Shown: piece after piece, positions 1-64,000 of the stretch
How positions within the stretch are numbered: the stretch's first letter is position 1
Layout of the letters: every line of letters begins with the position of its first letter
From: Diprion similis
Taxonomy: Eukaryota > Arthropoda > Insecta > Hymenoptera > Diprionidae
Assembly: GCF_021155765.1 (NCBI RefSeq)
Contig: NC_060111.1
Location: 6,048,481-6,112,480 of the forward strand
Length of the DNA: 64,000 bases
Reading direction: 5' to 3'
Made by a program: the position numbers and the translations under genes
Notes under the pieces: model-generated
Databases searched by the model: none
What the model saw: only the letters and a program-made list of their open reading frames with translations
Told to the model about the DNA's origin: nothing

Positions 1-261
1 GCAAGAACAGTAAAAAAGAAATAAATAAATAAATAAAAGAAAAGGAAAAAAAAAGGTGAAAACGGCAACGTTTCAAAATTTTCAAATTCAAATTCGCACC
101 GATGGTAAAATTTTAACAAGTTTTTCATAACATTCATATGTCTACTAAAAAACGTAATCGATTGTTAACAGAAGATATATTGTAGATGAAAATATTACAG
201 AAGATTTTCAGTTCCGTCAATTTCTGGCACACCCGATACTGTATAACATACCTATACATTA

Positions 262-916
262 GGGTGGTCCTTATTTAGGGTATTGACGAATTTCTGCCGC
301 CCCATTCCCCAAATCAACTTCAAATAATTAAAAAACAATTACCTAATTTTTTCAGATTCTTATCTCAACTCTAAGACAGTCCGCTTTGTGATCGAAGTTT
401 CTTATGGAAATAACATTCGAAAAACTTTTATTCTCAGTATATATTTTATTGTAAAAGTAATGATGTTGAAAAGAAATTTGTAACTATGAGGTTTTAGTCG
501 GCATTAGTGTTACTATCTGTGAAAAAAATTCACATAATCATACCACGAAATCTCAACGAATTGCATACCCTCGAAATCTGACTTTTTTTTTAGCATTTGG
601 AGGAAGTGCAATTCGTCTAGATTTGCTGGTATCGTTATGTAAATTTTTTTACAGATAGTAGCATTAATGCCAACTAAAACCTCGCAGTTACAGATTTTTT
701 TCAATATTATTACTCTTGCAACAAAATATATACCGAGGAAACAAGTTTTTTCCATGTTATTCCCATAAGAAACTTCGATCACAATATGTAAGCGGAATAT
801 CCCAGAGTTGAGGTAGAAATCTGAAAAAAAATTAGACAATTCTTTTCGAATTATTTGAAGTTGATTTGGGGAATGGGGTGGTAAAAATTCGTCAACACCC
901 TAAATAAGGACCACCC
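262..916. mobile_element. Foldback MITE with TA flanks, ~655 bp
   Basis: The left end begins GGGTGGTCCTTATTTAGGGT and the right end is its reverse complement, with a TA dinucleotide on each outer side (260-261 and 917-918). The similarity is not limited to short ends: the two arms (about 262-560 and 610-916) match almost throughout with scattered mismatches, so the element is nearly one large imperfect palindrome. TA flanks and lack of coding capacity fit a non-autonomous Tc1/mariner-type element. The open frame on the minus strand at 513-839 lies inside the palindrome and is not a gene. Confidence 0.85.
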
Positions 917-2300
917 TACTACACATACCTACATATACCATGAAACAGGTAAAAACAGACAGATTATGCGGCAAATTACGCGCATATTCAGCTCGCAAGG
1001 ATCGAAGAGACGGAAGGCAAGAGAGATTGAATAAGTTTATTGAGAAAAGCAGCTGAATAGAAAGCGTCCTTTTTACCGCGCGTAATAGACGTAACTGCAA
1101 ACTACGCGTCCTACGCGAACGTACAACGGATTTATTTAAACGAGCTTTGAGGAAATGCATCAGGCATCAATCTACACGCTGTGAGTTTATGTCGGGCTGT
1201 AGTCTCCGTGTTTCTTGCACGATTATACGAGTCTTTTTGTCAAATTATCTGCAAGAGGACTGAATGCCGTACGTGTTCTAAAATTCTAAAATCCTAGAAT
1301 CCTAGAATCCTAGATATTCTAAGGTGCACAAATTCCGTTCGTATTATTTATATAATATACAGTGAGTTGAAAAAACGATTATGAAATTTGATGTAAATTA
1401 TTTTATCGCTTCTGAATTTAATTGTTAAACTATCATTCTGCGGTTGTATATAATGAATTTATTATCCAAATCCTTTACCTCAAATATGAATATATAAAAC
1501 TTCGATTACATTTCAAACGTATTTAAATATACTCAAAATATAATTTATAATATTTTCAATTTCACAGATAATACGATCATTTATACAATTTCATACAGCC
1601 AATTCAATTGTCCGATTTTCACTCAATCTATCTAATCAGGCGTTAATTCTTACACTACATATGTGTACCTACATATATTCGATTCATTGAATTCCGCGGT
1701 GCATGTGCATGAAAAAAGTAACGAAGGGAAAAAAAAATTGCAACTTTATTTATTTCAACCTTTATTTCAATTCTTCATTACTCCTTATTGCCACTTATTC
1801 TTGTTCGTTTCATTCTTCGTGGATTCTTTTCGACTTCGGGGTGGTTTTTTTTTTTTTTTTCTTCTTCTTCTTCTTCTTCTCACTCACTCCCTCTCCATCT
1901 TTTCTATTTTTCACCCTTCGCGAAGGGATATATAATTATGGTAATCACGCTGCGTAATTTCGAGGCCTCGCGACATACGCGCATTCCATGGCGAAAGAAT
2001 TTCGAAAAGTACCTCGCGTCAGACGCGTATAACGGATGCTTTAATGCGTCGGGATAATCAGCGCCAACGGCTCCTGTGCAGACACTTATGCCTCTATACC
2101 TATATACCTGGTACTTTGCCCCCCCTCCCCTCCCTCCGCTCCACCGAAGTTCAATTTGCACAGACGAGTTCGCGAGGGACTTGTGAGAAATACTTTATGC
2201 CTGTGGTATGAGTATACATGTTGTGCCTAGAATTTCTACGACACGCCCCTTTCTTCGAGGTTAAGGCCTTTAAATGAGATGCGTACCAACTGTCTAAAAA

Positions 2301-2555
2301 AAATCCCTATATTGCTGGGGATTTATTTTTCTGGTGAACGCTAACCTGCTCGGTAATACCGTCATGTGTAGTGTCACGTGGTGTGAGTTATTTAAAGTCC
2401 CGCTAATTTTTTTCCAACGCAGATTCAACGTCAAAACAATTAATCACCAACGATCTAGGGAATTTTCGCGCTGTTGGTACACGTCTTACTTAAGTCCAGT
2501 TCAGAACGCGAGAGAGAAACTTTTTTCAAGCAAAAAGCTGCACTTCTAGACACAC
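2301..2555. repeat. Dispersed 255 bp repeat, copy 1
   Basis: This stretch is matched in the same orientation by 44635-44889, at exactly the same length, with an estimated 85-90% identity by eye. It opens with a short imperfect palindrome around TCCCTATATTGCTGGGGA and carries a conserved CACGTG E-box at 2375-2380, at the same offset as in the second copy. There is no long terminal inverted repeat, no poly-A tail and no clear target duplication, so I cannot assign it to a transposon class; a SINE or a fragment of a larger element are both possible. Confidence 0.75.
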
Positions 2556-2703
2556 GATGTATACTCACAACGAGTTTAGGCCGCAAACTATTTACTTGCT
2601 ACTATCCCAGTGAAGATGTTCTTGATTTTTCTTTTTTTTTTATGTTTACTATCGTAGAGAATAAATTAGTTTAATAGTTGGCATACTCGGTTCACAAAAT
2701 GTT

Positions 2704-2726
2704 GGGGGGGGGGGGGGGGGGGGGGG
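2704..2726. repeat. Run of 23 G
   Basis: An uninterrupted guanine homopolymer. Similar runs of 18 G occur at 40026-40043 and 54415-54432. Length of such runs is prone to assembly error. Confidence 0.9.
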
Positions 2727-4871
2727 TCAAAAATAAAGATCCCTCTGATAAAAGTACAAGCAAATATAATTCGTGTAAAAACAGTTTAATAAACGTATAT
2801 ATTATTTCAAATAAATAAAACTGTCAAATTTTACATGCATTAAGTCATAAAATTGTTTGAAAGAATCGAGAAGATTATTTATTGCATCGTTTATTTTGTA
2901 AATCCTATAAAATATGTATTAAGAAATTATAATATATATAATAAATTACAAAAGTACGAATCATCAGATAATACTGTATCATAAATCATATTACAGTTCG
3001 CTAATAAATTGCACGCCGAAATCTTTCGAAAGATTTTATGATTTAACACATGAAATATTTTCAATAGAGTGCACCTTATATACGTGTATATATATATATA
3101 TATAACTCACGTACTCGAAGTGATAATTTTCGTCTAAAATCGTGATCAATTCTTAATTTATACTTGCTGCAATAATGATACTCCGCATTACTTCCCACTT
3201 TTATTAATAATTAATTCCCGGACGGATATAATATTCTGCAAATTTTTAGTTATACAACAATGGCGAAAGGAGTATCGGAAAATCGGTCAATGAAAATAAT
3301 ACCCTAATAACGTATAATATCATGGCAAGCTGACTGCAGAATCAGTAGTTTTCCTATCAGTCATATGGTTAATCGTCGTCGCGTGTGTTGCAGCGTCCCT
3401 CAATCTGCCTGCCTACTTAAGTCTGCGGAGTCTGTGTCTGCGGTGCGTGTGTAAAATTGCTGCACATTGCATCGCTGCATGTGCTGCATCTCTCAGCGCT
3501 GCATGTGAATTCTTTTTACCCACAAAGTGGCACGAATATCTCCCTTCTTAATCTTCCCGGCGGAAGTATATGAGCAAAAAATGAAAAGGAAAAAAAAAAG
3601 CAACTTAACAAAAACTGAATACAAGCGGAATTCATATCGCGGTATTACGCGCGTCTGTGTCTATATATGTGTGTGCATATATATAAATATTATACATGGA
3701 TGCAAAGGTATATTACATGTATTAATCGGCCCTGCGAACTTCTGCGATGGGCTGCAGTCCGTGGATATATATAAATAGTATACATATATGTATATGCCAT
3801 TATAATTTATACCCATTGGAAGTAAAAACGTAGGTAGGTATAGGCATGCGCAGTGCAATAAGCGAAATGGCATATTAATTATTACTCACGGTTTAAAATC
3901 ACTGCGTAAGACAGAAGCCATTTGTTTCTTCTTCTTCTTCTTTTTCTTCTTCTCTGCATTATTTATCTTGTGTATTATATATATCCGGATTATAACATTA
4001 ATGACCAGCTATGGAGTACTTATAATGATTTCGGATAAACCGCAACTGTTATTGTGAAAATTAAACTGCACAATCTGCATAGTCGTTTCATCACCTGCAT
4101 TATTCCACTCCGATAATTTGCCGTATTTCATCGGGCATCGCTTCTGGATAATTATTAGATGGATCTTAGAAGTGAAATCAGTTTTCTCAGCAATCTTAAA
4201 TTAACCTTTAGCGGGCGCCTTTATCGATTAAAACTAAAAAGTTATTTCAGCGATGTTTTTCATCTTGTAAAAGAAACTTAAGTAAATACCAAAAAAAAAG
4301 TATATCGTTTAATGGCCGATGTCGTCTCGGTTAAGGTTGTATGTATGTATTTGACAGTGTGGATTGAACTTAAGAAGCATTCTTGCGCTGGTCTAACACT
4401 CGGAAGGCCATGCACGTGAGAAAATTCGTATCATCAACAACTCGCTCCTTGGCCATTGTTCCATACGTACAATTTTTCGGAAACTCGTCTAACGGGGCTT
4501 CCCCGGGTAAAACTCGCCGTATATTACCGTCTCAATTATAAAAGTGCCCAACGCTTCTTCGAGTCTGATAATACCAGCGCAGGAGCTTGTATTCTCCGTT
4601 CTCTAATGGCACGATGATACCGATCATCGCAGGAATACAGCTTCTACCGATTCCTCACTGCGATAGTCAGACGTTGAGGAATTTTATAATAATCTTAACA
4701 TTCCGTTACATAGCACTGGTGGAATTATTCATAAACACGTGCTTCGCCAGTATTCACGCTGATCTCTTGTATCATCATACGCACTGGTAATATTCTTTCA
4801 ACTACCGATGATTTACTTACGCCCGAATCAGTATTCAGATAAGAGTTGTTCGGTTATGTTTTATTTACACA

Positions 4872-4878
<7 letters not shown>

Positions 4879-4956
<78 letters not shown>
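4879..4956. repeat. (AT)n microsatellite
   Basis: About 78 bp of alternating A and T, preceded by a degenerate TATATG stretch. The exact length is uncertain in any assembly. Confidence 0.95.
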
Positions 4957-4960
<4 letters not shown>

Positions 4961-5061
4961 ATCTTATGTAAACATTGGAAGTAACGTAAAATGGTAGAAT
5001 GACGTTTGAATGCAGAAATGTAAAGAAATTGTGAATTGCTCTATTTTTTGAAAGAAGAAAC

Positions 5062-5222
5062 TAGTGCTGTGAGATTAATCGATTAATCGGAAAAGCGACT
5101 AATCGAAATCGTCGATTAATGGATTAATCGGAAAAGCGATAAATCGAAATCGTTGATTAATCGATCAATCGGAAAAGCGATAAATCAAAGGTGCCGATTA
5201 ATCAATTAATCGCACAGCACTA
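5062..5222. mobile_element. hAT-type MITE, 161 bp, with 8 bp TSD
   Basis: The element starts TAGTGCTGTG and ends CACAGCACTA, a perfect 9-10 bp inverted terminus that extends imperfectly into GATTAATCGATTAATCG. It is flanked by a perfect 8 bp direct repeat GAAGAAAC at 5054-5061 and 5223-5230. An 8 bp target duplication with a TAGNGCTGTG-type end is the hallmark of hAT elements. The interior is about three ~43 bp tandem units built on ATTAATCGGAAAAGCGA. It has no coding capacity, so it must have been moved by a transposase made elsewhere. It lies 113 bp upstream of the splice acceptor of the first recognised ZP exon. Confidence 0.88.
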
Positions 5223-5335
5223 GAAGAAACATCCGTACGACTGCATAATTGACTCCTAATTGCTCGTTTCCCTTAATGCAGCGACGCGCAATCTCGTATA
5301 TCATCTCATTATATATTCCGTCTTGAAAATCGCAG

Positions 5336-8300
5336 GTGATTGGCGTGCAGAACGGCGAGTCTAGCAGCGACGTCTGGCCCCTGGAGCGGCCGGACGGCAT
5401 GCCAGCAATTGAATCTCTCGAAGTAATGTGCGGGAAAGATCACATGGACGTGCATCTATCCTTCTCGCATCCCTTCGAGGGGATCGTATCCTCCAAGGGT
5501 CAACACGCCGATCCTCGGTGCGTTTACGTGCCGCCGTCAACAGGACAGACCTTCTTTTCATTCCGGATAGCGTACGCGAGGTGAGAAAATTTTATACAAC
5601 TGCAATAATAACCGCATATTTTTCACACACGATTGCGTTGCATTGGCAATAATCATTAAATTATCTATCTTACTAATTGTTCAACCTCTCCTCATCCTCC
5701 TAAGGTGCGGCACGAAACCGGATATGCATGGCCAGTTTTACGAGAACACAGTCGTCGTACAGTACGATAAGGATCTTCTCGAGGTCTGGGACGAGGCCAA
5801 ACGACTCCGGTGCGAATGGTTTAATGATTACGAAAAAACTGCCTCCAAACCACCGATGGTCATCGCTGACCTTGACGTTATACAGCTCGATTTTCGAGGT
5901 GAGTTTACCACCATCCTTATGACGAAAAAAATAATTCCACGGATCATCATATTTACGAGTTTGTGAATCAATGAGACTTCAATTCAATTTTCAGATGCAA
6001 TTATATACATTTCCAGTGTCTAGTTTCCATAATGGAAACGAAATGATAGATGATGGGAATATCTCCTTCTTTGTACCATGATCCAAGGGTCGTCCGGTAC
6101 TTGAGGAAATTTCTAACGGTACGATTTTATCGTTTCAGGAGATAACGTTGATTGCTGGATGGAAATCCAGCATGGTAAAGGGCCATGGGCGCCGCCGGTA
6201 TCCGGGATTGTTCCCTTGGGCTCAACCCTGACCCTCGTCATCGCTATCAACGATTACCGAGGTAGGGAAAGCGACGAGTCTTGAGAACGAAAAAGCTACC
6301 TGCTGTCCTCAACTTTACTGTAATATTAGTACCTGAAATAGAGATTTTTGAGTGACGAAAACACTACCAGGATACCGGCTTTGCCATGACTTGAAAGACA
6401 GTCCGTAGTTGTATTCTGTTATGTTATTGTATTAATTTTTCATAAACATTTCAAAGTAAAAAATCGTGTTTTTTGAATCGTTCTTCGCTTGTAAAATCAG
6501 AACTACTGAAACGATCTTGATACTCTGAATATATGAATTCTAAACAATCAAAAGACGAAGAAAATGACCGCTGGAAACACTCGATCGGATTATTATCAAC
6601 GGAGAAAAACTGGAATAACTGGAAAATGAGCGTTTTTTCAAAAACCCATTACGCTCTCCGCGAGATAGTAGTGTTTTTATCTAGATTATCATTTGTCGGT
6701 ATCCCGATAGCATCTTTGTCACAGAATCACTCATTATACATATATCAGCTCTATATATTCAGAATGCTTAGTGAATAACCATATTTTGTTTTACACCGAG
6801 TTGAATGTGTTTGATTGAAGGTGAATTCGACATGAGAGTCAAGTCCTGCGTCGCGTCGAATGGACGGGGGCACAAGATTCAATTGAGCGATGAATTCGGC
6901 TGCGTACTAAGGCCGAAAATGATCAGTCGATTCTTGAAGGCACGAGGGTCCGATGATCGTGCAACAGTCATTACCTACGCCTTCTTCCACGCATTTAAAT
7001 TCCCCGACGCTCTGAGCGTTCACATAAAATGCAAGGTATTGAAACGACCATTCAAACCATCAGTCGAACTAACGGTCTTGTGTTTCGTGAAAAAATTTCA
7101 CCTCCCGACAAAATTCCGATCAATTCGTATCTATTCGGGCTTCTCAAATTTTTATCTAACAATAAGTTACGTTCATAGAAGTTTGGATATAGGTGCTAGT
7201 AACTGGATCCCACGAAGATCGTCGTAGCATAAGAACTATAAACTGTGTTTCTCATGCGCGGGCTTAAGGCTGAAGCCGAGTGTAAAGAATTTTTCGAATT
7301 ATTATAGTCCCGATTTAGCCTACGCACCCGAAAACCTGTTGCGCTCGAGGGTACGAGCAGTGATTCTATGCTGCACGTTATACCCGGCGTATACGGAATA
7401 ACCCATAGGCAAGACTAGAAATAATTAATATTTCCCATACAGAAGTGGCGCGCTTCGATCCGTCGGTATAAATTCGGTCATGATTCATTCTCTTATCGAC
7501 GTGTATAATCTTAACTATAACAAATCGTAAATTTCTACTTCGTATATAATCTGATGCGTTTATTGAATTATTTTATACTCTATACATATTACCTTATACC
7601 TTTTTATACTATAGGTATAGTGCGTATATGGAAACCATTTCAAAGTAGGTATACTTACTAATACAACGACGATCGTTTGACGTGTTTCACGGTTTTACGG
7701 CTCACATGCAAACGTCATAACGTACACATGACTTTTATATTATTTTTCCTTTCATCAATGAACGGCTTCTCTCAGCGGCAATTTTTTCCTCATGGAAGTT
7801 AAACCGATCTTCAACCGAAACACACACGCGTTAACCGTTGTACTCGGAACTCTTGCCGCCCCCCTCGGAGAAAGAAAAAAGAAAAACAAAAAACACCATT
7901 CGGTAGTTATAATACAATTTGTTTCCTTCGCTATGCGGTAATCACTGTATATGTATACAACTACTTGTATGTACATACACATGCGATTGTTCACGTCGGA
8001 TGAAAAATTCATCTTTCCAGAAAGATTAGTTCGCGGAAATATGTTGCAATTACGATCCGCTCGACGGAATTAAATTTCGGGTATCGTTATACTTATATGT
8101 GTACATATAACACATCGAAGGTAAAGGTATAAGAATATATGCGGTTGCACGTTGTACCTGAAATCGCGTGTTCGTATTCTCAGCATTCAACCGACTTATG
8201 ATTGCTTACTTCGTACTCTTTTTCTGGAATTTTATTCTCATGTTCATTTTATTCCAGCTTCTTTGATACTTTCATTTACCTCAGCGGTTGAATTTTACGT

Positions 8301-10420
8301 TAAATAAACTTATTTTTATACATCTATGAAGCAACAGATTCGGAACAGCGGTTGTAATTATTTACGATTGTTAAAAACCGTAATTTTTTTACTAACGGAG
8401 ACTTAGAAAAAACTTCTTATCGCGTAAAAATATAAATTTATTATTATTAAGGTATCACCATTTTAGAGTTAGTACTTGAAATTTCTATGCAATACGCATG
8501 CTAATCAACCTGATTGTCATCATCGTGAAGGTAGAGATCTGCAGGCACGGTTGTCTCGACCATTGCCAATTGGACGGTCAGATAAGCCACTTCGCTCAAA
8601 AGCGTAAAGACGATCAGGCCCCGTCGATACTTACTTACACCGCATCGGCGACGACAACCGCAACGACCGGCGAAGTGGACGAGGACGCTTCTATTTACGA
8701 GGACATTATCGAAAACGGTGCAGGAGAAGTCGCGTCTCAAGGTGAACCGCAGTTTCCAGCCGTTGCCGAGAAGTCTTCCTCGCCGAAGGCGGAGGCTCAA
8801 ACGAGTCAACGTCAACCAGCACCGATAGTCGAACCTCAGCAGGAAGACTCTGAGAGTCTTATGGGCCAGTCGTATCCGTTCTTGGTGAGCAGCTGAGAAG
8901 TTCCGATTTTCACTTTTCTGGAATACAATACAATGCTTTGCAAAAACTTTGAAAGAGTAATCGTAGGCGATAATAAACCGTAAATGAAGTCAGGTGTACT
9001 GTAGGTCAAATACGATAGGGCTGTAGGTACTCTGTTTGCTGCTCAGTCATTTGAATTCATTTGAAGTTAAGAGTAGAACCATTATGCCACGGAAACTGAT
9101 AACGCAGTACAGGGTACGAATATCTAGCTTTATTCTCTAGAATTATAACGGTTTTCACTGTTCTGATAAATCCAACGTTCATCGTTGCTGTTTAAACATC
9201 AAAAATCGATTTTAAGTAAATCATATGCAGTTAGTTGTCGTAAGGTTGAAGGTACTACGCCACTAGTTCAATTTGACCTAATACGGTGGTATCCACCGTT
9301 ACTCTGTAGAAGACATGCCATTTCCGTTTTATTGCGAATGTAGAAATCCGTGAAAAAAACTGATTATGCTGCAAAAGGAATCTATGTGCTGGCATGTATT
9401 GTACGGCCCATAAATTAATTATGTAAAATATTCTTTTGTGACGGTGAGACGGTGAACATCTACTAGAAATCTTTTAGAACATTCAAAACTTGTAGTACTA
9501 CTTGAAAAGAAGATTAATAATTGCATTATATGCTATGGTAATCTGCAGTTTCCTAGGCACATTTATAGGTTTTCTTATCTCGCGAATTAGTCGAACTCAC
9601 TTGAAGTTTTTCGAGTGCCGAAATGATACCGATTCGATTTCGAGTACCGAATAGTTACCTAAATTTGCGATCAAGAGAACTCGTCACTTTATCATAAATG
9701 TAAGTAAAATTTAAAATACAACTTCGTGTGAATTGACATAAGCTCAGGGATGTTACCGCGACAAAATAACTACAATAATAAATCGCATGAATACACGTTG
9801 AAAAATCTCCTCCCCAGGAACCACTTCGGCGTCTGCAGCAGCAGGAGGACAAAAATCCGACCGAAGAGAAGTTCCCACACGGTCCGCGCAACCTGGAGAA
9901 GGAGCAGCCTCTGCACGCCGGTGAATCACTCTCGTCCGGAGGCGGATCGCCGGTAGCAACACGTCAGAAAAGATCGGTAGTGGTTTCCGACCGGAAGGCG
10001 AGAAGCGCGGACGTCGGTGTCAGCGGTCTCTACGAGGTGATCTCGGAGGCGGATCTCGCCTTTAGTCCGGACGCCCACGCCGAGGCTGTTACCGTATTTC
10101 AGGGCAGGATCAGGGAGGAAGTCGTGTACGGTATCTGCCTTCCGATACCTGGATTCAGCGCCCTATTCGTCATAGTATCGGTGTCAGCCGTTGTGTCCGC
10201 CCTTATCGCCGGCGCCATGCTGCATCGGCTTCAGATGCAGCGCGAGGTCGTCGCCGTCAGCCAGGAAGGCACCGCCGCCGTCGCGACGCACAGATGGCTC
10301 GCTTACCGGCTACTTCGCGTGCGTCGGCTCAACCAGATGCAGCAGCCTCCGCAGATCAACCTCAGCCAGCCCCAGAGCCAACCTCAATCCGTGGCCGCTA
10401 CCACGGTTGAACAAGGCTGA
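5336..10420 (+). CDS. Zona pellucida (ZP) domain transmembrane protein, 5' end missing
   Basis: Six exons join in frame: 5336-5580, 5705-5898, 6139-6261, 6821-7035, 8531-8884, 9818-10420 (1734 nt, 577 residues plus stop). Residues ~24-265 form a ZP domain: paired cysteines spread over two halves, including the segments CVYVPPSTGQ and YAFFHAFKFPDALSVHIKC. An RQKR furin-type site follows at residues 426-429, then one membrane helix (~490-512, around GFSALFVIVSVSAVVSALI) and a ~65-residue Gln-rich cytoplasmic tail. This order is typical of insect apical-matrix ZP proteins, which are cleaved at the furin site and polymerise in cuticle or aECM. The linker between ZP and furin site is Ser/Glu/Pro/Gln-rich. 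The first visible codon follows an acceptor (AG at 5334-5335), so an upstream exon with the signal peptide is missing; I could not place it. Introns 4 (1495 bp) and 5 (933 bp) show no other gene. The exact paralogue is not assigned. Confidence 0.9.
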
Positions 10421-12521
10421 CCTGCCCCCGGTATCACTTTATCGTATATAACCACGTGTGATGCAAGCCTTCGGAGAGAGTGAGTGAGAGAGAGAAAGAG
10501 AGAAAGAAAGAAAGAAAGAAAATGGGGGGAAATGAGGAAACAGGAGAGACGAAAAAAGTAAGAAGAAAACACAAAAAAAATTAACCGAAACAAATATGAG
10601 AGAGACAATTATTATTATTATTATTATTATATACGTATAATGCAATATACTGTACAAAGTACCCTAAACTATATCGTATTGTAGTTTAGTATTCGGAGGA
10701 ACGTAGTTAGAAATATACACCTGTTAGGGTATTTAATTAACGGATAAAGAGAGGTCAGGAATAGAGCGTGAAATGAATTCGTACATCGATTATTATTCTC
10801 AGGGTGAAAAACTTTAACTTTATCTCAGGTGAATAGAATTGATGAGAAAATTTTAATTATAAAGCAATTGTTATACTGAACGCATTTTGGCTACACAGAT
10901 GAATTTCGAGACAATCGAGTACAGCAGCTCAAGCATGGCTACATGGTTTCTAATACATAAGTTACGTCACAGATCGAATGCACGATGAATTTTTATCGTG
11001 AGAAATTAAGTAAGAAAGTAGTGAAAAACAGCGATGGTATAAGACTTCTCTCTTTTCCGGAAACACCCTGACATATGTATATTTGATTATTTCTAAATAG
11101 GTAAATTAATAGTGTATAATTATTATAATTATATGTATTATTACCTTGTAAGTATGATAAGTATTCATTTAATACAAACCAACACAAGAAAATCTTTTTT
11201 AAGTAAAAAAAAACAGATTTTCCACTACATATCGTATCACCTGTCTCGAAATTATATTGTTTTAGAATACAAAGACAGTCCGGTTCTATACGCATACATT
11301 TACTTATGCAGAAGTGTTTTCTCATCCTATGATCGCAATCATGTGGCACGTTATATCTTTAAATGATCCGGTATGTATTGGAGAGAAAGACGTTTAGTAT
11401 AGTAGAAATAAATATTTCAGAGACCTAAGTGCAACAGCTCTTATTGAAGAAGAACCGATTGCGAGTGGTCCAGGGCATTCAAACGTTCAACTTAATGTTA
11501 GCAAGACAACGTCATGTGAGGTGCGTAATTATATGCTAAACGGCTCATTGTTAGTGGAAAAGTGGAGCATTTTGTCAATGCAGAAATTTTTTAAATAATC
11601 GCGCCTACTTGTTTACGTGAAAAGTAGCTCGCTGTATTATCACTTTGGCATTGGAATCGCCTCAATTAATATAATGGTTTGTGGGTCCCATCGAACGAGT
11701 CGTTTGAGTATAAAAAATATCAAACTTACGGTATAAAATTTCATGAAGAAATTTTGTTCTTTTTTCTTAATATTAATTACTTTTGAATGTAAAATTCGGT
11801 TATTATTTCCTTGCAGTCAAATTCCGGGCACCTGATGTAATTATTTTCTTCAGTTACGGTTCGACGAAATATAAAACGAAAAATCATTCAATAAGATTTT
11901 TATTTAAGAAAATATACACGAACGGCTTCAATTATTTACAGTAACATTTCTATTTTTCGTATATAATGTATACACCGTATGCCGAGTATCAATCTCATTT
12001 CGATATACGATATGATTTTTCAATTTTTCTACAATAATTATATGTATAATTAAATTGCTTCAACTCCATGCGGCTTTACACAACAATCTTAAACGATTTC
12101 CTTACAGTAATCACAGTAACGTTATTGAAATAATATGTTCTGCAAGTATGACAACGATAACGAATAAATTAACAATTCCAGATTAGCGAACACGGTTGAT
12201 CGCACAGAGAAGAAAATTGCTCTACATGTACCGATAATCGGTATATCATACTGATAATAGAAGTCCAATTAAGTAATTTGATTGGTGGATTATAAATAAA
12301 AATGCAATATATCTTCCGATGTTATAATAACATACTTAATTCATGTTAAAATCTGAATAACGAGTTATGAGTACGACATAAATGTGTGAATTACAACACA
12401 GAATAAAATACCTACAATATTGTAGGTATGAGTACGTTTTGAGAATAGTCGCTATGAATCCATAATATAATGTGCTAAATCTGATGCTGAGTGGATTTTT
12501 GCATAAATATAACAATCTGTG
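10421..12521. other. Convergent intergenic region
   Basis: This is the space between the 3' ends of the ZP gene (+) and the BTB gene (-). It begins with a purine-rich tract (GA/GAAA repeats, ~10478-10530) and an (ATT)n stretch near 10610-10630, both probably in the ZP 3' UTR. Possible poly-A signals are AATAAA at 11408-11413 for the plus strand and TTTATT (AATAAA on the minus strand) at 11898-11903. I see no further gene. Confidence 0.6.
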
Positions 12522-15500
12522 TCATTGGCGACTGGCTATATTCGTCCGGGCAGCTACTTCCTCGTTCAACGATTTTCGTCGAGGCCGAACCACAGGCTGT
12601 GAATGACTTGCGGTAATGTGAACGTGACAAACAGTACTGCCGTTCAAATTATCACCATGAGATTGAGTGTTCTGTCGCTTCGCGCTGCCATTATTTGAGT
12701 CCGCGCTGCTACCACCACAGCTTTTTCTCTTAACACCGTTAAACTCCTGCCTAAATAGCATCACGGAGGATCGGGTTTTCCGCGGCTGGTAATCTGGTGT
12801 GGCTTGCATCCTTTCGAGGGCAGCACGAAGTGGCAATAGTCCAACGGCAAACGGGATCTCCTTGCTCGGCGAATAGTCTATATAGTCCTCAATGTTGTTC
12901 TCGCTGTTTTCCAAACAGTCTGACATGTCACCCCACAGTACTCGACTCACAGAAGCTATGGTGTTGAATTTATTTGGAAACATTTCTCCTGGCTCTGGTT
13001 TTATTATTTGCAATTTATCCGGCTTCAGTTTACTATTCGCAATCACTTTTTCTTCATTTCTGTTGATATTCTTAGACAGCGATAAATGAGTTTTGCCTCT
13101 ACGTGCAATAAACTTGCTGTTACTTCGCAGTGATCTTTGTGGATCTGAGCATTTTGCCATGGAATTCAGTGGACTCGCTTTATTCTCATCTGATTCACCG
13201 TAATCTGAGTCCTTGTTCTTGCGTTTTATTGTTACAGAATTTTTCCGCATGTCTCTTCTTCTCTCCACATCCTGGAGAGTCTTCTCGTTTGTGGAATCGT
13301 CGTTTTCGTGTTGGCTCAGCCTCACACTTCTTCTTAATGTTGGTGGACACTGTATGGAATTGGGTCTGAAGATTGTCGGATCTAATTGCTCGTTTGTGAA
13401 AATCTCTTTCATTTGTCTGGCATGTTTATTAGTAAAGTTGATAGTAGTGTCGATGTCCACAGATTCAATTGAGACGGCACTTTGCTCCGAGGTATCACTA
13501 CCGACAAAATCCGATATGTTCTCTACGATTTTGGATCCTAAACCTAAAATATACTCGCTTTCCAGTTCAGTTTCATTCTTCGACGGTTCATCTTTCAAAT
13601 CTATACAATTGTTATTTGCTAGTTCGGGCATATTGTCAGTCAACTTGACTGGTCGCTTCTCAAGTCCTCCAATAAAGTTACGTCTTTTTTTGTGTGTGTA
13701 AACCTTCAAACATTTATCACCGGTTCTCGTGAATTCTTCAAATTCAGGCGTTGCCTGATAGATACTCTCACATTCTTTTTCAATGCGAGATTGAGATAAA
13801 GGCAAAGGGATATCTATACATTCATCGAAGGTTGGTTCGGTATTTACAAAATCGCAGCATTGTTCATAGAGCACAGGTTGCCGGTCACTTTTATCCTTGC
13901 TAAACATGTTGGTATCGTCATTTACACTACCTACAGAATTAATTCTGTGTATATCGAGTTTCAAACCCTGATTCATAGCACTCGGAACATCAGAGTACAT
14001 CTGCTCGATGTTTTTACGCGTAACCCCCAAGAAAGATAACTTCGCTTGGGATTGATCAGAATTTCTTGCATCAGTGTTGTGTGTTGGTGAATTGTTGTCA
14101 TTCAGATACGCTATATCAGTACTTTCATCTGTGTCGCTTCTGGGATATCTATCTACTCCAATTTTATTCCACGTTGAAGTCTGCCTACAGTCATTGTCAC
14201 TGAATAAACTGTAATCACTTTCTTCTGCCAAATCATCAGCATCTTCTTCACAAAATTCTTCTACGCAACCACCTGTTTCACCTGTGTTGACATTTTTAGC
14301 TCCGATCATATTTTTGATAATAGATGCGAGTTCTTTCACCTGAAAAAATAAATAATCACTGTAATTAGTACAATGTTGTCAGAATATTAGGAAATCTCAT
14401 GCTAGGTTTCTGATTGAGCATTACATTTCAATCACAACTTTTTCTAGGTGCTCAGTAGAGAAAATTTAAAACAAGGGTGTTTAGTTGATACATGAAAAAA
14501 CAGTTCTCAGTTATACAAAGTTTACATGGTACTAAATAAACCTAACTGAAAACATGCAGCTCAGTTTATAACGACTGCACTTAAAAAGAAGGTATTTCCT
14601 TGTTTTTATTCGGTGTATTTGCTTGACTCTTAAACAGATTTGAACAATGCAAACCGATGGAAAAATATACCAGATTTGACCAATCTCAAACAATTTATAC
14701 TACTCAATTACTAAGTATATTCAAGTTGTACATTGCAACATCATTTTGCTTTCCCGAAATATTTATGTTATAAGTTATTCTTGTTACCCGAGAGCGATGA
14801 GCGATGGAAACATGCACAACTATATTGTTATTGCCGAATGTAAAGTTATCAATTAGTGCGAATCCTTGAGGTATAGCAAGTACGCTAGTCATTTTCAAGA
14901 TGTTTAACTTCTTGCACCTAGAACAAGTTCGGCTTATGAATTTTTTGGAATGTAATATCGTCTTTACATGTTAAACGCATGAATATTGTACACCAAAGCA
15001 TTCAATTCAACTATTGAATTCTACTTCCACAGAGAATCGGTTATCTTATGATATATACAGTAATTATAATTGATCAGTGCACCACGCAAACTTACCTTAA
15101 ACACTATCGCAGCTTGAAGTAAGGGTTCCAAGTGCTGTTTCGAAATACTCGTTTCTCCGCAGTACATGAATTCAACCATCGACTTCAAAACTTCAAAATT
15201 TAAATCGCTAAATAGAATTGTCGGCTCCTGGCCCAGATCTTGTTCCAGCATTTCCTAATGTACACACATGATGAAAATTAGTATTACTTTTAGACATTTA
15301 AAATATTCTACATGAAATTTGACTGTTTAGTTTCATCGGTGTATCCAAATTCGTGCCAAACATCAGCGTACGGTCAACATAAGACGTAAAAACACAAGCT
15401 CAGAATGGAGGAATGAAAATAACGACCAGCCACAAAGAAATATAAACAGTAAAATGGGTTACCTCAAAGTAAAGACTGCACGATGCAAGTACCAGCTTGT

Positions 15501-15639
15501 GAACGCGCAGCCTTTGTTCCTCGCAAATCAGGGTAATATCGACAAGGGATTGTCGGGCCAAAAGTCCGCTGAATCTCTCTGCGACATGGCTACCGTGTCC
15601 TTCCCACTGAAGAACGTATTCTCCACTGCTATCAACCAT
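12522..15639 (-). CDS. BTB/POZ domain protein with long disordered tail, no zinc finger
   Basis: Three exons on the minus strand: 15639-15463, 15254-15096 and 14339-12522, all joined in phase 0, giving 717 residues. The start ATG at 15639 has a purine at -3. Residues ~10-118 are a BTB domain of the tramtrack/bric-a-brac class: VDITLICEEQRLRVHKLVLA, then CSLYFE, ending in VEFMYCGE and an LLQAA helix. BTB domains of this class dimerise and are usually joined to zinc fingers, HTH or BESS domains. Here the remaining ~600 residues are acidic/Ser/Asn-rich, low in structure, with basic clusters (for example VKRKSCGG, RPRRKSL) that could be nuclear localisation signals. I see no C2H2, FLYWCH or pipsqueak motif. 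The last exon (1818 nt) is uninterrupted to the stop. Possibly a nuclear adaptor; the function is unknown. Confidence 0.9.
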
Positions 15640-16898
15640 CGTTGCGACTATAATGAAATCAGAAGAGAACAGTGTAACCTTCTAGATTGTGTATAATTAA
15701 GCGCTGTAAAATAATTTGGAGAAAAGCTGAAGCACTTGTGTGGAAAGAGAGATGCAGAGACAAAATTATAGGATTTTTTTTTATCCGTTTATTAACTTAC
15801 CATGGAATCACCACGCATGTAAGTAGGAAAATAAACAAACTGGGAAATCGACGAAGAGCGTTTGGGGAAACGGATTTATTTGTTAACTGATCGTAGTATT
15901 GCTCGTGTATGTACGATTTACTGACGTATGTGACGCGATATTGCGCTTATACTATTAACGCGGAATATTTCTATAATTGTACAGAAGAAACTAAACTCCT
16001 CGGGTTCCAGATTGCGAAGGTGACGCGACGCAACAACTAGTTACTGCACAGCAGTAATAAGCTGAAATATCGCGATTTTCAAACTCTGTATATTTCGCTG
16101 GCTTCACACTTTCACAGATGAAACTAAAATCTCCAAATACAACACGGATCCAAAGCTCGAACGAAGCTCGAAGGACTACTGACTGACAAAACCTGCCATC
16201 TGGCCCATGAAAAGAAAAATATTTTTACATAACAAGATGTTCTCAACCTTGAATCTCAGCCTCACTTTTCAGCCAACTTGCAGGTTCTTCGACCGTGCAA
16301 TAATTTCTTTAATGCGACCCATGTCGTGTTCGGCCACTCTAATTCATTCGTTGAGCAAAAAATTGCCTTGATAATGCCTCTATTTGACATTGACAGAAGT
16401 TGGAAGTTTCGAGGCTCTCTGTGTGAAGTTAGTTTGAAAAATTTCTGTGAGGTGCTCCACTTTCGCTGAACACACAGGGGTTGTCAATCTCACCGTTGCA
16501 TGTTGTGTAATCATGTAATATAAATAAAGTATTCACTTTATGACAGAATATAATAACATGTTGAACATACATGGCCGTACGTGAAGCTCCACAGGTGAAA
16601 CGGCATGCTTAAAAATAGCCACGTAATCGTTCAGACGTTATTTTAATTTATTTAATTTGTATTTATAACCATTCAACTCGCTCTCTGCCGGAAGCCCTGT
16701 ACATACCTACATGGCTACATAATATATACAGTATTTTAATCGCGAGTCTGGCCACATGTGCGCCAGTTGTACTTTTCCGCTAACCTGAAAATTGAAATTC
16801 CTGTTAAGACGTTCGGAATTCAGACATCTGGTTCTATTTTGAGATACCGAAGCACCGTAGCCGGCGTGCGCTAGGCGAGTTAGTAAAAGGCGATAAAA
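15640..16898. promoter_or_regulatory. Divergent intergenic region, BTB gene and EPRS
   Basis: The BTB gene reads left and EPRS reads right from this 1.26 kb block, so it must hold both promoters and both 5' leaders. There is no convincing coding frame. A small frame at 16278-16469 has no recognisable content. No TATA box stands out. Transcription start sites cannot be fixed from the sequence. Confidence 0.55.
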
Positions 16899-19800
16899 AT
16901 GTCTTTCAAACTAATCGCAAGCCCTCATAATCCACCGTTAGGTAATGGAAACTAAATAAAATATACTTTTTTTTATAACGACACACACCTCGACGTGGTG
17001 AATAGTGTTCTTGGAACACACCTGTCACTATAACTCACTAATTGCAACGTGTGATTTTGTACTTACTTAAGATTGACGAAAATCTGCAAGTTGCTTTTAT
17101 CGGCAATCATTGAATTTATTTAAACGTCCATCTCAAGATTGAACTCGAGTCGCTTTGAATTTTTTCTTGCTATTTACTAACTCGGCTACATTATATCACA
17201 TTTTTTTTATCACTAATATTGCATCATTCTGATTAATCAACCTGCACCTAAATAGTTTTATCAGTTAAGTGCTGTTGAAACCAAATTTTTTGGTACATAC
17301 TTAACTACATCTTACTGATTTACACATTTATCGCTTAATTCGATGTTCGTATTCCTTACTAATTATACATGTAATTTAATGTACACATTTATTTTCACAC
17401 GCAGGTGCATTAGCCATAACTGAGTTACTTCGCAGCGATGGAAAAATTAAGGTAGATGTATCCTGGTCTGAGATTAAGGGACCTAGCAATATCCAACTCT
17501 TTGATGAAGAAGGTGCTCTAATTGGGGAAAACAACAACGAAGCAATTCGATATCTGGCACGCACAATAGACTCAGCATTGTACGGCAAGTATCTAGAAAA
17601 AATTATTTTATACATATGAAACTGAAGCTAGCAGTCGGGATTAGCAGCCAAATGTGTTAAACTCCTTGAAAATAAAATAACGCAGTCAAGTTTTCTCTAC
17701 ATAATTCTATATAAGTATTAGGGCTTCGAGGTATTTTACAAAATTCTGATTTTTGGCCTTCATTACCCTATTCAAATGAACGTTAAAATGTTCGTTTATT
17801 AATTCTGATTGTTAGCTTCAGCCTCGTTTTATGTATACTTCATTTAATAATAATACAATATTTTTTCTCATACTGACATCTGTAAATCCTTTACCATTTA
17901 CTAATTTTTAGCAAACAATTCTTATTCCATCATGGTAAAGTTATTTTGTACAGTTACATTAGATATATCTAAATTATATTACAGTTATTCTTGCATCTCT
18001 CTGAATCCTTAATTACAGAACTCATATTTTAATGTTGTTTTTTTTATTTTGTAGGTGGAGAGGGTGCACTGGAACGAACCGAGGTTGACCATTGGCTTTC
18101 CTTCTCGATTGGTCCTCTCAAATGTTCACAGTCTGTAGAAGAGGCTCTGGCTTACTTGGAGCGCTCATTGACACCAAAAACATGGTTAGCTTCTAAGCGT
18201 TTTACAATTGCTGATATCTCGGTCTTTGCAGCTCTGTACAGTCAATCGCGTTGGCAAGAGAGTGAAAAATACCCAAACATCACCCGATGGTATAAGCATG
18301 TGCTTTCATTGCCCGCTGTCAAGACATCCGTAGATACAGTTAACGCAAACGCTACACCTGCAAAAGACAAACCTGATACCGCCGGAAAAATGACGAAAGC
18401 ACCGAAGGGTGGAGGCACCCGAAAAGAGGAAGGAAAATTCATAGAATTACCTGGTGCTGAAATGGGCAAGGTAACTTGCCAGCTGATTTAAATAAGTTAT
18501 TTTCGAGCTGACACAAACTTTGTTTATCATTTAGTAGGAGCCCTTGATTTAATTTCGAAACTACTTGTTTCACCCTGTAAATCCAATTTTCATCGCTGAT
18601 TGTTGAGAATGATGATGATGTATACTTGTGTTTAGGTGGTAGTACGTTTTCCACCAGAAGCTAGCGGCTACCTTCATATCGGCCATGCAAAGGCGGCTCT
18701 TCTGAATCAATATTACGCAGACAATTTCCAAGGGCAATTGATCATGCGGTTCGATGATACAAATCCAGCTAAGGAATCCGTTGAATTTGAAGAAGCCATC
18801 TTGGAAGATTTGAAAATGCTGCAAATAAAACCGGACCGATTTACCCACACCTCGCAATACTTTGATTTAATGCTTAGCTACTGCCAGCAAATGTTGACTG
18901 AGGGCAAGGCGTATGTTGACGATACTCCAGCAGCTGCGATGAAGGAGCAACGAGACCAGAGATTGCCTTCTGTTAATAGAGATAACAGTAAGTGGTTTAC
19001 TGATTTTGATAAATTCAAATGTTTGATTGACATAGAATGGGAGAAGCAAAACTTTTTTCACCAAAGCGTTTATCTGTATTATTGATTACTATGAATCTCT
19101 TCTCCAGGTGTAGAGAAGAATTTGGAACTATGGGAAGAGATGAAGAAAGGTAGTAGCCGTGGCACAGAGTGTTGTGTGAGAGCCAAAATTGATTACGAAT
19201 CCGTTAATGGATGTATGCGTGATCCCACGATTTATCGCTGTAAACCTGAGCCCCACCCTCGTACTGGCACTAAATACAAGTGCGTAATGTAGTTCTTCTC
19301 TCTATTTTACCTGAAAATTGGTCACCGTTGATGAAAAATTCTAACAATAAGTTTACTTGCTCAGGGTTTACCCAACGTACGATTTTGCCTGCCCAATCGT
19401 TGACGCAATCGAAGGAGTAACTCATACACTTCGTACAACTGAATACCACGACCGAGATGCTCAGTTCTATTGGCTTATAGAGGCCCTTAATCTTCGGCGG
19501 CCACATATTTGGGCATACTCAAGACTCAACATGACACACACTGTATTGTCGAAGCGAAAATTAACGTGGTTCGTAGCTGAAGGGCTCGTAGATGGATGGG
19601 ACGACCCTCGTTTCCCCACAGTAAGAGGGGTTTTACGACGAGGAATGACTGTGGAAGGATTAAAACAATTTATCATAGCACAGGGTAGTTCAAAATCCGT
19701 TGTATTTATGGAATGGGACAAAATTTGGTCGTTTAATAAAAAAATTATCGATCCTACCGCTGCAAGGTACTGAATTTTTTTATTATAATTTTGTTTTAAT

Positions 19801-22800
19801 TTTTTGGGGTGATTTTTCATGAGATTTTTGTGGTTATCGAATAGTTAAGCAGTTTCGGTTCTTTACTTCCTATTTATCTATACAGAGTAGGAATAGAAAT
19901 TCATATTTTGAATAAAAATTGCTAATTGACAAATTGTTTTAGGTATACAGCTCTCTCGCAAGATCAAACGATACCTGTTCGAGTATTAGATGCAACAGAG
20001 GGATGGCTTACAGTTCAAAATCATCCGAAAGATCCCGCTCAGGGTACTAAGAGAGTGCGGATAGGACCGAATCTGCTTATCGAAAAAGATGATGCTGAAG
20101 TTCTGATTGAAGGTCAGAATGCAACGTTTATAAACTGGGGAAATCTTTTAATCCAGAAAGTAAAGAAAGAAAATGGTACAGTAACAGAGATTGAGGCGAA
20201 GTTGAATCTCGATAATAAAGATTTCAAGTCTACCCTCAAGCTTACTTGGCTCTGCCAAGATAAAAGTGTGGCAAAGGACAAGGTCGAAGAGTCTAATTTG
20301 ATACCATGTTACGCTGTTTATTTTGACCACATTATCAGCAAGGCAGTACTAGGAAAAGATGATGATTTCAAAGATTTTGTTGCCAAAAACACAAGAGTAA
20401 GTTGAAAATTTTGGGAAGAACTTAATTGCTATCATGTCAAATCTTCAAATCTCGTTCAGGTCTTGAACCGAATCTTATATGATGCCAAATTTTAAACATG
20501 CTAATTATCATACGAAATTTGCTTTTTCACAGAAAGAGGTAGCATTGCTAGGTGAAGTTGAACTCAAAAGAGTGGTCAAGGGCGAAATAATCCAGCTGCA
20601 AAGGAAAGGATTCTTCCGTTGCGACGTTCCATATGCTTCGGCAAGTCCACACTCTTCGAGGGAACAGCCTCTGATTTTATTCCATGTGCCTGATGGTCAT
20701 GCCACATCTCCCACCACATTACCCACAGCTTCCCCTACTACTTCCTCAACTAAGGCACCTGCCGAAGCCAGCCAGTCACCAAAAGAGGTTGGTCCCTCTA
20801 TGATTTAGTGAAAGGTCTTGATTTGGCCTGTTGAAGAACAATTGGGTTAGCTTTACTTCATGACTTTTGCCATATGGTACATTACATGCTATATTCAATG
20901 ATGATATAGAGGTGGCATTCAAATTCCTTAAATATTTACAATATACTTTTTTTTTATCCACGAGTTTTTGTCCTTGTCAAAATTCTTTTCCCATTATATT
21001 GGGATGGGTCAGAATGAAATGGTAAAAATGCCGAATATTTGTTTCAGTTAAATACTGTCGGAAATAATGGTAAGGACCTGAGCGCAAAAGTTGCTGCACA
21101 GGGCGAAAAAGTCAGAGAGCTCAAGGCTGCTAAGGCTGAGAAGAAAGTGATTGAACAAGAAGTGAAGACTTTGTTAGCGCTAAAAGCAGAATATAAAGCA
21201 GCTACTGGTGCCGATTGGAAACCTGGAGCAGCACCAGTTCCTGCTGCGACTAAAACAACTAACAGCAACAGAAGTGCCGAAATTATATCCAGTGAGATTT
21301 TGAAGCAAGGAGATAAAGTCAGACAACTAAAAGCGGAGAAGGCAGAGAAAAAGTTAGTTGAAGTGGAAGTAAAAACACTTTTGAACTTGAAGGCTGAGTA
21401 TAAAAGTGCGACTGGAGAAGACTGGAAGCCTGGAGTCACCCCGGTGGCGATAGCGACAGATAAAGTACAGAAAGAGGAGAAAATAGCGGAGGGCAGAAGC
21501 GCGGAAATAATATGCAACGAAATAGCAAAGCAGGGTGATAAAGTGAGGGTACTTAAAGGAGAAAAAGCTGATAAAAAAGTAGTCGAAGCAGAGGTAAAAA
21601 CGCTTTTGAGTTTGAAGGCAGAGTACAAGTCAGCAACGGGTCAGTACTGGAAGCCTGGAACTGTGCCTGTTCGGAAAACAGACGGGGAGAAAAAAATGGA
21701 TCCTGGAGCGGAAATATCTGTTCGAATTGTAAAGCAAGGAGATAAAGTGAGGCAGTTGAAGTCAGAAAAGGCAAGTAAGAGTGTCATCGACGAAGAAGTA
21801 AAAACTCTACTTGCTCTGAAAGTAGAGTACAAAACCAAAGCAGGTAACGAATGGAAACCGGAAGCAGTGCCCTCGGCAGCAGTAAAAGTTGAAAGTAAGA
21901 ACGATAATGCAGAGAAAATATCAAACGAAATTAAAAAACAAGGTGACAAAGTACGCGACCTCAAAGCTGCTAAGGTAGATAAAAAAACTGTCGATCAGGA
22001 AGTGAAAGTTCTTTTGAATTTAAAAGCTGAGTACAAGACTGCTTCCGGACAAGACTGGAAACCGTCTAGTTCTTCCACTCCTGCCAGAGATGCTAAAAAA
22101 TCAGATAGTCAGTCAAAGAAACCAGCGAGTGTTAATAAGAGTGCGAAGGAAGCGGCAACAAAGGATAAAGAAGTAACTAAGACTGGCACAAGATTGGGCC
22201 TAGAGGCCAAAAAAAATGAAAGCCTTTCAGAATGGTACTCACAAGTCATCACTAAAGGGGAAATGATCGAGTATTATGATGTGTCAGGTTGTTATGTCCT
22301 CAGACCCTGGAGTTACCACATTTGGGAAGTTATAAAGGAGTGGTTCGACGGCGAGATAAAGAAGCTTGGGGTCCAAAACTGTTATTTTCCTATATTTGTG
22401 AGCCGGAGTGTTCTTGAAAAGGAAAAAGCACACATTGCCGACTTTGCCCCTGAAGTGGCATGGGTAACGAAAAGTGGCGACTCTGAACTAGCAGAACCAA
22501 TCGCCATAAGACCTACTTCGGAGACAGTGATGTACCCAGCATATGCCAAGTGGTTAAAATCTCATCGGGACTTGCCTCTCAAGCTCAATCAATGGAACAA
22601 TGTTGTGGTGAGGTATTCTGAAAATTATTAGAAATCATTAGGTCGAAGTCTGTAACGTTAATCGACCAAAGCATCAGAGAACATGGCTATTTACAACTTT
22701 AGAATTATGAGAAATGCAGAAAACTGTTAAGCGAGAAAGTTTAATTACAGTAAAGAATACTCACTTTGCAACTGTGATGCCTTCAGCCTAACTCCAATGT

Positions 22801-24522
22801 TGCCAAATAATGATTTGAAAAAATCTTTTTTTGTATTTATGTTACGAACTTCAATCTCGTTTGTACATAATTTTTCAGAGATGTTGATTATTCAGACCTA
22901 GTATACTCATTCATATATAAATTTCACAATTCAAGCCTGAACTTTAATTGCAGAGATGGGAATTTAAGCATCCTCAGCCATTCCTACGAACTCGAGAGTT
23001 TCTTTGGCAAGAAGGTCATACGGCATTTGCAACTAAGACTGAAGCAGAAGAAGAAGTACTAACTATCCTGGAGTTGTATGCGAAAATTTATGAAGATATA
23101 TTAGCAATTCCTGTAGTCAAGGGTCGGAAAACTGAAAAGGAAAAGTTTGCCGGTGGCGATTTCACCACGACAGTTGAAGCCTTTGTTTCTGCAAGTGGAA
23201 GAGCCATACAGGGTGCGACTAGCCATTTCCTTGGACAAAATTTTTCAAAAATGTTTGATATCCAGGTTGAAGGAGTTGAGGAAGGTAGCGAAAAAATATA
23301 TGTTTATCAAAACTCATGGGGAATAACAACACGTACGATAGGTGTTATGATTATGGTACGTAATGATCGAGTATCGTACATCATATATTCCGAATTTAGA
23401 CCATTTAAAAAAAGTCATTTTTAAGTCTAAACACGCAAATTCTAGATCATTTCTAGTAAGACTTTTTTTTATATTAACAATTAGGTCCATGGCGATGACA
23501 ATGGATTAGTGTTACCTCCAAGAGTGGCTGCTGTGCAGGCAGTAATTATTCCTTGTGGGATCACAGCGTCTAGTACTCCTGAGCAGCGCCAGCAATTGCT
23601 TACAGAGTGTACCAAGTTGGAGAATCAATTGAAAACTGAAGGGAAATTGAGAGTTCAGGGTGATTACAGGGACAATTACAGTCCTGGTTGGAAATTTAAT
23701 CACTGGGAGCTAAAGGGTGTTCCTTTAAGAATAGAACTAGGACCGAAAGATTTACAGAAAAATCAAGTTACATTGGTCCGCCGAGACAATTCTGCCAGGC
23801 TGACAATACCACGGGCTCAAGCAAATACAGAGATCAACAAACTGCTGGAAGAGATACAAAAAAGCATGTTTGTTAGGTAAATAGACTCAGGTTTGGTTAT
23901 AAAATGAGTACGAAGAATTCAATTTAATGCTGACAAGTCGCGCCCATTTGCGTCTTCACTCAAACTTAATTAGTCACATTTGAATGAAAAATATCATATA
24001 TAATGTATTAAAATTCTGAGAAACATTTTGTCTTACGTCTTTTCCAGGGCTTCTGAGGATATGAAACAGCACATAAAACAAGCAGAAGATTGGAAAGATT
24101 TTTGTGCACATTTAGATAACAAAAATATAATCTTATCACCTTTCTGTGGAGAAATATCTTGCGAGGATAAAATCAAGGCAGACAGTGCAAGGTAATACAT
24201 ATTGGGCAACGTGTTGAATAATCAGAGTCAATTTTTGTTTCATCATCTCGAAAACAGAGCCAGAGGTTTAGATGAATCTATGCAACCAGCTTTTTTTCAA
24301 CTAAATTATCCCAATCTTTATTAATTTGTGATTAACGATGAAAATATATGTTACAGAGAGGATGCCGGTGAAGAGCCTGGAGCTCCAGCCATGGGAGCTA
24401 AAAGTTTGTGCATACCGTTTGAACAACCGACGCCTCCGGCGCCACTGGAAACGCTGCGGTGCATTAATCTTGGGTGTAAAAATAAGCCTAAATTTTATAC
24501 TCTGTTTGGACGTAGCTACTGA
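16899..24522 (+). CDS. EPRS: Bifunctional glutamyl/prolyl-tRNA synthetase
   Basis: Charges tRNA-Glu and tRNA-Pro in the cytosol and is a core member of the multi-synthetase complex. Thirteen exons: 16899-16941, 17405-17584, 18055-18470, 18636-18987, 19108-19279, 19365-19766, 19943-20396, 20533-20787, 21048-22607, 22954-23355, 23485-23876, 24048-24191, 24357-24522; total 4938 nt, 1645 residues. Domain order: GST-like N-terminus (1-~180), class I GluRS catalytic core with HIGH at ~227-230 and SKRKL (KMSKS equivalent) at ~450-454, anticodon-binding region, a Ser/Thr/Pro-rich linker in exon 8, five WHEP tRNA-binding repeats in exon 9 (each ending TG-DWKPG-like), then class II ProRS from ~1150 with the motif-2 segment [14 protein letters not shown] and the C-terminal zinc-binding region ending in a Tyr. 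Five WHEP repeats compare with three in human. Intron 2 uses a GC donor (17585-17586). Length and phase agree with the family. Confidence 0.97.
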
Positions 24523-24634
24523 AGAAAATCACTTTTTTCAGTCAATTTTTAAGAAGCTACAATCAAAACACATGAAACGGGTATACATGACCTGAGTATC
24601 ACACGGTAAATAACTCCACGAAATTAGAATGGGA

Positions 24635-24640
24635 AATAAA
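24635..24640 (+). terminator. Probable EPRS poly-A signal
   Basis: AATAAA 113 bp after the EPRS stop, in the 344 bp convergent gap with POLR1C. Confidence 0.6.
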
Positions 24641-24832
24641 AAAGGTTCGCTTCTTTTGAAAATACGATGATTGAAGGTATTTTTTGCCTTTTCCATCCAA
24701 CCATCTGTGTGTTTGACAATCGTTGTACCAAGGAAGAAAGAATTGGCAATAGTACGCTGTCACAAGGTGCAGGTTTTTATGAAAAATTGACACTGCAACG
24801 AATAATCGACCACAAATATTTAATGCATCTTT

Positions 24833-24838
24833 TTTATT
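24833..24838 (-). terminator. Probable POLR1C poly-A signal
   Basis: TTTATT on the plus strand, AATAAA on the minus strand, ~29 bp past the POLR1C stop. The two convergent genes therefore probably have very short, nearly abutting 3' UTRs. Confidence 0.6.
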
Positions 24839-24866
24839 AATTACAAATCAATGTCGTAGTATCGCA

Positions 24867-26749
24867 TTAAGCAATATTATCAATTTCTTCGATGAACGTC
24901 CTGCACTTAGCTTTCAAAGTTTTGACTGCTTCCAGGAAGAGAACAGCGGGGGGCAAAGCACCGAGCGATTCAATGGTAACTAGATGATTGAAAAAATAAA
25001 AAAATCAATTCAATCAATATTATGGAACGAATGCCTGAAACTGCGATTGATAAGAAAAGTTTAAAGAAAGCAGACAAACTGTTATTACAAGACAAGAAAT
25101 TATTTACGTTTTGTACTTTTGGTATGAAAATTGTTTATAGCTAATCAACATGAAAACTTACAGATGAAGTGGTCAGGCACACGAGTCAGCTGAACGCATT
25201 CCTTGAGATCATTATGTCTGAATACATTTCTGGAGCAGCTATCGTACCGGGCATTTTTTACCCTAGCTTCGCGATCGTCTGGCCCATTTTTTTTATCTCG
25301 AACAATTTCAATCACTCCTGGACTAAAACAGCCCTTCAAGCGCTCAGCCATCTCCCCTCTGACCGGTTTCGTGAGTTTAATTTCAGGCAGCATTCTATAC
25401 GTAGCAGTGGCTGTATGATAAATGGAGAAGTATAATAATTGTATTTCCTTCTATTTCACTAATGCAATCAATTGAACAATCCGAAAATCTGATACAAACC
25501 TACTGGCGAAAATTTGGCGTGGTCTTTGCCGATTCCTTTAACTGCGTGCATGAAAGCATGTATTTCCTGACCAGGGCGCATTTTACATATTAATATGTCA
25601 CCTTCCAAAACGCCAAGCTGCTCTTCGCCTTTGGGATAAATTTCTGCCTGCTGTCCGAGTGGAACCCATTTCACATCTCTACTATAAACTGTAAGTATAA
25701 AAGATTAAGTTTTGTGTTACGATTCACAGCTTATAACTTGGTAAAATGTTCAAGATAGAGAGAAGTTTACTAAAATAAAACTTCACACAGCATTTAGAAA
25801 TAATGAATTGGGCGACCTTAATATTCACCATTGTCATTGATGTAAATATCCTCCGGTCTTCGAGAATCTTTACGGGGATGTGGGTTCAACGAACAAGTCA
25901 CCTTTAATTCATAACGCAAAGTGTCCTGATCGCTAGCATCTTCATCTTCACTCACTGGTTGTGCCGGATATTCAAACAAACGAGGATCTGCTCGTAAAGG
26001 CAATAATCCTAATCTGAATTCATGAAAATAGTTAGACCAATCTGTCTGCCTTCAAATATTTTCTGACAAACAAGTTCTTTGTAATGTATGTCAGTTGGCT
26101 GCTGTAATACATAGAGCAGTTTTCTTACACCTACCTATGAGCCAGAACTTCATCTTGGATTAGACTCGTGTTATTTCGTATGAAAACTTTTTCTATAGCC
26201 ATTGAAGGTACCTCGCTCAATAGAATTCTGCGAAATGCATTGGCCAAAGCTGGGGCGCAGCCAATTAAATCAAACTCTAACTCTCTCCCGTTATCTCCTT
26301 CTCTGATGATCTCCACCTTGAGGTTCTGTGTTGACAACAAAATAAATAATAAATACAAAAGTCATCGCATTCTCAGTGTATGAGCCCTGAATGATTTAAA
26401 TTAGCACTTATCGTTGGACACAAAAATGAATTTTGTGAAAGAAACAGTAGCCTTTTTGAATGCTACATATAAGAACGAATAGTTACAATTGACCTTAGAC
26501 TTATTATGTTGCGGTGACTAATTTTATCACTCTCCTAATTACCCACCTCTGCAAATTTCTCGATGCTCCATGATTCCCCTTTTTGAACGATGGAATGTTC
26601 CACAGCCTTAGTTAAAATGAATCGGTTTTAATTAACTGATGCAATACAATTAGTTTATGGGATACAATACATTGTTTATTATGAATGGTACTTACGTTCG
26701 AAATGGCGTATTCCTCTAAAATTATACGAGAAGAATCACCTTTCTGCAT
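24867..26749 (-). CDS. POLR1C: RNA polymerases I and III subunit RPAC1 (AC40)
   Basis: The alpha-like subunit shared by RNA polymerases I and III; it pairs with AC19 to seed assembly of both enzymes in the nucleus. Seven exons on the minus strand: 26749-26696, 26606-26547, 26325-26135, 26013-25829, 25688-25500, 25410-25162, 24979-24867; 1041 nt, 346 residues, the same length as the human protein. Diagnostic segments are [40 protein letters not shown], the loop with [20 protein letters not shown], and [16 protein letters not shown], which distinguish RPAC1 from RPB3. The exon 4/5 join uses the internal donor at 25828-25827: reading on through it meets a stop, whereas the join gives [12 protein letters not shown], as in the family. 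Head-to-head with POLE. Confidence 0.96.
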
Positions 26750-27085
26750 TTTCAGGTTGGTTTGTTGTCTTTTCCACTCTTCTATCCTCTCTACTCAGTA
26801 CCCACGTGGATATACAAAAGAGAAATAGAGGATGGGAAATGCGGTGGAGCGACAAAGACACGGATTTCTCGTAAATTCAATACACTTTTGGAACGCACCT
26901 AAAATCTAAAGATCTCGATGGATCGCCCCCTGCCCTGATCGCTTGAAACTTACAAAACAATTCGCGCCAAAAGCGGGGATTTCAGCGTTCAACCTCGAGG
27001 TTATAAGATTAATGTCAAACACACGACGTGCTCGTATTTTATCTATTTATTTAAAACTAAGTTCATCAAGCAAAAACTAAACACA
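26750..27085. promoter_or_regulatory. Bidirectional promoter, POLR1C / POLE
   Basis: Only 336 bp separate the two start codons, so both promoters and 5' leaders share this space. No TATA box is evident. An E2F-like site lies at 26961-26972. The left half is rich in GAGAGG/CCTCTC-type tracts. Confidence 0.8.
26961..26972. promoter_or_regulatory. E2F-like site
   Basis: TTCGCGCCAAAA on the plus strand, TTTTGGCGCGAA on the minus, fits the E2F/DP consensus TTTSSCGC at full core. It sits ~115 bp upstream of the POLE start codon. DNA polymerase epsilon is a known E2F-driven S-phase gene in animals; binding here is inferred from sequence only. Confidence 0.7.
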
Positions 27086-30000
27086 ATGTTTATTCAAAAT
27101 AAAAACAAGTTTCGCACACCCAAAGCGCCTGTCAACACCAACCAGTTTGGTCAAGAACCGAATGTACCGAGGTAAGTTTCATTATTCATACTAAAAGTAA
27201 TATTTACTCTAGTTTATTTTTATCTTTGTCAAAAGATACCATCAAAGATGCTGATTTTTTATGCAATGTTCGTTTCATGATTAAAATGTTCACTTATGTG
27301 CAGTAGAAATATGCCCGTCATTTGAGAAATCTAATGCCTGGTTTTGCTTCTACGATTCAGCTTTTACTTACTTTCTTAAACTTTGTTTACTATTTATTCG
27401 CAGAGAGGATTCAGCAGAGGGCCGTTTACGACAGTCAATAGAAAATGATAGAATCGATGAATTGTATGGCTTTGTTCGGGTCAACGATAGTAAGGAGCGC
27501 ACAGGTTTTCTGCTGAATATGCATTCAGTAAGTTTGGTTCTATTTTATGTTTTGCTTGCATATTGTACCTATTTGCACCCTGATAATAATCCGTCTGTTT
27601 CAATTTTTCATAATAGCTTTGTTTAGCATTCGTCGTATCAATCAAATTTAATCATTTCTTTTTCATTTTCTTATAGACCGAGGTGATAGAGGATGATAAG
27701 CATTTAGTAAGTGCAGTCGACTATTACTTTATGGAAGAAGATGGGACAAGATTTAAAATATCTCTGCCATATAATCCTTATTTTTACGTGCTATGTAAAA
27801 AGGATACTTTGCAAGAAGTGTCAACTTTTTTGACAAAAAAGTACCCTGGATTTTTGGCTAAAGTTTACCCATTGACAAAAGAAGACTTGGATCTGGTAAT
27901 TTACCAACATTATTTACAAAGTTGTAGTCACTTCAGTTTCAAAGATGTATTTAGATACCCAGGAAAAGTACATTTCGACCATCAGCAGCACTGAACCATT
28001 TTTTCTTCACAGCCAAATCACCTAATTGGATTGAAACAGAAGTACTTGAAACTAACTTTTACAAACATGACTGACCTGATCAAAGTACGGCGTGAAATAA
28101 TGTCTGCAGTTAAAAAGAATAAGGAACGTGAGAAGAGCCATACATATTACACGGAAATGTTGGCTAGTTCGTTGAATACACGTGACCATAACCCTGTAAA
28201 AAATTTAACCGATCATATGGATAACATTCTTGATATTCGGTGAGTAGCGCAGCCAACAAAAAGGGTACTCTTTGTAGTTTCGTAGACACTAGTTCTGATC
28301 AACGGATGTTACCTTCAATTTTTAGTGAGTACGATGTACCTTTTCATGTGAGGGTGTCCATAGATGTTAAAGTGTTTGTCGGAAAGTGGTATACAGTAAA
28401 ATCACGCCACACTGAACCACCTATCATCATATGTAGGGATGATATCATCGAGAGACCCGATCCTATAGTCTTGGCATATGATATTGAGACAACTAAATTA
28501 CCTTTAAAGTTTCCCGATGTCAATACCGATCAAATAATGATGATTTCGTACATGATTGATGGTCAGGTAAGGCAGAAAGTTCTTAGACATGAAGTTTAAA
28601 AAGCATTTCCGTTTTGATACCAGATTATTTTCAGGGATACTTGATTACGAACAGAGAAATTATATCGAAAGATATAGAGAGCTTTGAATACACTCCGAAG
28701 CCAGAATTTGAAGGATTTTTTACCATTTATAACGAACCAAATGAAGAAGCTGTTATCAGAAAGTTTTTTGCTCATATCAACGATGTCAAACCTCATATTT
28801 TTGTCACATACAACGGAGACTTTTTCGATTGGCCTTTTGTTGAGACCAGAGCAGCCATACATAATATAGACATGAAAAAAAAAATTGGTTTCTCTAAAAA
28901 TAAAGACGGAGTTTACACTTGTCGTCCAGCTATGCATATGGATTGTTTGTGGTACGTAAATAGAGTTTAATGTTGATTAATTATACAAATAATGCATATT
29001 GTGTTATGCATCTTAAAGAGTATTTAAAATTTTTTTTTCAATCTTAAGCTTATGTAAATATACAAACTTCGCATCTGTTACAGCTGGGTAAAGAGAGACT
29101 CGTACCTTCCTGTGGGATCGCAAAACTTGAAAGCTGTAGCTAAGGCAAAGTTGAGATATGATCCGGTTGAGTTAGACCCTGAAGAAATGTGTAGAATGGC
29201 ATGTGAGCAGCCGCATGTTCTTGCCAATTATTCGGTGTCAGATGCTGTCGCCACTTACTACCTTTATTTGAAATACGTGCATCCCTTTATTTTCGCATTG
29301 TGTACTATTATTCCAATGGAACCAGATGAGGTTTGCAGCATTTTTAGCTCAACGTTTAATTATCTGTTTCCAATGATACAGTATTAGTTTCTTACTGTTT
29401 ATATCATAATGTACAGGTATTGTTTTCACTCCTATCCGATTACTGTACATTGAAATAGAAATTGAAATCGGGTATTCTACATGTTGTAGGTCCTGAGGAA
29501 AGGATCTGGAACACTTTGCGAATCGCTCCTTATGGTTGAAGCATTTCACGCAAATATTATATTTCCGAATAAGCAAGAAACACAGTTAAATAAACTAACA
29601 GCAGACGGACATGTCTTGGATCAAGAAACCTATGTAGGAGGTCACGTTGAAGCTCTTGAATCTGGTGTATTTAGAGCTGACATTCCGTGTCGATTTAAAA
29701 TGGTCCCAGAAGCGTTTAACAAACTGATCGATGGTGTGGAAAGAGCTCTGAAACATTCTATAGAAGAAGAAGAAAAAATACCCCTAGAGAAAGTTACGAA
29801 TTTTGACGAAGTTGCTGAGAAGATTAAAGTCAAACTGAGAGCGCTCAGGGATCAGCCTCTCAGGATGGAGAATCCGGTGATCTATCACTTGGATGTTGGA
29901 GCCATGTATCCAAACATTATTTTGACCAATCGTCTACAGCCATCGGCGATGGTCGATGAAACTGTTTGTGCTGCCTGTGATTATAATAAATTGAATGCAG

Positions 30001-33000
30001 TCTGTCAACGAAATATGACATGGATGTGGAGAGGAGAACACAGTTAGTTTTCTTTGGATTGTTCTTGTTCAGACAAAATTGTTCTTTTCTCCCGATTTAA
30101 AGTTCAATTTTTATTAATATATCTCTTTCAGCGCCAGCGAGTCTGAGCGAGTTTCAAAGAATTCAGCAACAATTGGAAATAGAAAAATTTCCACCGCAAT
30201 TCCCTGGTGGACCTCAGAGGGCGTTTCATCAACTTTCTAAAGAAGATCAGGCAATGTACGAGAAGAAACGACTGACTGAATATTGCCGAAAGGCTTACAA
30301 GAAAACTAAAATAACGAGGATGGAAGAAAGGACGCAAACAGTGTGTCAGAAAGAGAACTCTTTCTACGTGGATACAGTCAGGGCGTTCAGAGATAGACGA
30401 TACGAATATAAGGCTCTGACGAAAGTTTCAAAGCAACAAGTCTCCGCTGCTGTAGCTAAGGGTGATGCTGGTGAAATTAAGTCCGCTAAGAACCGGGAAA
30501 TTCTGTACGACTCTTTACAGCTTGCTCATAAATGTATATTGAATTCTTTCTATGGATATGTTATGCGAAAAGGGTAAGTCTATTGTCCTTTATCACTTTG
30601 GCATCAATTCATTGTATTGATTCAATTGAATTATTATTATCATTCTCTGTCGTTTAGATCTCGATGGTACAGTATGGAAATGGGTGGCATTGTATGTTAT
30701 ACTGGGGCTCATATTATTAAGAAAGCTAGAGAGATAATTGAACAAGTTGGACGCCCCTTGGAACTCGACACTGATGGCATTTGGTGCGTTTTACCTGCTT
30801 CTTTTCCTGACAATGAAATCATCACAACAACGGATCAAAAGAAATCAAAAATCACAATATCATACCCAAATGCAGTGCTCAATTTCATGGTCAAGGTGAA
30901 ATTTCACACTGTATACATAGACTAATTCTGATCATTGTTTTTTTTTTTTTTTTTTTACCAATTCTGGTACTTGAGAATTATAAATAGAGATTTAGTACGA
31001 TCTCTGTATTCTTCCTTTTTACGTGAAATTTTACTCAACAGGATGAATTCACGAATCATGCTTATCACGATTTGGTTGACTCAGAGAATTTGGTTTATGA
31101 GGTCCGAAGTGAAAACTCGATATTCTTTGAAGTTGATGGTCCTTACTTAGCAATGGTTTTGCCAGCTTCAAAAGAAGAAGGAAAAAAGCTCAAGAAACGC
31201 TATGCTGTGTTTAACTTTGACGGTTCACTTGCTGAATTGAAAGGTTTTGAAGTGAAACGACGAGGAGAGCTTCAGCTGATCAAGATATTTCAGTCCTCTG
31301 TATTCGAATCGTTTCTAAAAGGTGACACCTTGGAGAAGTGTTATGCTTCGGTGGCCAAAATTGCTGATCACTGGCTTGAAGTTCTTTATACCAAGGTATG
31401 TTGACTATACAGTATAATAATACTTCATTCTTTATTTCGATTATGAGATAAAACGTAAACATAAACTTTAAGTGAAAATGTTGACACTTTTAATATTGTC
31501 CAGGGTGCGAATATGCCTGATACAGAGTTGTTTGATCTAATTTCGGAAAATAGATCTATGTCGCGTAAACTAGAAGATTACGGTGCTCAGAAATCAACTT
31601 CAATCTCGACTGCTAAGAGATTGGCTGAATTCTTAGGTGATCAGATGGTCAAGGATGCAGGTCTTGCCTGCAAATTCATCATATCAAAAAAACCTGAAGG
31701 TGCACCTGTTACAGAAAGGTATAATCCCGGTTTTTCTGATTATCATTATTTTATGGTATTACAAGGGATGAAATACTTGGACAGATTTGCATTTTTAACA
31801 TTAATTGTCATAATTTCAGAGCCATTCCATTAGCCATTTTCCAATCTGATCCTAACGTTAAGAGGCATTATTTGCGAAAGTGGCTTAAGGATCCATCGAT
31901 TCAAAATGCAGACATAAGAGATGTGTTGGACTGGACTTACTACATTGAAAGATTGGGCAGTACGATCCAAAAGATCATCACAATACCTGCAGCAATGCAA
32001 GGGGTCAGTGGGCTTCACTAATAATCTGATCAACTAATGTGTTAATTGCATTTAATACCATTTATTAATTGTGCCAGGTTGCAAATCCCGTTCCGAGAGT
32101 AAAGCATCCTGACTGGCTGCACAAGAAGATGCTGGAAAAGGATGACGTTCTTAAACAGAGACGAATCAATGAAATGTTTGTTATACAACCAAAGAAGGAC
32201 GCTACTCCTGATTCTGACAATGATTCAGATAGTAACGATGAACAAGAAGTCAGAGATATAGAAGATATAGCAGGTGGTTCAGGTGTTTTCAAAAAGCCAG
32301 TGGCGATGGTGAACAAGCGAAAAAGAGCTGCTTCGCAAGAAGAACATGAAAATGATCTAAATAGGAGCTGGAAAGAAGTCCTTGGCCCTCCTCCTTCATT
32401 GGGAAACACAATAGAAGAAAAGCAGGCCTGGATTGAGTATCAGAAAAAGAAATGGGCTTATCAAGCAAACCAGAGGAACGATCGTCGGAAGTCAAAGAGG
32501 AGTAAAGTAACGGAGGAAACCTCTCCGCTAGCAAGTTCCGCCGGTGTGGTAAGAAATGCTAATACTAGTACAATGGGCGGATTTCTACGTCGAGCGCAAA
32601 GGGCATTGTTCGATACTCCCTGGCAGATAATTGAAATAGCAGAAACTACTGAACCTGGTTTGTTCAGGTTGTGGGCGTTAGTGGGTCAAGAGTTACAACA
32701 GCTACGGTTGATAGTGCCTCGCATATTTTATGTAAACTCTCGCAAAGTTAGACCGGATCCGGCTGTGGAAGAACTATGGAGAAAGTGTTCAAGGATACTA
32801 CCTCGTTCTCGAATTGTGTACAATTTGTATCAGTACTCTGTACCGGAAAGTAACTATAAGAAACACGGTCCAGAACTTATGGCAGATTTATCAAGTCCCG
32901 ACATAGAAGGAATTTATGAAACTCAAATGCCGTTACAGTTCCGAGCTATATTGCAACTAGGATGCATTTGTGTCGTCGATCGGTCAGCGGCAGCTGCCAT

Positions 33001-35428
33001 TAAGACTGGAACGGATACTTTTCATCTTAATCAACTGCAGTTCAAAAGTATTGCCACCCAACCGTATCTTGAGCAAAAGCAAGTACTGAAACATATATTT
33101 TTGTATCACCACTGGTCTGCTGTCGGTCAGAAAGCAATGTGGGGTCTTTTTCTAGCTCCGACTAAAAGGGCTTACATCTTTGTTCTCGACTCCGTTAGGA
33201 CAAATCAAATGCCAAATATGAACACGTTATATGTCTCTGAAAGAAATAACATGCTGAACAGCGATATACAGAAATATGTCAAGAATTTGCCCGACGAGAT
33301 CCAGTTCAATGTCAGGGTCGAAACGGACTTGAAACAGGTTCAGCGTTTGGTACAAAGTGCGCTCCAGGCCTATAAAAACGAGAAGAAAGGGCCTACATTA
33401 CTCGCGATTCAATCACCAATGGATATTTCCGTATTGTCACGGCAAATGCCGGTCTTGACTGAATTTCCAATGGTTAATACGCACATACAAGATATGGAAA
33501 ATTTGTACAGCACTTTGGACTGGCAAAGAGTAGGCGCGAAAGCTATGATTCGCCACTATCTGAAGTCCGACCAAATCCTCGACCTCATGACTCAACAGTG
33601 CCGCTACTTTCACGCTCCGATTGGTAATCTACCGGCGGATCCAACTATATTTGGTGCAGACTTATTTTATGCCAGACACTTGCAGAAACACAATTTCGTT
33701 TTATGGTGTTCACCCACAGAAAGGCCCGATTTAGGCGGCAGCGAAAACGACGATAATAGGTTGTTGACTGATTTTGAAGAGAGCTCGAGTTGCGCGGCTA
33801 ACAATGCAGGCACTTATTCCAGCACCTGCGTTGAGTTGGATGTTGAAAGCTTGGCAGTAAATACACTGCTCCAATGTCATCGTGTCAACGATATAGAAGG
33901 AACCAGTACGTTTGTCGCCTTTGACAATATGCCTCAAGCTTCCCTGCAGGAAATAGTCTCCGGAGGAGCTGGAATAGCGGCTATTCCAAGTTACGACGAG
34001 ACCGCTCTCTGCAGTGCAGCATTTAAGGTTCTTAAAACAATGGTAAATTCGTGGTTGCGAGACATATCAGAGTACCGAAACGTGTTTGCCGATTATCAGG
34101 TGATTCACTTCTACCGATGGCTCAGGTCACCTAGTGCGTTACTATACGATCCAGCGCTGCGTAGGACCCTTCATAACTTGATGAAAAAATTGTTTATTCA
34201 ACTGGTCGCGGAGTTCAGAAGACTAGGCTCAATCATCATATTTGCTAACTTTAACAAAATCATTCTGTGCTCAAAGAAGCGGCTGATATCAGATGCGCTT
34301 GGGTACGTTGATTTCGTTGTAAAATCCATTAAGAATAAGGAGCTGTTTCACAGCATCGAAATAACTTACCAACAGTGTTGGGAGTACCTGATTTGGCTAG
34401 ATTTACCGAATCACGCTGGCGTGAAGGGGAAGATTCCGGACGAGTTGAGGGGTAACCAGTATGTTCCTGACACAGATCCGGATGAAGAGGATGATGATGA
34501 CGGCCCAGAGATAATAATGAATTGGAATCTCATTGAGTATTTACCGGAGGAGGCGGCATGCCAGGCAAGCTTCAATGCGATCATAGCTGGATACATTAGT
34601 GCAGTTTATCAGTACATGAGTGAAAGCGAATCGTCAGATGCGACGCCAAGACGTAGGAAAGGTAAAAACAGCAGTCTCAGTCAGACGTTGACTGCACCAC
34701 TTGGACTTGGAGCTCTTGAGAACACAGCAGAGTTTGCCAAGAAATTAATATCTGGTGAAATGTCGCACAAATTGTTTCAAATAGTGCAAAAGATTCACAA
34801 GAAACTGCCGGAGAAAGTTTTAACGCTCGAGGAGAATCCTTACCTTGATTTTGGCGATGCCGAATCAAAGAAAATTAATCCAGCTCTTGAACTGGTCAAA
34901 TCTATATGCAAGGTTCTATCCTTGGACAAAGAAGTCGAAGAAGAAGTGCATACTTTGCAAAGAAACTTATTGCGCTTAATAGGAGTCGGGAATTTCAGCG
35001 ACAGCGCGGAATGGAGCGATCCATGTATCTCCTTCACTTTGCCCGAGGTGATATGCAAAGCTTGCTATCACACTCGCGATATTGATTTATGCAAGGATAA
35101 CGATCGCGCGTTCGAGAATAATAGGCACGTGTGGAAATGTCCGCTCTGCGAAACCAGCTATGATAATGCAGAGATTGAATTTTCACTCATAGATACGCTG
35201 AACAGAAAGTGTATGGGATATATACTGCAAGACTTACAATGCACGAAATGTAACCAAATAAAAAGAGAAAACATGAATGAATATTGCTCTTGTGCTGGGA
35301 AGTACAGAACTCTCATTCCGAAACGTGAGCTTGTAAGATTCGCGAAGACGGCCAAATCAATAGCTATTAAATTTGGAATGCCTATTCTCGCAGAGACTGT
35401 TCAAAACACTCATCTAATAACAAGTTGA
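27086..35428 (+). CDS. POLE: DNA polymerase epsilon catalytic subunit
   Basis: Leading-strand replicative polymerase with 3'-5' proofreading. Fourteen exons: 27086-27171, 27404-27527, 27677-27895, 28013-28239, 28326-28566, 28635-28951, 29084-29330, 29490-30042, 30132-30573, 30658-30895, 31042-31395, 31504-31718, 31820-32003, 32078-35428; 6798 nt, 2265 residues (human 2286). Proofreading acids are present: DIE at 271-273 (Exo I), NGDFFD with Asp364 (Exo II), and VSDAVATYY near 458 (Exo III). Polymerase motifs: [10 protein letters not shown] with Asp622 (A), [15 protein letters not shown] (B), LELDTDGIW with Asp856 (C). The last exon (3351 nt, residues 1150-2265) encodes the inactivated B-family second half and the C-terminal cysteine modules (CKAC...CPLC and CTKC...CSC) that bind subunit B. 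All catalytic residues expected are intact. An acidic stretch, [14 protein letters not shown], lies in the C-terminal half. Confidence 0.97.
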
Positions 35429-35964
35429 ACGGTAATGACTGATTGTTTATCTTTAATACACGTTAACTTTGTAAACAAAATTTTTACGATTGTGAATACA
35501 TTATATTTTATGAATTGCAGTGTTTCTTTTGAATTTACATAAAGTAATGGTGGTTCAAGTATAGATGATCCGGACAAATCCTAATCATACTCCATTTCCC
35601 CAAAACGGATTACACGTAAAGGTACATCATTTCTGTGCAACTTGTAATTGCTCTTGAAAATAACTATACCAAATTTATCTTAAAATTTATATTTTTTTCT
35701 ATTCAAACAAATAGTGTGTGAATGGCAACGTGAACCACTGGTTAAAAAAACGAAGACATTCGACAAGGTAACTATGGATAGTTTTTGTCATCTCTAAACT
35801 CATGGATTCCAGTAATTAATATTTTTCGTGGATATTTTAGATTTGCTCAATGTTACAAAGAATTTTCTCTGTTATCACGATTTACTATTTCGATATTACA
35901 ATGTGTGTACAGTTGTGGAAATTACATTTATATCTACAGTAATTTATTGAATATGTAGATACAT
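35429..35964. other. Convergent gap, POLE and CF6
   Basis: The 3' regions of POLE (+) and ATP synthase coupling factor 6 (-) share this 536 bp AT-rich stretch. TTTATT at 35943-35948 is AATAAA on the minus strand, only ~17 bp after the CF6 stop. No clear poly-A signal for POLE was found, and no other gene. Confidence 0.55.
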
Positions 35965-36522
35965 TTACTTAGTCTGGAGATTGATGGGGTCCACTTTGGG
36001 TTCTGAAAAAATGAAACAATATTAATTTAAAGTTATCAACAACTATGATTGCATGCTTTGCAGATCCGATTGGTTGTTACGTTCATTTAGAAAATCTTAC
36101 AACTGAGTAAAACGTGATTCCACAACGTACCATCGAATTTGAACCGTGGGAATTCAGTCAAGTCTACTCCACCGCCACCGCCAGCTTGATTTGCCGCTTT
36201 CTCCAGCTCTGATTGCAGCTCTCTAATCGTTTCGGGAGCAGCATCTACAAGTGTTTTGCTGCCTCTGAATGGCGTGTAAAGAAAATTCACAGGTAAGTCG
36301 AGTCGTTATATTCAGCTGCGTATTTGCTTTACGGTATTCATTGAAAACAGATCCAGTCAGGCAAACTTACGTGTTCTTGGACCTGTATTCTCGAATTTTG
36401 TCAATGAAAAGTTGCTGAATCGGGTCGCTGGCCTTTTGGAGAGCTGGGGCCAAAATTCCAACATTACGTTTCAGGACCTTAGGGACCTCCTTGAGTCCGG
36501 TAGCAAGGCGGGAGCTCAGCAT
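35965..36522 (-). CDS. ATPsynCF6: ATP synthase-coupling factor 6, mitochondrial
   Basis: Subunit F6 of the peripheral stalk of mitochondrial F1Fo ATP synthase, which holds F1 against rotation. Three exons on the minus strand: 36522-36371, 36264-36131, 36002-35965; 324 nt, 107 residues, the usual size. Residues 1-~32 are basic and hydroxylated with no acidic residue until Glu12 (MLSSRLATGL start), as in a mitochondrial targeting presequence. The family core is KASDPIQQLFIDKIREYRSK, then KTLVDAAPETIRELQSELEK and, after a Gly-rich insert (QAGGGGGVD), FPRFKFDGEPKVDPI near the C-terminus. The last exon codes only 12 residues (EPKVDPINLQTK, counting the split codon) and was found by phase. The five-glycine run is a small lineage feature. 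Confidence 0.94.
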
Positions 36523-37119
36523 GGTTGTCTAATAAAATTGATAATGTAAATATGCAAGTTTTTTTTTTTTTCTTTTTCCATATATTTCTACTGCATGACC
36601 CGGTCAAAAGTACCGAGTCAACGTCACTCTGAATGTGTGTATTTTATTCCCGAATTTTCCAGTCTACGTTTCTCGGATAAATAAAAGTCGCTATTATATA
36701 ACAAAATATATAACTGATGTTTATAGGTTATGGTTTAATCAATATCTAAGAATTTGAAGACAACAGAAGATCACAGTGACACGATAAAATGCGTAGATGA
36801 AATAGATCCCTCGATTACTTGACTTCAAAATCTGTCATTCCTGGATCAAATTTCTCCAGATCAAACTTACGTTTTACCAGTTTTATCCGCGAAGAGCTTT
36901 TAGAGAAAATTGACGAAAATCAGCTGCGCCTAGCAGAAATGGCTGGGATTATCGCAACTGTTGACTTCCGGCGGTACGAAAAAAGTGTAAAAAATCTTTT
37001 CAAATTGACAAATGGCAATATTTACCGTTCGAAGCCGGTAAAAATAAAATAAATGAAATATTTGCAAGTATTTTCTCGAACCGTTCTCAACCCTGTCGCT
37101 AAATTGTTATATATTTTCC
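36523..37119. other. Upstream of CF6, no gene seen
   Basis: This should hold the CF6 promoter. A 77-codon plus-strand frame at 36819-37052 has no recognisable domain, and its composition does not stand out. It is left uncalled. Confidence 0.5.
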
Positions 37120-37340
37120 GCGTTAGTTACCGACTTGACTAGCGCAGTGAATTCAAATACGTTAGTCGGAGCTTCTCGGCCAATAGGAAACGCCGAATGG
37201 CCGCCAAACAGCTCCGAGAGACTCGACCAATCGCGACGGCGATCAAAAGGCTGCCCAACCAACGAGTGATCGCGGCAGTTTTCCCCGGCCGAGAGGCGAT
37301 CCGTATTTAGTTTCATTCATGAACGTCGAGACACACGCAG
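37120..37340 (+). promoter_or_regulatory. CpG-rich promoter-like block
   Basis: A sharp rise in G+C and CpG within AT-rich surroundings, with two CCAAT motifs (near 37180 and 37227, in GGCCAATAGG and GACCAATCG) and several CGGCGA/GCCGCC-type words. It precedes a possible leader exon and lies ~12.4 kb upstream of the only coding exon in the right half. The direction is inferred from that layout; it could also serve CF6 on the other strand. Confidence 0.45.
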
Positions 37341-37622
37341 CCATAATATTTAATCTGTAATCTGTATTGTGTAGGTACGGTGTGCAACGCGTAGTGGGTG
37401 CTCGATGTGCGTGCGCCCCGTGGCTAAGAAGTTTAACTTACACGTGATAATATAAGCAGGCCGTTTTGCCGATTGTGTATTGAAGTTTTCCGTTCCAATT
37501 AAAGCCGCATATCACTGGTTATAATTAATATTTTGTGTGTTTCGTGCGTGGTTTTGTTCTGTTCTCTTGTTTACTATTCTCTCGGCCTCGTGACACGGAC
37601 CAACCGCTTCGAAACTCCACAG
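37341..37622 (+). other. Possible 5' leader exon with splice donor
   Basis: A mixed-composition, non-repetitive stretch ending CTCCACAG followed by GTATGT at 37623-37628, a good donor. It has no long open frame, as expected of a 5' UTR. It is offered as a candidate first exon of the gene that owns the exon at 49690-49796. The start is not determined. Confidence 0.3.
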
Positions 37623-39770
37623 GTATGTGCATGCTTATACATTCATGTGAACACGCGCCTGCCTGCCCCCCTCGCTGTGGTTTGTCACAACAAAACTTTC
37701 AACCTTATCATAATTTTCCAATTGCGGCTATCTACACTTGCATAATTTCTCTTCAGTGACTCTTTGCTCGTCAGTCATTTGTCTGTTTTATAGGGTTGCA
37801 GGTCGCTTAATAAAACCTGAAATTGGTATATATTAGGCATTATATTTCTCAGTGTATATTAGGCTTCATGAGTGCCGCGGTCGAAATAGACAATATCGCA
37901 ACGATACCGAGAAAAAGAAAATAAACAAAGAAAGAAAGAAAGAAAGAAAAAAAAAACACAACTACTACTACGAAACAAAACACGATCCGTGCCCACGCTC
38001 GACGTTTCATCATCGATGCTCTGAAGGTACCTACTACTCTCGGAATTTAGTTATATATCTTCGGAAAGAGAAAAAGTAAGTTTTTATTTCGTAGACATTT
38101 GTGAAAATGGAATAAATAAGGCTTCTATATAGAAAGGCTGTCACATTTCCTTTCATTCTTCGTCGTTGTTGTTCTTCTTCTTTCTTTTTTTTTCTTGCGT
38201 TTGTTTCATTTCGTTCGTTCTTCTTTTTTTTTTTTTTTTTCTTCTTCTTTTCGTAACTCAAGCTTCTCTTCTCACATCAGTTAATAAAGACTAATTTTTA
38301 TTATGGCATTTGACTCGTACGTAGAGCGTCGACGAGGGGAGTCGTCGTTAGTTATGTTCAACGCGATGACTAACATCAGGTCGCGATTCGAAGCTTGTTC
38401 TGTATTATAAAAAATATACCGGCTGCTCGCACTCGGATCTCGTTTGCACCCTGCATGCGAAATTTAAATGTTATAATTACGCGCACGCCGTCATGCACGT
38501 ACGTACGTACATACGTCTAATCGCGCTGCAGCCTTTTGTTTACCTTCTGCGAAGGCTATTTTCGATCGCCTGTATCTGGGCGAGCTTAATAGGAGAGACA
38601 ATACGTTGTTAGCCGTTTATAAAGCCCCGTTGTACGATATTAGAGGGATTATATGCATCGATATCTCTATCTCTTTCTCTCTCAATATTCCCTCTTATTT
38701 CTCATTCTCTCTGTCTACTCATTGTCCGCACACGACAATGAAATTGTTATTGTTTGTATACGTACATCGTCTAAATTCAAGATTTATTTAGAGATTGCGT
38801 AATTCCGGCTATTTGCGCTATTTACGCACGTCTCTTACGTCCACTTTAACAGAGAGAGAGAGAGAGAGGGCCTTTAGTTTTCCAAGTATTTAGAGGTATG
38901 CAATGAAACAGAACGCGCTGATTCATCATATCTGAACTTTGAAAATATAGAAGAAGAAAGACGATATTTTAGTGTTAGTGGGCAACGTTGACGAAACGAC
39001 ACATCGGTGAAAAGAGAAGAGAAAAGAAAAGAAAAAAACAAAAAAAAAAAACAAATGAACAAATTTTGCGCGGATCTAGAATAACTTCCAAGGGCGAATT
39101 GAGTTTCCGAAGTTCATACGCTCGGCTTTGTTACGCTTCACCGAATTCTACCGGAGATCCTGGTGTGAAAATGATTTCAACGATTTTTTTTTTAACGAAT
39201 TTTTACTTGAAATCGGGAACATTTCGTACAATTCGTTAGAATATTTTTGTATACGTATAGTTTTTCCGCAAAATTTTACAACACGCGGATAATTTCTCGT
39301 GAAAACTTGTAGATTTTTTGCATGAAAATTAGTATTTTTTTCGTTAAGAAATTTGTAAGCCAGTATTACTTTCAAATTAAATTAACAATTCTTTACAAAA
39401 AAAAAAACTATTCATATTATATATAATAATACAATTTTGTTACAATTTCTTTAAAAATTCGTTGTTAGTAGATTTATATTTTCACCGGAAGAGAGTTATT
39501 GGTAAAATTGGTAAAGTTAGGATTTTTTTTTGTTTTTTTTTTTTTTTTTTTTTCCATGCAAAAGCTTCGTCGCGTCAACGCTGCGCAAACTTTTGACCTT
39601 CGAATCGGAGAAAGAATTAGGATTTGATTCTTTCTTCCAGTATCTGGTATGCAGCTGCAACAGCGGGACGGTTTTTTCACCGATTATGAAATCGCGGTGG
39701 CGCTCCTCGTGTGCCGAGCAAATAGCCTGTGGCGTTTTATTACAGAGGCACACGTTGCACTTGAGAGAGG

Positions 39771-39808
<38 letters not shown>

Positions 39809-40603
39809 AGTTTCGGGCGTGGGAATCGCGTGAAATGTTTCACAAATTTCACCGCCTGCACTCCGTAATAGCAGTAGATTGTCGAGTTTTGTCCTCGTTT
39901 TTCTTCATCGTAGATCAGTTGTAATTGTACAAAAATAAAAAAAAAAAAAAAAAATACCTGAAATTTTAGTTTTCAGATATCACAATTAAACTTTTTCTAA
40001 TCTTTGGCAAGTAGGGTGGGTGAGAGGGGGGGGGGGGGGGGGGTGTCATCTTGAATTTGAATATTTTTTTTTCTGTTAGGAAAATATCAATCGTACAAGA
40101 ATTGAGTTTTCCAAAAGTTAATATATATATATATATATATATAGTTGTGATGATGATTTTTAGTGAAAAGTTGGAAAGTGGCTAAGTTATTTGATTGAAA
40201 AAAATTCCTCCCGGTTAGTTGTGGATGGTGGCCTATAAGCTAATGTAGAATTTGGTAAAAATTCTGGATTTAGACTACCGATAACCTCCCCCCCCCCCCT
40301 CCCCCCTCCTCTGCGCCTCCACGATTAGAAAAAATTGTATTGTTGTGTCGAAAAATTCAAATTTCTTAATTTATACTCCGACTGTAATATCGTTGTATGG
40401 AGAAAACAAAAAAGCAAGAAGATCAGGAAGAAGATAAGTAGGAAGGGAGGGAGGGATCGGGAAACGTAAAACGATTCTCACCTCTCGATCGCACGAGAAT
40501 TTATAGAAGTGAGTGAGGGAGGCTTTTTGCACGCGTTATTTTCTCGACCTGGCAACGTCGCCCCGACGGCGACGATGACGAAGAGAAAGAGAGAGTGAGA
40601 GAT

Positions 40604-40608
<5 letters not shown>

Positions 40609-40671
<63 letters not shown>
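40609..40671. repeat. (GA)n microsatellite
   Basis: Thirty or so uninterrupted GA units, with a related purine stretch before it (from ~40580) and a second GAGAGA block at ~40799-40822. Confidence 0.95.
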
Positions 40672-40672
<1 letters not shown>

Positions 40673-41456
40673 ATCCCTCTGTAACTAATCTTGAATAGAG
40701 AGAAGACCGAAAACGAACGACGGAAGAAAAGACAGACGTGATGATGAAAGATTGGTGTAAATATGTCTCGTACAGCAAGCAGTTTGTTTACCGTGCTTGA
40801 GAGAGAGAAAGAGAGAGAGAGAATTATTATCGGTGTTTAAAACAGACTAACGTCGTTATTAACTCGAACGTTCGATTTTTTTGGAATTTTTTTTTTTGGT
40901 AATAGAAAGAATGTTTTCTATACTGTTTAAACAAAACAAGCCTGGATAGAGAGGAGTTAATTGAGAAGTGATTTAACAGATTTATATTTTCATCAAAGCG
41001 ATTCGAAAGGAAAATAATAAAAAAAAGCTTTTGTCCATAAGTATAATTAGCCTTGTAATTTATTTATTTATTTTTTTCAATCTTTTTTGCTATCTTATAG
41101 GAAAATCATGGTATAAACAAATGAATAGAAACGATTTGATAGATTTTGAAAAGTTATCGGGATTATACATATACATATAGAAGTTATCGCTGCTAAACAT
41201 CATCTTGAGAAGAAGATAAAGAAGATGATGGAAAAAGAAAAAGAAAGATTTCTCGGAAGATTTACGCTTCTTTATATATGTATGTACGTATGTGTGTAAC
41301 GGTTTAAAACCTACGCGTGTATATATACTTTGTACACATAAACATTTCACTTGCTTCGGCATGTAAGGCATAGGCAGGGCTGCACTGGTGCGACATGTAT
41401 TTAAGCGGCTCGCTTCCTTACTGCACCCGCATATCTGCAAGTATACTAAGAGACTA

Positions 41457-41518
41457 AGAAGAAGAAGATGAAGAAGAAGAAGATGAAGAAGAAGAAGAAG
41501 AAGAAAAAGGAAAAGGAG
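41457..41518. repeat. (GAA)n/(GAT) purine repeat
   Basis: A GAAGAAGAAGATGAAG pattern repeated over ~60 bp. Its pyrimidine-strand partner could form triplex-like structure. Confidence 0.85.
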
Positions 41519-42510
41519 AACCCGCTTCTTCTTTACGAGATATTAAATTTCCCCCTGTCTTTCTAAAAGGCGTTGTCCCACCCTCCCTCTCTCTCTCTCT
41601 CTCACCCTCCCTAAAACAATAAGGCCACTCTTAAATATATGTTTCAACAGCCCTGCGGGCTTACTGCAGGCCTGCTGCTGCTGCTGCTGCTGCTAGTTGC
41701 TAAAAAAATCCGATATCATTTATGCGTCGCGGTAGCACCGCGTCATTCGGAATCTTAAATATCAAATTTACTTCACCATACAATCACTCTTTAAGGGGAT
41801 GCTATAGTCGGACTTTATCGACGGAGTAAAAATTTCACTACTCTTAGTTTATATTATCTAAGTCTGCGTATCAATGATCAGCGAAATTATTTGAAAACAA
41901 GGAATATTTAATAATGTCAGGGAAAAAGGAAAGGTAAAGAAAGAAAGAAAGAAAGAAAAGGCTAGGAAATATGAAATTTTTTTAATTTAAGTACGGTGAT
42001 TGGACAGCAAGAATAAAGTTTTTGACATTATTATTGCGGAAAAAATTAGGCTTTTATTTTAAATAGTTGTATTACTTTTTCTTCTACATTTTGTTTCTTG
42101 TACCTACCTCAATTCTTCTCCTTTTCTGGACAATTTTAATCGATAAAAATCTTATTAAAACTCTCGACTTCGTGCTGTATTTAATCTGCAGTTGTTAAAT
42201 ACCAACGGCGTTTTTGCCTTTTTCTTTTCGTTGAGTCTTTTTTTTATTACTATCGTGTTTTAAAAATTTTTACAACTTGAAATAATGAATAATGTAACAA
42301 TGAAATTTTCTGTATATATATATATATATATTTCACGTTGAGTTCAAGTTCAGGAAAAAATCTTCCGTATACGTGTAGATATGGGTACATAACACGGTAC
42401 AGTAACAACGGATTGTAAAGATAAGATAAAGATTTGCCCACGGTTGTAAAGTCTGCGGAAAGAGATATGAAACCGATGTCGAATATTTTGTTTGTTTAGC
42501 ATATATATTA

Positions 42511-42980
42511 GGGTGGCGCAAAAAACCGACTGTTTTTTTTTTTTTTTTTGAGTCTCGTGTCACAAAATGTTAGTTTTTGATGTTTTAAGAGACCACTCCA
42601 AAGAACAGTTCAAAATTTGAATTTTGAAAGGTCGCTCATAATTTTTTTTAAATTTTTTGGTGCATTTCTTTAGATCTTTTCGAGCGACCTTTTAATATTC
42701 ATATTAAAATTTCATAAATTTTTTTTTCTTTAACTTAGTAAGAAAGAATCGATAACAATACACCACGACATGAATTAAAAATCAAACAAAATACTGAAAA
42801 TATAATTTTTTTAATATAATTTTTTGACGATTTTTGACATTTAAAAAAATTTGGAGCGACCTCTTAAAATTTTTTTTTTTTCGAGCTGTCCTTTGGAGTG
42901 GGACCTTAAAACATCAAAAACTAACATCTTGTCACACGAGACTCAAAAAAAAAAAAAACAGTCGGTTTTTTGCGCCACCC
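42511..42980. mobile_element. Foldback MITE with TA flanks, 470 bp
   Basis: The ends are GGGTGGCGCAAAAAACCGAC and its perfect reverse complement, with TA at 42509-42510 and 42981-42982. Beyond an internal poly-T/poly-A block the arms continue to match for ~100 bp more (GAGTCTCGTGT, GTTAGTTTTTGATGTTTTAA), then drift apart. No coding capacity. The shared GGGTGG start and TA flanks suggest the same superfamily (Tc1/mariner-type) as the element at 262-916, though the internal sequences differ. Confidence 0.88.
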
Positions 42981-43575
42981 TAATATACAGATTATATAAA
43001 TCGAAATCGTATATAAAATTCGATCATATACACGACACGCTTTTTCCTGATGATCAGTATATAAATAATTACAAACAGATGTGACAAAATTGTTAGAAGA
43101 ATTGTTAAAAACAATAATCGACAGTCTTCTGATTTTTTATAACAGATAAATATTTTTTTTTTTTTAAGAAAATAATCTGTAGAGAAAATTCATCGTAAAA
43201 GTTACTTGGAGAAAATCATTATCGTGTTATTATTGTTGTTCTTATTATTATTATTATTAGAGTATCACGCTTACAGGTGTTGACGGTAGACCAAGTCGAC
43301 CGTGTATTAAGGCTAATAATTTATCTTGTAAGATATCTTGTAATTATTCTTCGGCATAATAATGTTATCGTTCAATCGATCTATCTCGTTCGATTCCAAG
43401 TGTCTCGTCGTTCTGCTGTTATATTACGTGTGGTTATAAGTCGTTGCCGTTCAATCGCACGTTCAACCGACTGTGATTGCTAATTCTTTTGTTATACCTA
43501 CAGTATATGTATGTATAATTTTTTAATACCGATAGATTTTTAAAAACATCCTCCTCATCGCTGTTATAACAAACA

Positions 43576-43578
<3 letters not shown>

Positions 43579-43621
<43 letters not shown>
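43579..43621. repeat. (AT)n microsatellite
   Basis: Alternating AT over ~43 bp. Confidence 0.95.
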
Positions 43622-43626
<5 letters not shown>

Positions 43627-44634
43627 CTATGCAACGTTTCAATGTTGTACGATAAAAGCTATTTATAGGTAAAACGTTGTTATTATGCACACACTGAACA
43701 TCAATTGCAACGTGTCTTTCCATCATATCGGTTTATTTTTAGTCTCATTGTCCGATAATATTCTGTATTTAATATACATTATATCATGTATATGTAATAT
43801 TTTTTGCTATCATAGTGCAGTCGATAATATCTTTTACGTATGTATATATGGTATATGTACAATTGTACATATATGGTGTCAAGTATTCATGGAAATAATG
43901 GAATCTGGGAATTGTCAGGGAATTTCATGTCGTATCTGAAATCTGAACGTTTTCACACAGCAGCAGACGAGATGGGTTCTCGGATAGGATATATCGGACA
44001 TTGTATGATTTACGCGAGTTTCGTTTACAACCTGATAATACACTAGATAAGATTCACTCAGTACTAGGTAATGGTAGTTGTAAGACCGACGAAGAAAAGC
44101 CACTTTCTTCGAACAGGGAAATCCTGAAAAACCGGGAAAACCGAGGCTAATTTCTTGCAGCGGTGGGGAAGTCGGGAAATGAAAATTAAAAAAAAAAAAA
44201 GAAATCTAAAACTGGAATTTTAAGTCTGTCGAAGAAATAAACTCGTTCTTGTGTGCAGAGTACTAAAAAAAAAAAACAAAAATAACAAAAAAAAAAAAAA
44301 AAAAAACAATGTAACTATTTATTAATCATTTATTAATTTTAACAAACCTTGTTGGGGTTTTTGTTTTTGATTTTCTTTCTTTTCACGGAAAATGTCAGGC
44401 TGTTAATATATGTTAATTGATTTAGTCAGACTTAAAATGGTTACTTATAGGTAATATTAAAGGTACATTAGTATTAATGTTGGAAGAAAAAAAAAAAAAA
44501 AAAATGTTCTCATTAATCAGCGTCATATTTGTCGAAAGTTGTTTACCGGAAAAATCCTACCTTCAGGCTGGAAACAGCTGGAAAATTTGGGGAATTTCTC
44601 GTTGTAATGAAGAAAAACGAGAAAAGAAAAAGAA

Positions 44635-44889
44635 AAATCCCTATATTGCTAGGGAATTATTTATCCGGCGAACGCTACCCTGCTCGGTAATGCCGTCATG
44701 TGTAGTGTCACGTGGTGTGAGTTATTTAAAGTCTTGCTCATTTTTTCCCCACGCAGATTCAACGTCGCAACAATTAATCACCAACGATCTAGGGAATTTT
44801 TGCGCCGTTGGTACACGTCTTAGTTAAGTCCGGTCCGGAGCGCGAGAGAGAAACTTTTTTGGAGAAAGAAGCTGCACTTCTAGGCACAC
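44635..44889. repeat. Dispersed 255 bp repeat, copy 2
   Basis: Direct-orientation partner of 2301-2555, the same length end to end. It conserves the opening palindrome TCCCTATATTGCTAGGGA (perfect here, worn in copy 1) and the CACGTG E-box (44709-44714). Copy 2 therefore looks closer to the ancestral form. Confidence 0.75.
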
Positions 44890-45317
44890 CACGGCTTACC
44901 CTCTATCCGTTTTCTGGAACAATATAGCCTGCAACGTGCCATCGAGAATCTTCCCCCCGAAATGTCACGGCCTTTTACGTTCTATTTAAAGATTATCACG
45001 TTGAGGATTTTCCCGCACTGTGCAGGAGTTTTCGTACAAGAATAGACAGACGGTACAGCGGAAAAACAAAGAGAAGAAATAAATCCTGCGGACAATATTA
45101 TTGAGCCATGAAATATACGAGAGGAAACGTATAATTAATTTTTAATTATCATCAATTGTTAGATTAAACGATATTTTCTTTAATCTCTGGGGTTTTTTTC
45201 TCTCGGTTTATGTTTAACACTATACTTAATGTTTTTTTTTTTTTCTTCAATTCTCCTTTTCATACAAACAAACAGGGATGAAAAAAAAATTTTTGTTTCA
45301 ATTCTTTGAGTCACAAG

Positions 45318-45911
45318 TTATTTTTCAGAGTCAACTTTCACGGCGAGATGGGATTCTATGGGTTTTGGGCTTGTTGATTGCGAATTTGATATCAGAATTA
45401 AAAAATTCAAGATGATTGGTCTAATACGGTGGACGAGAATTTCAAATCTCATCGAATACGGTCGGAAACCTATACGCAGGGGTTTTCGGGGTCGCGTTGA
45501 GTGGATTCGCGACTCTGAATTTCCAAAATCAGATTTCAGACCCGTAATCAGCGAGCCCGAGAACCCCTGGACGGAGTTTTTTTCTCCGAATTCGATCGAA
45601 TTTGAAATTTTCGTCCGTAATGTTGAATTCTGAAAATCCGACTTCAGATTCGCGATCAGCGAGCCCAGAAACTCACAATTTATGCAAAACATGCAGGTAT
45701 ACTTACGGAGGCTTAACTTTCTCGGCAACGTATCATTCCTTCAATTTCCACGATATTCTTCAATCAATTCCCTCCCAACAACAACAACAACAACAATTTA
45801 CATTCTATCGCAATAATTACTCTCGAGTATCGAAACACCGGAAACGGCAAGAATAAAAATCGCTAAAAAATAGGATATAAATTTCTTTAAATATTATTCT
45901 AAAAAAATTTC
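45318..45911 (-). repeat. Inverted ~600 bp repeat, copy A
   Basis: Near-identical, in opposite orientation, to 52388-52987. In the best-conserved 411 bp (45318-45728) only about 5 of 136 codons of the shared open frame differ. Identity falls off toward 45911. The interior is itself repetitive: a unit starting GGGCTCGCTGAT and including GACGAAAATTTCAAATTC occurs twice directly and once inverted. A (CAA)n stretch sits at ~45777-45797. The open frame shared by both copies has no recognisable domain and overlaps the internal repeats, so I treat it as non-coding. Confidence 0.88.
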
Positions 45912-46547
45912 TACAAAATAGGCGGCCGTAAGAATACTCACCAGGATGACTCAAAGGGTTTCCATAAAGCCGCAGACTGCTTGGCAGACAGACACGCCGC
46001 GCCTGTATCGTGACTGCAGTTTAAACGCGGTGTAACGCAGTGTGTTAGAGGTATCAGGAACTAGGTATACGGCTATAACCTACAATCTCTAGCCACCAAG
46101 GAGGACTTTACACCCTGCATCCATCCACACGTATATATATATGTATATATGTATATATGTATATGTATATAAAACGATGTGAAAACGCGCGTCACTACAG
46201 TTGTTTGACGAATGTTGTTGCTGTTTCGCGAATGAAACTTTGTACAATATCTACGTTACATGATACATTATTACATTGAATGACTGGTCGGAATTTGCTC
46301 CACATTGTATTATACTATATATGTATGTATGTACATGGGAATGTGTATATAGGTATATATACGGTTTTTTTTTTTTTTTTTTTTTTTTCTATTCATCTCA
46401 TATGGCGAAAAGAGAACGAGGTTTATTCATCGTTATTGTGCATTGTGATACAAATATCACTGATTTATGGATTGATTGGTCCGGACTTTCGAAGAAACAA
46501 AGAAATTATTGGATTGTACACAAATGATAATAATTGTCGTTATCGAA

Positions 46548-46550
<3 letters not shown>

Positions 46551-46621
<71 letters not shown>
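46551..46621. repeat. (AT)n microsatellite
   Basis: Roughly 70 bp of alternating AT; the opposite-strand Tyr-Ile open frames around it are artefacts. Confidence 0.95.
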
Positions 46622-46622
<1 letters not shown>

Positions 46623-46936
46623 GTATGTGTATGTATAGGAAGTTTTGAAAAAATTTTATACTGCGTACGCGTTACTGATGTGATTAAAATTTTTACTGGC
46701 ACAATAACTCGATTAGAAAAAAGAAATTAGTGTCAAGAAAATTTATATCAATTTTTTGGGCTAATCAAAAAGAAAGAGCGAGAGAGAAAGAGAGACGCTA
46801 CCGCGCGGGTTTTGTCTGGCTGGATGCTGTACTCTGAGTATCATCATTATCATCCTGATCGTCATCCACCATCTGTCGTCGTTCGTTCTTCGCTCCTACC
46901 GAGTAGGAGGCGGCAATATATGCGTACGGGGCATTC

Positions 46937-47530
46937 CACGCCAAATCGAACAGGTTCTGACCCTCCTCGGCCTCTTGGGTTTAGAAAACCATTTTTTTTT
47001 TTTCTCAGATTCCCCAGAAATCCGATTTTGGATTCGTGATCAGTCAACAGACAAAACGATTAGTGGATACGAATTTTTATCAAAATCCAAATGTTTTTTT
47101 TGTCTTTCTTTCAGCTTATCAAATACGTGAAATTTAAATCTTACAAATCTGATCTTAGGTTTGTTATTGGCGATTCAAAACAGCTTACTACGGTAAAAAT
47201 TTTCGTTCAAATTCACTCGATCATTTTCAATATATTATATGATAAATTTGATTTGATTTTTTGGAATTCTGTTACTTGAATATTTTGAAAGAGCATCGAA
47301 CTGAACAAAGCCAAAATCCAGTCGGTTCTAAGTTTGGAAAATTCGCGTCGATTTGAAAACGGTTGGAGGGTGATTCTCTAAACTTTAAAACGTGGAGATT
47401 TAGCGAAAACTCAAATTTTCATTCTCGGGTGATAACGACAACTTCCTTTGTTCTTTACTCTTAAAAATCGCTTACCAAAACCGAGAGGCCGAGGGTTAGA
47501 CCCTCGTCGAGTTTGCCTGGAATTGCCCAT
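46937..47530. mobile_element. Degenerate foldback element (possible)
   Basis: The left end GGGCATTCCACGCCAAATCG and, reversed, the right end around 47464-47530 match over ~60 bp (AAACC-AGAGGCCGAGG and TGG-AATGCCC words). The arms have many mismatches, and flanking target duplication is not clear. Inside lie words resembling the ~600 bp repeat at 45318-45911 (for example GATTCGTGATCA near 47031 and GGTTTGTTATTGGCGATTC near 47158). Confidence 0.5.
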
Positions 47531-47867
47531 ACATACAACGCGTGCAGCAGTCGACTCTGCAATGGTCGAGTTGCAGGAGGGATGGAAGGATGGAAGGATG
47601 GAAGGATGGAAGGAAGGAAAGTGGAGAAGTGCATGCATGGGATGAAAAAAGGATCTCAAGGGCTGACTGACTGCTCGTCGAGGGGGAAGGGGAAAGGGGA
47701 AAGGGGGGGAATAGGGGGGAATAGGGGGGGAAAAGGGAACGGAACACGCCTCGATTTCGAGGGGCGTCCTGATGGGTAACTTGATATTTTATTCTCGAAC
47801 CGTGTAGGTACTTGAGTATGTTGTCCTTGTTGTGCACAAATATAGGTAGGTATACACCTGCGAAAGG

Positions 47868-47892
<25 letters not shown>

Positions 47893-47942
<50 letters not shown>
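47893..47942. repeat. (GAAA)n microsatellite
   Basis: About a dozen GAAA units following a (GA)n tract (47874-47893). Confidence 0.95.
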
Positions 47943-47943
<1 letters not shown>

Positions 47944-49375
47944 GAGAGGAGGCATTGACTTTTGTTGCGTAGCCATCTCTCTGTGTATCGTACGTGATAC
48001 GGTAAAATTTTCGGAAGATTGGTTTTTTTTTTTTTTTATTTATTTATTTTTTTTTTTTTTTTGGGCCGTTAGATTTTTCGAAAAAGAAGGAATAATTTAC
48101 GTTTCAAAACCCAGACCATTTCTCAAAATCATTTCGTGTGTTTGGTTTTCTAACATTCTACTCGGTGAAAAAAAAAAAAACAAAAAAAAAAAAACGCGAT
48201 CTGAAGTATTGCCAACTTTTTTTTTTTTTTTGCCCACAACTTTCGTACGTCCGATTATCGTAATATTATATACGCGGGTATAAATTTTGTCTCGCCAGTC
48301 CCGTCGCATCTGTATACCTTCTGGACCATCGGAGAGAGAATCGAGGACGAGGACCGGAAGTCCTGGACGGAGGAAGGGCTTCCTTTTGCCGACGCGCATT
48401 CCCACTTATTTTCTCCTTATACCTATACTTGAAAAGTTAACGAACGGGAGAGGGAGATAAAATATTCCGCATACTTTCGCCGATTCGTGAAACGATCGCG
48501 TCATTTAAAGAAATATCCGGGAATTCCATGCGAAACCAATCAACGTCAGATACTCGCCAATTTTTCTTCCTTTTTTTTTTTTTTTTTTCTTTTTTCTTTC
48601 AAAATTAGCCGTCAACAAAAATGTTTTCCTTAAAAAATAAGATTTCATTTTTCATTTGTTGAAAAAAAATAAATAAATAAATTAAACAAATAATTCTGGA
48701 GTCAGAAATACTTTTCTACGCGATATATTTAAAATTTTTCGCGATGGAATAATCAATATGGCGTACAGAAAAGAAAAAAAAAAAGAAAAACAATCGTTAA
48801 TAAATTTTCAAGTTCACTCTGGTATTAATTTATTATATATATATATATATATATATAATAATTATCTTCACTGGAAATTGGCATGAATTATAATAAATAT
48901 CGTCTAATCTCGAGTATTGAGTGTGCGTCACGAGATAAAAGAAATTATGAATGAACGAACTATTATTATTGAAATTTGCGATTATCAATGTTTTTCGCCA
49001 GACTTCGTGGAATTTATTTAAATATCATGCAATGAATTAGTAGACCTCGCGTGATAACCGAATTATAATAATCATATTAATGAAAGAAATTAGTGTGATT
49101 ACGACGATTATCGTAAAATTATGTTTATCAATACTACGAATTCATTAATTAATTAACTCAAAGCTAGAGCTGACCAGTAATACTATTATGCAATAATTTA
49201 TAATCTGAAGAATCTTAATATTCTGAACTTGAATTCGAATTACATATTTTATTAATATTGAATTACAATAATTACTATATATATATATATATATCATGTA
49301 ATTATGGATAATATAGTGAGAAATTAATGGACGATGGTGGATGATAATTAAAATGAATAAAACTAGTTTATTATT

Positions 49376-49377
49376 GA

Positions 49378-49416
<39 letters not shown>
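49376..49416. repeat. (TTA)n microsatellite
   Basis: Fourteen or so TTA units. Confidence 0.95.
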
Positions 49417-49419
<3 letters not shown>

Positions 49420-49689
49420 CCGTCGTTCAAAAAATGATATATAAGTAATATTTTATCAATCTAATTTAATTTATACAGCTGGTTAAAAAGAATATTTAAT
49501 TATATCGATAATAATTTATCAAGCAGCTATATATTTATAACGACTGACGAGCCTTGAAAATTATTCTTGTTGTTGTTGTTTTTTTTTTTTTGTTAAACAT
49601 TTTTATGCATTCCTTTGCTGGTCAAATAATAATGGGTTTGTTTTTTTTTTTTTTTTTTCTGTTTGTTTGTTTCATGTTTTCTCGCACAG

Positions 49690-49796
49690 TCATGGATATC
49701 GATTCATTGTACGATTACGCGGAGGAGGATCAGGACTTCTACGAAGAAAGTCCTGGGATACGGAAGGGCTATCCTATCGATCATCGTTCGATCAAG
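49690..49796 (+). CDS. Short coding exon of an unidentified gene
   Basis: A long pyrimidine tract and CACAG acceptor (AG 49688-49689) precede TC then ATG at 49692; 35 codons follow to a strong donor GTAAGA at 49797. The peptide is highly acidic and Tyr-rich (MDIDSLYDYAEEDQDFYEES, then PGIRKGYPIDHRSIK), balanced in codon use and unlike the homopolymer-derived frames around it. The exon ends in phase 0. It may be the first coding exon, with the leader at ~37.4 kb as 5' UTR, or an internal exon entered in phase 1. I do not recognise the family. No downstream partner exon was found before 64000, so the following intron would exceed 14 kb, as is common in insect neural and developmental genes. The exon sits between the two inverted repeats at 45318-45911 and 52388-52987. 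Confidence 0.55.
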
Positions 49797-50018
49797 GTAA
49801 GAAACAATTATTTCATGATTTTTATTCGTCGAAATATCGACAATTATTTTTATTTATTTTTATTTTAATTTTTCTCTCACCCCGTTTATTTTTTCTTCTC
49901 ACTCTTTTTTTCACGGCGATTTATGCGTTACGTGTAATATTATCACGCTGCTGCAGGAAACGAGGAAAGTCTAACTGCCAGTCTTAAACGACCGTTTCGG
50001 GGAGTTAAAGTTGCGTCA

Positions 50019-50021
<3 letters not shown>

Positions 50022-50083
<62 letters not shown>
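50022..50083. repeat. (AT)n microsatellite
   Basis: About 60 bp of alternating AT, ~225 bp after the donor of the lone exon. Confidence 0.95.
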
Positions 50084-50086
<3 letters not shown>

Positions 50087-50485
50087 TAAAAATAAGTACG
50101 GTCAGATTCTTGTCTGTGACCGGCACACCGTTAAATTAGCCGAGGGGTCAGAAAGCTTGTGACATGATTAACTGTTGTGACGTGTGGTAGGGGAAAAAAA
50201 AACAGAATAACAACAACAATAATAATAATAATAATAATAAAAATAATAATAATAAAAAACAGCAATTTTTATATATAATAATACACAAGAGCGACATCTT
50301 GTTAGAAAAAAAAACGAAGATTTGGGTTTAACATATATTTTTATTTTTTTTTTTCAATATTCAAGTATCGAATTTTCTTCATACACTTATGCGTACGAAA
50401 AAATCATTGCAATCTGAGCAAAAGTAGATATTTTGATTTTTTGACTCGTTTCCTTGATAAGACATGCAGATAAAAGTAGACACAT

Positions 50486-50517
<32 letters not shown>

Positions 50518-52387
50518 CGTATAAACTTTACCAGATTCACAAAGTTTTCATTTGTTGAAAATTATAATTCAATTAATTTTATTCATACGCATACGCAGCT
50601 CTTCATCGCGGTGTAATTATTGGATTCGAAAATTTTTTTTTCTCTTCTTCCATCGCGCCGTTTCAATTTTCCTCGACGCGTTTTTTGTTTCGGGTTTTCC
50701 TTTTTTTTTTCTTTTTTTTTTCCCCCCCCCCGCCGTCTTACGAAGCAATGAACACATTTAACCGGTATCTTTAAAAATTAGATTTGAAGATATATATATA
50801 TATATATTAGGATATATCGATATTTATTTTGAAATATCAGAAACGTGTAGATTTTTTTTTTTTTTTTTTTTGTAATAACAATCGTTATAATCGACGATTA
50901 ACTCGGTTATTATTATATTAATTAGTTCCGAAAATGCGTTGAACCGAAACGCTACAAAATAATATATCATATTGTAAAATGGAGAATTATTGAAAATCGT
51001 TTTAAAGTTGAAAATTTTTTTTAGTTATTTTCTCTCTCATAAAGGAAATCAACCTTGTCGTAAAATATTTGCAAACGTTATTCCCGTCTGGTCCTATAAA
51101 CATTTATAAATATGTAAGCGTATTTGCATGGGTGGTAGATAATAGAGATTCGAAACTGATAAAAGTAGTCGAAAGCATAGAAATTACTCTCGACCCTGGA
51201 ATTGGTGATTCATTGCAGGGTTGTTTGCTCGTTGTTATTGCGTTAATTGCTTTTAGTCCCAACTGAAAATCAGACGTGCCGGTTTTTGTCCTTCACTTCA
51301 ACCTACTCTTTCTCTTTCTCTTTCTCTTTCTCATTCTCATTCTTTTATTCCCGATTTTACAAGCGATTTGGGACCGATTCCTGTCGTCTGTCCACTTAAG
51401 GGTACGTCGTACTCTTACCTTTACCGACCGAGCGAACTCACCCATTTTTTTTGTTTTTTTTTATCGTTAAAATGATGAAATCAGGGAATTGTCAGGGAAT
51501 TTCGAAATCCACTGGACAAAAATGTGGAAATCTCAGGGAATTTCATGGGGTATTTGGAATGTAATAATTTATATTTAATAATTGGTGAGAAGAAAACAAA
51601 TTTTTTTCTTTCAACTTTCTCGATTCTGGATCTCTGATGAAAGAAGAAGAAGAAAAAAAATATTATGATTTATTAAAATGATTTATTATTATATTATTAA
51701 CAATTTTGAATCGATTTTGTAACGAATCATCGATTATATTCAAAAAAATTTTATTTATTATTCACGTATTTCGTATTAGAAGAAAAAACGGAAAAAAAAA
51801 GAAGGAATTTGTACCTTGTACGAAATTTTTTGCAGATTATAGAAATATGATGAGAAATGTGACGATTTGATAGATTATAACGAACGTGCGACTGTGTAAA
51901 ATAAAAGCAAGAGAATTTGAAAAAGTATTAATTTCAAACTGACGAACCTTCTTTCGAGAAGGGACCTGCAGCAGCAGCAGGTCACTGAAAACCCGAGACG
52001 AAAGTCTTTCCCTCAGGCTGAGGCTCCCACGGTTCTAACAGTAACACAGCAGCAGCTGACACCTTTTATTTTACTCTTCACCTTTTTCGACGACGCGACG
52101 CGGCACTCTCTCACGTATTTTAACTACCATCATCTGCCACCCGCGTTCATTCATTCATTCATTCATTCATTCATTCAGTCAGGCTTCAGAGTTTTTCACT
52201 TTGGCGAGGTAAACAATATCGGATGATTGATTTGGTTTTTATTTATATTCACATATGCACAGAAACTGGAGTTTACGAAGTTTGAATGACGAGCAAATAT
52301 TTCTAACAATGAGTCGATGTATCTAATCGTCGAATTTAGGTCATATCAAACTAATTAATTTTTTACACTTTGATTCATCTATTTAAA

Positions 52388-52987
52388 TATCAATTTTTTT
52401 TTAATAATATTTCGAGAAATTTTTATCGTATTTTTTTGCGCTTTTTTATTCTTGCCGTTTCCGGTGTTTCGATACTCGAGAGTAATTATTGCGATAGAAT
52501 GTAAATTGTTGTTGTTGTTGTTGTTGGGAGGGAATTGATTGAAGAATATCGTGGAAATTGAAGGAATTATTCGTTGCCGAGAAAGTTAAGCCTCCGTAAG
52601 TATACCTGCATGTTTTGCATAAATTGTGAGTTTCTGGGCTCGCTGATCGCGAATCTGAAGTCGGATTTTAAGAATTCAACATTACGGACGAAAATTTCAA
52701 ATTCGATCGAATTCGGAGAAAAAAACTCCGTCCAGGGGTTCTCGGGCTCGCTGATTACGGGTCTGAAATCTGATTTTGGAAATTCAGAGTCGCCAATCCA
52801 CTCAACGCGACCCCGAAAACCCCTGCGTATAGGTTTCCGACCGTATTCGATGAGATTTGAAATTCTCGTCCACCGTATTAGACCAATCATCTTGAATTTT
52901 TTAATTCTGATATCAAATTCGCAATCAACAAGCCCAAAAACCACAGAATCCCATCTCGCCTTGAAAGTTGACTCTGAAAAATAAAAT
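52388..52987 (+). repeat. Inverted ~600 bp repeat, copy B
   Basis: Reverse-orientation partner of 45318-45911, with identity highest at 52574-52984. It carries the same internal arrangement (two direct GGGCTCGCTGAT units at ~52637 and ~52746, and a third unit inverted near 52920) and a (GTT)n tract at ~52507-52526 matching the (CAA)n of copy A. No terminal inverted repeats or target duplication typical of a transposon were seen at the ends. Confidence 0.88.
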
Positions 52988-54414
52988 GATATTTGAAATT
53001 TTCGTTCACCACATTGCATCTATAAATCTCGAGTTACAACTCAATTATTATATAATTTTTCTTCTGCGTATTAATGTTGAATGAAAAAATATCGTTAAAT
53101 CGTTGTTATTATCTTGTTATATTTTCTAAAACGTTATCACTCCGTCATTCATTCGCAGTCAAGTCGAGTCGAGTCAAGTCAAGTCAAATGATGTATATGA
53201 AAATCCGAGAGCGAGATACGTACGTACCGGAATTTGAATTTCAGCTCCAGGAATAGCCGAAGATCTTTATCGTTTCCTGCTTTCTTATTCAAACCGCGTT
53301 ACATGCGCGCCATTCTCAAAGCTCAACTCGCACCTGTATAATATTATAACCATGGCCCTAAAATAAAAAAGATTAAGGAGGAGAAAAAGAAAGAAAGAAA
53401 GTAAGAAATAAAGAAAGAAAGAAAGACCGCGTATATACCAGCGTCTTCAACCCCTCTCTGGCAGGCAGATTTAAAAGAGGAAGAAATAAAAATAAAGAGT
53501 GTATAAGGATTTCATGAATGAAACGTAGGTTAAAAATAGAAGACGACGTCCGTCGTCGTTTAATTTCCAACCATAACCTGCACTTAATGTCTTTTTCAAA
53601 TGAATTTTATTTCTTTTTTCTTATTATTATCCACGTGTGACGCGCTCGATGCGCCAATTTTCTTTATGATACTTATTCGTGATAATAGGAGGTCAAAATA
53701 CATTTCTTATACCAAGTTTCAGATCGATCGGCGGTAGGTATGCGTTTTTCGGAAGTACACCCACTTTTTTTTTTTGTTTTTTTTTTTTTTTCTTCTCACC
53801 CCACGCAGATCTCTTTTTCCTTGAATTCTCCGATCGCCGTAGGGTAATTGGAGTTCAGAGTATCGGATATAGTTTTTTCTACGTATTTATTTATTTTTTC
53901 CCTTTTTTTGTCCTTTTTCCTTTTTTCGTTATCCCTCGACTGTTTCTCGCATGCAAAAAATACAACCAATTCAGATTTTAGAAAAAGTAGCCCAATTCAG
54001 CAACAATTGAATTGAGTATACCTGTTAATAGTAATACGTGTGTAATAATGAAGATTTTTAGTTGTTTGCAAAAAAGCCCCCGTATAAAAAATTTTTCAAT
54101 ATCTATATATAACAATTTCGTTAATCGTACAAATCGTTTCTCATTTTTTTTTTCAACTTTTTCGCAAGCATTGCTACGACGACGCGTTAATTCCTACACT
54201 CTTTTCGCGATTAAATTTCGTACAAATTTTTGAGGCTGTTCGAAGACGAGGACAAAATAAAAAACAAAGAAGTTATCAGGATTCAAATTTAACGACTTTT
54301 CAATGAAAAATAAGGAAAATGCAATAATTTAATGTTTGGTTTTCGATATATATATATATATTTGTTCCATAATTTTGCTTAAGGTGGCACACCCTGTATG
54401 TATATGTATACATT

Positions 54415-54432
54415 GGGGGGGGGGGGGGGGGG
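54415..54432. repeat. Run of 18 G
   Basis: Guanine homopolymer followed by a GCTGCTGCTGC stretch. Confidence 0.9.
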
Positions 54433-54738
54433 CTGCTGCTGCTTAAGGAAAGACTTTAGTTTTCGAGGTCTCAAGTACGCTAAAACGTTTTATTTTTTTT
54501 TCTTCCCATTCAAATCGTAACCAAAGAAAATTAAAAATCATTTTCAGATGTCAGGGAATAAAGAAAAAAAATGTTTGAAAATATTTGAAGATTCAAAATA
54601 ATGCTCAATAATGTTGATAGAAGTAATTTTTGACTATATAAAAACAAACAAAAAAAAAAACATTTCGAGAAACTACATTTTTTTCTATTAAGTTTTAAGG
54701 GTACACCGTTTTGCCTGCCCCTTCCATATTTATTTATA

Positions 54739-54783
<45 letters not shown>

Positions 54784-56623
54784 TTTTTTTTTTTTTTTTG
54801 TTAAAAGTGTAAAGGATATAAAATACAAGGGAATACGGAGAATGTTGAAAAAGAACGCGATCTTATCCGAGAATCTTTGTGTATCGTATACAATATACAA
54901 TACTTTGTTTATAAAAAGTTGAATTCGTGTCGGATGCTGCAGTGGGTGGATTATAAGCTATGTTCATACATATACATATGTATGTAGATACGAAACGTAG
55001 ATAACGTAGCTACGGATGTATGTACATGTATAATGTACTGTACTAGGAATGATCTGGAATTATATATACGATATAGAGAAGATGAAAAGAGAGAATAGAA
55101 GGGATGAGAAGTTTGCAGGGAATGTAAATCAGGTAAAGGGGAGAGAGCCGAGCTTGAAGGCTTAACAGCAGCAGCATTAGCAGCAGCAGCATTAGCAGTA
55201 TAGCAGCATCTATTTTTGGAGGGTCTCGAATGTCTTTTCCGTCCAGCAACAACCCCCCCTTTAATCATCCTATGATCCATCCTATTATTATCCATGTGTA
55301 TTGTGATAAGTACACATAAAATCGTTACGAATTATAACGATAAAAATGATCCGGGGGTTTGAGAAAAGAGGTGTGAAAGAATTTTTGGAAAAAAAAAAAA
55401 AAAAAAAAAAACCGCGAAGTCGAGGAATTTTTTATTTTTATTTTTTTTTTTTTGCAAAATTTCTCTTATTCTCTTTTGTACGATGTATACGTGTATATAT
55501 TATACAAAAATCGCGGCAAAGCAATAATTTTACAGTTATCTAATGCCTTTTCGTATAAAATTGTCGTAAGTATATTATTGTATGTACATAAAACCTTATA
55601 AAATGTCGCAAAGTGAATACGAAATTTTGAGATTCTTTATATGTATTTATATAATATTATTTTCTTCACCTTTCTCTATGCTCTCCCCCCCCTCCCCCCC
55701 CCTTTTTTTTTCTTTTTAGTACAGTCACTTTTATTTATCAGAATTTTCTGTTTTTTCGTTCTTATTTTTCCCCTCGACGCAACGAATCGACCCCAGGTAT
55801 ATATATATATATATATATAAGCAACCCTGTTACGCTGCGTATGTATAATACATCACTTTTAAAGTTGATCCTACCCTTCGGATGAAAATGGAGTTTATTA
55901 AACACACACACACACACACGCACGTGCGAGATTGTAAATAGAATGGACAAATTGATTCAATTACACGGTTTCGGCCGACCTTTTAGCCACCCGTTGCATA
56001 CGATTCAAAGGGGACGTCGGGTAAAAAGAGGGATGTGAGGGGGGGGGCTAAGGAAAAAACATCACATCGTCTTTGATGTAATCCGAGAAAGAAACTTCTA
56101 TTTATAGAAGAATGGGGTAGGTAGGAAAAAAATCTGATGTACCCCCAGTCTTTAAGATTGAGATTTAATGTTTAAATGAAATCGTGAAATCGTTCTAACT
56201 GGTGGAAAATAATCACGGTAAAAAGGAGAAGAAGAAAAAAAAAAGAAAGAAGAAAGAATGTTTTTTTTTTAAATGTTATTCTTTTTCCTTGATCTAATTA
56301 CACGGAGGATTGTTGAGTAACGAAAGAACAATTTATAGAAGACTCTTCGTACGCAATTTACTGGATTATTATTACTATTATTATTGTTTTCATTGATTTT
56401 TCCGGGGCAGGAGGGAGGGGTAGAGGGAGGGGGAGTCGCAGCAGTTTTGAATTATTTTAACGCCACGTGATAACGATTTTACCTCAACGGCAAAATTCTA
56501 TTCCGCGATAAGTAGGTTAAATTTATACACTTTTTGAGATATTTATTTTCCGTAACAATGAAAATATGTGTTTAGAGAATAAAAACATAAAAATTAAGAA
56601 AATAATTGCGAAAATTTTTGTGC

Positions 56624-56626
<3 letters not shown>

Positions 56627-56693
<67 letters not shown>

Positions 56694-56698
56694 TATAT
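56627..56698. repeat. (AT)n microsatellite
   Basis: About 70 bp of alternating AT with one register shift near 56687. Confidence 0.95.
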
Positions 56699-57482
56699 AC
56701 CGTGGATTGAAGAGAAAAATAATTCCGACGTTTTTGATCAAGTTTATTAGATTTTCAGGTGATTATAAATTTTAATCTTGACTATTCGCTTTTCCTTCAC
56801 CTGAATTCGTAACTCACTGCGTCATATTAGAGTAAACTCGATTTCCCGGAGCTGGTTATGAATCTATTTTTGGTATAATTCCTTACAGCTTTTCGTATTT
56901 TATATTCATTACGTATATACATACATATGTATATAGAATATATAATATATATTGCACTTGTGCTGCTTACAATTAGTGTTAAAAATAGTTCAAGACTCGA
57001 TACTAATTGAAGTAATACAATCTAATCCAGGTGAAAAGTAGAAGATTTTATTATAGACATTCATTTATAATATGTGTTTGATTAAAGTATGCAGCGTTCT
57101 TTTAATACTAAGGAAACATGTTTTTTTTTCTTAGATTAAAAAAAAATATGCTATATTCTACAGAAAGGCCATTTGTTCCGTAATGTGAATTATTTTTTTC
57201 TTTTTTTTCCGACTACGTACACATCGATAGATGATAAATTGAAGGGTGCAACAGAATCTTTGTGAAAAGAAAGGAAATATTTTTTCTTTTCAATCATTTT
57301 TGGAGGGGATTCGTTGTGGCGCGAAATTTTTTTTTTTTTTTTTCTCTCTCTTTTTTCTTTGCAACTGTAGTGAAATGACGATGATTTTTTTTTCGATTGT
57401 AGATCAAAACAATTTTCATCCGTTCCTCGAAAGCTATAAAAAAATAATCAGCGGCTTAAGGGGTCCGTCGTTCCCTACGTTC

Positions 57483-57517
<35 letters not shown>

Positions 57518-57747
57518 GAAGATAAGCGAATTACGCACATATTTATCTATTATTATTCATAACCTGATCCTCGTATTTGAACTCTACTAAGTTTTAATCT
57601 CTCTTTTATAGACATTATATTCATGCATGTGCATGATACATGTAATATATAATATTTGATTTTGCAACAAATGGTGTAGAATGATTTCTGCATACGTATG
57701 AATTTCACTTATTTATCTCTATCTCAGTACTCGTGGATTATTTTATA

Positions 57748-57757
57748 CATACGTACA

Positions 57758-57788
<31 letters not shown>
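57748..57788. repeat. (ACAT)n microsatellite
   Basis: Tetranucleotide repeat ACAT, ten or so units. A separate 5 bp repeat GTCAA occurs at 57858-57888, with a related one at 53158-53187. Confidence 0.9.
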
Positions 57789-57792
<4 letters not shown>

Positions 57793-59116
57793 TCAACGTC
57801 ACATAATTAATCGTTATTAATTTGCAATCGTTCGGTATTGCGATAATAAGAGATACTCAAGTCAAGTCAAGTCAAGTTAAGTCAAGTCAATTTCCATGTG
57901 AAATACAATGTAACGAATGAAATTGAAGAGAAAAAAATCAACAAAGTTACGATGTCATTGTTAATTGAACAAAAATGAAAAAAAAAAAATTTTATTTTCA
58001 AACTACACAAATCCAATTTGATCCAAGTCTAACATCAATCAATACTTTCTCTGAATTCAATATTCTTACAATTAAATATATCTAAATTTTTTACAAGAAA
58101 ATTGAAATTTTCTTCGGTTATTAACCATTTTTTTTTTCGTCTTCTTCTTCTTATTATATGAAACTTTGACGGTTTTTTAGATTGGCCCGGAATGTTCCAT
58201 ATGTATCGTTGTTTTATTATCGTTATTCTAGTATTTGCTATGCGAACTTTGGCCAGCCTTTATGTGTATACATATATATTGTATAATTGATACGTTAGTT
58301 TTGCAATTTGAAAAAGAAAAAAAAATAGAATATCATAGAATGGAGAATACGAAAATTGTGTAATAAATGTCGGAGAAATATGTTTATTTTTTACTTATTT
58401 TTTTTTATGTTGGTCAATTGGAATTTTTCTCTTTCATCGAATTGTTGTAACAAATTTTAAAATATTTGCAGTGAATTTCGAAGAGGAATTAAAAGACAAT
58501 TGATAATGATCTATGAAAGATCAATGTATACAATATGGTGTTTTCATTTCATATATATATATATACGTAAAGACATTCAAATTATAAGAGGATCAATACG
58601 AAATTATCGTTGTGCAGGTGCAATTTATCAAACACGCTTTGTTCGAATGAATTACAATGTATATAGTACATATAGGTAGAAACCAAAAATTGAAATTAGT
58701 GATTTGCAATGACATCGATGAATTGTCGCGCGCAGCTTGTTCGCTCTCTAGTCTATAATCACGATCAGTCGAAACTATCAATTTCCATCGTTCGCGTTGT
58801 CACGTCGTTTCTATATATGTATACCTACGTCTCATATTGTTGGTGAAAATATATTATTCATTTCACCACGTTAAACCTTGGAAATTTGTACGTTTTGCGC
58901 AATAAACGAATAAATAAATGAATATATTTTTAACCAAAATGTACATTCATTGTAAAGTTTCTCGGCGTGTTGTATAACGGATGGATATTAAATCGTGCGA
59001 TCATATTCGATGATTGCTGCAGGGTTGTTCGAAGTTTGCGGAGAAAAGGGGAAAATAAAATAACCAAAGGGAAGAAAAAAAATCTGTGTCTATATACATA
59101 CAAACACAAACATATA

Positions 59117-59584
59117 CAGGGTGAGTCAATTGAAACGGCGCGAAGGGGAGGAGCTTGGTTGACGAATCGGGCCGCGTCCCTCAGCCAATCTCGAGCGAGT
59201 CAATTGAAACTCCGATAATGTGGGGGAAATCGGTTGTCTCGACGTCAAATCGAGGCCCGAAGTCTTTACCTACAGGTATCCAGTGGTTGGGAGAAACGAA
59301 GTCAGGATGTGACGACGAGCGAGGCACGACGACGAGACAAGACGAGCCTAATTGCCGACGTTTCGTGACGTCGTCTTTCCTTCGTCGTCGCATCTTCCTT
59401 GTCGTTTCTCATCCGCACTCGTTACCCAGGTGCAGACTTCGGGCCTCACTTTTTTACCTCGAGACAAACGAACTCCCCCCCCAATTATTGGAGTTTCGAT
59501 TGACTCGCTCCAGATTGGCTGAGGGACGCGGCCTGATTCGCCAACTAAGCTCCTCCCATTCTCGCCGTTTCAATTGACTCACCC

Positions 59585-59586
<2 letters not shown>
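59117..59586. mobile_element. Foldback MITE with TA flanks, 470 bp
   Basis: The ends are CAGGGTGAGTCAATTGAAAC and its perfect reverse complement, with TA outside each (59115-59116 and 59587-59588). The arms stay alike for ~170 bp each (shared words include GGCCGCGTCCCTCAGCCAAT and GAGGCCCGAAGTCT). The terminal word GAGTCAATTGAAAC recurs ~80 bp inside each arm. It is markedly GC- and CpG-richer than its surroundings, and has no credible coding frame. A non-autonomous Tc1/mariner-type element is the best fit. Confidence 0.88.
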
Positions 59587-59617
<31 letters not shown>

Positions 59618-60871
59618 GTAATGTATTTATGTATAATGCACGTATAAAATATCTACACAGGCACTAGGCGATCGGCGATAATCTCTCCCCTCATATTTCA
59701 CGGGGTTGCAGGATGAAAGCAAAAAGAAAAAAAAAAGAACAACTATTGGTTTGCTTCTCTCACCCTCTTGACATGTTTTTTTTCCTTTCTCCATCATTTT
59801 TATACACGCGCGTGTGCGGATGAAAATGTATATAAATTCGACGCGACGGGCTAAAGGCCGCCGATTTGTTGTCAGTTTCGTTACTAATTCAATACGAGAA
59901 TGGTGTGTAGTATATTAATATTCGTTTTACGATACCGATCGGAAACAACTCGCCAATGCTCGACGTCAACTCGTCGCTGAGCGAGCTTACAGTTTCAACC
60001 GTCAAGGCTTTGTAACTCTACGTACCTACTTCGAATAAGTATTTATATCCTTGTTTTAAAACGCGGTTTTCTCATTTTATTGTTTCTCAATACAAGTTCT
60101 TGCTTGGATTATTATTTAATTTTTACTTTTTTTTTTTCCTCTCTTTCTTTTTCCCCCTTTTCTATTCTTTAGCTTAGGGGAGAGAAAAAATTTCACTCTT
60201 TTCTTAAAACAATAAATAAAGAATTATTATACAAGTGACAAATCGATTAAAACTCTTTTAAAAATCAAACGGGTTTCACTTGTTTTATTTTTCTTCTCTA
60301 TTTCCTTCGATCACGGTGATAAATAATACTTCAATAATTCATCTTTCATGTGTGGATCAGTGTACAGAAATATTACAATTGATAGGTTTGTATGATATTT
60401 ATTCTGAAAAAGAAAGCCCGAAAATTATAAAAAAAAAAAATCTCTCTTCCGACAATTAATTAAATAAATATTGAATACGTCTTGTCGTGATTTATGGAAT
60501 TTCAACTATTCAATATACAATATAATAAGAATATTTTTCACTACAGGGTGTTCAATCGTTCAACTATTATATAATACAGAATGTGAAAATTTTTATAAAT
60601 ATCTTGAATTCGTTATTAATTTTTGTAACATTTCGTCATTATTGATAAGTATAAACAACAACAACAACAATATTCATAGTAATGATAATAATAATAATAA
60701 TTTACGATTCGTATTCTACAACTGCAGTGAGCTCGACACGGTTTATAAATGCGTTGATAAATTGCAGTTTCGTTATCTCTCGTATATTTGCAACTCGTGT
60801 GAGATCGTGGGGTCGTCTCCTTGTTCCGAGAGAATGAAATAGAAGTTAAGGACAGAAAACGAAACTAAAAT

Positions 60872-60902
<31 letters not shown>

Positions 60903-63299
60903 AGAAGAAGAGGAAAAGAAAAAAAAGAAATCGAATCGGACAAAGTAAAACTTGTCAACGTCGCGGTTCTCTCGTTGATACGTATAAATATATTCTGTAT
61001 AATTTAAGTTGTCGCGGCCGCGCTGTTGATGCTGAGATGAGATGATTCTTGTGATAAGAGTTTGAAGAAAAAAATAAAAAATTTCTCTATGTATATATAT
61101 ATATATATTTATATTTTTATCGAATGAAATTTCACTTTTTTTCACTACAACTATTGATGGTTCGTTGCGAAAGTTTCTCTCTCTCTTTCTATTTCTCTCT
61201 ACCTCTTGTTATTATTATTGTACATGTTTTTAAACATTCGCGATATCAAAACGTAATTCTTGAGAAAAGAAAATATTTCGGATAATTTGCTTTTTTGGCG
61301 ACAGATTTTTTAAGAAAAATTATTTGTTTTCGTTTGCAATTTAGATACATGGTTTTCGGACTTTTTGTGTGCGGGGTTGTGGTTCCGAATTTGAGGAAAA
61401 GTTTGGAAAGCGTCGAATTCTGAATTTTTTTTTGTTTGTTATGGCGAAACGCAAAGGTAAAAAAAATCAAACTTCGACGAAAATGAGAGAATTTGAAAAT
61501 CTGAAACATCGAAATTCCCCGAACGATCGAAGATTTTTTTAATACATACTGCGAATTTCTTCTGCCTCGTCGAAATTTTGCCACTTATCGATTTTTCCTT
61601 TTATATGGAATTTCGATAATTTTTACGTTCGCAGTTTTGGTAATTTTGATTTTCACTTTTTCTCACATTTTACACCCACTCGTTGAGCAAACACAACGCT
61701 GTCTGAGTAAATTTTATTTTAATTTATGGAATTTTACTATATGTATATAGAAATTTTGTTTTTCCCCCCAATTCTGCTCCTTCGTGAACTTTGCTTTTTT
61801 TTTTTTTTTTTTTTTTTTTTTTGACTTTATCGACTCTTTGAGACCCGCCGCACAGCGGCTTTTCCGACAATTCGAAACGTTGTCGTTTCTTCCAAGTTTC
61901 ATTTCTGAATTCACCACAACTTTCGATATATCAAATAATTCGGAATCAATCGCTTTTTAGAACTTTTCCAAGTTTGGAACTTCAATCCCCCCTTCACGAA
62001 TTTTCGAAATGTGCTTTTATCACACGCTACACATAATCATAATATACACAATAAATATAAAACGTGGAGAACATCTGTTCTATTATCACGTACACGGATC
62101 GTTGATTTTACTCATTCGCACTTCACACTTTGACCAGCTTGCGTTAAGATCCTCTTACAATCTCGCGTGCGCATTATTCCTGCTTTTGTATGCGTGCCGG
62201 CGATAGTGTCAAGTGCAGCACGCGGTATAACAACTAAACATTATATATATATATACATAGATGTATGTCTACTCGCCTTAATCTTCTTTCTTTATTTTTC
62301 AAGCTTATTCCTTTTTCAAAGAAACATTTTTCTGCCAAGATATACATTATATACAATATATACATATATATATATTTATTTATTTATTTATATATACACA
62401 TATCGCATTGTGCTGCGTTTGCGGAAAACCGCGCAGCGTTCAGAATTTTGCAGATTTTTTTTTTCTACACACATAGATCTAACACAAGTGACACACGTAT
62501 ATGATAATATTATTAAATTAATACAGAAAGTGTCTTGTGTGTGTAATAAATAAAGGAGGAATGAAAAAAAAACATTTTTTTTCTTTCCTCCAGTACGTAG
62601 ATTAAAAAATCTTCGAGCGAGAAACGCTTGGACAATGAAATAGGAAAGTTAATATATAAATAATGAAACGAAACTGCTTGTATAGCCAAAGAAAACCAGA
62701 ATTCTTGACATTTTCATTTCACTTGGGTTGTTTTTTTTTTCTTTTTCTATTTTTCTTTTCTTTTTGTTTCGTTCTTTGTTTTTTCTATCGTTTCCGTCAA
62801 GTCAACTTTTCATCTACGGTACAAAATACCGTAACACACTGTGATATTTTTGATATCGTAGTTAAAAAAACAAAAAACAAAAAATCAAAAAAAAAAAAAA
62901 AAAGAAAGAAAGAAACATCCAAACTTTTTTCTTCGCAATTTTTTTAACCATTATACAAGCCCGAACCATTGTTAGACCGAACTGTTATTACATCGTATTA
63001 TTCGTTCAAGTCAAGCATTGTTAATTTTCTCTGTACGCGTTTTGAAACAATTAAATTAATGATCTCGTTATATGATCCGGTTTTTTTTTTTTTTTTCTTT
63101 TTATTTGGCACGTGTTTACATATAATTTATGTATAATCAATTATAGTTAAAAGCGTCGCGACGCTCGTTCTGCTTAAATAACAATGTTACTTCACTCGTT
63201 TGCTCCCTTAGTCACCCCCCTCCTCCAATCCCCCTTCTCCAGAACGGCGAGCGTTTTCTTTCATTCGTCGGTCCATTCATTTATTCATTCATTTATTCA

Positions 63300-63345
63300 T
63301 TCGTTCGTTCGTTCGTTCGTTCGTTCGTTCGTTCGTTCGTTCGTT
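63300..63345. repeat. (GTTC)n microsatellite
   Basis: Eleven or so CGTT/GTTC units, preceded by an (ATTC)n-like block at ~63263-63302. Confidence 0.95.
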
Positions 63346-63911
63346 GAAATCGCTCGCTGCATGTTTCTGCAGAATATTCGTTGCGCGTTTTTGTTTTTTT
63401 TTTTTTTTTTTTTTTTTTATTCCAGCGAAGGCCAAATTCTATACCCATCGCTTAACGCGACGTAGAATATCTACCATTACCGACCGAGCGAGATCTTTTT
63501 TTTTTTTATAAAAAAACAACACTCGACGAACTTTACGAAAAGTAAGTCATGTTTTGTGTTTTTCGAGCCATTCAATTGTTTCTTGATGTAATATTGAAAA
63601 ACAAATGATAAGATGAAAAAAAAAAAAAAACAAGGAAATTGTGCGAGTCGTCGTATATCATTTGTGGTTGAACTTTGACGTTGAATAAACTTTTTTTCAA
63701 AACGATTCGACTTGGCGAAAAATCACGTTAGAACTTTTTTTTTTTTTTTTTTTTTTTTTCTTCTCTTCGTAGATCGTTCAATGTATGAATTGATTTCTAT
63801 AAGACGCTGATTTTCGTAACGAACGTAATAAAATTTCAAATAACGGAGGGGGAAGAAAAAAAAAATCAAAAATCCTTCCCGCGTCATTCAAATGGGGTTA
63901 AAATCAAAAAT

Positions 63912-63936
63912 CATACACACACACACACACACACAC
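63912..63936. repeat. (AC)n microsatellite
   Basis: Alternating AC, ~12 units, followed by ATTAAT repeats. Confidence 0.9.
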
Positions 63937-64000
63937 ATATTAATATTAATATTAATATTAAAAGCTCAAACTTTACCAGAATTTACTTTTCATCATCATC

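What the first reader, a model, noticed from the sequence alone, without database searches (positions are those of the whole stretch)
45318..52987. Near-identical inverted repeats bracket a lone exon: possible circular RNA or exon-skipping switch
Two ~600 bp repeats in opposite orientation lie ~3.8 kb upstream (45318-45911) and ~2.6 kb downstream (52388-52987) of the 107 bp exon 49690-49796. In the best 411 bp only about 5 codons of 136 differ. In a pre-mRNA the copies would pair into a long duplex, placing the exon's acceptor and donor in one loop. Complementary flanking intron repeats are known to promote back-splicing and to be ADAR targets. The sequence shows the repeats; the RNA effect is inferred.
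Basis: partly seen in the sequence, partly recalled or inferred. Interest (0 to 1): 0.7.

Follow-up and report, generated by a model that had tools for sequence, protein, structure and literature searches.

The report
Inverted transposon copies homogenised around exon
Two old, non-coding jumping-DNA copies lying in opposite directions around one exon appear to have been kept almost identical by copying sequence from each other, with a drift towards G and C; whether their RNA pairs up and changes splicing cannot be told from DNA alone.

Summary
In detail: 45318-45909 (+) and 52392-52984 (-) match at 577/593 positions (97%) in opposite orientation. They are cores of two copies of a ~665-bp, non-coding, hairpin-shaped element with piggyBac-type ends; first looks list 470-936 candidates genome-wide. 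Among 58 aligned copies (1653 pairs, mean identity 78.3%, sd 2.2) this pair ranks first. Similarity stops inside the element: 7 differences in 508 core columns, 34 in the 108 outside; the ends are no more alike than ends of unrelated copies. The core also has the highest A/T-to-G/C rate of the 58 copies; the ends do not. This fits non-allelic, GC-biased gene conversion between two old, separate insertions. A second inverted pair, on contig 8, is also a mosaic, but without clear GC bias.

The bracketed exon looks real and may belong to an ETS1/2-class (pointed-like) gene whose ETS exon lies 130.7 kb downstream. In an RNA crossing both copies the long duplex is favoured (-1034 against -343 kcal/mol). 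Circular RNA, skipping and editing stay untested. New member of a known kind (Alu pairs, primate palindromes); moderate interest.

The parts
45298..45962 (+). Left element copy: piggyBac-type MITE with degraded ends (TCAATTCTTTGAGTCA ... TGACTCAAAGGGTTTC)
   Evidence: alignment to the family consensus; 13/16 and 14/16 matches to the consensus ends
45318..45909 (+). Homogenised core, left arm of the inverted repeat (the last ~40 bp are less alike)
   Evidence: 577/593 to 52392-52984; low-difference interval 7/508 against 34/108 outside
45363..45671 (+). Internal imperfect palindrome (self-hairpin) of the left copy
   Evidence: opposite-strand family matches at query 46-354; RNA fold of 45318-45670 at -143.7 kcal/mol, z -8.5
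49690..49796 (+). 107-bp probable exon in the loop; opens TC then ATG (MDIDSLYDYAEEDQDFYEESPGIRKGYPIDHRSIK), ends in phase 0
   Evidence: splice-like borders; phase-compatible probable next exon L048:2732-2927; ETS exon on the same strand 130.7 kb on. Gene membership is inferred
52362..53008 (-). Right element copy: 3' end recognisable (13/16), 5' end hardly so (8/16), may be truncated there
52392..52984 (-). Homogenised core, right arm of the inverted repeat

Best explanation
Two copies of an old non-autonomous piggyBac-type element inserted separately, in opposite orientation, about 6.5 kb apart. Since then the inner ~550 bp have been homogenised by non-allelic gene conversion (one copy used as repair template for the other), probably more than once, with a bias towards G and C. 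The ends lay outside the conversion tracts and diverged like ordinary old copies. Shown: family membership, the mosaic of a near-identical core with family-average ends, and the A/T-to-G/C excess confined to the core. Inferred: that recombinational repair did it, and that it was repeated. Any effect on splicing of the enclosed exon is a possible by-product, not shown.
For: Core against ends: WL-WR identity 98.3%, 98.9% and 95.3% in consensus columns 22-200, 200-400 and 400-560; among pairs of the 56 other copies this is reached by none of 1539, none of 1540 and a fraction of 0.0008 of 1333 (the contig-8 pair). In columns 0-22, 560-600 and 600-665 it is 50%, 81% and 75%, reached by 95%, 22% and 62% of such pairs. 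Scan: 7 differences in 508 columns inside the best interval, 34 in 108 outside; 0 of 99 permutations as strong. Base bias: core A/T-to-G/C rate 0.151 and 0.139 against mean 0.067, max 0.100 in 56 others; reverse rate 0.099 and 0.093 against mean 0.161, min 0.113. Shared derived changes 46 to G/C, 15 to A/T, 14 neither (Fisher against the others' 1261:1604, p=1.3e-6). Counting only changes rare in other copies, 33 to 7 (82.5% to G/C), others mean 56%, max 73%. Within the same copies core differs from ends: WL 53:16 against 10:11 (p=0.015), WR 49:14 against 4:15 (p=1.2e-5). A second inverted pair, C8:1905175-1905851 (-) and 1908553-1909224 (+), 2.7 kb apart, is second of 1653 pairs; its likeness stops at the element borders and it is a mosaic: 10 differences in 356 columns inside, 45 in 298 outside, 0 of 99 permutations.
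Against: No population or sister-species data, so no conversion event is seen directly. The contig-8 pair has no clear G/C excess (shared derived 17 to 15 in columns 200-600, 4 to 3 in 22-200), and its 5' third (86%) is also above average. Other near pairs are only slightly raised, whatever their orientation: C3 2786(-)/2795(+) 82.7%, 2772(+)/2786(-) 82.5%, 2772(+)/2795(+) 82.4% (ranks 17, 22, 27); the direct pair 7237(-)/7246(-) is ordinary (79.1%, rank 615). Adjacent partial copies on C1, C10 and C13 were not compared. The right copy's 5' end is hardly recognisable, so truncation there cannot be excluded; just beyond the core (columns 560-600) the copies still share some derived states. Ancestral states rest on a majority consensus. 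The Fisher tests treat linked changes as independent, and the permutations ignore rate variation along the element.
Confidence: 0.75

Rival explanations
1. Recent local duplication or local hop: the right copy arose from the left (or the reverse) not long ago, and the ends differ because of later deletion or damage.
For: 75 shared derived substitutions across the core and shared derived indels. A different element pair nearby (59106-59588 and its partner in L048) is 99% identical over nearly the whole element, so local spread of elements may occur here.
Against: The right copy keeps its own 3' end, 13/16 to the consensus terminal repeat, and lacks ~21 bp that the left has; terminal identity is at the level of unrelated copies. 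A hop needs intact ends. Mutation alone does not explain a G/C excess limited to the core.
Confidence: 0.15
2. Selection keeps the core: the paired RNA (or a hairpin small RNA) has a function and changes are removed or compensated.
For: Strong duplex and hairpin energies; position around an exon of a probable regulatory gene.
Against: The two copies are the lowest and third lowest of 58 in identity to the consensus (83.1%, 84.1%), so they changed fast together rather than being held still.
Confidence: 0.06
3. A small G/C-rich subfamily of the element, of which these are two members.
For: Of 75 shared derived states 51 are found in under 10% of the other copies.
Against: The search with the left core gave no third close copy among the 40 scored of 470 candidates: the next by score is 73% over 518 bp. 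Members of a subfamily would share their ends too.
Confidence: 0.04

Closest known systems
Non-allelic gene conversion between neighbouring Alu elements (Aleshin and Zhi 2010, known to me here only as cited in PMC8230782)
   Same: Neighbouring copies of a dispersed, non-coding repeat become more alike than distant copies, over a range of about 10 kb
   Different: Here a DNA-transposon MITE in a presumed insect; the two strongest pairs are inverted, but the sample of near pairs is too small to say that orientation matters; G/C bias measured inside one tract
GC-biased gene conversion in primate sex-chromosome palindromes (PMC3723533, PMC8981503; passages)
   Same: Inverted arms kept alike by conversion, with replacements skewed to G/C; inversion is a rare side product there
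   Different: Arms here are ~0.55 kb, not many kb, and are cores of separately inserted transposons
piggyBac-derived MITEs
   Same: TTAA at the borders, terminal repeat beginning CCC, many short non-coding copies
   Different: No transposase locus with the same pair of ends among 12 examined; the window copies have lost TTAA
circRNA exons flanked by inverted repeats
   Same: Complementary copies on both sides of an exon
   Different: No RNA evidence here; copies lie 2.6 and 3.8 kb from the exon

Membership tests
piggyBac superfamily MITE | TTAA target-site duplication | tested here: met
   Met for the family, not for the two window copies: exact TTAA in 25 of 58 copies at the 5' border, 34 of 58 at the 3' border, 14 of 58 at both; the window copies read TCAA/TTTC and TGAA/TAAA
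piggyBac superfamily MITE | Terminal inverted repeats beginning CCC next to TTAA | tested here: met
   Consensus ends TTAACCCTTTGAGTCA / TGACTCAAAGGGTTAA; at least 13/16 matches in 35 of 58 (5'), 41 of 58 (3'), 27 of 58 (both); left window copy 13 and 14, right 8 and 13
piggyBac superfamily MITE | A related autonomous element with the same terminal repeat in the genome | tested here: inconclusive
   12 loci of about 4 kb examined, of 24 PF13843 matches; several have TTAACCC ends of another sequence (TTAACCCTTTTCGG, TTAACCCATTAGCG and others); none has the 5' end within 3 mismatches, and one (L080) has a 3' end at 3 mismatches without a partner
piggyBac superfamily MITE | Mobilised by a piggyBac transposase | not testable with these tools
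   needs a transposition assay
Non-allelic gene conversion pair | Mosaic: a tract far more alike than the rest of the same homologous element | tested here: met
Non-allelic gene conversion pair | G/C bias within the tract | tested here: met
   for the window pair; not seen for the pair on contig 8
Non-allelic gene conversion pair | Arms more alike within than between species | not testable with these tools
   no relatives are held for this genome
circRNA exon driven by inverted repeats | Complementary flanking repeats able to pair | tested here: met
   by energy calculation only
circRNA exon driven by inverted repeats | Both repeats lie in introns of one transcript | tested here: inconclusive
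   downstream side plausible; no upstream exon was identified, and none was sought by gene prediction
circRNA exon driven by inverted repeats | Back-splice junction reads | not testable with these tools
   no RNA data

The most novel reading that the evidence does not exclude
Conversion keeps a long RNA duplex alive around the start-codon exon of a pointed-like ETS gene, so that a G/C-biased recombination process maintains a splicing or editing switch that mutation alone would have eroded.
Probability: 0.06. Interest if true: 0.75.

Novelty: new member of a known kind. Interest (0 to 1): 0.38.

Why it matters
The pair offers a natural test of how short and how far apart two inverted repeats can be and still be homogenised, with an internal control (the unconverted ends of the same elements). 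It warns that near-identical inverted repeats around an exon are not by themselves evidence of recent insertion or of an RNA function. If conversion does maintain such pairs, it also keeps alive long double-stranded RNA and a substrate for inversion of a coding exon.

Tried and rejected
Coding explanation for the mirrored 136-aa frames: rejected. One of the two was given to Pfam and had no match over cut-off (best E 0.12), and the copies belong to a decayed dispersed family.

One large transposon with ~600-bp terminal repeats spanning 45318-52984: rejected. The arms are copies of a dispersed element with ends of its own, and the interior holds a probable host exon.

Structured RNA or tRNA: no Rfam match at gathering score and no tRNA found in the window.

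Gene identity: Pfam searches with the short exon peptide and the probable next exon, and a PDB search with the latter, gave nothing. The gene link rests on strand, splice phase and the ETS exon downstream. That the end of the second exon resembles pointed is recalled, not tested. The PNT-domain search (PF02198), which could have strengthened the link, was asked 11 times and never answered. A crude motif scan of the + strand from window position 36000 to C7:6162480 (78 kb) gave one unrelated match; the 66 kb between there and the ETS exon was not read. One literature search for pointed gave nothing used here.

Rows dropped and sampling: four partial copies (L025, L041, L044, L045) were left out of the 36-row MAFFT alignment behind the consensus, but are in the 58-copy counts. 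Of 61 copies found, 3 repeats of the same loci were removed. The 58 are the two window copies, all 38 other scored copies and part of the further hits; each of these searches scored 40 of 470-936 candidates, so this is no random sample and no full count. One Fisher test against an invented 1000-change reference is not used. Notebook entry 2 calls both window copies the least consensus-like of 58; the right one is third lowest.
Full report
Observation. The window is G000:C7:6048481-6112480 in an unnamed 269-Mb genome. The inverted pair is real: 45318-45909 against 52984-52392, 577/593 identical, 1 gap; the inner 553 nt are 98% complementary with 6561 nt between the arms.

What the repeats are. 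The left core finds 470 first-look candidates in the genome, 40 of them scored, 78 matches; three other family members as queries gave 772, 896 and 936 candidates, 40 scored each. Aligning 36 copies gives a ~665-bp consensus with ends TTAACCCTTTGAGTCA and TGACTCAAAGGGTTAA. Of 58 copies 25 have TTAA at the 5' border, 34 at the 3' border, 14 at both; neither window copy does. TTAA target sites are the rule in piggyBac elements of bees, where many elements begin CAC rather than CCC (PMC10140906, passages). The genome holds 24 matches to the piggyBac transposase family PF13843. Of the 12 loci examined none shows the same pair of ends, though several begin TTAACCC; one has a lone 3' end at 3 mismatches. 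Copies are imperfect internal palindromes: many match the query on both strands, and the left one folds alone at -143.7 kcal/mol, z -8.5.

Mosaic. Over 58 copies and 1653 pairs mean identity is 78.3% (sd 2.2); WL-WR (left and right window copy) is first at 95.7% over 579 aligned columns. Cut into segments, the core is 95-99% identical, while the end segments are 50%, 81% and 75%, within the range of unrelated copies. The best low-difference interval (columns 20-546) holds 7 differences in 508 columns, with 34 in 108 outside; 0 of 99 permutations were as strong.

Base bias. Against the consensus, the window cores have the highest rate of change from A/T to G/C (0.151, 0.139; 56 others mean 0.067, max 0.100) and the lowest the other way (0.099, 0.093; others mean 0.161, min 0.113). 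Of 75 shared derived changes 46 go to G/C, 15 to A/T, 14 neither. The ends of the same copies do not show this: WL 10 against 11, WR 4 against 15. Core G+C is 0.406, surroundings 0.33-0.35. The copies are lowest and third lowest of 58 in identity to the consensus, which speaks against constraint.

A second case, and weaker ones. On contig 8, copies 2.7 kb apart in opposite orientation are second of 1653 pairs (92.1%). The likeness stops at the element borders, so the insertions are separate; columns 221-576 hold 10 differences in 356, the rest 45 in 298. The first 200 columns are also above average (86%), and shared derived changes in columns 200-600 are not G/C biased (17 to 15). Three nearby copies on contig 3 are slightly raised in both orientations (ranks 17, 22, 27) and one direct pair is ordinary (rank 615). 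Too few near pairs were compared to say that orientation matters.

Precedents. Conversion among neighbouring Alus within about 10 kb is described in PMC8230782 (passages), citing Aleshin and Zhi 2010, which is not held. G/C-biased conversion in inverted arms is known from primate palindromes (PMC3723533 and PMC8981503, passages), where inversions are rare. The listings that I saw (15 of 64 papers; 12 of 115; 12 of 210; 12 of 14; 8 of 96) show by title and start of abstract no paper on such a MITE pair in an insect; I claim no more than that.

Gene context. Upstream lie exons of a glutamyl-prolyl-tRNA synthetase (WHEP-TRS repeats) and of DNA polymerase epsilon. Exon 49690-49796 ends in phase 0. 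A probable next exon is at L048:2732-2927, acceptor ending ttag, donor gtgagt. Of 12 ETS-domain matches in the genome one is on this contig, C7:6228969-6229208 on the + strand, and its translation matches ETS1 structures best, E=1.7e-61. That all three belong to one pointed-like gene is inferred. CpG observed/expected is above 1 in 69 of 76 steps of 500 bp between 34 and 72 kb; together with genome size and the gene content this suggests a hymenopteran, which is an inference.

RNA consequence. If one transcript spans both copies, the duplex is favoured: -1033.8 against -343.4 kcal/mol, and 577 of 594 left-arm bases pair with the right arm in the fold of 45200-53100. Local hairpins would form first during transcription (inference), which equilibrium folding ignores. 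In honeybee, complementarity near the exon did not explain circularisation, although cofolding was correlated with it (PMC6347836, passages).

Verdict. Observation confirmed. Best explanation: conversion between two old inverted MITE copies, G/C biased in this pair (0.75). The RNA switch remains a low-probability, testable reading (0.06).

Noticed in passing
window 59106-59588 and L048 (C7:6120189-6120682): A second kind of foldback element (ends ACAGGGTGAGTCAATTGAAACGG, ~78% self-complementary) occurs as an inverted pair 99% identical over nearly the whole element, ~12 kb apart; a third copy at C7:6330369-6330892 is 97% identical to it, while the other matches over 300 bp are 80% or less (40 of 79 candidates scored). 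Recent local spread or conversion.
   Followed up: partly
window 2304-2555 and 44638-44889: Direct repeat of 252 bp at 90% identity, 42 kb apart.
   Followed up: no
window 42606-42787: 182-bp repeat with 93-96% identical inverted copies beyond the window, near 66, 76 and 94 kb of the extended region.
   Followed up: no
42.7-47.5 kb beyond the window end (C7:6155179-6160003): LTR retroelement with 344-bp direct repeats 99.4% identical and long gag/pol-like open frames on the minus strand, between the window exon and the ETS exon. Observed only.
   Followed up: no
17.8-18.5 kb beyond the window end (C7:6130318-6130991): A ~670-bp region that is a 93% self-palindrome over 626 columns.
   Followed up: no
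window 12525-14378 (-): A 618-aa open frame without any Pfam match at E 0.001.
   Followed up: partly
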